Of a stretch of 64,000 nt of DNA, positions 1-64,000 are shown piece by piece. Below the pieces are notes generated by a model, which was not told the origin of the DNA, did not search any database, and worked only from the letters and a program-made list of their open reading frames with translations. How positions within the stretch are numbered: the first letter of the stretch is position 1; each line of letters begins with the position of its first letter. Source of the stretch: Thermotoga profunda AZM34c06 (GTDB taxonomy: Bacteria > Thermotogota > Thermotogae > Thermotogales > DSM-5069); contig NZ_AP014510.1 of the NCBI RefSeq assembly GCF_000828675.1, positions 1,507,413 through 1,571,412 on the forward strand. Reading direction: 5' to 3'. The position numbers and the translations under genes are program-made.

Positions 1-942
1 TGCCTTGTACATCTCATTGATCTTTGCCAATATCGCCATCTTTTTAAACAAAGCCGACGTTGTTGCATTTGGACCAGCGAAGTAATCGGCATCTTTCCCA
101 AGATTAATCACAAACTGTGGATCTTGGTAACCACCACAGTATGAAAGCACAACCTTCGGTACGACATTGAATTCTTTATATTTCTTTACGAACATTGTCA
201 TATCTCCGATGTAAGAAGCATGGAATATGGCATCGGGTTTTGCACCTTTGATTTTCTGAACTTCGATATCTACGTTAGTTGCATTGGCTGGGTATTTTAC
301 ATCAGCAACAATACTAAAACCATCGGCTTGATAATCTTTTATCTTTTCCTTCACCATCTGCGCTGCATGGACTCCATACTCGTTGTCTATATAGACTACG
401 GCTACCTTCTTTATATTCGCATTGTATTTTTGATTCAAATATTTAAGATATTCGAAGAAAAACACCGTTTCCATACCATCGTGTGGTGCTATTCTGAAGA
501 ACCACTGTAATCCTCTTTCGGTCAGTGCCGCAGAACTTGATGAACCAGCAATGAACGGTATTCCATATTTCTCAGCAACTTGGCTTGCGGGTTTTGTCGC
601 CGATGAATGATAACATCCTATCAATGCAACAACACCTTCGTTTCTAATTAACCTTTCTGCTTCCGCCATGGCAAGTTCCGGGTTTGCTTGGTGGTCTGCG
701 AAAACAAACTGAACTTTAGCACCGTTGAGATTTGGGAGACCTGCACTCTTTCCAAGTAACAGCTCGATCTCTGGATGCTCACCATTGATGATTTCTTGTG
801 CTACCTCAATCGCATATTTGATCTTTACACCTGTTGCGGCTGCAGGTCCGGTCAATGGAAAAATAGCTCCAATCTTTATGACTTCTTCTGCGAAAACTAC
901 AAAGGCTAACAAAATTCCCAGGATTACGAACAACTTCTTCAT
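1..942 (-). CDS. Branched-chain-amino-acid-type ABC transporter substrate-binding protein (C-terminus cut by window edge)
   Basis: Reading the minus strand from an ATG at 942 gives 314 codons without a stop, running off the window. The start follows a GGAGGCGG ribosome site at 950-957. The protein opens with a signal peptide (MKKLFVILGILLAFVVFAEE). The mature part begins IKIGAIFPLTGPAAATG, the usual opening of the Leu/Ile/Val-binding (Peripla_BP_6) family. Later segments GCYHSSAT, IPFIAGSSSSA and VYIDNEYG fit the same fold. It should bind a small ligand outside the cytoplasmic membrane and deliver it to a permease and ATPase that lie beyond the window. The ligand cannot be told: the family also binds amides, urea and aromatic compounds. 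A near-consensus promoter stands about 115 bp upstream. Confidence 0.9.
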   Translation of the reverse strand, partial: MKKLFVILGILLAFVVFAEEVIKIGAIFPLTGPAAATGVKIKYAIEVAQEIINGEHPEIELLLGKSAGLPNLNGAKVQFVFADHQANPELAMAEAERLIRNEGVVALIGCYHSSATKPASQVAEKYGIPFIAGSSSSAALTERGLQWFFRIAPHDGMETVFFFEYLKYLNQKYNANIKKVAVVYIDNEYGVHAAQMVKEKIKDYQADGFSIVADVKYPANATNVDIEVQKIKGAKPDAIFHASYIGDMTMFVKKYKEFNVVPKVVLSYCGGYQDPQFVINLGKDADYFAGPNATTSALFKKMAILAKINEMYKA

Positions 943-1056
943 TTCTACACCGCCTCCTTTAAAAGAGTGTGAGAAGTTTATACCTCACGTTAAGCCAATG
1001 TACTATTAGTAAACGTTTTCTTTCTACGTTGTGTGAATTTTTTCTCAACTTTTTCA

Positions 1057-1085
1057 ATTATATCATTCAGGTTGCAGATTGTCAA
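1057..1085 (-). promoter_or_regulatory. Sigma-A promoter of the ABC binding-protein gene
   Basis: On the minus strand TTGACA (1080-1085) and TATAAT (1057-1062) are separated by exactly 17 bases. Both boxes match consensus perfectly. Transcription would start near 1050, leaving an untranslated leader of about 108 nt before the ATG at 942. The leader has two weak hairpins only (GTGAG/CTCAC and AACGT/ACGTT arms). I recognise no riboswitch in it. Confidence 0.85.
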
Positions 1086-1351
1086 CAAAAGCGTGGAGTT
1101 ACATGGAATTTCATTTAGCAAGATTAATCAAGTAGGAGTTCATTTATAGTTTCGTAAATGACAGTTTAATTTGTTGTTTGTGGTAGGATGAAAATAACTC
1201 TTCAAAAGCCAATGACAGTTAACTTTCAAAAGTTAGTCTCAACAAAGTTCTGTTACAGCGATGAATAGTGAAACAAAATGAGTTTTCTATACCAAAGTAT
1301 CATCAGAAAGGCAAAAACGAGAAATTGTTACAAACAAAAAATCGTATACTA

Positions 1352-1382
1352 TATAATGGACAGCGCTGATCCACCGGTGGAT
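1352..1382 (+). promoter_or_regulatory. Possible promoter with palindromic operator
   Basis: TATAAT at 1352-1357 is followed by the palindrome CAGCGCTG (1361-1368) and at once by the perfect 14-base palindrome ATCCACCGGTGGAT (1369-1382). A transcript from this -10 box would start around 1364, inside the palindromes. That is where a repressor would sit. The -35 match (TTACAA at 1328-1333, 18-base spacer) is poor. No gene begins for about 190 bases, so it could serve the rhomboid gene with a long leader or make a small RNA. Confidence 0.3.
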
Positions 1383-1571
1383 AAAATACCCCTTCGTATA
1401 TTGCCATAGGTCTAATCTTTTTGTTGTTCAATCTTTTTATACTAATCTTCATTTTTATCACAAGATATAGAGATAAAAAATAGACTCGAACTTAATTTTG
1501 CTATCACTCGTCCATGTTTTTAAGATAATTGAAATGATGAATAGTTTATAATGAAAATGGAGGTGTATCAT

Positions 1572-2261
1572 TTGAAGCAATGGAAAGTGACTTATCTCAT
1601 ATTGGCTATAAACATAACCGTTGTGATATTGATGTTTTTTGTTCAGAGTTTTTCAAGCCTGCGAAATCAGGCATATTTGTATATTAGATTTGGTGCGCAG
1701 TATGGACCCCTGGTGAGTAATGGTGAATGGTATAGATTGATCACAGCGATTTTTGTTCATGGTGGTTTTTTGCATCTACTTTTTAACTCCTATGCGCTTT
1801 TTTATTTTGGCAGTATAGTTGAATCAATATATGGTGTTGAAAAATTTGTATTCGCCTACCTTCTGACAGGTGTCATTGGAAATCTTGCAACACATCTTCT
1901 CTATTATCGAGCCATATCTGTTGGTGCGAGTGGATCCATCTTCGGTCTTATTGGTATGCTTTTTGCACTGGGTTTTAGGCGCGATACACCTTTCTTCATG
2001 CGTCAATTCACTGGCTATGCCCTTTTACCGATGATAATCTTCAATATAGTCTATGGTTTCATTCCCGGAACTGGTATAAATAATGCTGCACACATAGGTG
2101 GTTTTATAACGGGCATGGTGCTTGGATATGTAATGACACCCAGACCTGCTTATGCTTTTTGGAAAAAATCAGTTAATGTATTGTGGAAGTCTATAGCTTT
2201 TGTCTGTGCTGGACTTGTCGTACTCTCTTTTATCTTATTGGTCGGGTTTTCTACAAGATAG
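1572..2261 (+). CDS. Rhomboid family intramembrane serine protease
   Basis: The 229-residue protein is a six-helix rhomboid. It cleaves membrane-spanning proteins within the bilayer with a Ser-His dyad. The nucleophile motif GASGSIFG sits in the fourth helix and the partner His is in NAAHIGGFITG of the last. HGGFLHLLFNSYALFYFG is the conserved loop 1/helix 2 region. I chose TTG at 1572 because GGAGGTG (1559-1565) lies 6 nt before it; the ATG at 1551 lies inside a TATAAT (1547-1552) that may be the gene's own -10 box. A second rhomboid lies at 10445. Substrates are unknown. Confidence 0.93.
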   Translation: MKQWKVTYLILAINITVVILMFFVQSFSSLRNQAYLYIRFGAQYGPLVSNGEWYRLITAIFVHGGFLHLLFNSYALFYFGSIVESIYGVEKFVFAYLLTGVIGNLATHLLYYRAISVGASGSIFGLIGMLFALGFRRDTPFFMRQFTGYALLPMIIFNIVYGFIPGTGINNAAHIGGFITGMVLGYVMTPRPAYAFWKKSVNVLWKSIAFVCAGLVVLSFILLVGFSTR

Positions 2262-2267
2262 TAGAAA

Positions 2268-2294
2268 AAGGGCTCAGCGTAGTACTGAGCCCTT
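2268..2294 (-). terminator. Shared hairpin terminator between convergent genes
   Basis: AAGGGCTCAG and CTGAGCCCTT form a perfect 10-bp stem around a 7-base loop. On the minus strand the stem is followed by TTTTTC, so it ends the gene starting at 4031 well. On the plus strand the following T tract is poor, so termination of the rhomboid gene may be weaker. Confidence 0.85.
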
Positions 2295-2312
2295 GATTAT
2301 TAGATAATACAA

Positions 2313-4031
2313 TCACATTTGCTCGATAACCTTCAAAAGTGCTTTTGCTGCCAACATCGTTCCTTCCTTTTCATATCCTTCAACGCCGAGCATCGTTCTT
2401 ATCTCTCCAACCTTCACACCTGTCTCGAACATTTTATTCATGAAATATTCTGCTATCTTGTGGTGTTCTTTCTGGCGTTGCACAGCTCCAAATGGGTTGG
2501 CAAAATAGGATGTGGTAAGGCCTGTCTCGGAAGTTGTACCTTTACTCATTCTCTTTCCTTCTGAGAATACTTTCAATGCATCATCGATGTTATCAAAGAA
2601 AATGATACGATCCTCATCACGACTGACCTCTGTATAGTTGTTCGCATACAAGAAGAAATCTATATGAGTTGGAGTAATAACTTCGTTGTAGTTATTAAAT
2701 GGCACTATAACACGCGCATTTATTTGATCTGGATTCATGAATATACTCCTGTCCATTGTCGAATAAGCAAATCCTGGTGGTAAGTCATCGAGTCTGACGA
2801 ATGCACCAGTCTCTGTACCAAGGGCAAAAACGTGCCCATCTATTACTGAAAGACTACCCATATCATCAATAATCGTGTCAACTTGAGCTACTTCTTCTAA
2901 TCTGTTGAGTGCATCAAGTGTTTCGCTCTTTCCAGCTCCACTGTCACCAACAAACATAGCCACAACAGTTTTGCCACTCTTTAGGGTAATCTTTGCCATT
3001 GAACCGTGTATGGGAAGTTTGCCATGGTCTATCTTTATTAAATTGTGAATCGTCAGAGTGGTCTTTTTCATGTATCCAAAGTAGTCGTTTTCGTCAAATG
3101 CTGGTATCACACCAACATAATGATTTTTGTCTTTGAATATCACTCCATTGCGCCATTTATCATTGTAATTTGGGATTTTATTCGCCGGCAGACCAAATAT
3201 GAGAATCCCATCGGGTACTCTGTGCTTCAAATCCTTTGGAGTTGCAAGCTCAAATAAATTGGCAAGCCCGGCTCCGTGAGCGAGATATTCAGCATGAACG
3301 AAATTGTAGAAAAGCAGATCTCCAACAAAGATCGTAAATCTATACCATTCATTGGGATCAAGTGCTATTTTATCGAGTATCGTGTCTTCGACCACCGGTA
3401 GGACTCCTTTTCTCTTGTTGGATTTCGTGTAGAATATTGCCGGTGGATCAAAGATCGCTCCCCATACAGTTGGAACCTTGAGCATCCACTGATGTTCTTG
3501 ATACTTCTCTGTGTTGGGTTCTTCCACTAAGAACATCACCTGTGCCCCACTTGGTAGTTGTCTCATCACCGTTGGAAATGTATTTGAAACATTCATCATA
3601 AGTTCTCTGTACAAATTCTTTATAACAGCCTTGAATTGATCTCCAACCATAGTCATTGTGTATTCAATACTGGCTCTTCTATTGTAATCATCTACATATT
3701 TTTCCTGTCTAACCATGAATCGATGCTTTGAACGCCAGAATGTATAGAATGCCTCTATGAAGCGCTCGAGTTCTTTGGGGTTCACATAATAGATTATGTT
3801 GGTGATCTCTTTGATATTTCTCATAGTGAGCAGGTGAAGATATTCTGCAAATCGATGTAAATCATAGTCGCTGTTGACTCTGAATGCATTGAGGGCATTA
3901 AGAAGCGGACTTGATTTTTCCTTGAGGATATCTACGAATTCTCGCAAAAGCGACTCAAATTTTTTCTGACCTATTATCTGACTGTAATTTGTATATATCA
4001 CCGATCCATCGATAATAACACTCCTGCTCAC
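2313..4031 (-). CDS. PEP carboxykinase/HPr kinase-like P-loop protein, substrate unknown
   Basis: This 572-residue protein has a helical N-terminal half and a C-terminal nucleotide-binding half. The P-loop GDSGAGKSE closely matches that of HPr kinase (GDSGxGKSE) and is related to ATP-dependent PEP carboxykinase. HGSM before it, IIDDMGSL (Walker-B-like), RVIVPFNNY and YFANPFG after it fit the PEPCK-type fold. The N-terminal 300 residues match neither family that I can recall, and the protein is longer than an HPr kinase (about 310). A kinase or carboxykinase activity is possible but not shown. Start: GTG at 4031 after GGAGGCGG (4036-4043). It is a single gene ending at the hairpin at 2268-2294. 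Confidence 0.7.
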   Translation of the reverse strand: MSRSVIIDGSVIYTNYSQIIGQKKFESLLREFVDILKEKSSPLLNALNAFRVNSDYDLHRFAEYLHLLTMRNIKEITNIIYYVNPKELERFIEAFYTFWRSKHRFMVRQEKYVDDYNRRASIEYTMTMVGDQFKAVIKNLYRELMMNVSNTFPTVMRQLPSGAQVMFLVEEPNTEKYQEHQWMLKVPTVWGAIFDPPAIFYTKSNKRKGVLPVVEDTILDKIALDPNEWYRFTIFVGDLLFYNFVHAEYLAHGAGLANLFELATPKDLKHRVPDGILIFGLPANKIPNYNDKWRNGVIFKDKNHYVGVIPAFDENDYFGYMKKTTLTIHNLIKIDHGKLPIHGSMAKITLKSGKTVVAMFVGDSGAGKSETLDALNRLEEVAQVDTIIDDMGSLSVIDGHVFALGTETGAFVRLDDLPPGFAYSTMDRSIFMNPDQINARVIVPFNNYNEVITPTHIDFFLYANNYTEVSRDEDRIIFFDNIDDALKVFSEGKRMSKGTTSETGLTTSYFANPFGAVQRQKEHHKIAEYFMNKMFETGVKVGEIRTMLGVEGYEKEGTMLAAKALLKVIEQM

Positions 4032-4179
4032 TTTACCGCCTCCCAGAAAACCTTTTTCCTTATTTATACCACGTTAAAGAGCAGAAAATAGGAAAGGTTA
4101 AGGTACAAAATATTTGCATGAGTATGAAGAAAAGGTTAGATTAACTACCTGGACTTAGTCTCACTTGAAGATGGTTTTG

Positions 4180-4740
4180 TCAAGGTTTTTTAATGTAGAT
4201 TTTGGCTTCTTTACCATTGTCAACAAGCCATACATCAAAACCAAGACGCTTGTAATAACTCGGAATTCTTTCTTTCGATATAGGATAGTCCACTATAACG
4301 AGTAAAATCTCTCCATTTTGCATGAGTTCAAGTTCTTTCTTGGTTCTAAGATCTGGTATAGGACAAACCTCACCGCGCACATCTAATATTCTCTGTGGTT
4401 GGGGCAGATTTCCTTCAGAATTATAATAAATCACGAATTTGCCACTAAGAACTGCAGATTGTTTTGAAATTGACAATATTTCAGTAGCTTCTTCAATCAT
4501 GTGGAGGATATGAGGTGAAGAAAGATCAAATCGATCACCATCTTTTGATTTAATAATTGTCAACAAACCGAAATCTTGCATTTGGAGTAAATAACGATAA
4601 GCCGTTGAAATATTCATATCCAACTTGCTTGCAACCTCAGTTGCTGTCAAGCATCCATCCATTAAGAGCATGAGGATTTCCAAACGTTTCTGATTCGCCA
4701 AAACCTTGAATAATTCAGTTAAACTGATTCGCCTTGACAT
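4180..4740 (-). CDS. ArsR-type HTH regulator fused to a TusA sulfur-carrier domain
   Basis: The 186-residue protein has an N-terminal winged helix-turn-helix (residues 5-75: FKVLANQKRLEILMLL, then TATEVASKLDMNISTAYRYL), a linker, and a C-terminal TusA/SirA-like domain (about 117-186). The latter keeps the sulfur-carrying Cys126 in RGEVCPIPD. The C-terminal part closely matches the separate TusA of the same operon (6815-7054): both have DVRGEVCP and DYPxSKERIP. ArsR metal-site cysteines (CxC) are absent, so persulfide on Cys126 (perhaps with Cys30) is a likelier signal than metal. It should bind DNA and probably controls the sulfur genes just upstream. Start: ATG at 4740 with GAGGTG at 4745-4750; the longer TTG frame begins inside the ribosome site. 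Confidence 0.85.
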   Translation of the reverse strand: MSRRISLTELFKVLANQKRLEILMLLMDGCLTATEVASKLDMNISTAYRYLLQMQDFGLLTIIKSKDGDRFDLSSPHILHMIEEATEILSISKQSAVLSGKFVIYYNSEGNLPQPQRILDVRGEVCPIPDLRTKKELELMQNGEILLVIVDYPISKERIPSYYKRLGFDVWLVDNGKEAKIYIKKP

Positions 4741-4758
4741 TTTACACCTCAAAACTAA

Positions 4759-4777
4759 GCCGCGGATAGACCGCGGC
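4759..4777 (-). promoter_or_regulatory. GC-rich inverted repeat between dsrH and the ArsR-TusA gene (terminator, attenuator or operator)
   Basis: GCCGCGG and CCGCGGC form a perfect 7-bp stem around 5 bases. It stands in the 60-bp gap between the stop of the DsrH gene and the start of the regulator. On the minus strand it is followed by TTAGTTTT, a weak T tract. It could partly terminate the operon transcript, keeping the regulator at lower level, or be a binding site of the ArsR-type protein. The sequence alone does not decide. Confidence 0.5.
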
Positions 4778-4800
4778 GGTTTTATTATTCAATTATACAC

Positions 4801-5070
4801 TTAAGAAATACTCTTGGGATGTTTTTCAATTAATTCAATTAACTGCGCATAGTTTATTAGAGGAACTTTTGAGTTTGATTCTTCATATCCACGAGCAAGA
4901 AAATCTTCTTTAATGGCGTACACTTTGGCTTTCGTGTACTGTTTCATATCATCTAAAGCCCAATAAACACCGTTTTGAATTAATACAACATCGTCATCAA
5001 GTGATGCGCTTCCAAGCTTGATTTTTTCAGCAGGATTATTCTTTCCAAATTTGACCAGTATAAGAGCCAT
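4801..5070 (-). CDS. DsrH/TusB-like sulfur relay subunit
   Basis: The 89-residue protein shows the DsrH/TusB pattern VVLIQNGVYWAL and AKVYAIKEDFLARGY. In E. coli TusB is a subunit of the TusBCD hexamer; in sulfur oxidisers DsrH belongs to DsrEFH. Both pass persulfide sulfur between carriers. This copy has no cysteine at all, so its role would be structural and the sulfur must ride on the DsrE subunit. Start: ATG at 5070 with GAGGTG 6 nt upstream, not the upstream in-frame codon at 5079. It follows the DsrF gene by 10 nt. Confidence 0.8.
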   Translation of the reverse strand: MALILVKFGKNNPAEKIKLGSASLDDDVVLIQNGVYWALDDMKQYTKAKVYAIKEDFLARGYEESNSKVPLINYAQLIELIEKHPKSIS

Positions 5071-5080
5071 TCGATTCACC

Positions 5081-5434
5081 TCACATGAATATCACATAAT
5101 CAAATTTGTGCAAAAACTCTTCCAGATCGTTTCTTGATATGATTTCTGCTTGAAAATTCTCATCAAGTTCGCCCACTTTGAATTTTTCAAGATCTTCTCT
5201 TACAGCATAGACTGGTGTACCATAGCTTTTTATATATCTATGGCATATTGAAAGTGGTAAAAGCCCCAAAGATTCAGGTTTTGTTTTTTTCGAAAGGGCC
5301 ACACAGGCTTCATCAATCATGAGTACCGCAGGCTCAAGGTCCTCACCGTACATACCAAAAGTGGTTCTGAAAGCCTCGTTGACCCAGATACTTCCAACGG
5401 GAGATTGGTAGACTACAAATAGTAATTTTTTCAT
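5081..5434 (-). CDS. DsrF/TusC-like sulfur relay subunit
   Basis: The 117-residue protein has the DsrE/DsrF-like fold pattern: LLFVVYQSPVGSIWVNEAFR at the N-terminus, LEPAVLMIDEACVAL, then YGTPVYAVREDLEKF, close to the TusC/DsrF consensus. It is expected to join the DsrE and DsrH products in one complex. Cys44 and Cys64 are present but not in the DsrE active-site context. The ATG at 5434 has GAGGTG upstream and lies 9 nt after the DsrE stop. The subfamily call (DsrF rather than another DsrE-like) rests partly on the E-F-H gene order. Confidence 0.78.
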   Translation of the reverse strand: MKKLLFVVYQSPVGSIWVNEAFRTTFGMYGEDLEPAVLMIDEACVALSKKTKPESLGLLPLSICHRYIKSYGTPVYAVREDLEKFKVGELDENFQAEIISRNDLEEFLHKFDYVIFM

Positions 5435-5443
5435 AATCTCACC

Positions 5444-5800
5444 TCAAGCCATTAGATTAATGAATCTGTCACTGCTGTAAAGTAATTGTGCAAGCTCTGG
5501 AAGGCCACTTGGTTTAGCTCCTTCTATTATCATATCTGTGGTGATGCCCCTGTAATCCATACAAATTCCACAGATATCCACTTTCACTTTACCTGTTTCT
5601 ATCAATTCTTTGAGTTTCTGAGGGATATTTCTGTCAATTCTTATAGGTTTGACATTCTTGTTTATACATAAAACAGAATCTGCAAACAAAAACAAGTCTA
5701 CTTCATGGCCTTTTTCAACAGCCGCTTGCGCCATTTTTATTGCTGTATCAAGATCTTCGTATGTGTATGGGGGTGTCATAACTTGGATAGTTATCTTCAT
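5444..5800 (-). CDS. DsrE/TusD-like sulfurtransferase subunit
   Basis: The 118-residue protein has the DsrE fold pattern: ITIQVMTPPYTYEDLDTAI, then EVDLFLFADSV and a cysteine motif DICGICMDYRG with Cys77 and Cys80. In TusD and DsrE the persulfide-carrying cysteine is at about residue 78, so one of these is the likely sulfur acceptor from TusA. I chose ATG at 5800, which has GGGAG 8 nt upstream (5809-5813) and begins 2 nt after the YeeE stop. An ATG at 5806 is too close to that site. Confidence 0.85.
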   Translation of the reverse strand: MKITIQVMTPPYTYEDLDTAIKMAQAAVEKGHEVDLFLFADSVLCINKNVKPIRIDRNIPQKLKELIETGKVKVDICGICMDYRGITTDMIIEGAKPSGLPELAQLLYSSDRFINLMA

Positions 5801-5802
5801 GC

Positions 5803-6798
5803 TCATCTCTCCCTGCCGAAGAGTAACCAAGCCATGGTCCAGTTACCGAGTATAAAGAAAATAGATGCGATTATTGAAGAGATTGCAAGTTGTGGGACAC
5901 CTGTCAAGAAATGACCTATGTTACATCCACTTGCAGTTGCTGCTCCGAATCCCATAAGTGCCCCGCCTATCATCACTTGGAGGTAAGTTTTGGGGTCTTT
6001 TGGCATCCTCAGTTTGAATTCTTTGGAAGCAAGAGACGAAATCAATGCACCTAATATTATTCCAATGATTTCCGCACCTTCCCAGTTGATGGGCTTATTG
6101 GCTGTGTATACAGAGAACAAGTTCACCCATCCACCGGTGATACCAAGACCATAGTTTCTACCCGTTTTTGCACTTGTCCACCATGCTATGGGAGCGAGTA
6201 TGGCAATGAGTACAGAAGCAAGTACCCAGTTCAATTTAGTGGGTCTTTGAGTGGTTTTTGTTCCAAAAGCATACCAAATCAACAAACCGGCAAAGATCAA
6301 CGTAACTACCCAGGGGTTTACATTAAAAACCGTTGATAAAGTCGGACCAGTCTTTGAAGCATAAACTTGGTTTGTGTTCTGGACAGTGATGTTGTATTTG
6401 TTCACCCATTTTGTCCAACCCGAGAAGATACCACTGTTTGTTGCATAAGCAGTTAATCCATAGAAGATTGCGGCAAACCAAGCCGTTGTCATTCCTTCTC
6501 CTGATCTATATGTAACACCAGAAGCACATCCACCTGCAAGAACCATACCAATTCCAAAGATATAACCACCGATGATGTTGGCGATCCAGTTAAGTGGTTT
6601 TGGTGCCAAGCTTATTACTCCAAGCTGTGCAAAAAGTAAGAGTGTAATCGATTCTAAAGCAAGGGTAAAAGCTGCGAGCTTCATCAAGTAATTATCCTTG
6701 AAAATCAAAACATCTCTGAAGGCTGAATTGAAACAAACACGACCCTTTTGAAGGATTATGCCAAAGATAATACCTATCACAAGCCCGGTCCAAATCAT
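5803..6798 (-). CDS. yeeE: YeeE/YedE-family thiosulfate transporter
   Basis: A 331-residue polytopic membrane protein of the YeeE/YedE (sulf_transp) family. From memory, the thiosulfate transporter YeeE of Spirochaeta thermophila passes thiosulfate along three conserved cysteines at 22, 91 and 293. Counting from the ATG at 6798, this protein has Cys22 (KGRVCFNSAFRD), Cys91 (GGCASGVTYR) and Cys292 (ASGCNIGHFL), a near-exact match that also supports this start. GGAGG at 6807-6811 stands 8 nt upstream. It lies between a TusA (YeeD-like) gene and the DsrEFH-like genes, so imported thiosulfate probably feeds that relay. Confidence 0.92.
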   Translation of the reverse strand: MIWTGLVIGIIFGIILQKGRVCFNSAFRDVLIFKDNYLMKLAAFTLALESITLLLFAQLGVISLAPKPLNWIANIIGGYIFGIGMVLAGGCASGVTYRSGEGMTTAWFAAIFYGLTAYATNSGIFSGWTKWVNKYNITVQNTNQVYASKTGPTLSTVFNVNPWVVTLIFAGLLIWYAFGTKTTQRPTKLNWVLASVLIAILAPIAWWTSAKTGRNYGLGITGGWVNLFSVYTANKPINWEGAEIIGIILGALISSLASKEFKLRMPKDPKTYLQVMIGGALMGFGAATASGCNIGHFLTGVPQLAISSIIASIFFILGNWTMAWLLFGRER

Positions 6799-6814
6799 TA
6801 TATCAACCTCCAAC

Positions 6815-7054
6815 TTATTTCACTTTTATGTAGATCTTCCATTCGCTTTTTCCTACTTCTTCGATCTCGAGAACTTCATGTCCCATTTGCTTCACAGATT
6901 CTGGTATTCTTTCTTTAGACATTGGATAATCGATCCAAACTTCCAGAATTTCTCCGCTCTTCATTCCTTTCAAAGCTCTTTTTGTTTCAACATCTGGTAC
7001 TGGACATACCTCTCCACGAACATCAATAGACTTTGCCACTTGATACTTTGCCAT
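6815..7054 (-). CDS. TusA/YeeD-like sulfur carrier protein
   Basis: A 79-residue TusA-family protein with the carrier motif DVRGEVCPVPD, sulfur-binding Cys17. It is the first gene of the sulfur operon, 16 nt ahead of yeeE, the same pairing as yeeD with yeeE in E. coli. There YeeD acts on the thiosulfate brought in by YeeE. TusA proteins carry persulfide sulfur to partners such as DsrE/TusD. The C-terminal domain of the regulator at 4180-4740 is a close relative. Start: ATG at 7054 after GGAGGTG. Confidence 0.9.
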   Translation of the reverse strand: MAKYQVAKSIDVRGEVCPVPDVETKRALKGMKSGEILEVWIDYPMSKERIPESVKQMGHEVLEIEEVGKSEWKIYIKVK

Positions 7055-7251
7055 GATATCACCTCCACATTTGTGAAAAAAGTATCAATATCTATAATGA
7101 GAGTATCGCCTTTAAGTTATCAATCAATGTAATATAAGTTGCAATTTGGTAAATTAGGAAAGTAAAATCGAGGTTAATCACTCATGAAAATAACAGTGGG
7201 AACATCGAACGATCTCGCAATGAAATTTCAGATAAAATCTTTTTTTCAATT

Positions 7252-9267
7252 TCATACACGCTCATAAACTATCTCAAGAAAATTTTTAACTACATCGGGA
7301 TTGAATTGTGTTCCAGAGCAATTTCTGATTTCTTCGAGAGCCTTCTCGACGGTCATAGGAACTCTTCTGTAAGGTCGAGCCGTTGTCATGGCATCAAAAC
7401 TGTCCGCGATGAATATCACTTGAGACTTCAATGGTACTTCTTCACCCTTCAACCCTATAGGATAACCCTTTCCATCGTAACGTTCATGGTGATAAAGTAT
7501 GATCTTGGCAATTTCTTCCATACCGTTTATCGAAGAGATCAATTCATAACCCTTCACTGGATGTTGCTTTACAAGTTCAAATTCATCATCAGTCAGATAA
7601 CCTTCTTTGTTTAATACACTTTGTGGTACGTAGATTTTTCCAATGTCATGCAGTAGTGCAGCCAATTCCAGTTCTGATTCAGAAAAACCAAGCTTTCGAG
7701 CCATTTTCTTACAAAACTCTGCCACTCTTTGCGAATGCCCTTGAGTGTATTTATCATAATACTCTAATGCTTTGACGAGCATTGATACTATTTTTTTATT
7801 CAATTCTTCTGTGATAGATATATACCTTCTTACCAAGAAAAATGAATTCACTATTTTAGCAAGACTCTCAGCCATTCTTAAATCATTTTCCGTAAAAACC
7901 TTGCCTGAATCTTGTTTTGTTTCCAAGACAATGTCGCCTATGATCTCATCTGAAATCTTCATGGGTATTATCATTGTATAAGATGGTCTTGGAATCACCT
8001 TTTCGACCTCTGCAAAGACATCATGGTGCATTCGTTTACTGTCAAGCGATCTTATATCTTTTACAATCACTGGTTTGTCTGGTATGTATAGTTCACTGGA
8101 AGGTATCCTTAGGATATTTATGGAATCTTTGTCAAAACCACAAGCCTCTATAATTTGCCAAGTTTTTCGATCAAATAACGAAATATTTCCAAAATCAGCC
8201 TTTGGAAACATATCAAAGATCAATTTAAAAGCCTTTCTCAAGAAATTTTCCCCATCTTCCTGTAAATTGAAGGCTTCATTTATCAAACTCAGCGTGCTCA
8301 TAAAATTGTTATTGGTTTTCTCGAGTTCACTCAGAGCCCTTTCGAGTTCCTCATTCATCGCCTTTATCTCTTCTGACTGAGCTTCAAGTTCTTCATTGAA
8401 AGCACTGAGTTGTTCGTTCTTTCGATCGAGTTCTTTTGTTGCTTTGCGCACAGCCTTTCTCAAGTAAACATTCAAACCAAAGAAGAACAATAAAATACCA
8501 ACCAAAATCAATACAATAATGAATGTGATCAATAAAACGGATGGATCTATGCCAGCACGTGGGGCCATAGAAAGAACTATGTTTTCAATCTCTTTTGGTG
8601 AGATCTTCTCTAAACCATTATTTAAGAGCATCAGAACATGTTCTTTTCCTTTTGGAACAGCCCAGTGCAAACTGTTTTCAGTGAAAGGTCTTGATCTTTT
8701 CACCTGATAAACCATGTCAAATTTATGTAAATAGTACTCTGCTGGTACATCGTCCATCAAAATGACTTCGACCTCATGGTTTTTCAGTGCGAGAAAAAGT
8801 TCTCCATATGTATCGTAAAATCTGAATTGTATAGAAGGATTAGAATCCTTTGCGATTTCATATAAGGCATCACCTTTTTTGACGCCAACTACATAGGGAG
8901 TGAGATCTTTGAGACTTTTCAAGGTTGGTAGATGTTCATCGTAGTATATGCTACTCGTGATTCTGTAGATTTCAATTGAATAATCCAGAAACTTTCTTCT
9001 TTCTTCGGTGACAAAAATGAGATCTATGACATCTGTTTTCTTTTCCTGCGCTATTTTCAAGGCATCTTCCCAGTTCATAGGTATCAATTCTACTTCAATA
9101 CCCGTTCTTTGTGAGAAAAGCTCCCACAACTTTGGACTGATTCCAACAAGTTTTCCTTCTTGATCTATATACGTAAATGGAGGATAATCTATATCGGTGA
9201 CAACTGTAATTTTTGCTGAAAAAACCATTGAAACAATGAATAGAAGACTCAAGACAACTTTCTTCAT
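7252..9267 (-). CDS. Sensor protein: periplasmic solute-binding domain, TM helix, GAF, HD-GYP
   Basis: The 671-residue protein has a signal peptide (1-17) and a periplasmic domain of the SBP_bac_3 type (about 18-240: ITVVTDIDYPPFTYIDQEG, NWEDALKIAQ). A TM helix at about 246-268 is followed by a charged coiled coil (270-335), a GAF-like domain (about 340-480) and an HD-GYP domain (about 500-671). The last keeps HSQRV, LLHDIGKI and HHERYDGKGYP. HD-GYP domains usually break down cyclic di-GMP, so an external ligand would tune the second messenger. The start is ATG 9267 with AAGGAGA upstream. It is a single gene, divergent from mnmA. Confidence 0.9.
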   Translation of the reverse strand: MKKVVLSLLFIVSMVFSAKITVVTDIDYPPFTYIDQEGKLVGISPKLWELFSQRTGIEVELIPMNWEDALKIAQEKKTDVIDLIFVTEERRKFLDYSIEIYRITSSIYYDEHLPTLKSLKDLTPYVVGVKKGDALYEIAKDSNPSIQFRFYDTYGELFLALKNHEVEVILMDDVPAEYYLHKFDMVYQVKRSRPFTENSLHWAVPKGKEHVLMLLNNGLEKISPKEIENIVLSMAPRAGIDPSVLLITFIIVLILVGILLFFFGLNVYLRKAVRKATKELDRKNEQLSAFNEELEAQSEEIKAMNEELERALSELEKTNNNFMSTLSLINEAFNLQEDGENFLRKAFKLIFDMFPKADFGNISLFDRKTWQIIEACGFDKDSINILRIPSSELYIPDKPVIVKDIRSLDSKRMHHDVFAEVEKVIPRPSYTMIIPMKISDEIIGDIVLETKQDSGKVFTENDLRMAESLAKIVNSFFLVRRYISITEELNKKIVSMLVKALEYYDKYTQGHSQRVAEFCKKMARKLGFSESELELAALLHDIGKIYVPQSVLNKEGYLTDDEFELVKQHPVKGYELISSINGMEEIAKIILYHHERYDGKGYPIGLKGEEVPLKSQVIFIADSFDAMTTARPYRRVPMTVEKALEEIRNCSGTQFNPDVVKNFLEIVYERV

Positions 9268-9340
9268 ATAATCTCTCCTTGCAAAAGAATGCAAATTGAT
9301 TTTAGCATATTTTAGTCACTTGTTTAGAAAAAAAGAAGGG

Positions 9341-10402
9341 ATGGTGAAGAATTTGAAAATAGGTGTTTTACTCAGCGGAGGTGTTGATAGTGCAGTTGCA
9401 CTTTATACACTCAAAGAGCAGGGACATGAAGTAATAGCATACCACATGAAAACTGTGCAAGATGAATTTTATATACAAAGACAGATAAAACATAAAGTCT
9501 GTTGTTCGCCGTCGGATACCTTTGATGCACAAATAATAGCAGATCAGTTGAAGGTTCCCCTGAGAATAATACATTTGCAAGACATCTTCAAGAAATTGAT
9601 CATTGATTATTATCTTGAAGAATACAAGCAAGGTAAAACACCGAATCCTTGTTATTTTTGTAATCGTTTGATAAAGTTCGGATATTTGATGGATTTAATG
9701 CTCCAGGACAACGTTGATTTTGTGTCGAGTGGTCATTATGCGAGAATAATTGATGGTAAATTGTATAAAGCTGTGAGCAAAGAAAAAGATCAATCTTATT
9801 TTCTGGCATCAATAGAAAGAGAAAGACTCAAAAAAATCGTCTTTCCAAATGGAGACAAAACAAAGGACGAGATACGAAAAATCGCAGAAAAAGCCAATAT
9901 TCACGTTCACGATAAGACAGAATCTCAGGATTTGTGTTTCATTCCAGATTCCGATCAATTGAGATTCTTTGAAGAATTTGGTGTTGATGTCAAACCAGGT
10001 CCTATTCTTGACAAAAGCGGAAAAAAGATAGGAGAACATAAAGGACTCGTGAAATACACGATTGGTCAAAGAAAAATAGGAGTTTCAACGGGTGAAAAAA
10101 ATTATGTGGTCAAGATATGTCCACAAGAAAATACATTGATTGTTGGAAGTGAAAAAGATGTTTATTCAAAAGGTTTTTCAGTGAGAAATTTGAATATTCT
10201 GACAGATGTGGGAAAAGAATTTGCTTCAACCGTGAAGGTGAGAAAGAACTCAGAAGAAGTCCCATGCGTGGTAATCCTCAATAACAATTCAGCTATTGTT
10301 AAAACAGACAAACCAATTTTTGCTGTAACACCTGGACAGGCAGCGGTTTTCTACAAAGACGAGATGGTACTTGCTTCTGGGATCATTGACGAGGTTTTGT
10401 GA
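9341..10402 (+). CDS. mnmA: tRNA-specific 2-thiouridylase MnmA
   Basis: MnmA adenylates U34 of tRNAs for Lys, Glu and Gln and replaces its 2-oxygen with sulfur. The PP-loop GVLLSGGVDSAVAL is at the N-terminus. Catalytic cysteines appear in NPCYFCNR (first) and ESQDLCFIPD (second). The conserved blocks GHYAR, KDQSYFLA and YTIGQRKIG are present. The start is uncertain: ATG 9341 and GTG 9344 are very near the GAAGGG site, while TTG 9353 (giving MKIGVLLSGG) has GGTGA at good distance. I list the ATG. In E. coli the sulfur comes through TusA-TusBCD-TusE; a TusA/DsrEFH operon lies 2 kb away on the other strand. Confidence 0.95.
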   Translation: MVKNLKIGVLLSGGVDSAVALYTLKEQGHEVIAYHMKTVQDEFYIQRQIKHKVCCSPSDTFDAQIIADQLKVPLRIIHLQDIFKKLIIDYYLEEYKQGKTPNPCYFCNRLIKFGYLMDLMLQDNVDFVSSGHYARIIDGKLYKAVSKEKDQSYFLASIERERLKKIVFPNGDKTKDEIRKIAEKANIHVHDKTESQDLCFIPDSDQLRFFEEFGVDVKPGPILDKSGKKIGEHKGLVKYTIGQRKIGVSTGEKNYVVKICPQENTLIVGSEKDVYSKGFSVRNLNILTDVGKEFASTVKVRKNSEEVPCVVILNNNSAIVKTDKPIFAVTPGQAAVFYKDEMVLASGIIDEVL

Positions 10403-10444
10403 TAAAATAAAAAAATAAAAGATTTCGCTGTGAGGAGTGATTCT

Positions 10445-11140
10445 TTGTTTCCATTGTATGATACTATACCGAGCAGGAGAAAACCTTACGTCGTATATAC
10501 TTTGATTCTAATTAATGTTGTTCTTTTCATCTATCAACAGACTCTTTCAAGAGCCGAGTTGATACAGTTTCTATACAATTTTGGTCTTGTGCCAGCACGA
10601 TTCACATCACAGCGATGGAGCCAAATTTGGCATTTGAGGACAGGTTTGGATCTCTATTCACCAAAATGGTTTTCCCTTGTCAGCCATATGTTCTTACATG
10701 GAGGATGGTCGCACTTGATTGGAAATATGTGGTTTCTCGGTGTTTTTGGTGACAATGTCGAGGACAACATGGGACACACAATGTTTGCTATCTTTTACAT
10801 ATCAAGTGGTATCTTAGCAGCATTAGTGCATTTTGTTTTCAGCCTGAACTCGCAAGTGCCAATGGTTGGAGCCTCTGGTGCCGTTTCTGCTGTGATGGGG
10901 GCTTATTATGTTCTATTTCCGTATTCACGTGTGGTTTCTTTTGTTCCAACATTTTTTCTCCCGTTTTTGATTGCAATACCAGCTGGAGTATATCTTCTGG
11001 TTTGGTTTGCCTTTCAAATAATAAGTGGAATTGCTGACAGTGCAGTGAGTTCTGGAGTCGCATATTGGGCTCATATAGGAGGCTTTGTTATTGGAATGAT
11101 CTGGGGATTATTCAGAAGAAAGAAAGTTTATTATTACTGA
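10445..11140 (+). CDS. Second rhomboid family intramembrane protease
   Basis: This 231-residue rhomboid has HGGWSHLIGNMWFLGVFGDNVED (loop 1 and helix 2), the catalytic serine in GASGAVSAVMG, and the partner His in YWAHIGGFVIGM. It has the longer cytoplasmic N-terminus and ends in a basic tail (RRKKVYYY). TTG at 10445 is the likely start: GAGGAG (10432-10437) stands 7 nt before it, while the GTG at 10430 lies upstream of that site. It is the second gene of the run led by mnmA and precedes gatA by 14 nt. It is clearly different from the rhomboid at 1572, so not a recent duplicate. Confidence 0.92.
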   Translation: MFPLYDTIPSRRKPYVVYTLILINVVLFIYQQTLSRAELIQFLYNFGLVPARFTSQRWSQIWHLRTGLDLYSPKWFSLVSHMFLHGGWSHLIGNMWFLGVFGDNVEDNMGHTMFAIFYISSGILAALVHFVFSLNSQVPMVGASGAVSAVMGAYYVLFPYSRVVSFVPTFFLPFLIAIPAGVYLLVWFAFQIISGIADSAVSSGVAYWAHIGGFVIGMIWGLFRRKKVYYY

Positions 11141-11154
11141 GGGAGGAGTTTGAA

Positions 11155-12561
11155 TTGTTTGAGCAAATGACGATAGAAGATTCTTTGAACTTTAGTAGAG
11201 AAGAATTAATCGAACAATCTCTTGAGAAGATACGATCGATTGATCCTGTTATCAAGAGTTTTATAACAGTTGTAGAAAAAGTGGAAGTCAATGATGGTCC
11301 ATATAGGGGAATTCCAATAGCGATTAAAGACAATATCACAACAAAGGGTTTAAAGACTACCTGCGCTTCGAAGATACTTGAAAATTACATTCCACCTTAT
11401 GATGCTACATGCGTCAGAAGGTTGAGAGATTACGGCTTTGCAATTGTCGGAAAAACCAATATGGATGAATTCGCAATGGGTTCCAGCACTGAAAGATCGG
11501 CATTTTTCACCACGAGAAACCCCTGGGATTTAGATTGTGTTCCTGGTGGAAGCAGTGGTGGATCTGCAGCTGCAGTTGCAAGCGGTCAAGTAATTGCTTC
11601 TCTGGGAAGTGATACAGGAGGATCAGTTAGACAACCTGCATCTTTTTGCGGTGTAGTTGGCTTTAAACCAACCTATGGATTGGTCTCGAGGTATGGACTC
11701 ATTGCTTTTGCCTCATCTTTGGATCAAGTTGGCCCCATAACAAAATCTGTCAGAGATGCTGCTCTGATAATGGAGATAATCGCAGGCAAAGATCCATTTG
11801 ATTCAACGACTGTTTCAAGAAAGATCGATTTTCTGAGCCAAATCGAAGAGGACATTCATGGCATGAAGTTTGCGATTCCCAAAGAAGTGTACGAATATGA
11901 ACAACTCGATAGTGAGGTAGCTGAGCGTTTTGAAGAAGCAATCAAGACAGCCGAGAAACTCGGAGCAACAGTCGAACGTGTAAATATTCCAAGTATGAAA
12001 TATGCCGTTGCAACTTATTATGTGATAGCACCAGCTGAAGCCAGTTCAAATTTGGCGCGGTACGATGGTGTTAAATATGGCTTGAGAGTAGAAGAAACAG
12101 GTTTGAAAGGCACGTACATGAAAACTCGAAATATAGGTTTTGGAGAAGAAGTGAGGCGAAGGATAGTATTGGGAACATTCACTCTGAGTGCAGCTTATTA
12201 TGAGGCATATTTCAACAAAGCTCTAAAAGTGAGAAGGATACTCTCAAATGATATAAATCAAATCCTTGATAGTTTTGATGCCATTCTCACCCCTACTTCA
12301 CCAATACCTGCTTTTAAGATTGGTTCTGTCTCAGATCCCTTGACATACTATCTTATGGATATCTTCACAGTCCCAGCGAATTTAGTTGGAATTCCAGCTA
12401 TAAGTATTCCTTTTGGTTTTGCGCATGATATGCCCGTTGGATTACAGATAATGGGAAAAAGATTTGACGATCCCAAGGTGTTGAGAATTGCGAGAAATTT
12501 TGAAAAAATATCTCCTTACAATGACAATGGCAGAATTAGATTACCGGCGGTGAGAATATGA
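11155..12561 (+). CDS. gatA: Asp/Glu-tRNA amidotransferase subunit A
   Basis: GatA is the amidase of GatCAB, which turns Glu-tRNA(Gln) (and often Asp-tRNA(Asn)) into the amidated form. The catalytic Lys is in IPIAIKDNI, the cis-Ser and nucleophile Ser in [14 protein letters not shown] and [16 protein letters not shown]. The 468-residue length is usual. TTG at 11155 has GGGAGGAG (11141-11148) at ideal distance; the long upstream frame overlaps the rhomboid gene and is not real. It overlaps gatB by ATGA. No gatC is seen next to it or elsewhere in the window. Confidence 0.96.
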
Positions 12562-14003
12562 GCTACAGGACAGTTATCGGACTTGAAATACACGTTCAGT
12601 TGATGACTAAAACAAAGGCATTTTGCTCTTGTAGAGCAGACGTATTTGAATTACCCCCTAATACAGCCATATGTCCAGTTTGCACGGGTCAGCCTGGTGC
12701 GCTACCCGTTGTAAATTCTTCAATGATAGACTATGCAGCAAAAATCGCCCTTGCTTTGAACTGTGAGATTCATGAGTACTCAAGATTTGATAGAAAAAAT
12801 TATTTCTACCCTGACTTACCAAAAGGGTATCAGATAACACAGTATTTCTATCCTATAGCAACTTCGGGATATCTGGATATAGATATCGATGGGCAGACAA
12901 AAAGGGTTAGAATCAGAAGACTGCATATAGAAGAGGATGCAGGTAAATTAGTACATGAAGGAGATTCAATAACTCAAGCTCAGTATTCTTTGGTTGATAT
13001 GAATCGATGTGGGATTCCGTTAGTTGAAATAGTCACTGAACCAGATCTTTCATCACCTAAGGAAGCAAGACTTTTCGTAGAAAAACTCCGCACAATATTG
13101 CGATATTTAGAGGTTAGCACGGGTGATATGGAAAAAGGTGCTCTTAGATGTGATGCAAACATTTCCGTGGTCGATGAACTCAAAGATATCCAAAGCAACA
13201 GAGTAGAGGTCAAAAATATGAACTCTTTTAAATTCATAGAAAAAGCCCTTGAATACGAACAACAGAGGATAATTGAGGCTTTGAAGAATGGACAAAATGT
13301 TGAAAAAGAAACAAGAGGATGGGATCTGAGTAGTAAAATAACAATCTCAATGCGTGGTAAAGAAGAAGAAAGTGATTATAGATACTTTCCGGAACCAGAC
13401 ATCCCACCAGTGATTTTTTCAAAAGAAAGATTGGAACACATCAAATCATCACTTGTTGAATTACCCGACCAGAAGATAGAAAGATTTATTGAATTTTATA
13501 AAATACCGAGGTATGATGCGACAGTTCTTGCAATGAACAAAGAAATAGCAGATTTTTATGAAGCTTGTGTGAAACAGACAAACAAGCCCAAGGAAGTGAG
13601 TAACTGGATAATGACTGAGATGCTCAGAGAAATGAAACAACTTGAAACTGAACAGATAAGCATCACACCGATGCATATTTCTGAGCTGTTCTCTTTAATG
13701 GACAAGGGCGAAATTTCCATTAAGATGGCAAAGGAAATATTCCCCGAAATCTTCAGGACAGGCAAAATGCCAAGTCAAGTTTTAGAAGAAAGGGGCATGA
13801 AACAGATCAGCGATGAAAAATTCATAGAACAGATAGTCAGAAAGGCCATGACGCAAAATCCAAAGGCTGTAGAACAGTACAAATCAGGAAAGACAAACAT
13901 CATAGGTTATTTCATAGGACAGGTTATGAAAGAAACCAAGGGATCTGCAAATCCACAGCTGGTAAATGATATCGTAAAACGTTTGCTGGAGGGATCAACT
14001 TGA
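12558..14003 (+). CDS. gatB: Asp/Glu-tRNA amidotransferase subunit B
   Basis: GatB binds the misacylated tRNA and activates its glutamate or aspartate for amidation. The 481-residue protein begins [21 protein letters not shown], has the zinc-site pattern CSC then [15 protein letters not shown], and the GatB signature [20 protein letters not shown]-like block (here [17 protein letters not shown]). The GatB/YqeY tail domain is complete. Translation is coupled to gatA by a 4-nt overlap and its stop overlaps the TTG start of the next gene. Confidence 0.97.
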
Positions 14004-14758
14004 AATACATATCACTCGTTTTGATTTTGATTTCAACATCGATTTCCATTGCTGTCCAATTCAATTTTTCAAATGACATACAACACTTCATAGATATCGG
14101 AAATTTATTGATCAACTTGAACAGTTATGACTCACAAATAGGTTTTGTCTATAAAAATGATAGAACCACCTATTCAAAACTTGGTTTTTTGAAATTCAAA
14201 AACTCAGATGCTTCTTTAGCTGTCGGTGGTACATTTGGAAAATCATGGACGGCAATGATGAAAGTCCAGACAAATCTTTACGGCATAACACCAGGACAAT
14301 ATAATTTTGATTTTGTGATTAGTCCTGAGAAAACTTATGCAAGTTGGAAGATCAATCAGAAATTTTTCTTTGCAAACAATGTCTTGAGTTTCAGCACGTA
14401 TGAAAGAATCGGTGATTTGTCTGCTGGATTTTCAAGGGTTTATATGAGATTTCAGAACAGGGAGATCGGGGTTTACAGATTGAACGAAGGGCTTTTTGCA
14501 GGTTTTTTTCCATATACCGTGGGGCAGACGGGTGAAGAAGGTTTCTTCATGGGCGCTGGCTGGATGAATGGTTTTTCAGGTTTTTTCTCGTTCAGGAGTC
14601 GGTGGGCTTTGCAGAATACATCAGCTTTCATAGATCCTTTTGTGATAATCAAAACCAACAGTGTCTCCTTTGGTATCAGAATGGAAGTAACCGGTTCAGA
14701 TTTTAGAGGAGATTTACTTTTTACAGGTAGGCAGGTGCTTTTCAGTGTCTCGTTCTAA
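14000..14758 (+). CDS. Secreted protein, possible small outer-membrane beta-barrel
   Basis: I do not recognise the family. The 252-residue protein has a signal peptide ([20 protein letters not shown]) and a body rich in alternating polar/hydrophobic stretches with many Phe, Tyr and Gly. It ends in VLFSVSF; a terminal Phe after an amphipathic strand is the usual recognition signal of outer-membrane barrels. This suggests a small barrel in the outer sheath, which is inference. TTG at 14000 overlaps the gatB stop (TTGA) and has GGAGGGAT upstream. There is no obvious link to gatB or to the hemW gene it overlaps. Confidence 0.6.
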
Positions 14759-15866
14759 GAGTTTGGGACTTTATGTGCATATACCATTTTGTAAGAGTAG
14801 ATGTTCTTACTGTGATTTTGTTTCATACACAGATTTTTCTCATGTGGAGAGTTATTTTAATTGCTTAAATAAAGAAATTGAAATGTGGTCAAAATTGCTT
14901 GGAAAACAAAAAATTGATACAGTATACATTGGTGGTGGTACACCAAGTGATGTACCGATTGAATATATTTCAAAACTTTTGAAAAACGTAGAGAAAAGAT
15001 TCCACTTGGTTGATCCTGAAATCACAGTTGAAATTAACCCAAACTTTTCTCGTTTTGCCGATTTAAAAAACTTAGGAATAAACAGATTGAGTATAGGGCT
15101 TCAAGCTGCAGATGATACTGTTCTAAAGGCGGTGAGTCGAAGACACTCAGTTTATGATTTTCGAAAGGCTTACGAGGGTGCGAGTGCTTATTTTGACAAC
15201 GTGAATATCGATTTTATTATTGGACTGCCACAAGAATCACGCCAAACTATTACAAGAAACCTTGAATTGGTAGAACAATATCGACCAAAGCATGTTTCTG
15301 TTTATATTCTTGAAATACACACGGAAAATGCTATTGTCTCACAAATAGATCAAGATAACACGGCAATCCATCACGAAATCTTTGTAAACGAACTCGAAAG
15401 ACTTGGTTATGAAAGATATGAGATATCTAATTTCTCTTTACCTGGATATAGATGTAAACACAATCTGAAATATTGGCATAATGATGATTATGTGGGTATC
15501 GGTGTTTCTGCCGGCGGTCATGTTAAGTCAAAAAGATATGTAAATGTCTCGAATCTACATAGATATATTGAAATGATTAATAGTGGAGAATTCGCCTTTG
15601 AATACTTTCATGAGAATAGTTCTTTTGAGGAACTGCGAGAAACATTGTTCATGTCTTTAAGACTTTGTGATGGTGTGGAAATTCGAAGATTAAAAAAACT
15701 CTCACCGAAAATGAATGTATATAGATTGATTGAGATGTTTCCAGGGCAGCTAATTTTTGATAGAAATAGATTGAAAATATCCAAGTCTGGGATGGACTTT
15801 TCATGTACTTTGTTGTCTGAGATAATTGACAAAGATACCCTTTTACGGGTGACTGGGGGTGAGTGA
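14745..15866 (+). CDS. hemW: HemW-like radical SAM protein
   Basis: The 373-residue protein belongs to the HemN/HemW group. The radical SAM cluster motif is HIPFCKSRCSYCDF (CxxxCxxC), followed by YIGGGTPS. It has the HemW block YEISNFSLPGYRCKHNLKYW. Although often annotated as oxygen-independent coproporphyrinogen III oxidase, proteins with this pattern are generally heme chaperones; no heme synthesis gene is visible here. GTG 14745 overlaps the previous gene by 14 nt; a TTG at 14763 is an alternative. Confidence 0.85.
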   Translation: MSRSKSLGLYVHIPFCKSRCSYCDFVSYTDFSHVESYFNCLNKEIEMWSKLLGKQKIDTVYIGGGTPSDVPIEYISKLLKNVEKRFHLVDPEITVEINPNFSRFADLKNLGINRLSIGLQAADDTVLKAVSRRHSVYDFRKAYEGASAYFDNVNIDFIIGLPQESRQTITRNLELVEQYRPKHVSVYILEIHTENAIVSQIDQDNTAIHHEIFVNELERLGYERYEISNFSLPGYRCKHNLKYWHNDDYVGIGVSAGGHVKSKRYVNVSNLHRYIEMINSGEFAFEYFHENSSFEELRETLFMSLRLCDGVEIRRLKKLSPKMNVYRLIEMFPGQLIFDRNRLKISKSGMDFSCTLLSEIIDKDTLLRVTGGE

Positions 15867-15867
15867 A

Positions 15868-16449
15868 ATGGTCTTCGCGGAGAATCTGGAAAAATACAAT
15901 CTTCACTACCCAGCAAATGTCGCAATCATTTGCTGCAAATATGAAGAAAGAACCAATCTCATGGCTGCGGCGTGGCATACACAGCTTTCGCATGACCCTC
16001 CACTCTATGGTGTATCAGTCTCTCCAAAGAGGTTCACCCACGATTTGATATTAGTCTCAAAGGAGTTCACAGTCAATTTTGTCAGATTCGATCAAAGTCG
16101 TTTTGCAGCCTTTGTCGGTAAGACATCTGGTAGGGATATTGACAAGATCAATGTATTTGAAATAGATTTGTCCGATGGTAAAAATGTAAAGGCACCCGTG
16201 CTGAAAAATGCCTACGCTGCTTATGAGTGTAAACTCGTTGATTTTCGCAAGACAGGAGATCACACCTTTTTTGTGGGAAAGATAGTTGGAGTCCATTATG
16301 ATCCAAATGCATTTTCACCTTTTTTGAATACCACTCCGACACTTTATTTGGGATCAGATATGTATGTTACTTTCGATCCATCGACAAAGCGATTACATGA
16401 TGAAAAACAGGTCAAGGAATATTTATCTAAATGGGTACAGGGTGATTGA
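15868..16449 (+). CDS. Flavin reductase-like FMN-binding protein (flavoredoxin type)
   Basis: The 193-residue protein has the Flavin_Reduct split-barrel pattern: YPANVAIICCKYEERTNLMAAAWHTQLS, then PPLYGVSVSPKRFTHDLI and FTVNFV. Such proteins bind FMN and either reduce flavins or carry electrons, as flavoredoxin does. ATG at 15868 has GGGGGT (15855-15860) 7 nt upstream; the GTG at 15859 would lie in that site. It starts just after the hemW stop and its stop abuts nrnA. Confidence 0.85.
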   Translation: MVFAENLEKYNLHYPANVAIICCKYEERTNLMAAAWHTQLSHDPPLYGVSVSPKRFTHDLILVSKEFTVNFVRFDQSRFAAFVGKTSGRDIDKINVFEIDLSDGKNVKAPVLKNAYAAYECKLVDFRKTGDHTFFVGKIVGVHYDPNAFSPFLNTTPTLYLGSDMYVTFDPSTKRLHDEKQVKEYLSKWVQGD

Positions 16450-17421
16450 ATGAATAAATTCACTGCGATATTATCCCAGATAAATGAGTCACAAGATATA
16501 CTTGTGATAGGTCATGTGATGCCCGATGGAGATGATATAAGTAGCGTTACATCGCTTACTCTGGGCTTAAGGCAATTGGGTAAAAATTGTTTTGGATCGA
16601 TAGATTATACAATTCCAGAGTATTACAAAGTTTTCGCTGGTGTGAGTGAGTTGAGATCATATGAAGATCTGTGCGATTTAACACCCCAGTTGATCATAGT
16701 TGTGGATAGTTCTTCACCAGACAGAGTTGGTCGCTTTCAATCAATGCTTCCACATCACAAAACCGTTGTTATAGATCATCACGCGACTAACACACTTTTT
16801 GGTGATACAAACTGGGTTGATGCGTCGTACGCTGCTACTGCGCAGATGGTATATACTCTGAATAAGGCACTTGGTGTGGTGTATGATTCCGAGCTTGCAA
16901 CGACAAATTTCGTTGGCATAGCAACTGATTCGGGCTTCTTTAGATTTTCAAACACAGACGAGCGAGTCTTTAAAGATGCAGCTGAACTCGTTCGATTTGG
17001 TGCCCAACCGTATTTTGTTGCTGCCACGATACTTGAAAATAAGCGACCCGAACAAATGAGGTTGTACTGTACTATGGTCAGTCATATGATACTCGAAGAT
17101 TCCTTGGTTTACTCCTGGTTGAGTTATGAAGATTACCTTCAAAACGACTGCGTAGAAGACGATAGTACGGGATTTGTAGGTGAGATGAGATCACTGAAAG
17201 ATATAGAAGTTGCGATCTTGGTGACAGAGTTTCCAAAGAATGAGATACACGTCAGTTTGAGGTCTAAAAATTGGTTAGATGTGAGCAAAATAGCATCTAT
17301 TCTGGGTGGTGGTGGGCATGCAAGGGCGGCTGGATGTTCTTTCAAAGGAGCAGAATTGAAAAACGTATTGAACGAAGTTGTCGGCCTGACGAAAGACTTT
17401 CTGCAGGGGGGAATCAAGTGA
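16450..17421 (+). CDS. nrnA: DHH-family phosphoesterase, NrnA-like
   Basis: The 323-residue protein has the DHH/DHHA1 layout of NrnA, which degrades very short RNAs and, in some species, pAp or linear dinucleotides such as pGpG. Metal motifs are HVMPDGDDISS (N-terminal, with Ser where Gly is usual), VVDSS, DHHATN, and the C-terminal substrate motif GGGGHARAAGCS. ATG 16450 directly follows the previous stop, with GGGTGA upstream. Its stop overlaps the GTG of the GGDEF-protein gene, so a dinucleotide clean-up role next to cyclic di-GMP synthesis is conceivable. Confidence 0.88.
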   Translation: MNKFTAILSQINESQDILVIGHVMPDGDDISSVTSLTLGLRQLGKNCFGSIDYTIPEYYKVFAGVSELRSYEDLCDLTPQLIIVVDSSSPDRVGRFQSMLPHHKTVVIDHHATNTLFGDTNWVDASYAATAQMVYTLNKALGVVYDSELATTNFVGIATDSGFFRFSNTDERVFKDAAELVRFGAQPYFVAATILENKRPEQMRLYCTMVSHMILEDSLVYSWLSYEDYLQNDCVEDDSTGFVGEMRSLKDIEVAILVTEFPKNEIHVSLRSKNWLDVSKIASILGGGGHARAAGCSFKGAELKNVLNEVVGLTKDFLQGGIK

Positions 17422-20400
17422 AATTAGTCAGGTTTCTCAGAGAGACATACGTCGGCGACGAGCATCTAATCATTAATGAAAATGTGTACATGAGACTACG
17501 CGTAATAAAACCTGAAGTAATTGGCAACAAAAAACAAGAACTGACCAATTTATTGGCTTCATTCACGCGCGTAAGACATCCTGGGATTTTGGTACCCGAG
17601 GCTTATGATTTGAGAGATATGCCAAGGATCTATTTTCCATACTTAGAAGGTAAGCCAATCGATCTTCAGAACAAGGTAGAAAAGGAAAATTTCGTGCTCT
17701 TCTTGTTGAATTTGTTGCGTGAACTTGTGCATAGAGGAGTTACAATACCCGTTATCTCGATTGAAGATTTTCTCAAGGCTGAAAATTTCTTCATGCTTCC
17801 ACCATGCTGGGTTAATCCAGATCATCTACCAAAGGGAAACTATACCTTCATAGCACCAGAGTTTGTTAAAAGGCAGAAAATCTCAGTTGCTTCCACTGTT
17901 TATGTGTTTGGAAAACTGATAGATGCTTTGAGTGAAACAAAGGAGATAAGGCAACTCATTTCTATCTTCATCAAAGAAGATCCAAGTGAGAGAAAGACTC
18001 ACTTTCCGGCGGCGGTTTATCTTCTAAGTGAAACAATGTCTCCTGTTGGTCTAATGGGATTGCGCCTCACAACAATTCATAGAGATGAAGAAAACAAGAT
18101 ACTTGATTCCATAAAGAACAATGAAAGGCGCCTGAAAACTGTTTTTGTCTACGGTCCTCAGAGAATTGGAAAGACAACTCTTTTAAGTTCTGTATCTGAT
18201 CAGCTCAGAAATGACGGTTATCCAGTGATCTGGACTACAGATTTGCAAAATTTCATTGTTGGTATACTTCAGTTTGTAGACGATAAGATACTTTCAAATT
18301 TAGATGAAAAGGATAAAGAATGGATCGAAAAAGCAGCATTACTTAACCATATAAATGCTTCAGAAGTTGTTCTCAGAGTTGCCAAGATCATGAACAATTT
18401 ACCTCCTGTCGTAATAATCGTTGATGATGCACATGAAATGGATCTTTCACTCAAAGCAACTATTGAGCAATTGCAAAATTACAATTATTCCTTTGGTCAT
18501 ACCTTGATCTTGGCATCATCTCATAGAGATATTCCTCTTTCCTATGATTTACTTGTTGAACTCGAACCTTTTGATATATCCAAAACAATTGAAATGATAT
18601 CATCTATGTTCATGATGAATAAAGACGAGATTGAAGAATTCAGTAAGTGGATTCACGTGATCAGTCGTGGTTTACCTGGTCGGGTAGTTGAATTAGTTAA
18701 AATCATGCTGAAAAACAACGCACTGCACGTAGAGAAAAATAAGGTCATTGTCAACCAAGAGATCTTAAGTAGAACAGATTTCAAAGAAATATTGCAACTA
18801 TCATTAGAAAAGATGGTCAGATCTGATGTTCATTTAATAGCTGTATTGGGAGAAAGATTTGAAATAAAAGAACTCGAGTATCTCAGTTTGGTGAGTTCGC
18901 AGGATATCTCTAAAATCAATTCAAAATTGGCTGAGCTGATCGAGAATGGCCTGGTGTACTGGGAAGATGGAAAATACAGATTCATAGTTTCTGATGTCTG
19001 GAGGATGTTTTACGAGCAAATAGAAGCTCAAGAGAAGATCAAATTGCACAGTGAATTAGTAAATATGGTCAAAGAGCCTTCAAAGAAAGCTTGGCATTTG
19101 AGAATGCTTGGTAGAGAGAATGCTGCAGTTGTATTATATCTTTTAACCGCGAGAAGAGAACTCGCCAATTACCACGATGTCTCGACTGCCATATCTTTGT
19201 TAGAAGAAGCCGAAAAACTTTTAGAAGGTAGAGAAAGTTATGCTTTCAATAGCTTAAAGTTAAAAGCGCTGCAGATTAAGCAAGACTCCAATGCTTTAGA
19301 GAGATATGCACTTGCCTTGGGTAAGAAATACGATTTTCTCAGATACAGTGCTTTGGTGCATGCATCAAAAATAAGCCTTGCAAAACAAATAGAAGAAACA
19401 GATATTTTTGAATCCAAAGCAGCTTATGGTAGGCTCTCAAAGTTATGTTGTAAAATGAGAAGGATGCTGTTATCGGGGGAAAATCTACCTGAGAGATTAC
19501 TTGGTGAAGTTGAGGTTTTGCTCGCAAGCCTTAGTGATATAAAACTGCATAGGAAGTTGAGATCACAGACTCTGTTGTTAATCACACAGAATATCCATAG
19601 ATCGAGCATAAGCAACTTAGAGCTGTTGAATCAAGCTAAGCAAATTGCCCAAAGTGAAGGTTTCTTAGATCTTTTGGCGCTAATTCTCAATGAACTTGGT
19701 ACGAGACTTGCTGCCAACTCGGAAGCATCGAGGTTATTTGAACATGTCATTGAGATTGCCCACAAAATAGGATCTGACGGATTAGCAATGACCGCATTGT
19801 CCAACATGATTTGGACAAATTTGTACAGGGGTAATGTACATAAAATGTTTCAAGATATTGCAAGATTGAGGCAGTTAACCAGCATAACTGGAAATATTCA
19901 ACTTGAAGCTTACAGTCATTTTGTAGAAGCAAATTTTCATATGTACAATCGTGAATTGGATGAAGCTCTGGAGGATTATTCTCGTGAACTTTCAATAGAA
20001 AAATACCTTGGTATTGAGCAAAGAGCATTGAGAGGAATTGTCTGTGCTTATGCTTTATTTGGAGATGTCGATAGTGCAAGACGAGTGATATTAGAAAATA
20101 TCGAAAACCCCGCTATTAACAACCAGGGTTTTGCGCGTTTCAGAGATTTATTTTTAGCTGAAGACGATGCGAAATTTCTGGAGGCATGGCAGAGATTTCT
20201 CATAAGAGATACTCCATACTGGGCTGAAGAAGCGTGCCAAATATTTGCAGAAAGGTTGATAAAAATCGATAGAGATGGTTTTCTCAAGTTTACGAAACAA
20301 CTCGAAACGAGTGCAATAAAAAGTGGAGCCTTCTTGTCTCTTGCGCAAATCTACGAAGGTTTGGCGATCGCATATAAATCTATCGAAGCTATTCCATTGG

Positions 20401-21473
20401 CAATGAACTACGCAGAAAAGGCAGTTTCGATTTACAGAACCAGATTATTTACAAATGCCGCAGCTTGGCTTGAGAAAAAAATGAATATATCTTCGGAAAT
20501 AAACTTACTCAGACTATTTGATGAGCTGCGTTTGAATTTTGGTGAAACATCCGAACAATCTCTGAAATTAGCTCAAGAACAATTAGAAAAGATCATGAAA
20601 AATTCTGTCTTTGTCCAACATGTCCTTGATATTCTCAAAGTCACTGATCCACAAGATGAGATCCATACAACCATGGAATTCCTTGTTTCAAAAATAATGA
20701 ACCTTCTACCAGTATCATCCGTAGGATTGGTGCTACTCGATCCACGTGGTAAAGTTTTGGAGTATGCGGGTTTCAACATCAAACAAATACCAAAGGAAAT
20801 AAAGGTTTCCTACACACCATTTGAATTATGTAACAAGATAGAGATATATGATGGGTTTACTGTTGTTATGTACGTTGCTAATCAATCGTTACACCTTGAT
20901 GAATTATCAGGTTATGAGCTCACAAAGATGGTCCTGAATCTGCAGGAAGTGATTATTTATGCATTGAAGAACATAATAATTTATCACAGAAGTATCACCG
21001 ATCCTTTGACAGGTTTGCACACACGTTGGTATTTCATAACGAGATTACATGAAGAATTCGAAAGGGTAAGAAGATACGGTGGACACTTTTCAGTGGTGAT
21101 GTGTGATATCGACGATTTCAAGAAGATAAACGACACCTTTGGGCACAGAATCGGTGATGAAGTATTGAAATTCATTGCCTCAGTACTAAGAAGCAGTACG
21201 AGGGCAAGTGACATTGTTGGGAGATATGGCGGAGAAGAATTCATACTGATACTTCCAAATACAAACCAAGAAAATGCCGCTAAGGTCGCAGAAAAGATTC
21301 TATACCAGATCATAGAAACAAATCCATTTGATTTTCGGGTAACGATGAGTTTTGGTGTCTCTGGTTACCCAGAACATGTGGTATTTGAAGCAGAAGATCT
21401 AATAGCCTTGGCTGATAAGGCTACATATGCATCAAAGGAAAGGGGTAAAGCCTGTGTCACAATCTACCAGTGA
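17418..21473 (+). CDS. Giant signalling protein: pseudokinase-like head, STAND-type ATPase, repeat region, GAF-like, GGDEF
   Basis: From GTG 17418 (GGGGGG 6 nt upstream, overlapping the nrnA stop) the protein has 1351 residues. Residues 1-210 look like a degenerate Ser/Thr kinase: VRHPGILVPE, IAPEF at about 145 (APE motif) and VYVFGKLIDAL, but no catalytic HRD or DFG. An AAA/STAND ATPase follows, with P-loop GPQRIGKTTL at about 246 and VVIIVDDAHEMD at about 331. A long helical TPR-like region spans about 600-1040, then a GAF-like domain (about 1060-1180). The C-terminal GGDEF domain has an intact GGEEF at about 1270 and a product-inhibition site RASD five residues before it, so diguanylate cyclase activity is expected. 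The input signal is unknown. No membrane segment is visible. Confidence 0.85.
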   Translation: MKLVRFLRETYVGDEHLIINENVYMRLRVIKPEVIGNKKQELTNLLASFTRVRHPGILVPEAYDLRDMPRIYFPYLEGKPIDLQNKVEKENFVLFLLNLLRELVHRGVTIPVISIEDFLKAENFFMLPPCWVNPDHLPKGNYTFIAPEFVKRQKISVASTVYVFGKLIDALSETKEIRQLISIFIKEDPSERKTHFPAAVYLLSETMSPVGLMGLRLTTIHRDEENKILDSIKNNERRLKTVFVYGPQRIGKTTLLSSVSDQLRNDGYPVIWTTDLQNFIVGILQFVDDKILSNLDEKDKEWIEKAALLNHINASEVVLRVAKIMNNLPPVVIIVDDAHEMDLSLKATIEQLQNYNYSFGHTLILASSHRDIPLSYDLLVELEPFDISKTIEMISSMFMMNKDEIEEFSKWIHVISRGLPGRVVELVKIMLKNNALHVEKNKVIVNQEILSRTDFKEILQLSLEKMVRSDVHLIAVLGERFEIKELEYLSLVSSQDISKINSKLAELIENGLVYWEDGKYRFIVSDVWRMFYEQIEAQEKIKLHSELVNMVKEPSKKAWHLRMLGRENAAVVLYLLTARRELANYHDVSTAISLLEEAEKLLEGRESYAFNSLKLKALQIKQDSNALERYALALGKKYDFLRYSALVHASKISLAKQIEETDIFESKAAYGRLSKLCCKMRRMLLSGENLPERLLGEVEVLLASLSDIKLHRKLRSQTLLLITQNIHRSSISNLELLNQAKQIAQSEGFLDLLALILNELGTRLAANSEASRLFEHVIEIAHKIGSDGLAMTALSNMIWTNLYRGNVHKMFQDIARLRQLTSITGNIQLEAYSHFVEANFHMYNRELDEALEDYSRELSIEKYLGIEQRALRGIVCAYALFGDVDSARRVILENIENPAINNQGFARFRDLFLAEDDAKFLEAWQRFLIRDTPYWAEEACQIFAERLIKIDRDGFLKFTKQLETSAIKSGAFLSLAQIYEGLAIAYKSIEAIPLAMNYAEKAVSIYRTRLFTNAAAWLEKKMNISSEINLLRLFDELRLNFGETSEQSLKLAQEQLEKIMKNSVFVQHVLDILKVTDPQDEIHTTMEFLVSKIMNLLPVSSVGLVLLDPRGKVLEYAGFNIKQIPKEIKVSYTPFELCNKIEIYDGFTVVMYVANQSLHLDELSGYELTKMVLNLQEVIIYALKNIIIYHRSITDPLTGLHTRWYFITRLHEEFERVRRYGGHFSVVMCDIDDFKKINDTFGHRIGDEVLKFIASVLRSSTRASDIVGRYGGEEFILILPNTNQENAAKVAEKILYQIIETNPFDFRVTMSFGVSGYPEHVVFEAEDLIALADKATYASKERGKACVTIYQ

Positions 21474-23610
21474 TCTTAGAGAAAGGATAGAACGAATCCT
21501 TGTTGACAATATGAAATTGACATTGAAGGAATTCCTCAAGGTTCTTGGGGTGAAGAATAAAAACCAAAGGAAGGAAGTCAAGGCTGTATTGAACGAACTT
21601 GTCAAAAATGGAACGCTCATTAGAGATGGAAGAGGTCGATATCGCAGGATCGGCGAAGATTTGATCGTCGGCACAATTGAATTCACACGCCGAGGTAACA
21701 TGGCGTTTGTCATAGCACAAGACGGTAAAGAAATAGCTGTACCTCTCGATAACACGAATGGCGCTATCCATGGTGACAAGGTTTTGATTGAAATAATAGG
21801 TAAGTGGAGAAATTTACCGATGGGTAGGGTATTGAGAATTTTAGAACGCGGTAAGGATAAGATAATCGGAGTTCTCCAGCTTAAGAGGTCTTTTTCTTAT
21901 GTGATACCAGATGATTCAAAGATTGTTTATGATTTTTTTGTACCATTGGAATATATGCATGGTGCTAAGCCTGGGCAGAAGGTCATAGCCAAGATCACAA
22001 AATGGCCATCACATGGTAGATATCCTGAAGCCGAAATCATAAATGTACTCGGTGACGTAGATGATCCCAAGGTTGATATCCCAAGTGTAATAGCCAAACA
22101 TGGTTTGAGAGAAGAATTCCCGCCAGAGGTAATGGATGAAATAAGAAAACTACCCAACGAGGTTCTCGACGAAGAAAAAAAGGATAGAAAGGATTTTACA
22201 GACCAAATCGTCTTCACCATAGATGGTGAAGATGCAAAAGATTTCGATGACGCAGTTTCAATAAGAAAACTTTCTAAAAACAAATATCTTCTGTCGGTGC
22301 ACATTGCTGATGTTTCTCATTACGTAAAGGAAGGTTCTGCAATCGACAAAGAGGCATTTTCAAGAGGTACAAGTGTTTATTTACTTGACAAAGTCATACC
22401 GATGTTACCCTTCAAATTGTCAAACAATTTGTGCAGCCTGGTTGAAGGAAAAGACAGACTCACATTCACAGTCCAAATGACATTAGACTGTGAAGGCAAC
22501 ACTCTGAGCTATGAAATATCACCGAGTGTAATAAGGAGTAAGAAGCGTTTGACATACACCATCGTAAACAGGTATTTTCTGGGCGATCCGGCAGCTCAAA
22601 AACAGTTGGGTAAGAAGATCTGTCATTCGCTTGATTTGATGCGCGAACTGTCGAAAATTCTCAGAGAGAGCAGAAGACGTAGGGGTGCAATTCTCGATGT
22701 CGAAGGTGGTGAAGTCGATGTAATAACGGACGAGAAAGGTTATGTTGTTGATATATTACCTCGCAAAAGGGGCGAAGCAGAGATCTTGATAGAAGAATTC
22801 ATGATAAAAGCCAATGAAACTGTAGCAGAGGTCTTTCACAACGCTGGGTTACCTTTTGTTTATAGAATACACGAACAACCAGATCCAGAGGTTTTGATTC
22901 AGTTGCGAGAATATGTGGAAGCACTGGGGTTGAAGATAAAATTTCCCAAGACAGTTCATTCGAGTGTTCTTCAAAAAATACTGGAGGCCGTCAAAGATCA
23001 TCCACTCAGATCAAGTGTCGAAAAGCTTTTAGTTCGCTCGATGAAACGCGCAATTTATTCTGCTTTCAATGTTGGGCATTTTGGTTTGGCATCTTTCGCA
23101 TATACTCACTTCACATCACCAATCAGAAGATATCCCGATCTCGTAGTGCATCGACTCTTGAAATTGTATTTAGAACAAGGTGGTAAATTCACATCGAAGC
23201 AAATAGAGGTATATTCACAGTTACTTCCAAAGATCGCGGAACATTGTAGTAAAAAAGAGAGAACAGCCGATGAAGCCGAATGGGATTTAATAAGTATAAA
23301 AAAAGTTGAGTACATAAGCAGATATATGGGAAAGACATTCGATGTAGTTGTGACCAATGTAACGAGGTTTGGTTTATTTGTTGAAATTCCAGACAAATTA
23401 ATCTCTGGTTTGATTCATATATCAACCCTGGATGATTACTACAACTACGATGAAAAAAAGAATATCTTGATTGGTGAGAGAACAGGGCGAATGTTCAAGA
23501 TTGGTGATTTGTTAAAGGCAAAAGTTGTCAATGCCAATAAAATTTCAGGCGAGATAGATTTTGAACTTGTGGAGGAAGAAGAAAATGTGGGTAAGAGAAT
23601 TTCAAGGTAA
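21454..23610 (+). CDS. rnr: Ribonuclease R (RNase II family)
   Basis: The 718-residue 3'-5' exoribonuclease has an N-terminal winged helix (LTLKEFLKVLGV...GRGRYR), cold-shock-like OB folds, the RNB catalytic domain with GEDAKDFDDAVS (metal-binding Asp cluster), HFTSPIRRYPDLVVHR, and a C-terminal S1 domain (VVVTNVTRFGLFVEIPDKLISGLIHIS). It degrades structured RNA. GTG at 21454 has AAGGGGT upstream and overlaps the GGDEF gene by 20 nt, which indicates translational coupling. The ATG at 21427 lies before that ribosome site. Confidence 0.95.
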   Translation: MSQSTSDLRERIERILVDNMKLTLKEFLKVLGVKNKNQRKEVKAVLNELVKNGTLIRDGRGRYRRIGEDLIVGTIEFTRRGNMAFVIAQDGKEIAVPLDNTNGAIHGDKVLIEIIGKWRNLPMGRVLRILERGKDKIIGVLQLKRSFSYVIPDDSKIVYDFFVPLEYMHGAKPGQKVIAKITKWPSHGRYPEAEIINVLGDVDDPKVDIPSVIAKHGLREEFPPEVMDEIRKLPNEVLDEEKKDRKDFTDQIVFTIDGEDAKDFDDAVSIRKLSKNKYLLSVHIADVSHYVKEGSAIDKEAFSRGTSVYLLDKVIPMLPFKLSNNLCSLVEGKDRLTFTVQMTLDCEGNTLSYEISPSVIRSKKRLTYTIVNRYFLGDPAAQKQLGKKICHSLDLMRELSKILRESRRRRGAILDVEGGEVDVITDEKGYVVDILPRKRGEAEILIEEFMIKANETVAEVFHNAGLPFVYRIHEQPDPEVLIQLREYVEALGLKIKFPKTVHSSVLQKILEAVKDHPLRSSVEKLLVRSMKRAIYSAFNVGHFGLASFAYTHFTSPIRRYPDLVVHRLLKLYLEQGGKFTSKQIEVYSQLLPKIAEHCSKKERTADEAEWDLISIKKVEYISRYMGKTFDVVVTNVTRFGLFVEIPDKLISGLIHISTLDDYYNYDEKKNILIGERTGRMFKIGDLLKAKVVNANKISGEIDFELVEEEENVGKRISR

Positions 23611-24337
23611 AAAAGGTTTTGTAATACTCGTTCATGGGTTGGGAGAACATTCAAAAAGGTATAATTGGCTCTTGGATCTACTTCGAAAAGAAAATTACGG
23701 TTTGATAATCTTTGATTTACCTGGTCACGGTGAGAGTCCAGGAAAAAGAGGTCATGCATCTTTCAATGAGATCTTTGATTTTCTCGACAGATTAGTTGAT
23801 TCACACCCTAATTCCTTCTTGATGGGACATAGTTTAGGTGGCTTGATTGCAACAAGGTATGCTGAACTCGGAAAAACTTTACGTGGATTGATCGTCACCT
23901 CACCGGCACTGAAGCTTTCCAAAGACAACTTCCTTTTGAGATCTACCGCAGTGTTTTTTTCATTCATCATGCCAAAATTGAGTTTTGACAATGGGATAGA
24001 TCCAAACAACCTTTCACCTAATAAAGAAGCTGTGAAAAAGTATGTAGAAGATCCACTCGTTCACAAAAAGATAAGTGCTAAACTCGCCCATGACATGTTT
24101 GTCAATTCGAAAATCACTTTGAAAGAAGCCAAAAAAATATCTGTCCCATGTTTTATAGCAGTCGGAGAAAAAGACAAAATCACACTTCCAGATGGTGCAA
24201 AGCAACTTTTCGATTCAATCAATTCATCAGACAAGACATTTAAAGTATATCAAAACGGATTTCATGAACTGTTTGAAGATGAAAAAAACGCACCTATTTT
24301 CATGAGCGACCTGATTGATTGGCTAAACAAGCATTGA
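23585..24337 (+). CDS. Alpha/beta hydrolase, monoacylglycerol-lipase-like
   Basis: The 250-residue hydrolase shows HGLGEHSKRYNW (oxyanion region typical of monoglyceride lipase-like Hydrolase_4 proteins), the nucleophile elbow GHSLGG, the acid in GEKDKITLP and the catalytic His in NGFHELFED. It probably hydrolyses small esters such as lysolipids or monoacylglycerols; the substrate is inferred. ATG 23585 follows GGAGG and lies inside the end of rnr. Its TGA is directly followed by the reversed stop of the convergent gene, with no gap. Confidence 0.88.
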   Translation: MWVREFQGKKGFVILVHGLGEHSKRYNWLLDLLRKENYGLIIFDLPGHGESPGKRGHASFNEIFDFLDRLVDSHPNSFLMGHSLGGLIATRYAELGKTLRGLIVTSPALKLSKDNFLLRSTAVFFSFIMPKLSFDNGIDPNNLSPNKEAVKKYVEDPLVHKKISAKLAHDMFVNSKITLKEAKKISVPCFIAVGEKDKITLPDGAKQLFDSINSSDKTFKVYQNGFHELFEDEKNAPIFMSDLIDWLNKH

Positions 24338-25156
24338 TCATTCTCCACCTGCTGCTTCTATACCTTCTTTCAAAACATAGACCTTGTTTGAAGATGGCAA
24401 TAAAGCAAGAGGATTAACAGTACTATCGTTCACAAGCACTTCAAAATGAAGGTGAGGTCCTGTACTCACACCTGTACTACCTACTCTACCAAGCAGAGTG
24501 CCCCTTTCCACTTTCTGGCCAACATAAACAGTTATCTTTGAGAGATGGCCATACCTTATTGTGTTATTAGATGATTTTACCTCGACCATCAAACCATAAC
24601 CGGATTTCTCCCCTGCAAAAGATACAACACCTGAGGTAGATGAGAAAATAGGTGTTCCTTCGGGTGCAGCTATATCCAATCCCGAATGGAATGACATCTG
24701 CTTATTCACCGGATGAACACGCCAACCATATGGAGAGGAGATTACACCGTAGATAGGCCATATATAACCTTTCTCAGTATTAAAAGCCTTTCCGATGCTT
24801 TTCTGAGGTATGAACAATCTTTGACCGGGTTTTATAAAATCAGAACTCAACTCATTGGCCAACATAATGTCACTGACTGTCGTGAAGAACATGCGCGCAA
24901 TTGTGTAGAGACTGTCACCTTGTTTTACATTGTAGATGAAACCTTCTGGCTGAGGAATTGTGATCTGTTGACCTGGTTTCAACTTCAGTGGATTTGACAG
25001 ATTATTCCAATCGAGAATTGTCGAGGCGGAAACTTTGAATTTTTTAGCGATGTCGTACAAGTTATCACCTGATTGAATCACATAAGTTACTGTCAGATAC
25101 CCCCCAAAAATCACCACGGACACCAAAAGAGAAAACAGGATAAAAAGTTTTTTCAC
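24338..25156 (-). CDS. LysM and M23-peptidase cell-wall protein
   Basis: The 272-residue protein has a signal peptide, two LysM repeats (TYVIQSGDNLYDIAKKFKV and YNVKQGDSLYTIARMFF) and a C-terminal M23 (LytM-like) domain with HSGLDIAAPEGTPIFS and HLHFEVLVN. Metal ligands appear intact: the first His in FHSGLD and Asp in the same block, and HLH. It should bind peptidoglycan and cut its peptide bridges. GTG 25156 has GGGGAG 6 nt upstream; the ATG at 25162 touches that site. It is the last gene of the cheB operon. Confidence 0.9.
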   Translation of the reverse strand: MKKLFILFSLLVSVVIFGGYLTVTYVIQSGDNLYDIAKKFKVSASTILDWNNLSNPLKLKPGQQITIPQPEGFIYNVKQGDSLYTIARMFFTTVSDIMLANELSSDFIKPGQRLFIPQKSIGKAFNTEKGYIWPIYGVISSPYGWRVHPVNKQMSFHSGLDIAAPEGTPIFSSTSGVVSFAGEKSGYGLMVEVKSSNNTIRYGHLSKITVYVGQKVERGTLLGRVGSTGVSTGPHLHFEVLVNDSTVNPLALLPSSNKVYVLKEGIEAAGGE

Positions 25157-25176
25157 CCTCATCTCCCCTTTTTGTT

Positions 25177-26217
25177 CTAAATAATCTCCACAAGTTTTTC
25201 TGGTATTTTATGAGCAGGTAAAACAAAATCGGCATATCCTTCTTCTACAACTGCCTTTGGCATACCGTACACAACACATGTTGACTCATCTTCGGCTATA
25301 ATTTTACCAGAATAATATTTTACTTTAAAAGCACCTTTTGCACCATCTCTACCCATTCCTGTGAGAATAACACCTATGGTGTTATTTTTGTAAATTTCTG
25401 CAACTTTCATAAGAGTAAAATCCACAGCGGGTCTGACGTTGTTTATCTTCTCAGATTGATCTAAGAAAATTTTCACCGTACCACCTTCGGTTTTAACCCC
25501 CATGTGATAGTCACCGGGCGCAACATAGACAACACCTTTTTTGACAACCTCGGAGTCTTCAGCTTCTTTGACTTGAAGGTTTGAAAGAGAATTAAGGCGC
25601 ATTGCGAGCGATTTTGTAAACATGGGTGGCATGTGTTGAACTAAAAAAACAGGCGCTGGGAAATCTTTTGGCAGCGCCGGGATTATTTGGTCAAGGGATC
25701 TTGGACCACCCGTTGACGCTCCTATCACAACTGCTTTTTCAAAGGCGGAAACTCTTTTTGGATTCATCGTAACCTTAGAAAAAGATGGTTTTGAAAGTAG
25801 TTTAGTTGGGTCTATAGAAATAGAGGCTCTTATTTTCTGGGCAAGAACATCTGCAACTTCTCTGAAACTCAAAGAGGTGGAACCAGAAGGCTTTGTTAAA
25901 AAGTCAACAGCACCTATCGAAAGTGCTGTGATTGTGATATCTGCACCTTCTTCTGTCAAACTGCTCACCATGATGACGCGTGTAGGACATTTGGACATGA
26001 TATTTTTCAAAGCCTCTATACCGTTCATTCTGGGCATTTCTACATCAAGGGTGACGACATCTGGCTTCTTTTGTCTTATAATCTCAAGTGCCTCCAGACC
26101 ATCCTTCGCTATACCAACCACTTGCATATCTGGTTGACTATCGATGATGTCCTTAAGAACCATTCTCATAAAAGCTGAATCATCGACAATTACCACATTA
26201 ATCTTTGTTCCTACCAC
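25177..26217 (-). CDS. cheB: Chemotaxis protein-glutamate methylesterase CheB
   Basis: CheB removes methyl groups from chemoreceptors when phosphorylated by CheA. The receiver domain has VVIVDDSAFMR, the phosphorylated Asp in VTLDVEMPRMNG and VMVSSL. The methylesterase domain has the catalytic Ser in VIGASTGGPRSL, His in VQHMPPMFTKSLA, and Asp in GMGRDGAKG. No other che gene is nearby. The start GTG 26217 lies within the end of dgkA and lacks a strong ribosome site. Confidence 0.95.
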   Translation of the reverse strand: MVGTKINVVIVDDSAFMRMVLKDIIDSQPDMQVVGIAKDGLEALEIIRQKKPDVVTLDVEMPRMNGIEALKNIMSKCPTRVIMVSSLTEEGADITITALSIGAVDFLTKPSGSTSLSFREVADVLAQKIRASISIDPTKLLSKPSFSKVTMNPKRVSAFEKAVVIGASTGGPRSLDQIIPALPKDFPAPVFLVQHMPPMFTKSLAMRLNSLSNLQVKEAEDSEVVKKGVVYVAPGDYHMGVKTEGGTVKIFLDQSEKINNVRPAVDFTLMKVAEIYKNNTIGVILTGMGRDGAKGAFKVKYYSGKIIAEDESTCVVYGMPKAVVEEGYADFVLPAHKIPEKLVEII

Positions 26218-26716
26218 GCTTCTTCAACCCTCCAACGATAACAACAAGTGGAAAGAAAACGACATATAACAACGCAAACAATCTGCCCAAATCCGATTTC
26301 CAATGAAACAGAGCTCTCCCAAGGACAATAAAACCAACAACTACTGCAAATAAAGAATACCACAAAACCACTCCGGCTGCAACATCCTTGACGAATTTGA
26401 TGCGTGGATCGTGATTTTTGCTGTAAACATCCATTATACCTTCCACCATGGTATTAATTAACTCCATACCAATCACCGAAAAGACGGCAAATGCAAGCCA
26501 GAGCATTTCGCCATTGGAGATGTCAAGAAAATAAGAACTAACCAAAACCAGAGTTCCTATGAAAAAATGTATTTTCAAATTCTTCTCGCGCCTTATGGCT
26601 TCTAACAGACCAAGAACTGCATTTCCAAATGATTTAAAAATATTACTCGAAACCGATTGTTCTAACCTTCTGTTCACTCTTGAGTTTGAATTCTTTGTCA
26701 GTTGTCTGGTAGCCAT
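26198..26716 (-). CDS. DgkA-type diacylglycerol/undecaprenol kinase
   Basis: The 172-residue membrane protein has three TM helices and the DgkA core GMELINTMVEGIMDVYSKNHDPRIKFVKDVAAGVVL. Family members in most non-proteobacteria phosphorylate undecaprenol rather than diacylglycerol. It carries about 40 extra basic residues at the N-terminus and a longer C-terminal tail than usual. ATG 26716 has a good GAGGCGAT site and overlaps the upstream gene by 74 nt, which is long for this genome; no later in-frame start has a ribosome site. Confidence 0.88.
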   Translation of the reverse strand: MATRQLTKNSNSRVNRRLEQSVSSNIFKSFGNAVLGLLEAIRREKNLKIHFFIGTLVLVSSYFLDISNGEMLWLAFAVFSVIGMELINTMVEGIMDVYSKNHDPRIKFVKDVAAGVVLWYSLFAVVVGFIVLGRALFHWKSDLGRLFALLYVVFFPLVVIVGGLKKRGRNKD

Positions 26717-27242
26717 AATTTATCGCCTCTATGTTCAATTTTGTATACTTTTCAGAAATTAATTCATGAACAGATTTTATCAAGGAATCGATTGTAACAA
26801 TCTGTGTCGATTTTACTAAAGCTCCTAAACCTATCATGTTACTCACCATAGGTGTGCCGAATTTCTCAATTGCCAATTTTTCAAGTGGAATCATGAGGAC
26901 CTTTCTTGTTCTATGAAAACTCTGTGGAAGCGTTTCGACAAACGTCGAGTCCATTAAAATTACACCATTAGGCCTCAACAGTTTTTGGTACGCCTTTAAC
27001 GCATCAAGATGCATTATGTACATGACATCAAATTGAGAAGCTTCGGGAAAGTCTATCCAATCATCACAAATTATGATGTCGCAATGACTTATTCCTCCTC
27101 TGACTTGGGCACCATAAAGCTGAGTTTGAACAACATGCTTTCCATCAAAAACCGCTGCTTGCGCAAGTAATTTTCCGGCAAGTATATTCCCTTGACCACC
27201 AATTCCTGCCACTCTCACACTCAAAGGTTCACGGATGTTCAA
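26643..27242 (-). CDS. 2-oxoacid:ferredoxin oxidoreductase, gamma subunit
   Basis: The 199-residue protein has the gamma-subunit signature VRVAGIGGQGNILAGKLLAQAA and the segment QTQLYGAQVRGGISHCDIII. It belongs to the 2-oxoglutarate/2-oxoacid group (KorC-like) by its company with a KorB-like beta subunit. Such enzymes decarboxylate 2-oxoacids to acyl-CoA while reducing ferredoxin. TTG at 27242 has GGAGGTG exactly 6 nt upstream. The alpha subunit is not in this window. Confidence 0.88.
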   Translation of the reverse strand: MNIREPLSVRVAGIGGQGNILAGKLLAQAAVFDGKHVVQTQLYGAQVRGGISHCDIIICDDWIDFPEASQFDVMYIMHLDALKAYQKLLRPNGVILMDSTFVETLPQSFHRTRKVLMIPLEKLAIEKFGTPMVSNMIGLGALVKSTQIVTIDSLIKSVHELISEKYTKLNIEAINYGYQTTDKEFKLKSEQKVRTIGFE

Positions 27243-27257
27243 GTACAACACCTCCTT

Positions 27258-28073
27258 TTACTTTTTACTTTGACTCACAGCAGCTTCATAGAGATCGTGA
27301 AAAGTTGGTCTGTTCTCTTCGTGAAATTCTCCGATGATTATCTTGTCTTTAAGATCTGATTCCGACATTCCTTTTGCTTTATCCAACATGATACTATTTC
27401 TTTTGAAATATTCGATCATCTCTGGAGCATCACCTATCCTGTTGTATCTTCCATAATAAGTATGGCAGTTCGTAACTGCTTCCACGACAGATGTACCTTT
27501 GTGGCTCAAAGCTTTGGTTATATAACGCACCAGGAGAGGATAATGATATACCGTCGCTCTTGCAACATAAGTAGCACCAGCAGCAACTGCCATTTTGACA
27601 ACATCAAATGGTTTTTCGATATTACCATAGGGTGTCGTCGAAGCGATCTTTTCAAATGGTGTTGTAGGAGAGTTCTGTCCACCCGTCATACCATATATCA
27701 TGTTGTTGAAAACAACGATCGTGATATCGATATTTCTGCGACAAGCATGAATGAAATGATTACCACCTATGGCAAGAATGTCACCGTCACCACCGAGTAC
27801 GGCAACTTGAAAGTCTGGCTTGGCAAGTTTCACACCTGTTGCAAAAGCGATAGCCCTTCCATGAAGCGTATGCAGAGTATTGAAATCTATGTAACCAGTT
27901 GCCCTCGATGAACAACCTATACCTGATACTACAGCCATTCGTTCTTGTTTGAGACCAAGACTATCAACGGCTTGTAAGAAAGCCTTCAGCACAATGCCAT
28001 TTCCACAACCTGGGCACCATATAGTTGGCCAGTGATCTTGGCGCAAATAAGACACCAGTTTTTCAACTTTCAA
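27258..28073 (-). CDS. 2-oxoacid:ferredoxin oxidoreductase, beta (TPP-binding) subunit
   Basis: The 271-residue protein holds the thiamine pyrophosphate site: WCPGCGNGIVLKAFLQA (with the cluster or structural Cys pair), GIGCSSRATGY, LHGRAIAFATGVKLA, and GGDGDILAIGGNHFIHACRRN then NNMIYGMTGGQ. These are typical KorB features. It overlaps the deaminase gene by 11 nt and precedes the gamma subunit by 15. TTG 28073 has GGAGGTG 6 nt upstream; the GTG at 28088 precedes that site. Usually alpha and delta subunits are adjacent; here they are missing. Confidence 0.92.
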   Translation of the reverse strand: MKVEKLVSYLRQDHWPTIWCPGCGNGIVLKAFLQAVDSLGLKQERMAVVSGIGCSSRATGYIDFNTLHTLHGRAIAFATGVKLAKPDFQVAVLGGDGDILAIGGNHFIHACRRNIDITIVVFNNMIYGMTGGQNSPTTPFEKIASTTPYGNIEKPFDVVKMAVAAGATYVARATVYHYPLLVRYITKALSHKGTSVVEAVTNCHTYYGRYNRIGDAPEMIEYFKRNSIMLDKAKGMSESDLKDKIIIGEFHEENRPTFHDLYEAAVSQSKK

Positions 28074-28590
28074 AATATTCACCTCCACTAGATTTGATCA
28101 ACTCTACATTGATTTTACAAGTTTTAAAGAAATAATCGGTCAGTGGATCTGGATAACCTGCAAAATAAACAACCCTCACTATACCAGCGTTTATTATGAG
28201 TCTCGCACACACTGAGCATGGTTTTGTTGTAACGTATATGGTTGCTCCGTTTGTCGAGATTCCAAACTTAGCTGCCTGCATCAATGCATTTTGTTCCGCA
28301 TGCAATCCATAACAGATCTCCTGATTTCTACCAGATGGTATCTTTAAATCATCTCTTATACATCCCACTGAATCACAATGTGGAAATCCAGATGGGGGTT
28401 GGTTGTATCCTGTGGCGAGAATTCTGTTCTCTCTGACTATGATTGCACCTACTTTACGGTGTGTGCATGTCGATCTCTCGCTCACAAGATGACATATTCT
28501 CATGAAATAATCATCCCATGAGATCCTGCTATCTATCTTCTTTCTCATTTCAATATTTTTGAGATACGTTACCAAATCGAACTCATCCAT
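28063..28590 (-). CDS. dCMP deaminase (ComEB-like)
   Basis: This cytidine/deoxycytidylate deaminase family protein (175 residues from ATG 28590) has the zinc site HAEQNALMQAAKFG and PCSVCARLIINAGI, the nucleotide block RKVGAIIVRENRILATGYNQPPSG and HCDSVGCIRDDLKIPSG. These fit dCMP deaminase, which supplies dUMP for thymidylate synthesis. The N-terminus is about 25 residues longer than usual. No ribosome site precedes the ATG and a TATATT box lies 10 nt before it, so the message may be nearly leaderless. Confidence 0.85.
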   Translation of the reverse strand: MDEFDLVTYLKNIEMRKKIDSRISWDDYFMRICHLVSERSTCTHRKVGAIIVRENRILATGYNQPPSGFPHCDSVGCIRDDLKIPSGRNQEICYGLHAEQNALMQAAKFGISTNGATIYVTTKPCSVCARLIINAGIVRVVYFAGYPDPLTDYFFKTCKINVELIKSSGGEYFES

Positions 28591-28599
28591 GGCACTAAT

Positions 28600-28605
28600 A
28601 ATATA
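28600..28605 (-). promoter_or_regulatory. Possible -10 box for the dCMP deaminase operon
   Basis: TATATT on the minus strand at 28600-28605 would start transcription near 28593, only about 3 nt before the ATG at 28590. No clear -35 box is seen. It would make a nearly leaderless transcript, which agrees with the lack of a ribosome site. Confidence 0.3.
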
Positions 28606-28789
28606 CAACACTTTTTTGAGAAAAAGAAAACGGTAAATGAATGACTCGGGATTCTCAAATGTCTACAATAGTGAACGTAATCTGTTTATGAATCAATACG
28701 CATCGGTAAACTCGCACAGATCATCTATTTAATCTCTGTTGTAAACAAATCTTAAAAATTTCTTAGTATTTTTTCCGGCAATACATGCA

Positions 28790-28831
28790 TATAATGACAA
28801 CGTAAGTGTACTTGATGTGAACAGTATACTG
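28790..28831 (+). promoter_or_regulatory. Promoter -10 box and paired operator-like sites before the polyamine regulator
   Basis: TATAAT at 28790-28795 lies upstream of two similar dyads: AAGTGTACTT (28804-28813) and the perfect palindrome CAGTATACTG (28822-28831). Both share AGTnnACT and their starts are 18 bases apart, nearly two helix turns. They fall just downstream of the predicted transcription start, where bound protein would block. The XRE-type protein encoded next is the natural candidate to bind them. No good -35 box is seen. Confidence 0.45.
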
Positions 28832-28879
28832 GACAAATGTACTGATGTTAGCTTAGGAAAAGGAATTGAGGTGTTTTTC

Positions 28880-29410
28880 ATGGATATAGGAGAAAAGGTA
28901 AAAAGGTTGAGGATGTCTCGTGGGTTAACACAAGAGGAATTGGCGATGCGTACAGATCTTTCAAGGAGTTTCATATCACAACTTGAAAGCAATAAGACGT
29001 CTTTATCAGTAGATACATTGGAGAAAATATTACGTGCACTCGGTACTGATCTAAAGGCATTTTTTTCAGAAGAAGAGAGAAAAGTAGTTTTTAAAAAGGA
29101 AGACAGGATACCAGTTTATGATGAACCAGAAGGAGTTGCTTCACAGCTTTTAATGAGTGATGTTGAAACGAAAAAGATAGATCCGATCTTGGTAACTCTT
29201 AAACCAGGCGCACAAACAGAGGAAGAAGATTACCACGAAGGTGATGAATTTGGTTACGTCTTGCAAGGTAAAGTGGATCTATGGCTCGATGACGTTAGGT
29301 ACAGATTGTCTCAGGGTGATTGTTTTTATTATCGAGCCGATAAGAAACATTTTTTGAAGAATCCAAGCAAAAAAAAAGATGCAATAGTCTTATGGATAGA
29401 AATTGATTAA
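28880..29410 (+). CDS. XRE-family regulator with C-terminal cupin domain, probable polyamine-gene regulator
   Basis: The 176-residue protein has an N-terminal XRE helix-turn-helix (about 3-60: [19 protein letters not shown], then [16 protein letters not shown]) and a C-terminal small cupin domain (about 100-176: [20 protein letters not shown] and [16 protein letters not shown]). Such proteins sense a small ligand through the cupin. It stands 16 nt before speH and speE, so control of spermidine synthesis is likely; to my recollection Thermotoga maritima has the same gene order. ATG 28880 has GAGGTG 6 nt upstream. Confidence 0.9.
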
Positions 29411-29426
29411 TGGGGAGGGATTGGCA

Positions 29427-29840
29427 ATGAAAAAAAGTTTGGGAAGACATTTGATTGCGGAGTTTTATGACTGTGATCAAAAGGCACTTGACGACGTAGT
29501 ACTCGTTGAGCAAAAGATGAAAGATGCTGCTATTGTTGCTGGAGCAACAATAGTTGGAAGCTCGTTCCATAGGTTCCTCCCCTACGGAGTGAGCGGTGTA
29601 GTTGTTATCTCTGAATCACACTTGACAATTCATACATGGCCCGAATATGGCTATGCCGCAATCGATTTATTTACCTGTGGAGAAGATACAAATCCGTGGA
29701 GAGCTTTTGATTATTTGAAAGAAGCATTCAATGCAAAGAGAACTCAGGTTTTTGAGCATACTCGAGGCGATTACAGAGCAATAGGTATACCAATATCAGC
29801 TCCACATAAGGCAATGAAAGGAGGATTATACAGTGTCTGA
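29427..29840 (+). CDS. speH: S-adenosylmethionine decarboxylase proenzyme
   Basis: A 137-residue class 1B AdoMet decarboxylase. It cuts itself to form a pyruvoyl group and then makes decarboxylated AdoMet, the aminopropyl donor. The self-cleavage site [13 protein letters not shown] gives Glu63/Ser64, with His69 and Cys84 in DLFTCG as the processing and catalytic residues. Each is one position beyond those known for the Thermotoga enzyme. ATG 29427 has GGGGAGGG upstream. It overlaps speE by 8 nt. Confidence 0.96.
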
Positions 29841-30696
29841 AAAAGTCGTTCCAGGAAAACACTTGTGGTTCTTTGATTATTTTTCCGGTGGAGATGTCGG
29901 TCTTGTAATGAGAATAAGCCGAATGATTCATTCTGAACAAACTCAGTATCAGAGAATAGATATCTTCGACAATCCCACATTGGGTAGAGTATTCGCATTA
30001 GATGGCATCACGATGACAACTGATGTGGACGAATTCATGTATCATGAAATGCTCGCGCACGTTGCAATGTTTTCACATCAAAATCCGAGATCTGTTTTGA
30101 TCGTCGGTGGTGGCGATGGTGGAACTCTACGCGAAGTGCTGAGACACCCACAGGTTGAAAGAGTAGTTCTATGCGAGATAGATAAACGTGTGGTCGAACT
30201 CTCAAAACAGTATTTGAAAACCGGAGTCGCGCTTGAAAGCGAAAAAGTAGAATTAGTTTTTGAGAATGGTGCAGAATATATAAAGCGTATTCGAAACCAG
30301 TTTGATGTCATAATAATCGATTCGACAGATCCAACTGCCGGTGAGGGCGGACATCTCTTTACACAGGATTTTTACAAGTCGTGTTATGACGCCTTGAAAG
30401 ACGATGGTGTGATGACAGCAGAAGCCGAAAATCCGTTGTATGATTTTGGATGGCTCAAGATCGCATATAAAAGAATTCGTGCCGCTTTCCCAGTTGTTCG
30501 AGTGTATCAAGGATTTATGCCAACATATCCCTCGGGGTATTGGTTGTATATCTTTGCTTCAAAAGGAAGAGATCCTTTGAAAGATATTAGAATCGAAGAT
30601 GCACAGAGAATGTCTGTAGAACTCAAATATTATAACGAAGAAGTGCACAGAGCTGCCTTTGTGCTTCCAAATTTTATCAAGCGCGAACTCGTTTAA
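29833..30696 (+). CDS. speE: Spermidine synthase (polyamine aminopropyltransferase)
   Basis: The 287-residue enzyme transfers the aminopropyl group of decarboxylated AdoMet to putrescine or a related amine. It has the SpeE blocks [55 protein letters not shown] and [22 protein letters not shown] 29833 has AGGAGG upstream and overlaps the end of speH. In thermophiles such enzymes may use several amines and make longer polyamines; the sequence does not settle which. Confidence 0.96.
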
Positions 30697-30708
30697 AGGA
30701 AGGGCTTA

Positions 30709-31515
30709 ATGTTAAAAGGTACAACCGAATGGCATTTAACAACCAATTGTATAGAAATTCTCGAGGAAGAGCTGATCTCAAGGGACTTTTTCAACTATGC
30801 TGTTGAGTACAAAGCAGATGGAGCAAGAGTAATTCTCTATACAGAAGATGAGAATTTTGTTAAAGACATCTTGAAAGTGACCAACAGTGAGCTCCTTGAA
30901 AAAAAGAGTTCTCAAGTTGATGATTGGTTTAAGTACATGAAACTTGAACCATTTGAGATTGCCACAGGAATTTGGATAGATCCAAAGGGCAATTTCAGTG
31001 CCAAAGATGCAGTTGTTGTCAAAATGAGGCCATCTGCAGCCTTTGGTACAGGAGATCATCCTACGACGATCCTCGCGGCTAAGTTGTTGGTTCAATATCT
31101 AAAAAACGCTCGGAATGTTTTAGATGTTGGTTGTGGCACAGCAATACTTGCAATCATTGCAGCAAAACTTGGAGTCGAAAAAGTTGTAGCTGTCGATAAT
31201 GATCCCGTTGCCGTTGATGTTGCCAAGGAATTTGTGCATGAAAATCAAGTAAAAGTAGATGTAATGCTCTCTGATTTGGTCAACAACGTCGATGGCAAAT
31301 ACGATCTTGTGGTCGCAAATATATTAACACCTGTAATAGTAAAATTGATAGATCAAATTGGCAAGGTGACCGACAAAGGTTCTATACTAATAGTATCTGG
31401 AATATCTGTTAAAGACGAATCGATCATTAGAAGCCATCTTCAAAGTAAAAATTTAGAAATTCTATCTGAGGGTGAAATGCAAAATTGGAAAGCATTTGCC
31501 GTGAAGATTTGCTGA
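30709..31515 (+). CDS. prmA: Ribosomal protein L11 methyltransferase
   Basis: PrmA trimethylates ribosomal protein L11 using AdoMet. The 268-residue protein shows the PrmA signature RPSAAFGTGDHPTT, the AdoMet motif VLDVGCGTAILAIIAAKLG, AVDNDPVAV and the NI[LM]-type motif VVANILTPVI. ATG 30709 has AAGGAAGGG upstream. It lies 12 nt after speE and overlaps the DUF501 gene by 31 nt. Confidence 0.93.
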   Translation: MLKGTTEWHLTTNCIEILEEELISRDFFNYAVEYKADGARVILYTEDENFVKDILKVTNSELLEKKSSQVDDWFKYMKLEPFEIATGIWIDPKGNFSAKDAVVVKMRPSAAFGTGDHPTTILAAKLLVQYLKNARNVLDVGCGTAILAIIAAKLGVEKVVAVDNDPVAVDVAKEFVHENQVKVDVMLSDLVNNVDGKYDLVVANILTPVIVKLIDQIGKVTDKGSILIVSGISVKDESIIRSHLQSKNLEILSEGEMQNWKAFAVKIC

Positions 31516-31982
31516 TCATAAAAAAACAGATAGGTCGTTATCCAAATGGTGTAAACCACATCGTGAGAAGATGCAGTTATGGTTATCCAGTGCTGATTGA
31601 AAGCAATCCTGTAGTCGACGGAAAACCATTTCCAACGTTGTATTGGCTGACCTGTCCATTTTTAATCAAAGCAGTTTCACGTTTAGAAGCACATGGGTGG
31701 ATCCTTAGGCTTGAAAACATGATCGAACAGAATCCTGAATTCAAAGAAAGATATCTAAGAGCTCATCAAGAAGTTATGAAAAGAAGAGAAAGATTGATCA
31801 ACGATGAAATTACAAGAGAAAGATTGAGCAAAGTCGGAAGTGGTGGAATTAAAGATCTGAGAAGAGTGAAGTGTTTACATTTGCATTTGGCTGATTATCT
31901 TGGAGGCGTTGATAACCCTGTGGGTGAAATGGTATTCAAAACAATCGGTGTCATTGAATGTGATAAAGTGATTTGTAGGTGA
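31485..31982 (+). CDS. DUF501 family protein
   Basis: The 165-residue protein fits the widely conserved DUF501 family of unknown function: RRCSYGYPVLIES, FPTLYWLTCPFL, an R/E-rich helix, then VKCLHLHLADYLGGVDNPVGEMV. The conserved Cys and His residues (CSYG, LTCP, KCLHLH) suggest a metal site, which is inference. TTG 31485 has GAGGGTGA 9 nt upstream and overlaps prmA. In other bacteria the family is often found near enolase or exopolyphosphatase-type genes; here it is with prmA. Confidence 0.8.
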   Translation: MESICREDLLIIKKQIGRYPNGVNHIVRRCSYGYPVLIESNPVVDGKPFPTLYWLTCPFLIKAVSRLEAHGWILRLENMIEQNPEFKERYLRAHQEVMKRRERLINDEITRERLSKVGSGGIKDLRRVKCLHLHLADYLGGVDNPVGEMVFKTIGVIECDKVICR

Positions 31983-32022
31983 ACTTTTAAAAGTTTTCTC
32001 ATGTCAAAATAGGAGGAAAAAG

Positions 32023-32577
32023 ATGCAAGATGAAGAACTCCTCAGAGGACTTAGACGTAGCGAAGATTGGGCATACAGATGGCTTTATAGGGAATATGCC
32101 GGTAAGATAGGAAGTGTCGCAAGAGCTTACCTTGGAGCAGATGACGTTGACGATGTAGTTCAGGAAGTCATGCTGAGGATATTCAAAGGCGTTAGGAAAT
32201 TCAAAGGTGATTCCAAACTGTCTACCTGGATCTATAGAATAGCGATCAATGTTTGCAAAGATTATCTGTCAAAATATAAGAAGAGAAATGAAGTACTTAC
32301 CGATTTTACAGAGGACGAAGAAAGCACTGTTCTTCATCCAGTATCGGAATCTGATACGATTTTACAAGCAACAGGAGAAATAGAGTATGAGAAAATTATG
32401 GATGCAATAGAGAAATTATCGGCAGATGATAGATTGTTGATCAAACTCAGAGATGTAGATGGGTTGAGTTATGAAGAGATCAGTCAAATAGTCGATAAAC
32501 CAATTGGAAGTGTCAAGAGTAGTCTTCACTACGCAAGAAAAAGGCTTAAGAAGTTGCTTGAGGAGGCGAATGAATGA
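32023..32577 (+). CDS. ECF (extracytoplasmic function) sigma factor
   Basis: The 184-residue protein has sigma region 2 (ADDVDDVVQEVMLRIFKGVRKFKG, then LSTWIYRIAINVCKDYLSKY) and region 4 (SADDRLLIKLRDVDGLSYEEIS, then IGSVKSSLHYARKRLKKLL). It should direct RNA polymerase to a small stress regulon. ATG 32023 has AGGAGG upstream. The next gene, overlapping by 4 nt, codes for a one-helix membrane protein that is probably its anti-sigma factor. The 40-bp gap before it may hold its own promoter. Confidence 0.94.
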   Translation: MQDEELLRGLRRSEDWAYRWLYREYAGKIGSVARAYLGADDVDDVVQEVMLRIFKGVRKFKGDSKLSTWIYRIAINVCKDYLSKYKKRNEVLTDFTEDEESTVLHPVSESDTILQATGEIEYEKIMDAIEKLSADDRLLIKLRDVDGLSYEEISQIVDKPIGSVKSSLHYARKRLKKLLEEANE

Positions 32578-32927
32578 CCGAGGAGAATTTTCAGAAATTC
32601 CTCGATGGTGAGTTGGCAAAGGAAGAATTGGATGAAAAGACAAAACAAGAGGTAAAGATGTACAACAACATTGTGCAGGTAATGAGGGCCCGCTATGATT
32701 ACAAACCAAGCCTTGCTCTTGAAAAACGCGTGATGTCAAAAGCTCACAGGAAAAAGGAACTGTTCTCGGAAGTGGTAATAGCCGCATCTGTTGTAATTGC
32801 ATTGCTTTTCATAACGTTCAATGTTCTACCAACTAAAATCCCAGTTACACCGAGAAGTCAACAAGCTTCTGTGAGTGAAGTTTTTGATTATCTCAGCTTA
32901 GTCAAGTTGGTTGGAGATGGTTTCTGA
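32574..32927 (+). CDS. Probable anti-sigma factor (single TM protein)
   Basis: The 117-residue protein has a short cytoplasmic helical part (about 1-62), one TM helix (about 65-85: EVVIAASVVIALLFITFNVL) and a short outer tail. The opening NFQKFLDGELAKEEL resembles anti-sigma N-termini, but the zinc motif HxxxCxxC of ZAS proteins is absent. The call rests on topology, size, and the ATGA overlap with the sigma gene. It could also be cut by a rhomboid or site-2 protease, both plausible in this window's context but not shown. Confidence 0.7.
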   Translation: MTEENFQKFLDGELAKEELDEKTKQEVKMYNNIVQVMRARYDYKPSLALEKRVMSKAHRKKELFSEVVIAASVVIALLFITFNVLPTKIPVTPRSQQASVSEVFDYLSLVKLVGDGF

Positions 32928-32951
32928 GCCACATTAGGAGCGATGGATGGA

Positions 32952-33764
32952 ATGAGAAAAATTTTGATATTTATTTGTGTTGTTGTATATGCCGTAGCTA
33001 TATTCTGCCAATCTTTTATTGATCTTTTCCTGACCAATTCTTATTTTGGAAGACGGGTTGTCACAGAGCGTGGCGTCAACAATAAAAGTAGGATTGAGTT
33101 GGTCTACAGATGGCCTGATGACAAAATCGTGCAGGTTCTATCACCACTGATCTTGATATGGGCAAAACATTCTGGTTCATTTATAATGGGAGAGCCAAAT
33201 AATTTTCGTATATCTCCACTTGAGATCCTTGATTTGGAAGATCTCTTTATAAGACAATTGAAACAGGTTGGTATCTCAAAAACAGAGAAAATCAACGGTA
33301 AGTACAAAGTTGTTGTTGATTCACCATCTGGTCTTTTCACGGCAATAATCAATGATAAGGGATATCCTGAAAAAATCATCCGGGTTTTTCAAGGGATAAC
33401 AACTGAATTAGTCTATGAAGAAGTACAACCACTTTCACAAAAGTTCGACGAAGTTGCCAGCAAGTACAATATTCGACCAAGTGAGACAACCATCAATTTT
33501 CCGAATGAAATCAAAGAGATTTTGCAAACTGTTTCTTGGTATACGGTCTCGCGCCTGAAAATCGGTGAAGAACAAGTCATCTTAATAATGGCAAATCATA
33601 AATCAGGCACTATTTTAAAAGTGGTATATTCTTCAAAGGAAGTCAACGTAAACACAGAGCAAAATGAGAAAATGCTTCAGTGCAATGGTCAAGGTTATTA
33701 CATATATATAATCACTCAGGACGATAATGTTCTCAAAGAGATCAAGCAATTACTTGAAAAATAA
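32952..33764 (+). CDS. Secreted protein downstream of sigma/anti-sigma pair, RseB/LolA-like guess
   Basis: The 270-residue protein has a signal peptide (RKILIFICVVVYAVAIFCQS) and a mature domain with strands such as KYKVVVDSPSGLFTAIINDK, PEKIIRVFQGITTELVYEE and a second domain from about 170. The layout sigma, anti-sigma, secreted partner resembles rpoE-rseA-rseB, whose RseB senses lipoproteins with a LolA-like fold. Sequence alone does not prove this. ATG 32952 is preferred over ATG 32943, which is only 2 nt from the AGGAG site. Confidence 0.6.
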   Translation: MRKILIFICVVVYAVAIFCQSFIDLFLTNSYFGRRVVTERGVNNKSRIELVYRWPDDKIVQVLSPLILIWAKHSGSFIMGEPNNFRISPLEILDLEDLFIRQLKQVGISKTEKINGKYKVVVDSPSGLFTAIINDKGYPEKIIRVFQGITTELVYEEVQPLSQKFDEVASKYNIRPSETTINFPNEIKEILQTVSWYTVSRLKIGEEQVILIMANHKSGTILKVVYSSKEVNVNTEQNEKMLQCNGQGYYIYIITQDDNVLKEIKQLLEK

Positions 33765-33767
33765 ACC

Positions 33768-35414
33768 ATGAAAGCACTAATTCTGGACGGATATGTAGAC
33801 GAGCCAGCTGCTTTTGGAGTACCGCCCTATATCAGCCACTACGTTCGCTACGCCGCAGGAGTTCTTGCAATGAAAGATTATGAAGTGACCTACTACACCA
33901 TAGATCAAGTCCGTAGCGAGAAGTTATGGGATCAATTGTCCTATTTTGACCTCATTTTGATCATAGGCGGGATAACTGTCCCAGGGAAATACGTAGGTGG
34001 AGAACCTATGTCCTACAATGAATTAAAAAAGATATCGGAAATTTGCAGAAAGAAACGTCGCTTACTTGCTGGTCCTTTTTCCTCTTTTCAAGCACGTAAA
34101 GGTGGAACAAAAGCAACAAACTATCAAATCGATGTCGATTGTGTACTTGGTTCTGATATAACCACCGATCTGTACAATTACCTTTTTGACTCACAAAAGA
34201 ACTTCAATGATTGGGAAATTCTCAGGTCAGCTTCTGTACTCGGCGCATGGATAATTAAACAACACCCAAGGTATCCGAACATCATATGCGAGATAGAGCT
34301 TTCACGTGGATGTGAAAGAAAAAGTCACTGCAGTTTTTGTGTGGAACCAATCTTTTATCCAAAACTCACTTCCAGACCTGTAAAGGATGTGGTAGATGAA
34401 ATTACCGAGTTGTACAAAAATGGTTGTAGAGCCTTTAGATTTGGAAGATCTGCAAATGTTTTAGCATACTATTTCGACATAGACGGTAAGCCATGCCCTG
34501 AAGTTTATGAAGATCTGTATCAGACGATCTGGCAACGGTGTCCAAAAATAGATGTTCTCCACCATGATAATGCCAATCCTGCCTTTATAACAACTCATGA
34601 AAAAGAATGTATAAGGATTTTAGAAACAATGGTGAAATGGAACACACCAGGAGATGTCTTGTCTTTTGGTGTTGAAAGTTTTGATTTAAAAGTTGTTAAG
34701 ATGAATAACATTATGAATTCTCCACAACAGGTTCTTAGAGCAATCGAGATAGTTAACCAGATCGGTCGAATGAGAGTTGACGGTGTACCCAAGCTACTTC
34801 CAGGTGTCAATCTATTATATGGTTTAATCGGTGAGACAGAACAAACTTATAAAGAGAACTTCAAATGGCTGAAGCTGATATTGGATAGAGATTTATTGCT
34901 GAGAAGAATCAACATCAGGCAGGTGATTATAGAGCCAGGTACACCTCTTTACAGATTTTCACAGATGAAAAAACTGAAATTGAACAGAGAAATCTTCAGG
35001 TCTTATAAGGAAAAAATAAGAAGAGAGATCGACCTACCGATGATCCAAAAGGTTTTTCCAGTTGGATGTATCCTACGAAATGTATACCCTGAATATAAGG
35101 AAGGAAAGATCACATTCGCAAGACAGCTTGGAAGTTACCCTGTCCTGACTGGTGTAGCTGGAGAGTTGGCAGATGTGTCTGATGTTGTGGTGTTAGATCA
35201 TGGTCCAAGATCGATTACCGCGGTGAAATATCCAATGAATCTCAATGTTGCTTCGTTCGAGGAACTTATCCATGTACCAACAATTGGAGAAAGACGCGCA
35301 AAGAAAATCATACTCGCAAGACCTTTTAGGTCTTTTGAAGAAGTTGCACAGGTTTTGGATAACGATCAAGAATGCTTACAAGTGCTCAGAAAAATCGGTG
35401 CTGTGGTATCATGA
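33768..35414 (+). CDS. Radical SAM protein with C-terminal helix-hairpin-helix domain
   Basis: The 548-residue protein has an N-terminal B12-binding-like region (about 1-165), a radical SAM core starting at IELSRGCERKSHCSFCVEP, and a C-terminal HhH motif (about 495-545: SFEELIHVPTIGERRAKKIILA). The cluster cysteines are spaced CxxxxxCxxC instead of CxxxCxxC. FGVESFDLKVVKMNN and VIIEPGTPLY fit the rest of the core. HhH motifs bind DNA or RNA, which suggests a nucleic-acid modification enzyme; the substrate is unknown. ATG 33768 starts 4 nt after the upstream stop. Confidence 0.85.
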   Translation: MKALILDGYVDEPAAFGVPPYISHYVRYAAGVLAMKDYEVTYYTIDQVRSEKLWDQLSYFDLILIIGGITVPGKYVGGEPMSYNELKKISEICRKKRRLLAGPFSSFQARKGGTKATNYQIDVDCVLGSDITTDLYNYLFDSQKNFNDWEILRSASVLGAWIIKQHPRYPNIICEIELSRGCERKSHCSFCVEPIFYPKLTSRPVKDVVDEITELYKNGCRAFRFGRSANVLAYYFDIDGKPCPEVYEDLYQTIWQRCPKIDVLHHDNANPAFITTHEKECIRILETMVKWNTPGDVLSFGVESFDLKVVKMNNIMNSPQQVLRAIEIVNQIGRMRVDGVPKLLPGVNLLYGLIGETEQTYKENFKWLKLILDRDLLLRRINIRQVIIEPGTPLYRFSQMKKLKLNREIFRSYKEKIRREIDLPMIQKVFPVGCILRNVYPEYKEGKITFARQLGSYPVLTGVAGELADVSDVVVLDHGPRSITAVKYPMNLNVASFEELIHVPTIGERRAKKIILARPFRSFEEVAQVLDNDQECLQVLRKIGAVVS

Positions 35415-35434
35415 TTTTCAAGGAGGGTTGAGTT

Positions 35435-36709
35435 CTGAAATACGAGCGTATTAAGGGAACGAATGATATTTTTGGAGAGGAAATCATTTATTGGAATTTC
35501 GTTGAACGTAAAGCTGCACAGACTTCCAAATTGTTCGGATATCGTGAAATAAGAACGCCGATCTTTGAATCAACTGAACTTTTCACGCGCAGTGTTGGTG
35601 AAGAAACAGATATCGTTCAGAAAGAGATGTACACATTCAACGATAAGGGTGGTAGAAGCTTAACACTCAGACCAGAAGGAACAGCTCCAACAATAAGGGC
35701 ATTCATAGAAAATTCGATGATCAACGATGGTTTGCCACAAAGGTTTTATTACATCGGACCCATGTTCAGATATGAAAGACCTCAGGCTGGTAGACTTAGA
35801 CAATTTCATCAGTTTGGTATAGAATTAATAGGATCTGCTGAACCACTTGCGGACGTTGAAGTTATACAGCTTGCAAAATCATTTTTAGATTCTCTTGGAT
35901 TGAATTCCTACAAGATATATGTGAATTCCATAGGTTGTCCAAAATGTAGAGTGCAATACAAAAATGCGTTGAAAGAATATTATTCTGAGCATTATGGAGA
36001 AATATGTGAGGACTGTAAGAAACGTTTTCAGTCTAACATCATGAGATTATTGGACTGCAAAAAAGACGTTGAAATAGCTCAAAAGGCACCTAAGACGGTT
36101 GAATATTTGTGTGATGAATGCAAACAACATTATGAAAAATTCAAACACATTCTCAAGAGCTTGAATATCGCATTCGAAGAAGATGGAAATTTGGTAAGGG
36201 GTTTGGATTATTATACGCGTACGGTTTTTGAGATAAAACACAGCTTGCTTGGTGCACAAAGCGCAATCCTCGCCGGTGGAAGGTATGATGGTTTATGCAA
36301 AGAATTAGGCGGTACCGATCTTCCTGCACTTGGTTTCGCCGCAGGCATTGAAAGGCTCGTGTTGGCTATAAGATCTGAGCAGTTGCAGATACCTCACGAT
36401 TCATACTGTGATGTTTATGTAATTCCACTGAATGAACAAGCCGTCATCAAAGCTTTTGAAATCTCAGACTCTTTGAGAAAACGTGAAATAAATGTTATCA
36501 CCGATGTCAATTTGAGGCCAATTAAAGTACAACTCAAACATGCAAACAGATTAAATGCCATCACTGCCATCATAATAGGCGATGAGGAACTTTTGAAAAA
36601 CACAGTACAGATTAAAGACCTGTTGGATCAAACCCAATCGGAAGTAGAGTTTGAATATGCCGTGGATTATGTGTCAGATATCCTGAGAAATAAAAAGCTC
36701 AAAAATTAG
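35435..36709 (+). CDS. hisS: Histidyl-tRNA synthetase, apparent CTG start
   Basis: HisRS charges tRNA(His). The 424-residue protein begins (L/M)KYERIKGTNDIFGEE, the conserved N-terminus including motif KGTND. Motif 2 is YYIGPMFRYERPQAGRLRQF, HisA is LVRGLDYYTRTVFEI, and GGRYDGL follows. The frame contains no ATG, GTG or TTG until TTG 35531, which lies after these conserved residues. CTG at 35435 has AGGAGGG (35421-35427) 7 nt upstream, so CTG is the likely start. The C-terminal anticodon domain is complete and the gene ends at a strong hairpin. Confidence 0.93.
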   Translation: MKYERIKGTNDIFGEEIIYWNFVERKAAQTSKLFGYREIRTPIFESTELFTRSVGEETDIVQKEMYTFNDKGGRSLTLRPEGTAPTIRAFIENSMINDGLPQRFYYIGPMFRYERPQAGRLRQFHQFGIELIGSAEPLADVEVIQLAKSFLDSLGLNSYKIYVNSIGCPKCRVQYKNALKEYYSEHYGEICEDCKKRFQSNIMRLLDCKKDVEIAQKAPKTVEYLCDECKQHYEKFKHILKSLNIAFEEDGNLVRGLDYYTRTVFEIKHSLLGAQSAILAGGRYDGLCKELGGTDLPALGFAAGIERLVLAIRSEQLQIPHDSYCDVYVIPLNEQAVIKAFEISDSLRKREINVITDVNLRPIKVQLKHANRLNAITAIIIGDEELLKNTVQIKDLLDQTQSEVEFEYAVDYVSDILRNKKLKN

Positions 36710-36719
36710 AGTGAATAAA

Positions 36720-36748
36720 AGAGGGCGTATACAATCGATACGCCCTCT
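36720..36748. terminator. Bidirectional hairpin terminator between hisS and glyA
   Basis: AGAGGGCGTAT and ATACGCCCTCT form a perfect 11-bp stem around a 7-base loop. T-rich tracts follow on both strands (TATAATTT on plus, TTTATT on minus). It stops the run ending in hisS and the ogg-gltX-cysS-glyA operon. Confidence 0.93.
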
Positions 36749-36753
36749 ATAAT

Positions 36754-38031
36754 TTAGAACGAAATTTTTTTGTTATACAAAGGAAAGCGTTCACATAGAT
36801 CTTTAACGGCAGCGTAGACTTCTTTTTGCACAGAATCTGGGACATTACCTTCTTCGTCAGCTATATTTCTGAGAACTGTGAGAATCAAATTTGCTATTTG
36901 TTTCATTTCCTTTTCTTTCATGCCTCTGGTGGTGACAGCAGGTGTGCCAATTCTAATACCGCTTGCCACAAAAGGCGAACGAGTTTCATTGGGAATGGTG
37001 TTCTTATTGACTGTGATACCACAGTTCTCAAGTGCTCTTTCAGCGGCTTTTCCTGTTACATTCAGTGGGGTCAGATCCACAAGCATCAAATGCGTGTCAG
37101 TACCACCTGATACAATCCTCAATCCCAATCTGGACAATTCTTCAGCCATCGTTTTCGCATTCGCGACTACCTGCTTTTGGTACTCTATAAAATCAGGAGT
37201 CATTGCTTCTCTAAAACACACTGCCTTTGCCGCTATGACGTGCATCAATGGTCCACCTTGCGTGCCCGGGAAGACCGTCTTGTTTATCGCCTTGTAGATC
37301 TCTGGGTCATTGGTGAGAATTAAACCACCACGTGGACCTCTGAGTGTTTTGTGAGTAGTCGAAGTAACTATGTGCGCATATTCACAGGGATTTGGGTAGA
37401 TACCAGCAGCAACTAATCCAGCAAAATGAGCCATGTCAACCACAAGATATGCACCAACTTCGTCGGCTATCTCGCGAAATCTTTTAAAATCTATTATTCT
37501 TGAATACGCACTGCCTCCAGCTACAATGATTTTAGGTTTATATTCAAGTGCAATTTTTCTAACTTGATCATAATCTATCATCTCTGTTTTTGGGTCCACA
37601 CCATATTGAATTGCCCTGAACAATTTCCCAGAAAAGTTCACACCGGCACCATGTGTCAAGTGTCCACCATGTGATAAACTCATCCCCATCAGTAAATCTC
37701 CTGCTTCAGCCACCGAAAGGTAAGCAGCCATATTTGCCTGAGAACCAGAATGCGGTTGGACATTTGCATACTGAACTTTGAATAATTGTTTTGCCCTTTC
37801 TCTGGCAAGTTCTTCGACTTTATCAACCCATTCACAACCACCATAGTAGCGCTTTGAAGGGTATCCTTCTGCGTATTTATTTGTCAAGACACTTCCCATT
37901 GCTTCCATAACGGCAACGGAAGCAAAATTCTCGGAAGCTATCAGCTCTATGCCGTATTCTTCCCTTCTCAATTCACCCACTATGGCCTCGTAAACATCTG
38001 GATCAGTAATTTTTAGATGTTCCCACACCAC
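36754..38031 (-). CDS. glyA: Serine hydroxymethyltransferase
   Basis: GlyA interconverts serine and glycine with tetrahydrofolate and supplies one-carbon units. The 425-residue protein has [42 protein letters not shown] and the PLP-lysine motif [18 protein letters not shown] 38031 directly follows the cysS stop (TGA then GTG), with GGGGAGGTG upstream. It is the last gene of the operon with ogg, gltX and cysS. Confidence 0.97.
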
Positions 38032-39426
38032 TCACACCTCCCCAGTGAAGCTGTAATCTGTCCCATCTGGTTTGTCCTTCAACTCAATTCCAATTTCTTT
38101 GAGTTTGAAACGAATTTTATCTGCTAAATCATAGAGTTTTCGTGATCTCAAATCACTTCGCACGTCAATGACTATCCGAAGGATCTCATCAATTGAACTG
38201 TTCATCGATTGAGGAGGCAATTCAAACAATCCCAAAACGGGACAAAATTCTCTTCGTAACAAATGATATATCTTTGAAGCAATCTCATCATTACCTTCGT
38301 CCATTGCTTTGTTCAACTCGTTTATCAAATCAAAGATCAACGCAATGACTTTTGGTGTATTGAAATCATCATCTAACGCATCACAGAAGACCGATCTTTT
38401 TTCTTCAATCCACGCATCACTTTTCACCAAGGAAGGTTGTGTAACTTTCGATTCGAATCTATTGAAAGTTTCTATTGCACGTCTCACGGCTTTCATGGTG
38501 CTCGTAATTGCTTCCTTGGAAAAATCTATTGGACTTCTGTAATGTTTTGAAAGAAAAAACAGCTTCAATGCATCTGCGCCAAAGGTTTTTATGGCTTCAC
38601 GCAACAAGAAAATATTGCCGATCGATTTACTCATTTTGTCACCTGAGAATCTAATCATTCCATTGTGCATCCAATACTTGACAAATGGTTGACCAGTTAA
38701 AGCCTCACTCTGTGCCTTTTCATTTTCATGGTGGGGAAATATCAAATCTTCTCCACCGGCGTGTATATCAAGTGTCGAACCAAGGAGTTTGGTGGACATG
38801 ATGGTACATTCTATGTGCCATCCCGGTCTTCCCAAACCCCATGGGCTTTGCCATGCAGGTTCGTTAGGTTTTGCCGATTTCCAAAGTGCGAAATCCAAAG
38901 GATTACGCTTTTTTTCATTCACCTCAACCCTTGCACCCGCAATCATGTCGTCAAGTGATCTATGAGACAGTTCTCCATATTTTGGAAAACTTTTAACATC
39001 GAAATACACATCGCCTTCGACAACATATGCATGTCCTTTTTTGATCAGATCTTCGATGGAAGAAATTATTTCCTGAATGAAGTCTGAAGTTTTTGGAGCG
39101 AAATTCGGAGCTCTAACACCAAGCGCGATTGCATCGCGCCAATATTCAGATATGAAACTTTCCGCAACATCTTCAAAAGAAACACCAAGTTCATTCGCAC
39201 GAATAATGATCTTATCATCTATGTCGGTAAAATTCTGAACCATGATAACACGATATCCTCTGTATTCGAGATAACGCCTCAAGGCATCAAAGACTACCAT
39301 AGGTCTTGCATTACCAACGTGTATCAAACCATAAACAGTTGGACCGCAGACATACATTCTAACGACACCGGGGTCCTTTGGTGAAAATTCTTCCAATATC
39401 CCAGAAAGTGTGTTTCGTATATACAC
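38032..39426 (-). CDS. cysS: Cysteinyl-tRNA synthetase
   Basis: CysRS charges tRNA(Cys). The 464-residue class I enzyme has the zinc Cys and HIGH-like region [58 protein letters not shown] and [11 protein letters not shown] 39426 has GGAGGGG upstream. It lies 2 nt after gltX and abuts glyA. Confidence 0.97.
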
Positions 39427-39428
39427 AG

Positions 39429-40844
39429 TTACCCCTCCAAACCTACCTTGATTCTCGCTGCGGTTTCATTTGTACCCAAGAGATAAACAACATCTACGAG
39501 CTCTGGTCCTTCATTCTTACCAGTTAATAAATACCTCAAAGTAGTGTAGAATTCTTTCGCGTTTAATTTCCGTCCCTTCACAACTGATCTAATAAGATCT
39601 ACAATACAATTCTTATCGCAGTCTGATGAGCTTTCCAGTTTTTCTGAACATGCCATGAGAGCTTCTTTCACACTTTGATCTACCGACACTCTCACCTTTG
39701 GCCTGATGAAGAAAAAGTCTGCTATTATTTGGAAATCCTTCAAGGTGTGCATCCTGTCTTTGACTACTTGCAAGACTTCCATAAGCCATTTGGAATTCTT
39801 CGGAACAAAGTTCCAATCTTTGAGAAAAGGAGAGATCAACTGAATCAGTTGTTCTTGGTCAATCGTTCTTATGTAATGTCCATTCATCCAATTGAGTTTC
39901 ACAGGATCAAAGATGGCTGGATTCTTGCTGAGTCTATCTATTGAGAATTTCGCTATCATTTCGTCCATTGGCATGATCTCTTTCGCATCTGGAGATGACC
40001 ATCCAAGGAGTGCAAGGTAATTCACAACTGCCTCTGGAAGATATCCTTGTGCTTTGAATTCTTCTATTGAGGTGGCACCGTGCCTCTTGCTCAACTTTTT
40101 TCCATCGGGTCCAAGAATAGTCGACACATGACCTATTCTCGGTGGAGTTGTACCAAAAGCTTCATACATGGCAAGTTGTTTCACTGTATTGGGTAAATGA
40201 TCATCACCCCGTATGACATGAGTAATCTGCATGAGCATATCATCGACAACACATGCAAAATTGTACGTTGGAACACCATTACTCCTGAGAATAGCGAAAT
40301 CTCCCACTGATCCTTCCGAGAATACAACAGTTCCTTTTACCAGATCTTCATGAATTATCGTCTTTCTTGGCATCGAGAAATAAATAGCCGGTTTAAGACC
40401 TTTTTGTTCATATTCTTTCTTGCGTTCACTTGTCGCAAATGATTCGAAAAGTTCTCTTGTGTAATGTGGTGCCTCGTCTTGTGATAGGAGTTGTTCTCGA
40501 ATCTTTTCTATTTCCTCAGGATAAGCATAGACTTCGTAAGCCTTTCCAAGAGAAACAAGTTTTTGCGCATATTCTCTGTATATGTGCAATCTCTCACTTT
40601 GTCTGTAAGGTCCAAAAGGGCCGCCGATATCTGGTCCTTCGTCCCAATTTAAACCAAGCCATCGCAAAGTCTTCATTAAATTTTCCTCGAATATTTTTTC
40701 AGAACGTGCTATGTCGGTGTCTTCTATTCTCAGGATGAATTTTCCTCCGTGATGCCGAGCAAACAAATAATTAAATAAAGCCGTCCTTGCACCTCCAACG
40801 TGTAAATAACCCGTGGGACTGGGAGCAAATCTTACTCTGACCAA
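39429..40844 (-). CDS. gltX: Glutamyl-tRNA synthetase (possibly the Gln-tRNA-charging paralogue)
   Basis: The 471-residue class I synthetase has the HIGH region [32 protein letters not shown] and KLSKRHGA. Thermotogales are known to have two GluRS enzymes, one making mostly Glu-tRNA(Gln) for the amidotransferase. With gatA and gatB in this window this copy could be either one; sequence reading alone cannot decide. TTG 40844 has GGAGGTG 6 nt upstream. It follows the glycosylase gene by 12 nt. Confidence 0.94.
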
Positions 40845-40856
40845 TTGTCACACCTC

Positions 40857-41459
40857 CTATTTTTCTACCTTGCCTTTTATAAAGTACCACAAATACAGAT
40901 CTAATTTTCCCAGTGACTCACCAAATTGATCGGCAAATTCTCGTAATCGTTCTTCATAGTTCAGATAGCGTGATTTTGTAAGTGATTTTGGTATTTGGTC
41001 TATGATTTTATACCTGTTCATAATTGAGAGAACGTGTCTGTCCAAAATGGCAAGTTCTTCTACACCTACATTTCTCAAGAAATGACTCGCTTCTTTGAAT
41101 CCTATTCCAATCGCATTCCTAACCAGCCATTCTCTTGCGGTAAATGGATTCATGTTGATAAGCGATCGTAATTTACCAATCAAGCTACGATTTCTTACTA
41201 TATACGATGCCCTTGCCTTTGGGTACCTGTGTCCTATCGCTACAAGAGATGCTTCAAGATCATCTTCCGATAAATTCAGAAACCCTTCAGTTCCTATTGA
41301 CCGTTGTGCTTTGATTCCTCCTTGTGCACTCCAGTTGGCAGTTAGGACACAAAAGCATAATTCGCTAAATAAATCTTCCTCTGAGCCATTCTCACCAAGC
41401 CACTTGAACTCTCTGAACCTTTCTTCAACGAATTCTCGTGCTTGTTCTTTTATATGCAT
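40857..41459 (-). CDS. ogg: 8-oxoguanine DNA glycosylase/AP lyase, Ogg2 type
   Basis: The 200-residue protein fits the Ogg2 family found in thermophiles: LFSELCFCVLTANWSAQGG, the helix-hairpin-helix with catalytic Lys in NAIGIGFKEASHFLRNVG, and LAILDRHVL with the catalytic Asp. It excises 8-oxoguanine and nicks the strand. The start is doubtful: ATG 41459 has no ribosome site at normal distance. GGGAGGAG lies at 41487-41494 and the frame is open back to there with ATT codons only. It is the first gene of the operon ending in glyA. Confidence 0.88.
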   Translation of the reverse strand: MHIKEQAREFVEERFREFKWLGENGSEEDLFSELCFCVLTANWSAQGGIKAQRSIGTEGFLNLSEDDLEASLVAIGHRYPKARASYIVRNRSLIGKLRSLINMNPFTAREWLVRNAIGIGFKEASHFLRNVGVEELAILDRHVLSIMNRYKIIDQIPKSLTKSRYLNYEERLREFADQFGESLGKLDLYLWYFIKGKVEK

Positions 41460-41500
41460 CAAATCTTGTAAAAGCGAAAATTCAATCTCCTCCCAAATTA

Positions 41501-41506
41501 ATTATA
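41501..41506 (-). promoter_or_regulatory. -10 box of the ogg-gltX-cysS-glyA operon
   Basis: TATAAT on the minus strand at 41501-41506 would start transcription near 41494, at the edge of the GGGAGGAG site. No good -35 box is seen. It is divergent from the Fur-family promoter 25 bases away. Confidence 0.4.
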
Positions 41507-41530
41507 AATCAAATCATCATAGGAATAGTG

Positions 41531-41545
41531 TTATAATAAATTGAA
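41531..41545 (+). promoter_or_regulatory. -10 box with possible PerR-box before the Fur-family gene
   Basis: TATAAT at 41532-41537 is the likely -10 box, 28 bases before the ATG. The 15 bases 41531-41545 read TTATAATAAATTGAA, which matches the Bacillus PerR-box consensus TTATAATnATTATAA perfectly in the left half and in 4 of 7 bases in the right half. This would allow autoregulation. AT-rich promoters give such matches by chance, so it is only a candidate. Confidence 0.4.
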
Positions 41546-41565
41546 AAAGAACTGGAGGTAGATCA

Positions 41566-41976
41566 ATGTCAGTGAATCAGATAGTCGAGCTCTTGAAGAA
41601 CCATGGATTAAAAATCACACCTCAGAGAGTTGAGATACTCAGATTTTTGCAAAACAATAGAATTCATCCTACAGCTCAGCAAATATACGAGCATGTTCTA
41701 TCAAAAGTTGGTAGTGTTTCATTCACAACTGTGTATAACACATTACACACATTGGAAGAAATGGGGCAGATAAAGAAAATATCTATCAGCGAAACTACAA
41801 CAATATATGACATAGACACATCAGACCACGGACACTTTGTTTGCAAAATCTGTGGCAATGTTTATGACATAAATTACAGAGTAACAGTCAATGCACCTGG
41901 TAAAATCCACAGAACAGAATTGATTGTATATGGAATCTGCTCTCAGTGTGATGATTACCTTCAGCGCAAAAGTTAG
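41566..41976 (+). CDS. Fur/PerR-family metal-dependent repressor
   Basis: The 136-residue protein has the Fur layout: winged helix with [14 protein letters not shown] and [16 protein letters not shown], then the metal and dimer domain with [15 protein letters not shown] and CSQCDDYL (two CxxC pairs of the structural zinc site). PerR is favoured over Fur by the small size and by the divergent DNA repair gene ogg; this is inference. ATG 41566 has GGAGGT upstream. Its TAG overlaps the reversed infB stop by 3 nt. Confidence 0.9.
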
Positions 41977-44000
41977 AGTTTTCTCTGAATCTGTACCTTT
42001 TGATAGAATTCCAACTCATCACCTTCTTTGATTTCCAAATTAGTCTTCAGCTTGATTCCACATTCCTGAGGAGCGTCAACTCTGTCAACATCTTGCTTGT
42101 AATGTTTGAGACTTTCTATTTCATCATTTGAGACGAAGTTACCATTCCTGTAGATTTTCACAACGCAGTTTTTGTCCACAAATCCATCGAGAAGTTGCAC
42201 TCCAGCGATCTTGCCTACTTTTTTGATCTCAAAAACTTTCTTGATCTCACCGCGACCAATGAGTTCTTCGACAACCTGTGGTTTCAACATGCCTTCAAGG
42301 GCGAGTTTCAGATTATCAAGTAGGTCGTAGATGATCTCATAAGTTTTTATCTGTACACCTTCATTTTCCGCTGCTTTTCTGGCTTGTGGATCTACTTTAA
42401 CTCTAAAGCCGATTATTATTCCGTTGCTTGCCGATGCCAACATAACATCACTGTTGTTAATCGTGCCAACCGATGAATGTACAACCTTGACCTCGATTTC
42501 TTCACTTTTTATTGAATTAATGGCATTTTGCACAGCACTTAAAGAACCAAAGGTATCGGTTTTGAGAACAATGTTGAGCTCTTTTTTGTCAGATTCTTCC
42601 ATCATTTTCAGTAATTCTTCTAATCTCACTTTTCTTTTGGCTGCTCTATCCCGATCGAGTCTTTCTTTCAACTGTTGAGTGACGATACGAGCAGTTTCAA
42701 GATCCTGAACAGCATACACCATGTATCGTATATCTGGAACTTCCTCAAATCCCACGATCATAACTGGTTGAGACGGTTCTGCACTTTTTATTGATCTTCC
42801 TTTGTCATCGATAAGTGTCCTGACTTTACAATAAGCTGGTCCTGAAACTAAGTAATCTCCTATCCTTAGTATTCCGTCTTTCACTATGACATTCGCCACT
42901 GGACCAAGTGCTCTGTCGAGTTTTGATTCAATAATGACGCATCTTGCCGGACCCTTAGGATAACATTTTATCTCCTTCATCTCAGAGAGTAATAGAATCA
43001 TCTCGAGTAATTCATCAATACCAACTCCAGTGCGAGCTGAGATGGGTACCACTATCGTGTCGCCACCCCAATCTTCTGGAACAAGATTCAATTTATCCAC
43101 CAATTGGCGCTTGGTTAGTTCAACATTTGCATTTGGTTTGTCGATTTTATTGATTGCCACAATGACGGGTACATTTGCAGTCTTTGCGTGGTTATATGCC
43201 TCAATCGTTTGAGGCATGACTCCATCATCTGCAGCAACAACGAGAACAACTATGTCTGTTGCTTGAACACCTTTGGCACGCATTTCAGTGAAAAGTTCAT
43301 GTCCAGGAGTATCAATGAATGTGATCTTTTTTCCATTGTGAGTAACCTGATAAGCTCCTATTGACTGTGTGATGCCTCCAATTTCTTGTTCTGCAATCCT
43401 CGTTTTTCTGATTTTGTCCAAAAGTGTTGTTTTACCGTGATCAACATGTCCCATGACTGTAACGACAGGCGGGCGGATTACCAATTCATTTCTATGAACT
43501 GTGTAAAGTGTTTCGAAATACCTCTCGAGTTTCTCGAGTTCGTTTTCTGTCAACTCTTCTTGTCCCGTTTGAAACGATTGTTGCTGAAATTTCAGTCGAT
43601 ACCCATACATTCTCGCAATCTCTTTTGCTAATTTCTCATCCAACTGCTGCATTGGCTTAAGTGCCACACCCTTGCTGAACATATCTTGTATGATTTTATT
43701 CAAAGGAACACCTATTTTCACGGCAAAGGTATTGAGTTGCATCTCTTCAGGATTAACGAACACTTCCTGAGAAAGTTCTTCTTCCTCTTCTTTTTCTTTC
43801 TCCTTCTTAGGTTTTCCCATCTTTGCTCTTACTGATGTTTCTTCTTCTTCAAATATTTCAAGGATCAAACTAACAGTTTCCTCATCTATGTAGCTCATAT
43901 GGTTCTTGACATCCAATCCAAGTTCTTCAAGCTCTTGGAGTAGTTCTTTTGTAGGCATATTCAATTTCTTGGCAAGTTCATAAACTCTGAGTCTTGGCAT
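41973..44000 (-). CDS. infB: Translation initiation factor IF-2
   Basis: IF-2 is the GTPase that brings initiator tRNA to the ribosome. The 675-residue protein has an IF2_N domain ([20 protein letters not shown]), a short charged linker, a second IF2_N-like unit, the G domain with [20 protein letters not shown] and NKIDKP, and the C-terminal domains. The N-terminus is short compared with E. coli IF-2, as usual in thermophiles. ATG 44000 has AAGGAG upstream. The nusA-rbfA genes that commonly flank infB are absent. Confidence 0.97.
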
Positions 44001-44031
44001 ACTTTCACACTCCTTTTAGTACCCTTTGTGT

Positions 44032-44061
44032 ATTTTACACGATTTGTTTGCCTTTTGTCTG
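44032..44061 (-). promoter_or_regulatory. Probable infB promoter
   Basis: On the minus strand CAGACA (44056-44061, 4 of 6 matches to TTGACA) and TAAAAT (44032-44037) are 18 bases apart. Transcription would start near 44025, about 25 nt before the ATG. Confidence 0.45.
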
Positions 44062-44080
44062 AACAGTTTTTAAAATCTTG

Positions 44081-44089
44081 TGCTATAAA
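44081..44089 (+). promoter_or_regulatory. Extended -10 promoter of the SIS-domain gene
   Basis: TGCTATAAA at 44081-44089 fits an extended -10 element (TGnTATAAT with one mismatch). It lies 33 bases before the ATG at 44123. There is no good -35 box, as is allowed for extended -10 promoters. Confidence 0.5.
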
Positions 44090-44122
44090 CTTAATCGACT
44101 ACTACAAAGGAGGTTTTGACAA

Positions 44123-45130
44123 ATGACGTCGATTTTTCTTGAAGATGTTCTTGAACAACCTAAGGCTATTAGAAATCTTCTAAATCAGAAGAAAGATTTG
44201 GAAAAAAAGGCAGTAAAATTGAACCATGAAAGAGTACTATTTCTTGGAATGGGAGCTTCTTATTACGCGTCTTTGTATGCAGCGATATATCTGCGTTCTT
44301 TTGGAATCGATGCTCAATGTAGAGAACTGTCTGAGTTTATATGGTATGACAATGAAAAATTACTCCAAAAATATGACACTGTCTTCTTGGTTAGTCAATC
44401 TGGTGAGACAGCTGAACTAACCAGATTCATCGATATATTCTCGGGAAAACTGGAAAATTGTGTACTTGTTACGAACAACCCTCAAAGTTTCAATGCCAGG
44501 ATTTTTGGAGACTCGAGGGTCTTTCCCATTTTCGCTGGTACAGAAAAAGCCATGGGATCGTCCAAAACCTTTGTCAATACGATACTGACTCTATTATTAA
44601 TTTCATCAAAATGGACTGGAGAAGAACTTGATCTTGAAAAATTGGCAGACCATGTCGAAAACACACTCACAATAAATGTCGATTCATTAACCAGAAGTTT
44701 GATTGAGAAAAAAAATCCAATCCTGGTTGGGAGAGGATTCAGTGTACCCATACTCAGAATGGCTCAACTGACACTTGCGGAGATTTCAAAAATGAATTGC
44801 GTTGTCTACAGTGGTGCAGGTTTCAGACATGGTCCAATGGAACTCATGGTGACAAATCCGTTGATATGCCTTGTTGCTTTACAAGGAAAGACAATCAGTC
44901 TTGCCTTGGATCTTCTGGCTGACCTCTCTACCTATGAAGATGTCTGGTGTATTACAAATCAAGGTATTGTAAATGAGAAGTCTATCGTACTCAAAGAAGG
45001 GCTCGCCGAAGAATTATCTTCAATACCAGTAATAGTAATCTTCCAAAAGATAGCAAACGATATAGCGATTGACAAAGGATACAAACCCGGTGTGGGTATT
45101 ATTGCGTCAAAGGTAACCAAAAAGGAGTGA
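44123..45130 (+). CDS. SIS-domain sugar isomerase (GlmS isomerase-domain-like)
   Basis: The 335-residue protein has two SIS domains: FLGMGASYYASLYAAIYLRS, VSQSGETAEL and EKAMGSSKTFVNTILTLL in the first, GRGFSVPILRMAQLTLAEIS and GAGFRHGPMELM in the second. It resembles the isomerase half of glutamine-fructose-6-phosphate transaminase but lacks the glutaminase half. Likely roles are amino-sugar phosphate deamination/isomerisation or deglycation (AgaS or FrlB type). ATG 44123 has AAAGGAGG upstream. It is a single gene, convergent with the radical SAM gene with a 1-bp gap. Confidence 0.85.
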   Translation: MTSIFLEDVLEQPKAIRNLLNQKKDLEKKAVKLNHERVLFLGMGASYYASLYAAIYLRSFGIDAQCRELSEFIWYDNEKLLQKYDTVFLVSQSGETAELTRFIDIFSGKLENCVLVTNNPQSFNARIFGDSRVFPIFAGTEKAMGSSKTFVNTILTLLLISSKWTGEELDLEKLADHVENTLTINVDSLTRSLIEKKNPILVGRGFSVPILRMAQLTLAEISKMNCVVYSGAGFRHGPMELMVTNPLICLVALQGKTISLALDLLADLSTYEDVWCITNQGIVNEKSIVLKEGLAEELSSIPVIVIFQKIANDIAIDKGYKPGVGIIASKVTKKE

Positions 45131-45131
45131 A

Positions 45132-46460
45132 TTATTTCCTGTGTACCAAGTTTTTTATCATCTGAACAGTTTCGGCATTCATACCAGCTTTGAACCAATA
45201 TGGTAATACCGTGTTGTTCAAAAGAACAGGATCGATATGTTCATCCAAAAATCCATTCGATACGAGTACATACCAATCCTGTGAACCAGGAATTGGTGTG
45301 TACTCGTTTACAGATACAGAAATCCCCTCGTTTTTACATACTTCTATTGCTTTCAATACATCCTCGATTCCTTGAAAAGGCATATTGATCATTATATAAG
45401 CCTGCACTTCTTGATCAGTGAAACCTGCTTTTGTCAAAATTCGTGCGGCTTTAACCAAGTCCTGGTCATAGACTTTTCCACCAGTGAGTTCTTGCAATTT
45501 ACCTGCTGTTTCATAACCGAGCTTGATGGTTTTAAAGCCTGCTTCTCTCATGAGTATAGCAAGTTCCTCGTCCACAAGTCTTGCATGTATTCCATTGGGT
45601 AAGTGATAATTCACACCGAAATTCTTCTTGATGAGTAATCTCAACAAGGGTTTGAAATGACTCTCTCTATTTATCAGTATTGCATCGTCGAAAAACACAA
45701 CATCTTTCACTTTGAAAAGATCGAGAAACTTCTCAATAGCTTCAAGAACCTTTTGTGGGTCTTTTTGAATAAATCTTTTCCACAGTTTTGGCGAGATACA
45801 GTAAGTACATCTGTATGGGCAGCCGAGAGATGTCAGGAACACAAGATATCCAACTTTCTCATACAGTTCATATGCTGGGTCTAAGATTTCAAACCAATTT
45901 TCTGCATCGAAATTAACAGTTTCACATAAAACAGAGTTGATTAGATCGCCGATCTTAGATAACTCATCACTGAAGACGTAGTCTGCTTTGGTATTTTTCT
46001 TGGCATGCTCTGGATAGAGTCTTGCATAAAGACCACCGAGAACGACGGGAACATCGGGCATCACTTGTTTGACATAGGATATCGTGTGCGCAACACCTGG
46101 CCACCAATAAGTCAATGATGAAGTCACAAAAACTGCCCTTGGTTTACCTACTTTACTCAACTTAGACAGAAGATATTCCACAGGTGCACCGTAACATTTA
46201 TACCTGCGCGGGATATTTCTCAATAAATCGTTTTTTTCCACTTGAAAACTGTGAAACTTCCCGGTACCAAATTTCTTATCTGGTTTTGGTTTTACAAAAT
46301 TAGCCAACTCTGGATCATGACGATTTAAAAGATCTATCAACTGAACCTCAAAGCCAAGTTTTTTCAACGCCGCACCGACATACAGTAATCCCAATGGCTT
46401 TAACCAAAAATCATACGCGGCAAAATCATAAATCCAAGGATTTATGAGCAAGACGTACAT
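45132..46460 (-). CDS. B12-binding-type radical SAM protein
   Basis: The 442-residue protein has an N-terminal B12-binding-like domain (MYVLLINPWIYDFAAYDFWLKPLGLLYVGAALKKLG, then VPVVLGGLYARLYPE) and a radical SAM core with LTSLGCPYRCTYCISP (CxxxCxxC), VVFFDDAILI and IKLGYETAG. Typical B12-binding His (DxHxxG) is not evident, so cobalamin may not be bound. The substrate is unknown. The start is uncertain between ATG 46460 and TTG 46472; neither has a strong ribosome site, which suggests coupling to the overlapping coaX. Confidence 0.85.
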   Translation of the reverse strand: MYVLLINPWIYDFAAYDFWLKPLGLLYVGAALKKLGFEVQLIDLLNRHDPELANFVKPKPDKKFGTGKFHSFQVEKNDLLRNIPRRYKCYGAPVEYLLSKLSKVGKPRAVFVTSSLTYWWPGVAHTISYVKQVMPDVPVVLGGLYARLYPEHAKKNTKADYVFSDELSKIGDLINSVLCETVNFDAENWFEILDPAYELYEKVGYLVFLTSLGCPYRCTYCISPKLWKRFIQKDPQKVLEAIEKFLDLFKVKDVVFFDDAILINRESHFKPLLRLLIKKNFGVNYHLPNGIHARLVDEELAILMREAGFKTIKLGYETAGKLQELTGGKVYDQDLVKAARILTKAGFTDQEVQAYIMINMPFQGIEDVLKAIEVCKNEGISVSVNEYTPIPGSQDWYVLVSNGFLDEHIDPVLLNNTVLPYWFKAGMNAETVQMIKNLVHRK

Positions 46461-47209
46461 TTCTTTTGCCAATAGATGTACATCCCCTTCAAGGTTAGAT
46501 CTGCATCTTTCAAATCACATTGAATTAGTGTTTCTAAGATTTTACTCTGCCCACCTGTTAAGAAAATCGTTGGTTTATTCTTAAAGCAATTCTTCACTTC
46601 TTCAACAAGACCGTTCAACGCATGTGCAGTACCTCTCACTATACCAATTCTTATGTTCTCTGCTGTGTCTTTACCAACACAATTCTTGGGTGTATATAGA
46701 TCGATCTGCGGGAGTTTCGCTGTTTTCTCGAATAAAGAATGAGCTGCTGTCATCAATCCAGGAAGGATCGCTCCTCCTTCATAGCAACCAGCCATCAATA
46801 CATCAATCGTTATCGCAGTACCACAATCCAAAATTATGGCGTCATCACACATCTTTGCAGCTCCTAACACATTTGCCACCCTATCTGCACCGATTTCCGT
46901 TGGGTTTTTCACATTCCACTTTATTCCTAACCCATCCGATGCCTCAACCCATAGATTTTTTATTCCAAGGTATTTCTCAGAAAATCTTTGAAAGATATAA
47001 TTCACAGGAGGAACTACTGAGGCAATTACGACAGAGTCAATATGAGAAAAAGTGATTTTATTGTTATCGAGCAAAGATTTGAGTATGACAAAAAGCTCGT
47101 CTTCTGTCTCGAATTTGTGTGTTGCCAATCGCCACTTCACAAAATTAGTTCCATCTTCGGTGAAACCGGCAACGGTGTGTGTATTTCCGACATCGAAAAG
47201 TAAAAGCAA
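46442..47209 (-). CDS. coaX: Type III pantothenate kinase
   Basis: CoaX phosphorylates pantothenate, the first step to coenzyme A. The 255-residue protein begins LLLLFDVGNTHTVAGF (phosphate loop), with GADRVANVLGAA, DCGTAITIDV and GGAILPGL. TTG 47209 has GGAGGTG (47215-47221) 5 nt upstream; the long upstream frame runs into the divergent gene and is not real. It overlaps the radical SAM gene by 19 nt. Confidence 0.95.
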   Translation of the reverse strand: MLLLFDVGNTHTVAGFTEDGTNFVKWRLATHKFETEDELFVILKSLLDNNKITFSHIDSVVIASVVPPVNYIFQRFSEKYLGIKNLWVEASDGLGIKWNVKNPTEIGADRVANVLGAAKMCDDAIILDCGTAITIDVLMAGCYEGGAILPGLMTAAHSLFEKTAKLPQIDLYTPKNCVGKDTAENIRIGIVRGTAHALNGLVEEVKNCFKNKPTIFLTGGQSKILETLIQCDLKDADLTLKGMYIYWQKKCTSCS

Positions 47210-47222
47210 AATTCCACCTCCG

Positions 47223-47232
47223 AATATATAAT
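47223..47232. promoter_or_regulatory. Overlapping divergent -10 boxes between coaX and the DUF554 gene
   Basis: The 40-bp gap holds TATAAT on the plus strand (47227-47232) and TATATT on the minus strand (47223-47228), sharing 2 bases. Predicted starts lie close to each ribosome site, so leaders would be about 10 nt. Polymerase could occupy only one direction at a time. Neither side has a good -35 box. Confidence 0.4.
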
Positions 47233-47249
47233 AACCTAATAAGGAGGTG

Positions 47250-47930
47250 ATGAGAATACACATTTCAGTACTTGTGAATAGTTTGGCTGTTGCGACTGGC
47301 TCAGGTATTGGCATGTTCCTGGGAAGGTCTATTCCAGATAGGTTGAGGAAGATTTTATTTCAAGCTGTGGGGTTGACAACCATCGGAATAGGTATCAAGA
47401 TGAGTCTTGAAACATCAAACTTTATTGTTGTTCTCATCTCGCTTGCCTTAGGAGTCCTGGTTGGTGAATTATTCAAGATCGAAGATAGAATAGCTTCTGT
47501 GGGAAAGATTTCAAAAGATTCAAGTAGATTTGCAAAAGGTTTTGTAACCGCCACAACACTTTTTCTCGTGGGACCTATGACTATTGTAGGATCTGTCAGG
47601 GCCGGATTGGTCAAAGACGGTACACTCATTTACATAAAATCCGCTCTTGATTTCATATCCTCCGTGATCTTAGCATCACTTTATGGTATAAGTGTTCTCA
47701 CAACATCTTTAGCAGTACTTTTAATTCAGGGATTGCTTGTGATCTTTTCTTCACAACTTGTTTTTCTAACAGATAAAGCCTATCTTGCAAACTTCACAGG
47801 CGTTGGTGGTTTAATCGTAGTTGCAATAGGTATAAGGCTGCTTGAAATCGAAGATATACGAGTTGGGAACTTTCTTCCCGCTCTAATTTTCTCACCTATT
47901 GTTGATTTCTTAGCGAGGATGATCAAATGA
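47250..47930 (+). CDS. DUF554 membrane protein
   Basis: The 226-residue polytopic protein fits DUF554 (YdfK/YqgA-like): VLVNSLAVATGSGIGMFLGRSIPDRLRKILFQAVGLTTIGIGIKM and GALVG-like ALGVLVGELFKIEDRI. It has about seven TM helices; the function of the family is unknown, possibly transport. The start is unsure: ATG 47250 is within 3 nt of the GGAGG core, while the non-standard ATA at 47256 has it at the usual distance. It leads the long run to rpsT and overlaps the next gene by ATGA. Confidence 0.85.
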   Translation: MRIHISVLVNSLAVATGSGIGMFLGRSIPDRLRKILFQAVGLTTIGIGIKMSLETSNFIVVLISLALGVLVGELFKIEDRIASVGKISKDSSRFAKGFVTATTLFLVGPMTIVGSVRAGLVKDGTLIYIKSALDFISSVILASLYGISVLTTSLAVLLIQGLLVIFSSQLVFLTDKAYLANFTGVGGLIVVAIGIRLLEIEDIRVGNFLPALIFSPIVDFLARMIK

Positions 47931-48832
47931 TTACACAAGTAATCGTTTCGTTTTTAATTTCACTGGTTGCTACACCATTTGTGATGATAATTGCTAAGAA
48001 ATTCAAAATCGTTGATAGACCAGATGGTATGCTCAAAACTCATCAGAGGATTATTCCATATCTTGGTGGTCTTGCAATTTATGCAGGAGTAGCACCTTTT
48101 GTATTAGAAATGAAATTATTTATATTGGCAAGTATCATGTTTATTTTAGGGCTATTGGATGATATCAAGCCAGTCAAATGGTATGTGAGATTGATCATAG
48201 AATTGATAATTGGCTGGTTCATGAGTCTGATCTTCACTCAGAATTTTTTTATGAGTGTCTTTTATACTCTTGTGTTTGTTTTGGTGATAAACGCTACAAA
48301 TATGATCGATGGAATGGATGGGGTATGTGCCACGGTTGTAATTATAGGAATGATATTTTCAGCTAATTCTTCTTTGCAGTGGGCTCTTGTGGGATCTCTA
48401 ATTGGATATCTTGTATATAATTTTCCGCCTGCTAAGATTTTTATGGGAGATGCTGGGAGTTATTTCATAGGCTCCATCGTAAGTTATACGATATTCTCAA
48501 ACCTGAAAGCATCATTCAATTTGAACGTTTTCTTCCCATTCTGGATCTTAATTCTTGATATCTTCAGTGGAATCGTAAGAAGGATTATCGCTCAAAGATC
48601 TCCTTTCAAAGGCGACAGGGACCACATATATGATAAGATATGGCGCAGAATAGGTGGATCAAAAGTGTTGAAAGATCGGAAAACGGTTATCATAATGGCT
48701 GTGATCAGCATTACTTTTACCCTTCTCAAATACGTTGGACTTTCTGCTTTAATGGTATTTGCTGGCTCAATTATGGTAGTCTTGTTTTTGAGAATGTTTT
48801 GGTATGATGAAGGAGGCAACAAATATGAGTAA
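47927..48832 (+). CDS. WecA/TagO-like polyprenyl-phosphate sugar-1-phosphate transferase
   Basis: This 301-residue membrane enzyme of the MraY/WecA family starts lipid-linked glycan synthesis by moving a GlcNAc-1-phosphate-type group from a UDP-sugar to undecaprenyl phosphate. Motifs are RIIPYLGGLAIY, LGLLDDIKPVKW (DDxxD-like), NATNMIDGMDG, KIFMGDAGSYFIGS and FKGDRDHIYDK (histidine motif). With the Wzy/WaaL-like protein next to it, it may build a surface polysaccharide of the outer sheath. Confidence 0.9.
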   Translation: MITQVIVSFLISLVATPFVMIIAKKFKIVDRPDGMLKTHQRIIPYLGGLAIYAGVAPFVLEMKLFILASIMFILGLLDDIKPVKWYVRLIIELIIGWFMSLIFTQNFFMSVFYTLVFVLVINATNMIDGMDGVCATVVIIGMIFSANSSLQWALVGSLIGYLVYNFPPAKIFMGDAGSYFIGSIVSYTIFSNLKASFNLNVFFPFWILILDIFSGIVRRIIAQRSPFKGDRDHIYDKIWRRIGGSKVLKDRKTVIIMAVISITFTLLKYVGLSALMVFAGSIMVVLFLRMFWYDEGGNKYE

Positions 48833-51800
48833 GGTCGAGGAGATCCTATTACATGTTACAGTCATAGTCGTTGCGCTCTTTGCAAACAAATTTGTCACAT
48901 ATGAATTCAGCGTGCCAAAATATGCAATTTTGACGACTTTCACCTTGCTTATATCTTTAATGTTGATCTATCGAATATACAAACAGAAGGAATTGAAATT
49001 CTACATCTCGATGGCAAATATCTCATGGTTTCTCTTTTCTTTTGCCTCATTATTATCTACAATATCTGTTTATGTTCATAATAGATTCTATTTCAGATAT
49101 TCTATAGATATTGCTATATACGTTGTTTTGACTGCCTTTATTGGGCTTTATATATCAAACAGATTCAGGACAAAAGAATCGATCACTCGACTTCTTCTAA
49201 CCTTTATTGGAACAGGATTGATTGTCGCAATCGATGCACTTTTGAATTTTTACACTGGTAAGAGTATGTTCTTAGGTACTGTCGGAGAAGCATATTCAAG
49301 GGCTGTTATAAAAAGTACCATTGGAAATACCATCTTTGTGGCAAATTACATGACGATGCTTCTGATTCCGAGCGTTTATTTTATTCTAAGCTTTGATTTT
49401 GGTTGGAAGAAATACAGTTATAAGAACACGCTTATGGTAAAGATTTTCTCATTGGTATCTATCTTTCTGCTTCTGACAACCATTATCATCAGCCAAACAA
49501 GATCTGAGTATATATCAATGATTCTCTCAACATTTATCTTCGTTGTTTTCTACTTTATCTACGTCAGAAGAACTCAAAGCAATATTGAAAATAAGGCCGT
49601 TGAAAAAGATATTCCAAAACTCAAGAAAATAAACAAGATATTGCTGGTAATATTGCTCATTGGTCTTATATCGATCTTTATCGTCTATAACACAGACAAT
49701 CCACTCACAGGTGGCGGAAAGATTTCTGTAAAAAGCAGATTTTCAGCGATGGCAAGCGTCTCAAGCAGAGATGAAAGATTCCTGGCATGGCTTGGATCAA
49801 TATACCAATGGAAGGATAGCAAAATAATAGGCACAGGCATTGGAACATATCAAGTCATGGCGATCGACGAGTTACAGGAAGCGATGAAAGATCACCCAAA
49901 TTTACTGTATGGTTGGAATAACTTCAAAAGGACACATAATGATTATTTTCAAGTTCTTGGTGAAACAGGAATCATTGGTCTTGCTACTGTAGTTTTGTTG
50001 GCTTGTGCATTGATTATTTATGCCTTTAAATATTTGAAAACAGTTCAAGACAAAGACGACTTGTTGTTGTTTCTTTCACTGGCTTGTGCCTTTATCGCGT
50101 TTATGGTTCAAAGTTTCTTCAGTTTTCCTGGCCATCTTTTACCCAATTCCCTGCTCGCACTGTTTTTAGCAGCGACTGCAACTGGGGTTTATTTCAATCA
50201 GAAGAAAATTCTCGCTCGTGAGATTCATTTGAAAGGTTTTGGACTGTCCTTTTTTGTCATTTTCTCACTGATTACGCTAATCAGTTCAACTTATCTCAAG
50301 TGGAATTACTTTATAAGCGAAGTATATTTCAAGAATGGTAATAACTATTACAACGGTCTAATTGGGATTTCTAACGATAAATCCACCTTCCAACAATACG
50401 AGAAGGTCTATTTACAAAAGCTCGAAGAGTTGAATAATCTAACGGGCGATTTCGCATATCTCAAGCCTGAAAATTACAAGCAATCCAATCTCTCTGGCGT
50501 GGATCTCGAGAAACAACGAATAAATCAAATTTCTGCTATAAGGGCTGAACTTCAGAAAAATTTGGCAAATATTCAGAACAATTTGAAAAAGGCCGAAGAA
50601 CTTGAAAAAACGTACACACAAAAAGCAAGAGAAAATTTAGTAAGGGCACTGGAGCTAAATCATGTGTACGGTAAGGCACATTTTTATCTTGCATCGCTCT
50701 GTCTTAGACCGATCAGAATTTCGGAGGTTGCAACTGCTCTTTCGAAAAAGGATTATTCAGTGTTAAAACAAGAATACGACAACTACCAAAAGTGCATAGT
50801 AAACCAATACAAAAGTTCTGATCTCCTATTCGTCATCCCATTGATGGAAATGAAGCCTGGACTGATCAGAGACATTGCGACGATGCAATCGATTATTGAT
50901 TCCTGTGGACTCTTTAAAACTTCGCTGCTTTCATTCAATGAACGAAATACGTATAAAGGTCTGGTTGCGAGGTATCAATCTTTGTGTGATGCCATAAATC
51001 AATTGATCAATGAACTACAGAATGAAGCAAACGACAAAATCGTTGCGAGTGCGATTGACGAGTTCAAGAAATTGAGAAATGAGTATATAGATGAATTTAT
51101 CAAGTACTCGAAGGCAACTGTGGAGAAATTACCAGGTGGTTGGAACAGGTTCCCCGACTGGAAAAACATAGATCTATGGAGGGCTATATCGGGGGAGGAT
51201 ATATACAGAATGATAGCAACTTTATCGGTCTCAATTGATTCAGTGACAAGTAGCTGGGTTTTGGATTTGCTGCAATATATAGCTCAAGAAGAGGCATGGG
51301 CTTGTGAAGGAATGGCTTCAAAAGGCATTTGGGCAGTCCCAGACGGTGTGCCAGAATATATCTGGGTGGCGGCAGCAGAGTTGGAGAAAACGGATCCAGA
51401 CAAAGCAAAAAATCTGTATGAAAAGATGATAAAAATGTACCAACCTGCATACGAAAGGATTCAAAGAGATATAAAAAGACTCAATACAGATTTAGCCGTT
51501 GAGAATTATCTGAACATTATTTTGAATGAATTATCAGATGCACTTGCTGAAAATGATGTTGCCATGGAGAAAATCCAAACCATGAGTGAAATGGTTAAGA
51601 GTTTTATTCCACAGATTCAGAGTTATCTGAAAAATATCGATTGGGAAGCGATAGTTAGAGCAGAGCTCAATTCTCTTGTTTATGATAAGAAATGGAATCA
51701 AAAATTCACAATAAGTAAGAGCTTGTCAAATGTTTTATTGAATGAGATTCGCAACTTGATCAATCTCTCTTTGAAAGACCAAAATAAAGCCTCGCAGGTC

Positions 51801-51929
51801 TTGAACAAAGTTTCGGTGAGGGTAGTAGATTTACCTGACGAGCTATTATTGTGGGAAAGAGAAATCCGCTTCCTGGAATTTTATAAAATGTTGTCAGCAA
51901 AACAAAGGGATTTTGCCATGGTGAAATAG
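48825..51929 (+). CDS. O-antigen ligase/polymerase-like membrane protein with long C-terminal helical region
   Basis: The 1034-residue protein has about 12 TM helices (to about 470) with the Wzy_C pattern: a large outer loop including GGGKISVKSRFSAM and SIYQWKDSKIIGTGIGTYQV, then RTHNDYFQVLGETGIIGLATVVLL. The following 560 residues are predominantly helical, TPR-like in part (KARENLVRALELNHVYGKAHFYLASL) and Cys-poor. It probably transfers or polymerises a lipid-linked glycan. The tail is unusually long. ATG 48825 has AGGAGG upstream and overlaps the previous gene by 8 nt. Confidence 0.82.
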   Translation: MSKVEEILLHVTVIVVALFANKFVTYEFSVPKYAILTTFTLLISLMLIYRIYKQKELKFYISMANISWFLFSFASLLSTISVYVHNRFYFRYSIDIAIYVVLTAFIGLYISNRFRTKESITRLLLTFIGTGLIVAIDALLNFYTGKSMFLGTVGEAYSRAVIKSTIGNTIFVANYMTMLLIPSVYFILSFDFGWKKYSYKNTLMVKIFSLVSIFLLLTTIIISQTRSEYISMILSTFIFVVFYFIYVRRTQSNIENKAVEKDIPKLKKINKILLVILLIGLISIFIVYNTDNPLTGGGKISVKSRFSAMASVSSRDERFLAWLGSIYQWKDSKIIGTGIGTYQVMAIDELQEAMKDHPNLLYGWNNFKRTHNDYFQVLGETGIIGLATVVLLACALIIYAFKYLKTVQDKDDLLLFLSLACAFIAFMVQSFFSFPGHLLPNSLLALFLAATATGVYFNQKKILAREIHLKGFGLSFFVIFSLITLISSTYLKWNYFISEVYFKNGNNYYNGLIGISNDKSTFQQYEKVYLQKLEELNNLTGDFAYLKPENYKQSNLSGVDLEKQRINQISAIRAELQKNLANIQNNLKKAEELEKTYTQKARENLVRALELNHVYGKAHFYLASLCLRPIRISEVATALSKKDYSVLKQEYDNYQKCIVNQYKSSDLLFVIPLMEMKPGLIRDIATMQSIIDSCGLFKTSLLSFNERNTYKGLVARYQSLCDAINQLINELQNEANDKIVASAIDEFKKLRNEYIDEFIKYSKATVEKLPGGWNRFPDWKNIDLWRAISGEDIYRMIATLSVSIDSVTSSWVLDLLQYIAQEEAWACEGMASKGIWAVPDGVPEYIWVAAAELEKTDPDKAKNLYEKMIKMYQPAYERIQRDIKRLNTDLAVENYLNIILNELSDALAENDVAMEKIQTMSEMVKSFIPQIQSYLKNIDWEAIVRAELNSLVYDKKWNQKFTISKSLSNVLLNEIRNLINLSLKDQNKASQVLNKVSVRVVDLPDELLLWEREIRFLEFYKMLSAKQRDFAMVK

Positions 51930-51941
51930 GAGGTGATAGAA

Positions 51942-52472
51942 ATGATATGGAAAGGAACAACCGTGCTCGTTGTTTCAAAAGATGGTAAAACAGTGATGGC
52001 CGGTGATGGACAAGTGACTTATGGTAATACTATAATGAAGCATGGAGCAAAAAAGATCAGAAAAATAGGCGATGGACAGATCTTGGCAGGTTTTGCCGGT
52101 TCTGTTGCAGATGCAATGGCGCTGTTTGATAGATTTGAATCAAAACTCAGAGAATGGGGTGGTAATTTAACAAAGGCGGCAGTTGAGCTCGCTAAAGATT
52201 GGAGAACTGATAGAGTCTTAAGAAGACTGGAGGCACTTCTCTTAGTAGCCGATAAGAGTAATGTACTTATCATCTCCGGAACTGGTGAAGTTGTTCAACC
52301 AGATGACAACGTCGCTGCGATTGGTTCGGGAGCACCATATGCAATAGCTGCTGCAAGGGCGTTAGTGAGAAACACAAATTTGGATGCACGAACTATCGTT
52401 GAAAAATCTATGGAAATAGCCAGTGAGATATGTATTTACACGAATAAAAATATAACTATTGAGGAAATATAA
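51942..52472 (+). CDS. hslV: HslV peptidase subunit of the HslUV protease
   Basis: The 176-residue proteasome-like peptidase has a five-residue propeptide (MIWKG) before the catalytic Thr of [21 protein letters not shown], then [17 protein letters not shown] and [17 protein letters not shown] 51942 follows GGAGGTG by 6 nt; the GTG at 51933 lies in that site. The ATPase HslU is encoded 12 nt downstream. Confidence 0.97.
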
Positions 52473-52484
52473 GGGAGTGATAAG

Positions 52485-53870
52485 ATGAACTTCGATGAAT
52501 TGACACCAAAACAAATCGTTAAAGAACTTGATAGATACATAATAGGACAACAACAGGCTAAGAAGGCCGTTGCAATAGCGATAAGAAATAGGATTCGCAG
52601 ACAGAAATTGCCAGAAAATTGGCAAAAGGAAGTCTTACCAAAAAATATTTTGATGATAGGACCGACCGGTGTTGGTAAAACAGAGATTGCACGAAGATTA
52701 GCGCAACTTTCTGGATCACCTTTCTTGAAGGTCGAAGCAACACGTTTCACAGAAGTAGGTTATGTTGGTAAGAATGTCGATTCAATGATAAGAGATTTGG
52801 TTGAGATAAGTGTAAATATGGTGAAAAAAGAAAAAATGGAGCAGGTCAAGGAGAAGGCAGAGTCGATGGTTGAAGAAAGGATACTCGATGCTCTTGTCCC
52901 TGAGACGAGAAAACCCCAAGGTATAAGTTTGATGGGAATATTCAGTAACCCACAGCAACAACAACCATCGCCCGAAGAGAGAAGAACTCTAAGGCAAAAG
53001 CGTGAGGAGATGCGTCAAAGACTTCGAAATGGTGAGTTAGAAGATGAATTGATAGAAATAGAGATCGAAAGAGAGATCACGCCGTTCATGGGAGTTTTAG
53101 GGCAAGGAGAATTAGAGGATCTTGGGATCGATCTTGGTAGTATGTTGGGTAATCTCATGCCAAAAACCAAGCAAAAGAAAAGAATGACGGTTTCAGAGGC
53201 GCGAAAGGTTTTGTTACCGATCGAAGCTGAGAAATTAATAGACATGGACAAGACAACTCAGGAGGCAATCGACAGAGCGCAGAATCGTGGAATTATCTTC
53301 ATAGATGAATTGGATAAGATCGCGGTCAAATCTGCTGGTGCTGGACCAGATGTGTCCAGGCAGGGAGTACAAAGAGATTTACTCCCGATCGTTGAAGGTA
53401 CAACGATAATGACAAAATACGGACCAGTGAAGACAGATTATATCCTTTTCATTGGTTCTGGTGCTTTTCATATGAGTAAACCCTCTGACCTTATACCAGA
53501 GCTTCAAGGTCGTTTTCCCATAAGAGTTGAGTTGACTTCGCTTACCCGTCAAGATTTCATCAGAATTCTGACCGAGCCAGAGAACGCTATAACCAAGCAA
53601 TATCAAGCGTTACTATCAGCGGAAGGCGTGGAATTGACTTTCACTCAAGATGGCGTAGAAGAAATCGCAAGGGTTGCGTACGATTTGAACCAAAAACTCG
53701 AAAATATAGGTGCACGAAGACTGTACACCGTGGTCGAAAAGATACTTGAAGATATTGCATATGAAGCGCCAGATTTACCAGATAAGAAAGTCATCATTGA
53801 TGCCAAATACGTCAGAGAAAAACTCGCATCTATAATTGCAGATGAAGATGTGAGTTCTTACATACTCTGA
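52485..53870 (+). CDS. hslU: HslU ATPase subunit of the HslUV protease
   Basis: The 461-residue AAA+ unfoldase feeds substrates to HslV. It has LTPKQIVKELDRYIIGQQQAKKAVAIA, Walker A GPTGVGKTEIARRLA, the family block ATRFTEVGYVGKNVDSMIRDL, the inserted I domain (about 110-230), Walker B IIFIDELDKIA and sensor regions GAFHMSKPSDLIPELQGRFPIRVEL. ATG 52485 has GGGAGTGA upstream. Confidence 0.97.
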   Translation: MNFDELTPKQIVKELDRYIIGQQQAKKAVAIAIRNRIRRQKLPENWQKEVLPKNILMIGPTGVGKTEIARRLAQLSGSPFLKVEATRFTEVGYVGKNVDSMIRDLVEISVNMVKKEKMEQVKEKAESMVEERILDALVPETRKPQGISLMGIFSNPQQQQPSPEERRTLRQKREEMRQRLRNGELEDELIEIEIEREITPFMGVLGQGELEDLGIDLGSMLGNLMPKTKQKKRMTVSEARKVLLPIEAEKLIDMDKTTQEAIDRAQNRGIIFIDELDKIAVKSAGAGPDVSRQGVQRDLLPIVEGTTIMTKYGPVKTDYILFIGSGAFHMSKPSDLIPELQGRFPIRVELTSLTRQDFIRILTEPENAITKQYQALLSAEGVELTFTQDGVEEIARVAYDLNQKLENIGARRLYTVVEKILEDIAYEAPDLPDKKVIIDAKYVREKLASIIADEDVSSYIL

Positions 53871-53882
53871 GAGGTGTGAAAA

Positions 53883-55130
53883 ATGAAAAGGAAGGCAAGA
53901 GAAGCTTTACTGGCATATCTTTTCTTGGTGCCTTCCTTTTTAATACTCGGTACTTTTGTGTTTTGGCCCGTGGGCTTTTCATTTGTACTCAGTTTTTTCA
54001 GATGGGATTTCAAAAACATGAAAAACCCTGTCTTTGCGGGTATAGAAAACTATCTGGAAATCTTTCGCTTTCAGAGTCCACCATCACATAGTTTTGTGTA
54101 CTCTTTACTTGAAACTTTGATCATCATCTTTGCGTGTTTTTCAATCATACTTTCGATATACAGCTTCAAAAGAAGATATCACCTTTCCATCATCGTACTT
54201 ATAGGATCAATCCTTTGTCTCTGGTTTGCGAACGAATATCTGATTTCCTATATTATTGTAGTTGTTTTAATGGTCTTGGTTTATCTTTTACTCAGAGATA
54301 ACGGTGTACTATCAAAACACGGTATCAGTATAGGTCTTTTCACAGTTATTTTGATTGTTTTTTGGATCCTTTTTGACAAAAGAATCTACACCGTTGTGGA
54401 TTTCTTCCTTGAAAGTCGGGACAAAAATCTTTTCATAAAGGCCATTTACAATACCCTTTATTATGTTGTCCTGAGTGTACCAACAACCATCGCCATTGCT
54501 CTGGTTATAGCCTTGCTACTCAATAGCAATATAAAAATGAGAGCGTTTTTTAGAACAGCGTACTTCATTCCCTTTGTAACATCTGTTGTTGCCATATCCC
54601 TTGTCTGGCGATGGATTTTTGATGATGCCTATGGTTTGCTCAATTACTTACTTTCTTTTTTGAAAATCGGCAAAATAGCGTGGCTTAAGGATGAACGGTG
54701 GACTATTCCTACCATAGCAATTGTTTCGATCTGGAAAACAGTTGGGTATGATGCTGTGATATTGCTCGCCGGTCTTCAGAATATAGACAAATCTTACTAT
54801 GAAGCAGCTCAGGTTGATGGTGCAACAACTTGGGATAGATTCATTCATATAACTTGGCCACTGCTCTCACCCACTACGTTCTTTTTATTAGTCGTTTCTT
54901 TGATAAGTTCCTTCAAGGTCTTTACCGAGATATATGTCTTGTACAGTGGACTCCCAGGTCCCTACAATAACAGTGGTATGACGATGGTCTATTATGTCTT
55001 TGACAGATTTTATGTTCAACAGAGAATGGGTATAGCCTGCGCAGCGGCGTATATATTGTTTGCAATCATCTTGATTTTCACTGGTCTACAATTTTGGCTC
55101 AGTCGTAAGACTGTGGAATACGTCTCATGA
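53883..55130 (+). CDS. MalF/UgpA-type sugar ABC transporter permease with extra TM segments
   Basis: The 415-residue permease has the sugar-permease opening AYLFLVPSFLILGTFVFWPV and GIENYLEIF (to residue 61). The conserved core resumes at AIYNTLYYVVLSVPTTIAIALVIALLLN (from about 187) and the ATPase-contact EAA loop is EAAQVDGATTWDRFIHITWP (308-327). Between 62 and 186 lies an insertion with about four hydrophobic helices where usual members have about 10-15 residues. No binding protein or ATPase is encoded nearby. ATG 53883 has GAGGTG upstream. Confidence 0.88.
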   Translation: MKRKAREALLAYLFLVPSFLILGTFVFWPVGFSFVLSFFRWDFKNMKNPVFAGIENYLEIFRFQSPPSHSFVYSLLETLIIIFACFSIILSIYSFKRRYHLSIIVLIGSILCLWFANEYLISYIIVVVLMVLVYLLLRDNGVLSKHGISIGLFTVILIVFWILFDKRIYTVVDFFLESRDKNLFIKAIYNTLYYVVLSVPTTIAIALVIALLLNSNIKMRAFFRTAYFIPFVTSVVAISLVWRWIFDDAYGLLNYLLSFLKIGKIAWLKDERWTIPTIAIVSIWKTVGYDAVILLAGLQNIDKSYYEAAQVDGATTWDRFIHITWPLLSPTTFFLLVVSLISSFKVFTEIYVLYSGLPGPYNNSGMTMVYYVFDRFYVQQRMGIACAAAYILFAIILIFTGLQFWLSRKTVEYVS

Positions 55131-55140
55131 GGTGAAATAC

Positions 55141-57381
55141 ATGAGAAAATTTATTTTTTCCACTTTTATTTATTTGTTAGTCGCTTGTGGTGCCATGTTG
55201 ATGTTATTGCCCTTTGCTTGGATGGTCTCAACCTCATTTAAGGCCAGAAGTGAGGTCGAGAAATGGCCACCTCAATGGGGTTCAAAGAATTTCTCAAGAT
55301 CGTGGGATGTAAAGGTCAAGGTTTCAAGAAGTTCGGCTGGTGGAGTTGATTGGAGAGGACTGACTTTGAGGGAAGCTTTGACACTCAGAGATTCCCAACA
55401 AATGGCCAATGTACTTTCACTACAAATAGATGATGATCCAGTTTACAGAGGAACAATAACGATTAACTTACCAAAAGAGTTCAGTTATCTTCGAGGAAAG
55501 CTTGATCAAGAGAGTTTCAATGAATTCATCGAGCAACTGAACTATGTAGCCCAAAACAAACAGGTAATAGATCTGGCAAAATCATCTCAGAATGCCGAGG
55601 AATTTTTTTCAAACTTTTTTGTGCTCTATCACCACGGTCAATCTGCACTCTTAGATCGTAGAAACTACGTAGCAGAAGTTGAAAAAACAATGAGTAATTC
55701 TTTGAGTCAATTAGAAATATTCGAAAGATATGCAAATAGAATCCCAGAAAATGAAAGGGAGAATTATTTGCTATTGGTATCGAATGCAAAAAAATCAATA
55801 AACAATGCGTTATCAGACGCATCAGTCTTTAAGAAGGGTACAATAGCGTTACTACAGAGATCAGAAATTGAAAATCTGCGAGAAATTATCAAAAATTGCA
55901 TTAAGCAAATCTTGCCAGAATCACTGAGCGAAGAAATCAAAAACACGCCTGTAATGCAGTTATACGTCAATAGAATCGTTCAACCACTACAAAATCTGGT
56001 GAATGTACTTGATACTTACGATTTTGTTAACCAATTCTTCAAATCAGTCCAAACTCAAAAAACAGACACACATGAGATTGTTTTCAAATTTTTGAGCAAG
56101 GCAGAAAGAGATAAGATCATGTTGAATCAACTTGCTCAAATGGACTTTCCTGAAAGAATTCGCCGCACAATTGACAGCGAAATCAGTCGTTCCACCGAAT
56201 CCTTACCAGAGAAGGTTGACAAGGCTTTGGACGAACAACTCTACGAGGACTTTAAAACTCTAAATGTCGATAATTTACGAACATATGTTCAACAATTGAA
56301 GCAACCACTTTCGGTTTTATCTAACGCGCTTACATATATAAGCAGTCTCTCACAATTTCAGTCTCTCGACCTATTAGTTCAAAAATTGAAAGAATCTGGT
56401 GTTATGGAACAGACTGTACAGATCAGCTTGGAAAAACTCGAGAGTCTATTACAAATCGCCGGTGATGCAGATTTATTCTGGCAACTACTGGTTCAACTCT
56501 ATGAAAATATTCAAGCAGTTTCAAAACTACGAATAATCTATAACCAGAGCCAATCTTCCATGAAAATCGTTCAGGCCCCAGAGTTTGTGAAAAACATCAG
56601 ACTTAACAGAAACCAAAATATCGAAATAGAGTTGAACAATACTCATCCAGTTTATCTTGAAGACGAGAATTATTCTGTTCGGGCTGATTATAGTCCAAAG
56701 GAAGTTTTTGCGAATATTTTTCAAAATTATGCGATGGCTTGGAAAAGTGCCCCATTTGGTATTTATTACATAAACACAGCTTTTGTATCAATTGTCACTA
56801 CAATCTTAGAGATTATTTTTGCCGCTATGGCTGCTTATGCCTTTGCTATAATGAGATTTCCTGGAAAAAATCTGATCTTCGCATTATTTTTGGGAACAAT
56901 GATGATCCCTGGGGAGGTATTGTTGGTACCGAATTTCATAACGATATCCAAACTTGGCTGGATTGATACTTACTATGCTCTGATAATACCCTGGATTGTC
57001 AGTGTCTTTGCGATTTTTTTGATGAGACAACATTTTTTGACACTCCCTTCCGAACTGAAAGATGCCGCCTTAATAGATGGATGTTCCCATTTCAGATATC
57101 TGTGGACTATCGTTGCACCACTCTCAAAACCCACGATAATCACAAGCGCTCTTCTAAAATTTGTTGGAAGTTGGAATGCATTTTTGTGGGTCCTGATAGT
57201 GACCAACAAAGACAAATTCAGAACTCTGCCCGTTGGACTCCAAACCTTCAGCACAGATGTAGGAACCGTGTATAATCAATTAATGGCGGCAGCCACCTTT
57301 TCCATTCTTCCAATAGTAATATTATTCCTATTTACTCAAAAATACTTCATACGCGGAGTGGCACATACAGGCTTGAAATAG
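55141..57381 (+). CDS. MalG-type sugar ABC transporter permease with a 480-residue inserted domain
   Basis: The 746-residue protein starts as a MalG-type permease: one TM helix (7-30), then STSFKARSEVEKWPPQWGSKNF. The core resumes near residue 525 with YAMAWKSAPFGIYYINTAFVSI, and the EAA loop is ELKDAALIDGCSHFRYLWTI (about 637-656). The inserted stretch (about 50-520) is predicted outside the cell and is largely helical, with charged repeats, ending in a strand-rich part. Usual members are about 280 residues. To my recollection, long MalG-type permeases are known in Thermotoga. ATG 55141 has GAGGTG 6 nt upstream. Confidence 0.9.
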   Translation: MRKFIFSTFIYLLVACGAMLMLLPFAWMVSTSFKARSEVEKWPPQWGSKNFSRSWDVKVKVSRSSAGGVDWRGLTLREALTLRDSQQMANVLSLQIDDDPVYRGTITINLPKEFSYLRGKLDQESFNEFIEQLNYVAQNKQVIDLAKSSQNAEEFFSNFFVLYHHGQSALLDRRNYVAEVEKTMSNSLSQLEIFERYANRIPENERENYLLLVSNAKKSINNALSDASVFKKGTIALLQRSEIENLREIIKNCIKQILPESLSEEIKNTPVMQLYVNRIVQPLQNLVNVLDTYDFVNQFFKSVQTQKTDTHEIVFKFLSKAERDKIMLNQLAQMDFPERIRRTIDSEISRSTESLPEKVDKALDEQLYEDFKTLNVDNLRTYVQQLKQPLSVLSNALTYISSLSQFQSLDLLVQKLKESGVMEQTVQISLEKLESLLQIAGDADLFWQLLVQLYENIQAVSKLRIIYNQSQSSMKIVQAPEFVKNIRLNRNQNIEIELNNTHPVYLEDENYSVRADYSPKEVFANIFQNYAMAWKSAPFGIYYINTAFVSIVTTILEIIFAAMAAYAFAIMRFPGKNLIFALFLGTMMIPGEVLLVPNFITISKLGWIDTYYALIIPWIVSVFAIFLMRQHFLTLPSELKDAALIDGCSHFRYLWTIVAPLSKPTIITSALLKFVGSWNAFLWVLIVTNKDKFRTLPVGLQTFSTDVGTVYNQLMAAATFSILPIVILFLFTQKYFIRGVAHTGLK

Positions 57382-57394
57382 AGCGGGTGGTTTT

Positions 57395-57640
57395 ATGAGT
57401 ATCAACGTGAAGGTAAGGTCAATTAAACGCAATGAAAAAAGATCTCGGCGTATATTTAAGGTTGTCGTCTTGGTTGCTCTGTGTTTTGTATGCTTTGCAT
57501 TCTCAGTTTCTTACATAAGATACCAGCAATGTCTTAGCGAAAACCGACGACTCCAATCCATATATGCAGACTTACTTGTGAAAATAAATGAAATGGAGAA
57601 AAACAACGATACCATAAAAGGAGTGAATAACACAAAGTGA
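57395..57640 (+). CDS. Small bitopic membrane protein, FtsB/DivIC/FtsL-like topology
   Basis: The 81-residue protein has a basic cytoplasmic start (RSIKRNEKRSRRIFK), one TM helix (about 23-43) and a short outer helix with heptad-like spacing (SENRRLQSIYADLLVKINEMEKNN). This size and layout match septum proteins of the FtsB/FtsL/DivIC group, but there is no decisive motif and the neighbours are not cell-division genes. ATG 57395 follows GGGTGG and the stop overlaps the next GTG. Confidence 0.6.
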   Translation: MSINVKVRSIKRNEKRSRRIFKVVVLVALCFVCFAFSVSYIRYQQCLSENRRLQSIYADLLVKINEMEKNNDTIKGVNNTK

Positions 57641-58407
57641 TATTTGTCACCACTTCACATGATCCTACTGAACTGCAAATCAAAAAAGCAAAGAAACTCG
57701 CGGATGAACTGGGAATTCCATATTTAGCAAGAAAAGATCATCCAAATATCTCAGAGACAATCGAAGGAGAGTACTGTTACGTTGTTGAGAAGAGCAGGAT
57801 TGTCATCAAATCTAATAATTTAGAATTCTTTTTTCATCCATCCATGGCAAAGGTGAGAATGAGAAATATACAAAAAGGATTGAAAGATCATTTGATAGAG
57901 TCTTTGCAACTGACAGGTAGTGAGACCATACTCGATACAACACTTGGCCTTGGTACCGAAGCGATTTTGATGGCTGCCTTTCTTGATTCCGGGAAGGTCA
58001 TAGGCATAGAAGGCTCCACACCGATCTTTGTCGTAGTACGAGATGGATTGGAGAATCACATGGCAAAAGAAAATTGGATTAACACTGCAATGAAAAAGAT
58101 ACAGATACTGCACGCTGATTTTAAGCAGTTTTTGAGATCTTGCCCTGAAGAATCATACGATATTGTCTACTGTGATCCTATGTTCGAAAATCCTGTCTTT
58201 GAATCTTCTTCTATGAATCCATTGAGACCATTTGCGATCTATGATACTGTAAACACCGATGACGTTGACCAGATGTTAAGAGTTGCAAAGAAAAAGATAG
58301 TTCTAAAAGCACATGCGAAAGATAGCCTTTTTAGAAGAATACCCGTTGATAGAATCTTTGGTAGTAGAAGAAGTCAAGTGCTTTATGGAGTGATAGAAAA
58401 AAGATGA
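57637..58407 (+). CDS. RsmJ-like SAM-dependent methyltransferase
   Basis: The 256-residue protein has an N-terminal domain (IFVTTSHDPTELQIKKAKKLADELGIPYLARK) and a Rossmann methyltransferase domain with ILDTTLGLGTEAILMAAFLDSG, GIEGSTPIF and the catalytic-type motif YDIVYCDPMFE (DPPY-like DPMF). This fits RsmJ, which methylates G1516 of 16S rRNA in E. coli, and its Firmicute relatives. The exact target is unsure. GTG 57637 overlaps the previous stop; its stop overlaps miaA by 4 nt. Confidence 0.75.
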   Translation: MIFVTTSHDPTELQIKKAKKLADELGIPYLARKDHPNISETIEGEYCYVVEKSRIVIKSNNLEFFFHPSMAKVRMRNIQKGLKDHLIESLQLTGSETILDTTLGLGTEAILMAAFLDSGKVIGIEGSTPIFVVVRDGLENHMAKENWINTAMKKIQILHADFKQFLRSCPEESYDIVYCDPMFENPVFESSSMNPLRPFAIYDTVNTDDVDQMLRVAKKKIVLKAHAKDSLFRRIPVDRIFGSRRSQVLYGVIEKR

Positions 58408-59333
58408 TCATAATTGCCGGTCCCACAGCCGTTGGTAAAACAGAGATTGCAATTGAGGTTTGTCAAAACATCGGCGGACAGATCATCTCAGTTGATTCAA
58501 GGCAAATTTATAAATTCATGGATATCGGCACAGCAAAGCCAACTCCAGAACAAAGAGAACTTATCAAACACTATCTTATCGATATAGTTGAACCAGACGA
58601 ATATTACAGTGCCTACCAATTCAGAAAAGATGCCATTCATGCAGCTAAAGAAATTCTAAGCGTAGGAAAGGTTCCTATTTTTGTTGGAGGAACAGGGTTG
58701 TATATTGACTCTTTATTGAGAGGAATCTTTGATGGATTTCCAAAAGATGAAAGGCTGCGCTCTGATCTCTTGCAAATGGAGAAAGAAAATGCTGGTTCTT
58801 TGCGAAAATTGTTGGAACAATATGATCCACAAGCTGCTTCAAAGATACACAAGAACGATCTCAAGAGAACTATCAGAGCACTTGAGGTTTGTTTGAAGTC
58901 TGGAAGGAAATTCTCAGAACTTCAAAAGGAAATTTCTCCTGCAGGCAAATTTCGCTTGATAATTTTGAATCGAGATAGAAATGAACTTTATGATAGAATT
59001 AATTCAAGAGTCGAAAAGATGATTGAGAAAGGATTGATAGAAGAAGTCGAGAGCCTTCTAAGAAAGGGTTATACAAAAGAGCTGAACTCAATGAAGACAA
59101 TAGGTTATCAAGAGGTGATAGAGTACTTAGAAGGAAAGATAGGATATGACACGATGATTGAGCAAATAAAAAAGAACACAAGGCATTTTGCCAGAAGACA
59201 GTTGATTTGGTTCCGGAGGTATAAAGAGGTGCTGGTTTTACATTTTTCTGAAAGAGAAAACATCGTGAGAACAATATCACAAATCGTGCTGGAGGAAGCA
59301 CAGCGCGGTTTAACATTTGATGGGGGGTTTTAA
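58404..59333 (+). CDS. miaA: tRNA dimethylallyltransferase
   Basis: MiaA adds an isopentenyl group to A37 of tRNAs that read codons starting with U. The 309-residue protein has the P-loop GPTAVGKTEIAIE, the block ISVDSRQIYKFMDIGTAKP, FVGGTGLYIDSLL and the tail KKNTRHFARRQLIWFRR. It sits in the common order miaA-hfq-hflX and overlaps the RsmJ-like gene by ATGA. Confidence 0.97.
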   Translation: MIIIAGPTAVGKTEIAIEVCQNIGGQIISVDSRQIYKFMDIGTAKPTPEQRELIKHYLIDIVEPDEYYSAYQFRKDAIHAAKEILSVGKVPIFVGGTGLYIDSLLRGIFDGFPKDERLRSDLLQMEKENAGSLRKLLEQYDPQAASKIHKNDLKRTIRALEVCLKSGRKFSELQKEISPAGKFRLIILNRDRNELYDRINSRVEKMIEKGLIEEVESLLRKGYTKELNSMKTIGYQEVIEYLEGKIGYDTMIEQIKKNTRHFARRQLIWFRRYKEVLVLHFSERENIVRTISQIVLEEAQRGLTFDGGF

Positions 59334-59334
59334 A

Positions 59335-59607
59335 ATGGTTGAGAAATTCAATCTCCAAGACAGGTTTTTGAATGCCCTGAGGGTGGGTAAGATTGAAGTG
59401 AAGGTCTATTTGGTGAATGGTTTTCAAACCAAAGGTATTATTCGATCCTTTGACAGTTACACAATTTTGTTGGAAAATGAAAATCAACAAAATTTGATCT
59501 ATAAGCACGCTATAAGTACAATTATGCCATCGAGTTTTGTGATGCTGATGAAAACCGAGCAAAAAGAAGAACAACAGGAAGGTCAAGCTGAAAGTGTCTC
59601 AAATTAG
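59335..59607 (+). CDS. hfq: RNA chaperone Hfq
   Basis: Hfq forms a six-membered ring that binds small RNAs and mRNA. The 90-residue protein has Sm1 (LQDRFLNALRVGKIEVKVYLVNGFQTKGIIRSFDSYTILL) and the Sm2 motif YKHAISTIMPS, followed by a short acidic tail. ATG 59335 has GGGGGG upstream and lies 1 nt after the miaA stop. It overlaps hflX by 14 nt. Its presence suggests sRNA regulation in this organism. Confidence 0.97.
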   Translation: MVEKFNLQDRFLNALRVGKIEVKVYLVNGFQTKGIIRSFDSYTILLENENQQNLIYKHAISTIMPSSFVMLMKTEQKEEQQEGQAESVSN

Positions 59608-60850
59608 AAAGAAATTCAAATTTATCAACGCTATCATTTTAACCATAAGGGAAGATTATTCATCTATTGAGGAACTTCAACAACTTTTGAGTACGCTTGA
59701 TATAAGAGTTACAGAGGTGATATGCCAAAAGAGGACCGAACCTGACGCACGTTACTATTTTGGTCTTGGCAAAATAGAGAAACTCAAAGAATTGATAAAA
59801 TTAATTGGCGTATCTCTTGTAGTAATCGACGACGAAATAACTCCTTTACAAGCAAAGAATTTGGAAAAGCAACTGAATATCACTGTGAAAGACAGAACAC
59901 AGATAATACTTGAGATCTTTGCGCGCCACGCAACAACCGAGGAAGGGAAACTCCAAGTGGAATTAGCCAGCCTGCAGTACGAGTTACCAAGATTGGTTGG
60001 ACAAGGTAAGGAATTGTCAAGACTTGGAGGCGGCATAGGTACAAGAGGTCCCGGTGAACAAGAGATAGAAGAAAAGAGAAGAAAGATACGCGAGAGGATA
60101 AGAGTTTTAAAACAAAGATTGGTTCAAATAGAAAAAAATAGAGCTCAACAAAGAAAATTGAGATTGAAGAGCGAACTTCCGATGATCTCTGTGGTTGGTT
60201 ATACCAATGCGGGAAAATCCAGCCTAATCAAGGCTTTGAGTGGTGATGATGTTTTCGTAGCCGACAAACTCTTCAGTACTCTGGCGCCTGTGATAAGGAG
60301 AGTAAAACTACCATCGGGTAGATTGGCGCTTTTCAAAGACACTGTAGGTTTCATAAGAAATGTCCCCCATACTCTCATTAAAGCCTTTAAATCAACGCTT
60401 GAGGAAATACTTTTTTCAGATTTGATAGTGATTGTTGTAGATGTCTCAGACGAAAATTTCAATGAAAAGCTCAAATCTTCTCTGAGGGTATTAGAAGAGC
60501 TCGAAGCACTATTCATTCCACGGCTTTTGGCTTTCAATAAAATCGATCGAGTTTCTTCTCATGTATTGCAAGATCTATCTGTCACTTACCCGGAGGCTAT
60601 TTTCATAAGCGCTCTGCAAGGTATAGGGATTCAAGAACTTTTGAAACGTGTTTGCGAAGAAATCGAAAAGAATGAATGCGAAGATTTATTTGCAGTAAAA
60701 TTGGAAGATTTACCTTTGCTGATGAAAGAAAAAGAAAAAATAACAATTACCGAACAGGTGTATCACGACGATACAGTAATGGTTCGGGTTAGAGCAAAAT
60801 CCAGTATCTTAGAGCGCCTAAAGCAGATTACAGGAGGGATGAATTCGTGA
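59594..60850 (+). CDS. hflX: Ribosome-splitting GTPase HflX
   Basis: The 418-residue GTPase has the HflX N-domain (TEPDARYYFGLGKIEKLKEL, DRTQIILEIFARHATTEEGKLQVELA), the glycine-rich loop GGGIGTRGPGEQEIEEKRR and the G domain with GYTNAGKSSLIKAL and KDTVGFIRNVPHTLI. HflX rescues stalled ribosomes, especially after heat. GTG 59594 lies inside the hfq end, with GGAAGG about 11 nt upstream. Confidence 0.96.
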   Translation: MSQIRKKFKFINAIILTIREDYSSIEELQQLLSTLDIRVTEVICQKRTEPDARYYFGLGKIEKLKELIKLIGVSLVVIDDEITPLQAKNLEKQLNITVKDRTQIILEIFARHATTEEGKLQVELASLQYELPRLVGQGKELSRLGGGIGTRGPGEQEIEEKRRKIRERIRVLKQRLVQIEKNRAQQRKLRLKSELPMISVVGYTNAGKSSLIKALSGDDVFVADKLFSTLAPVIRRVKLPSGRLALFKDTVGFIRNVPHTLIKAFKSTLEEILFSDLIVIVVDVSDENFNEKLKSSLRVLEELEALFIPRLLAFNKIDRVSSHVLQDLSVTYPEAIFISALQGIGIQELLKRVCEEIEKNECEDLFAVKLEDLPLLMKEKEKITITEQVYHDDTVMVRVRAKSSILERLKQITGGMNS

Positions 60851-61824
60851 AAAAGTACTTGCTTTTACTCTTGATATTCTTAGCTGTGCTAACCTACGCT
60901 GCTGATTTTGTTCCACCGGTTGCGGGTACAGCTGTGGTTACATCGAGTTTTGGAGAATTCAGAGGCAGTGGAAACAGAGGCCCTCATTTTCACATGGGGA
61001 TTGATCTTTCCACCAATATGCGAAGTGGCGTACCCATACTTGCAGCAGCCGATGGATGGCTCGTTAGAATCGAAATCGATGATGATGATATATATGGTAA
61101 TGTCGTTGTATTAGAGCACGAAAATGGTATGAGGACGCTTTATGCACATTTGAGTAAGTTTTCGCCTAAACTCGATATGATAATCAATTCTGTAATCTCG
61201 GAATTTGGAAAAAAACGAATTGTAATTAATTTCCCATCAAAAACATTCTTTTTCAAAGCTGGTGAACCGATCGGTTATTCAGGCCAGACAGGTGAAGCTG
61301 CTCAACCTCATTGTCATTTCGAAATTCGAAGCGCAGATGAATCGATTTGTTATGATCCCGCTTCTTTTATGAGTTTTGCTAAACCAAAAGATGCGGTCTT
61401 TTCTGTCAAATCATTGGTGATTGATTCTGAACGTTACACATACACAGAGGGTAGAGTTTATCAGTTCAAAGATGCATATCCTAAGATAGCAATAAATGCT
61501 GCCACAATGCTTAACAAAAATGTAATTGGCTTGAAGAATTTAAAGATGTATTTCAACGAAACTCTTGTGTATGATATTAATCTTGGTGAGATACCATTGG
61601 ATGAATTCAACAACGTATGGAGTGTTTATACCAACGACTCTGTTTCTGATGGGTACAGTTACAATGCGTGGTATAAATTGTATCCAGACAGGAGTACTGC
61701 TGTCGTAAAGACGAATAAATTTGCCGAACTTGGAAGACTACCTTCAAGAGTGAATGTCAAAATCGTCTGTACCGACATATGGAATGAAGAATTTACACTT
61801 AAATTCGTGATTGAAAGAAGGTAG
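60847..61824 (+). CDS. Secreted M23-family peptidase
   Basis: The 325-residue protein has a signal peptide (KKYLLLLLIFLAVLTYAAD), an M23 domain with FHMGIDLS (His/Asp metal ligands), TLYAHLSKF and QPHCHFEIR (HxH), and a C-terminal region of about 140 residues of unknown fold. An insertion within the peptidase domain (about 105-140) is seen. It probably cleaves peptidoglycan or is a degenerate relative acting as activator; the metal residues appear intact. GTG 60847 overlaps the hflX stop and has GGAGGG upstream. Confidence 0.88.
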   Translation: MKKYLLLLLIFLAVLTYAADFVPPVAGTAVVTSSFGEFRGSGNRGPHFHMGIDLSTNMRSGVPILAAADGWLVRIEIDDDDIYGNVVVLEHENGMRTLYAHLSKFSPKLDMIINSVISEFGKKRIVINFPSKTFFFKAGEPIGYSGQTGEAAQPHCHFEIRSADESICYDPASFMSFAKPKDAVFSVKSLVIDSERYTYTEGRVYQFKDAYPKIAINAATMLNKNVIGLKNLKMYFNETLVYDINLGEIPLDEFNNVWSVYTNDSVSDGYSYNAWYKLYPDRSTAVVKTNKFAELGRLPSRVNVKIVCTDIWNEEFTLKFVIERR

Positions 61825-61829
61825 AGATT

Positions 61830-62174
61830 GTGTGGTTTTTCAAAAAGAGAAAAAGTGATCAGGAACTACAGAATAACCCGTTCTATAAAGAAGGAAATCT
61901 GTTGGTTGTTTATCTGAAATGTGATCGATGTGGAGAATATTTCAGAAGCCACCTGAGGATAGGTTATGATTTCATAAACGATTATGATAACGCAGCCACG
62001 CCTTACAAGATAGACAAAGTCTATGTCGGATCAAAGTGCCCAAACAAAATCCATTTGTTAGCCTCTTTTAGTGCTTCATATAAGGTAAAAAGTGTGAGTC
62101 TTGAAGGTGGAAAATTCATTACTAAGGAAGAATATGAACGAATGATTCAAGAAAAAAAGGAGGAGGAGAAATGA
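61830..62174 (+). CDS. Small cysteine-containing protein of unknown function
   Basis: I do not recognise the family. The 114-residue basic protein begins [11 protein letters not shown], has a [18 protein letters not shown] motif and a later [11 protein letters not shown]; CxxC plus a third Cys and nearby His may form a zinc site. Its C-terminus is a charged helix. It overlaps metK by 4 nt, so it is probably translated with it. GTG 61830 has GAAGGT upstream. Confidence 0.75.
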
Positions 62175-63361
62175 AAAAACTTTTCACAAGCGAGAGCGTC
62201 ACCGAAGGCCATCCAGATAAAGTAGCCGACCAGATCTCAGATGCAATTCTGGATGCGATTATCGAACAAGATCCAGATGCAAGAGTAGCTGTAGAAACAC
62301 TCGTGACAACTGGTATAGCGGTTGTTGCTGGAGAGGTTACAACTGAAGCTTATGTGGATGTACAGGATATTGTACGAAAGACTATTTTAGAAGTAGGATA
62401 TACACGGGCAAAATATGGTTTCGATGGTGAAACATGTGGAGTTTTTACCTCAATACACAATCAATCTCCCGATATTGCCCTTGGAGTAAATAAAGCACTC
62501 GAAGCAAGAGAGAAAAACAACGATGAAGATGAATTTGACAAGGTTGGTGCAGGAGATCAAGGAATGATGTTTGGTTATGCAACCAATGAAACACCTGAGT
62601 TCATGCCATTGCCAATAATATTAGCCCATAAACTTTCAATGAGATTGGCGAAGGTGAGAAAAGAAAAAATCATACCATTTTTAAGACCCGATGGAAAAAC
62701 CCAGGTAACAGTGGAATATGATGAGAACGGCAAACCAATCCGTGTTGATACAGTATTGATATCAGCCCAACACGATCCCGATGTCACCATGAACGACTTA
62801 AGGGATGCTCTCATAGAACATGTCATCAAACCAACTATTCCAGAAAAATACTGGAACGATCAAGTGAAGATACTGGTAAATCCAACTGGAAGATTTGTCC
62901 TTGGTGGTCCATCAGCCGACACGGGATTGACCGGTAGAAAGATAATCGTCGATACATATGGTGGTTGGATCCCACATGGGGGAGGAGCGTTCAGTGGTAA
63001 GGACCCAACGAAAGTTGATAGATCGGCACATTACATGGCGCGATACGTAGCAAAGAATGTCGTTGCTGCAGGTTTAGCAGATAGATTCATGTTGCAGGTT
63101 GCCTATGCCATAGGTAAAGCAAGACCTGTTTCATTCATGATAGACACCTTCGGAACGGCAAAGGTCGATGAGACAAAACTGAGAGATGTAATAACACAGA
63201 TTTTTGATTTCAGACCGCTTGCCATAATAAAGAAACTCAATCTCAGAAGACCTATCTACAAAAAGACCGCAGCATATGGACACTTTGGTCGAAATGACCC
63301 AGATTTCACCTGGGAAAATCTCGATGTTGTTCCAGAATTAAAAAGGGCATTTAATATGTGA
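62171..63361 (+). CDS. metK: S-adenosylmethionine synthetase
   Basis: MetK makes S-adenosylmethionine from methionine and ATP. The 396-residue protein has the ATP motif [32 protein letters not shown] and the P-loop-like [22 protein letters not shown] 62171 follows AGGAGGAGG. The product is the substrate for SpeH and the methyltransferases elsewhere in the window. Confidence 0.98.
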
Positions 63362-63375
63362 AGGAGGAAGAATAG

Positions 63376-63642
63376 ATGGCAAAGAAAGTCAGCAAATCTG
63401 TAGTGAAAAGGGCTGAGGAAGCGCTTAAGAGAAAGGTTAGAAACAGGGCATATAAAACTCAGATGAAAAATGCAATCAAGAAAGTGCTCGAAGCTGTCAA
63501 GACAAAAGAACCAGCTGATAGTATAGACAAACTTTTGAAAAATGCTATTTCAACAATCGACAAAGCAGCTTCCAAGGGAATTATTCATAAAAATCAAGCA
63601 GCCCGAAGAAAATCTCGCTTAGTAAAAGCCATAAGATCATAA
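63376..63642 (+). CDS. rpsT: Ribosomal protein S20
   Basis: The 88-residue, Lys-rich helical protein fits bS20: KSVVKRAEEALKRKVRNRAYKTQMKNAIKKVLEAV, then GIIHKNQAARRKSRL. S20 binds 16S rRNA early in small-subunit assembly. ATG 63376 has AAGGAGGAA upstream. It is the last gene of the run before the terminator at 63690. Confidence 0.96.
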   Translation: MAKKVSKSVVKRAEEALKRKVRNRAYKTQMKNAIKKVLEAVKTKEPADSIDKLLKNAISTIDKAASKGIIHKNQAARRKSRLVKAIRS

Positions 63643-63689
63643 CTGTAAAAAACTCTATAAGAAGATTTAAGTTACTTTTCTAACCTGTT

Positions 63690-63720
63690 CCAGCACCTAC
63701 GCGTTGGTGCTGGTTTTTGT
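63690..63720 (+). terminator. Rho-independent terminator after rpsT
   Basis: CCAGCACC and GGTGCTGG form a perfect 8-bp stem around an 8-base loop, followed by TTTTTGT. It ends the long run that starts at 47250. Confidence 0.93.
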
Positions 63721-63724
63721 TGTG

Positions 63725-63733
63725 TGATAAAAT
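63725..63733 (+). promoter_or_regulatory. Possible extended -10 promoter of the last gene
   Basis: TGATAAAAT at 63725-63733 fits TGnTATAAT with one mismatch and lies just after the terminator, 22 bases before the ATG. No good -35 box is present. Confidence 0.4.
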
Positions 63734-63755
63734 TGTAATGAGGAGAAATCTGAAA

Positions 63756-64000
63756 ATGAGTAAGGCAGTGATAAGGTTTTTGATATTCGTGACAATGCTT
63801 TGGATAGGTTCTACATTGGCATACTATTTTTCGAGTATGTGGTTCATCACAACGTGGTATGCCAGTATTTTTGTGGTAAGTTTATACTTCGCTTTAAAAA
63901 CCGGTGAGAAGTTATCGGATCTTTTCAGATTAAATGGCAAATGGATATTGAAAAGTATCTTATTTCTACCATTGATATATGCCTTGATGGCAGTGGTGAG
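63756..64000 (+). CDS. Integral membrane protein, N-terminal part only
   Basis: From ATG 63756 (AGGAG at 63741-63745) 81 codons are open to the window end. The peptide has at least three hydrophobic segments (VIRFLIFVTMLWIGSTLAYY, WYASIFVVSLYFAL and the SILFLPLIYALMAVV end) separated by short charged loops. The family cannot be told from this fragment; a CPBP-type membrane peptidase is one possibility but is unsupported. Confidence 0.65.
   Translation, partial: MSKAVIRFLIFVTMLWIGSTLAYYFSSMWFITTWYASIFVVSLYFALKTGEKLSDLFRLNGKWILKSILFLPLIYALMAVV

Follow-up and report, generated by a model that had tools for sequence, protein, structure and literature searches.

A single gene of Thermotoga profunda AZM34c06 joins an ArsR-type DNA-binding domain to a sulfur-carrier domain of the TusA fold, and the encoded fusion protein is, on balance, probably a thiosulfate- or sulfane-sulfur-responsive regulator of its own tusA-tsuA-dsrEFH operon, bound at a conserved promoter box (M1), sensing through Cys126 of the carrier and probably acting as an activator. 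Such a protein may pass information on sulfur uptake straight to the DNA, and it addresses the question of how bacterial regulators learn of imported sulfur. The window, that is the whole stretch of DNA analysed, comprises 64,000 nt (GCF_000828675.1, NZ_AP014510.1, forward strand 1,507,413-1,571,412). The fusion gene and its parts are located in it as follows.

4180..4740, minus strand: fusion regulator gene (ArsR-type HTH plus TsuB/TusA), ATG at 4740, 186 amino acids
4465..4725, minus strand: winged-helix DNA-binding domain, residues 6-92 (PF01022, model, Foldseek)
4651..4653, minus strand: Cys30 codon, not conserved (member alignment)
4573..4611, minus strand: recognition helix, residues 44-56, ISTAYRYLLQMQ (AlphaFold model, member comparison)
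4393..4464, minus strand: flexible linker, residues 93-116 (low pLDDT, variable among relatives)
4183..4392, minus strand: TusA-fold domain of TsuB/YeeD type, residues 117-186 (PF01206, nearest solved relatives)
4363..4365, minus strand: codon of Cys126 in CPxP, the proposed sulfur-loading site (member alignment)
4261..4290, minus strand: DYPISKERIP, residues 151-160, with the counterparts of StTsuB D42, Y43, E48 and R49 (alignment)

An earlier note on this DNA had described the protein as an ArsR-type domain followed by a complete TusA domain with Cys126, and Pfam, AlphaFold and Foldseek all agree with that description. The N-terminal part matches the HTH_5/ArsR family (PF01022) over residues 17-60 with 27.4 bits (cut-off 22), and the C-terminal part matches TusA (PF01206) over residues 118-185 with 68.2 bits (cut-off 28.6). 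The AlphaFold model (mean pLDDT 86.5) consists of a winged helix-turn-helix at residues 7-92 and a TusA fold at 117-185, separated by a low-confidence linker at about 93-116. Structure searches with the N-terminal half returned SmtB, CzrA, SqrR and HlyU (E about 3e-5 for SmtB and CzrA), and the C-terminal half returned TusA, TsuB and the TsuA-TsuB complex. The winged-helix fold and the HTH_5 match place the first domain in the ArsR/SmtB family, and the TusA fold and CPxP cysteine place the second in the TusA family. The recognition helix is among the best-conserved segments of the fusion proteins, and their comparison revealed no conserved Cys/His cluster of a metal site.

The neighbouring genes form an operon for sulfur import and relay.

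6815..7054, minus strand: tusA/tsuB, free carrier and first operon gene (PF01206; 108 bits to S. thermophila TsuB, StTsuB, 8j4c)
5803..6813, minus strand: tsuA (YeeE), thiosulfate transporter (NF052577, 592 bits)
5444..5800, minus strand: dsrE/tusD-like gene (PF02635, 95 bits; TIGR03012 below cut-off)
5081..5434, minus strand: dsrF/tusC-like gene (weak NF001238/TIGR03010; conserved operon place)
4801..5079, minus strand: dsrH/tusB (TIGR03011, 60 bits)
4792..4797, minus strand: TATAAT, possible -10 hexamer for separate transcription of the fusion gene (read from the sequence; relatives have comparable boxes)
4759..4777, minus strand: GC hairpin ahead of the fusion gene, either attenuator-like or a partial terminator

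These profile matches, weak only for dsrF, bear out the proposed operon of a TusA carrier, a YeeE transporter and DsrEFH-like proteins. In the encoded TsuA the relay cysteines C27, C96 and C297 are kept, and R33, R103 and E106 stand at the published spacing of the docking residues. That the fusion is the last gene of this operon, as had also been stated, holds only in part: the 5' hairpin, the -10-like box after dsrH and a variable place in relatives qualify the statement, and separate transcription of the gene from a promoter of its own is probable. In the relatives tested, the stretch between dsrH and the fusion RBS likewise contains a strong GC hairpin, with a sequence that differs among them, and no known RNA element was found between positions 4000 and 9400 of the window. 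The operon is adjoined by genes for the tRNA 2-thiouridylase MnmA (9338-10399, plus strand) and a solute-binding/HD-GYP-like protein (7252-9267, minus strand). Several families have a gene for dihydrolipoyl dehydrogenase, sometimes with gcvH, beside the operon or the fusion (for example L094:4498-6824 and L035:6545-8280, both minus strand). In G093 the order fusion-lpd-gcvH on one strand hints at handling of lipoyl-bound sulfur, and this gcvH scores as an ordinary GcvH.

The earlier note had suggested a search for the domain pair and its gene neighbourhood across genomes. A profile search over 103 Thermotogota genomes gave 36 with an intact fusion, among them T. maritima, and nearly all of these fusions adjoin tusA-tsuA-dsrEFH. 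The transporter gene tsuA occurs in 41 of the 103; the fusion is present in 34 of these 41 as against 2 of the 62 genomes without tsuA (Fisher p=6e-18, uncorrected for kinship), and in the two exceptions, G087 and G092, the operon has decayed. Against the HTH subfamily profile, fused proteins reach 70-150 bits, whereas unfused ArsR proteins, leaving out broken copies, do not exceed 60 bits; within Thermotogota this HTH subfamily was thus seen only in fused form. The gene may lie 3' of the other genes and on their strand, be convergent, come first (L041, L042) or lie on another contig (G018, G093); since its placement varies in this way, the fusion is linked with the operon as such rather than with a particular position. 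Plasmid and viral contigs contained no relatives of the fusion, and a genome-collection scan beyond the phylum with a single peptide pattern, a weak negative, matched Thermotogota only.

A sequencing or assembly error, a frameshift or a chance fusion is excluded by the 36 intact copies. Decayed operon copies were seen in four genomes: reading frames are broken in G080 (L097), where the CPxP cysteine of the broken fusion has become Tyr; deletions have created joins in G077 (L098) and, as tusA-dsrE, in G087 (L084); and in G092 (L085) dsrH and the fusion alone were recognised. A TusA domain also occurs in ORFs of about 820 residues (L101-L104) of four genomes, G045, G057, G068 and G102, and in these genomes tsuA was not found.

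Genome G021 is probably T. maritima, as its TusA is identical to TM0983/1jdq. In T. maritima the yeeE gene (tsuA) is 42.6-fold upregulated with thiosulfate and slightly with S0, and the expression of further energy genes also changes with thiosulfate; the report mentions the dsrE/tusA neighbours of yeeE, and the word "regulator" is absent from its text (PMC9431562). The present analysis names a candidate regulator (the fusion) and a candidate operator (M1) for this strongly thiosulfate-induced operon.

The nearest solved relatives of the fused carrier domain are TM0983 and StTsuB. TsuB takes thiosulfate from the transporter TsuA, and the StTsuB mutants E15A, V16A, C17A, D42A, Y43A, E48A and R49A have reduced affinity for TsuA; thiosulfate modifies Cys17 of TsuB and weakens the TsuA-TsuB complex in vitro (PMC11073785). 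The counterparts of C17, D42, E48 and R49 are invariant in 35 fused domains, that of Y43 is kept in 34 and that of E15 in 28, and V16 is variable. At the six non-cysteine TsuA-binding positions the fused domains are 82% identical to StTsuB, compared with 35% over the remaining domain (permutation p=0.003), whereas the TusA-like domains of L101, L102 and L048, also from Thermotogota, have lost Y43, E48 and R49. The E. coli-type TsuB/YeeD model NF041048 (cut-off 147.5) is narrow; with it the fusion scores 18 bits and the free carrier 43. Because the TsuA-binding residues that mark the TsuB/YeeD subfamily are mostly kept, the fused carrier is, by its sequence, best called TsuB type, the partner that receives thiosulfate from TsuA, and direct loading by TsuA or thiosulfate would be possible besides loading through a DsrEFH relay.

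In a domain tree, which has few columns and long branches so that its deep forks are uncertain, a single clade (100/99 support) beside the free carriers holds 32 of the 34 fused domains. Those of L041 and L042 fall outside it and may represent a second, independent fusion; they belong to shorter, diverged HTH-TusA proteins encoded first in the operon (L041:998-1486 and L042:5587-6111). The HTH-carrier fusion is ancient as judged from these sequences. The earlier proposal that the fused domain derived from the operon's own TusA finds no support in the tree. The motifs DVRGEVCP and DYPxSKERIP do occur in both carriers, as had been noticed, but identify the TsuB subfamily and do not point to recent copying of the genome's TusA.

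The window protein has only two cysteines, Cys30 and Cys126, the latter within VCPIP. Cys126 is the sole cysteine common to all aligned fusions (35/35), and no HTH-domain cysteine is conserved across these 35 proteins. Cys30 is present in the HTH of about half of the members; in those without it linker cysteines are usual, and L038 has neither. A C-X4/5-C pair is seen in the linker of L035, L039, L040 and L083-L093, lineages mostly without Cys30; proteins of the window lineage carry Cys30, and their linker is free of cysteine. The LQILC cysteine of HlyU aligns with Met24 of the fusion, not with Cys30. Because of this alignment and the lack of a conserved HTH cysteine, the two-cysteine design located within the ArsR domain of SqrR and SoxR is absent from the fusion, which has no two conserved sensing cysteines in that domain of the SqrR/BigR/SoxR type.

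Two boxes recur upstream of tusA across the relatives: M1, with the consensus TTTACCAAATCGTAA, and a Rex-like box. Their copies in the window are given below.

7139..7153, minus strand: M1 box TTTACCAAATTGCAA, putative binding site of the fusion regulator
7071..7088, minus strand: Rex-operator-like site TTGATACTTTTTTCACAA, between the promoter and the tusA RBS

A matrix built from the other families located a site, at p of at most 0.0033 each, in 29 of the 31 tusA promoters that accompany a fusion; 28 of these sites are M1 proper, and in L086 a different copy outscored it. The test failed in L034 and L096, the latter retaining the left half of M1 and the -10 spacing, and by the same matrix M1 is absent from L041/L042 and from four fusion-less operons of two lineages. 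A -10-like hexamer, from an accepted list drawn up after inspection, begins 32-34 bp downstream of M1 in 25 of the 31 promoters and is a perfect TATAAT in nine; the window promoter has only a weak -10 at this spacing. Between M1 and the ATG the interval ranges from 97 to 182, and no -35 element was seen in the M1-bearing tusA promoters. The near-fixed distance to the -10 and the missing -35 therefore point to an activator-like promoter layout.

M1 is nearly unique in the genomes: the 36 genomes contain 10 exact matches, six of them at the tusA promoter, and 20 matches to the reversed pattern. A wider M1 regulon was rejected, the extra matches being at or below this reversed-pattern control and the extra one in the window's own genome lying inside a coding ORF. 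An exact copy near the G021 operon was likewise set aside, being inside another ORF. Among separately placed fusion genes M1 was convincing only before that of L094. The box appears tied to the fusion by covariation with the recognition helix: all M1-associated fusions have S-T-x-(Y/F/C)-R-(Y/H)-L, and the three M1-less fusions L034, L041 and L042 have S-L-V-Y-K, A-S-L-Y-K and S-E-I-Q-K, these being few cases from divergent lineages. The second box of G021, TTGTGAAAAAAATCTCAA (C1:993707-993724), resembles the solved T. maritima Rex operator TM0201, ATTTGAGAAATTTATCACAAAA (PMC8836258). Rex-like boxes are also present in operons without the fusion, and the pair of sites suggests joint control of the operon by NADH/NAD+ and sulfur.

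In view of the above, we infer M1 binding, loading of Cys126 and an activating role. The ArsR-type domain would bind M1, and from there, roughly 45-60 bp ahead of the predicted tusA start site, transcription could be activated. The TsuB-type domain would be the sensor, its Cys126 being loaded with thiosulfate or persulfide either directly at TsuA or from the TsuB/DsrE relay proteins. The loaded state would alter DNA binding, by which operon expression would track thiosulfate uptake. ArsR proteins are mostly repressors, whereas the M1 position is activator-like. The explanation as a whole should further be weighed against the origin of the M1 correlations in few independent lineages, against the lack of M1 before separately placed fusion genes other than that of L094, against the weak -10 of the window promoter, against G049 (L034), which has a fusion and no M1, and against the downstream Rex-like box, which could explain thiosulfate induction through NADH.

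Other explanations share part of this evidence. In a special form of the preferred one, the unloaded regulator would be docked on TsuA, off the DNA, and thiosulfate on Cys126 would release it to M1. The TsuA-binding residues retained in the fused domain and the matching residues kept in TsuA fit this idea, as does the weaker TsuA-TsuB binding with thiosulfate in vitro (PMC11073785), but the operon's free TsuB would compete for the TsuA site and thiosulfate chemistry alone could preserve the same residues; such sequestration is possible, though we think it rather unlikely. Slightly more doubtful is a scheme in which the transcription factor is part of the transport step itself: the TsuB domain docks on TsuA, Cys126 takes the thiosulfate, the protein is released and the operon is switched on from M1. 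If true, gene control would read transporter flux via covalent hand-over of the substrate to a transcription factor.

It is improbable that Rex is the main regulator, responding to a shift in NADH/NAD+ at its box while M1 serves the fusion or another factor in a minor or different role. The site before the tusA RBS (7071-7088) resembles the solved operator and occurs in fusion-less operons as well, and thiosulfate affects other energy genes, but a phylum-wide, operon-linked fusion with an invariant carrier cysteine would be left unexplained, and so would the M1 box and its link with the recognition helix. A thiol switch in the manner of SqrR/SoxR is equally improbable. Here Cys126 would form a disulfide or polysulfide bridge with Cys30 or a linker cysteine, the carrier merely holding a reactive cysteine; nearly all members have such a second cysteine, yet it is never at a conserved place, L038 lacks both kinds, and the kept TsuA-binding residues are not accounted for. 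Finally, DNA binding is not proven by ArsR homology alone and the free carrier is from the same family, so the winged helix could be a remnant or tether of a second sulfur carrier, or the protein a metal sensor of the ArsR kind. Both are very improbable in view of the well-conserved recognition helix and the lack of a conserved metal-site cluster. The regulator reading with Cys126 as sensing residue remains preferred.

A keyword search of 5.4 million open-access papers returned no description of an ArsR-TusA fusion, an outcome that bears on the question, raised in the earlier note, whether the carrier-fusion design is undescribed. Among known systems, SqrR, BigR, YgaV, SoxR and sHdrR share the ArsR/SmtB fold and the tie to sulfur genes; the protein of solved structure that comes closest in sequence is HlyU. 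SqrR, BigR, YgaV, SoxR and sHdrR are repressors with two conserved cysteines in the HTH protein, whereas the fusion is without this pair, has an attached carrier as putative sensor and, unlike the ArsR-type sulfane-sulfur repressors, has its candidate operator at an activator-like position. TsuB/YeeD shares the CPxP cysteine, the TsuA-binding residues and the genetic association with TsuA, but the fused copy is joined to a DNA-binding domain and is additional to the free TsuB/TusA. Thermotoga Rex is similar only as the probable second regulator of the tusA promoter; it senses NADH/NAD+ and has unrelated domains.

In Hyphomicrobium denitrificans the YeeE-like SoxT1B signals to the ArsR-type SoxR, with TusA as a proposed intermediate (PMC11582611). 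A YeeE-family transporter, a TusA-like acceptor, an ArsR-type regulator and a thiosulfate signal are common to both systems, but SoxT1B, TusA and SoxR are separate proteins and the TusA step is only proposed, whereas in Thermotogota acceptor and regulator are one chain. With this arrangement and with T. maritima as a model, the hand-over is therefore directly testable with few proteins. The novelty of the fusion is in its sensing part, the DNA-binding fold and the kind of signal being those of the ArsR-type sulfur sensors.
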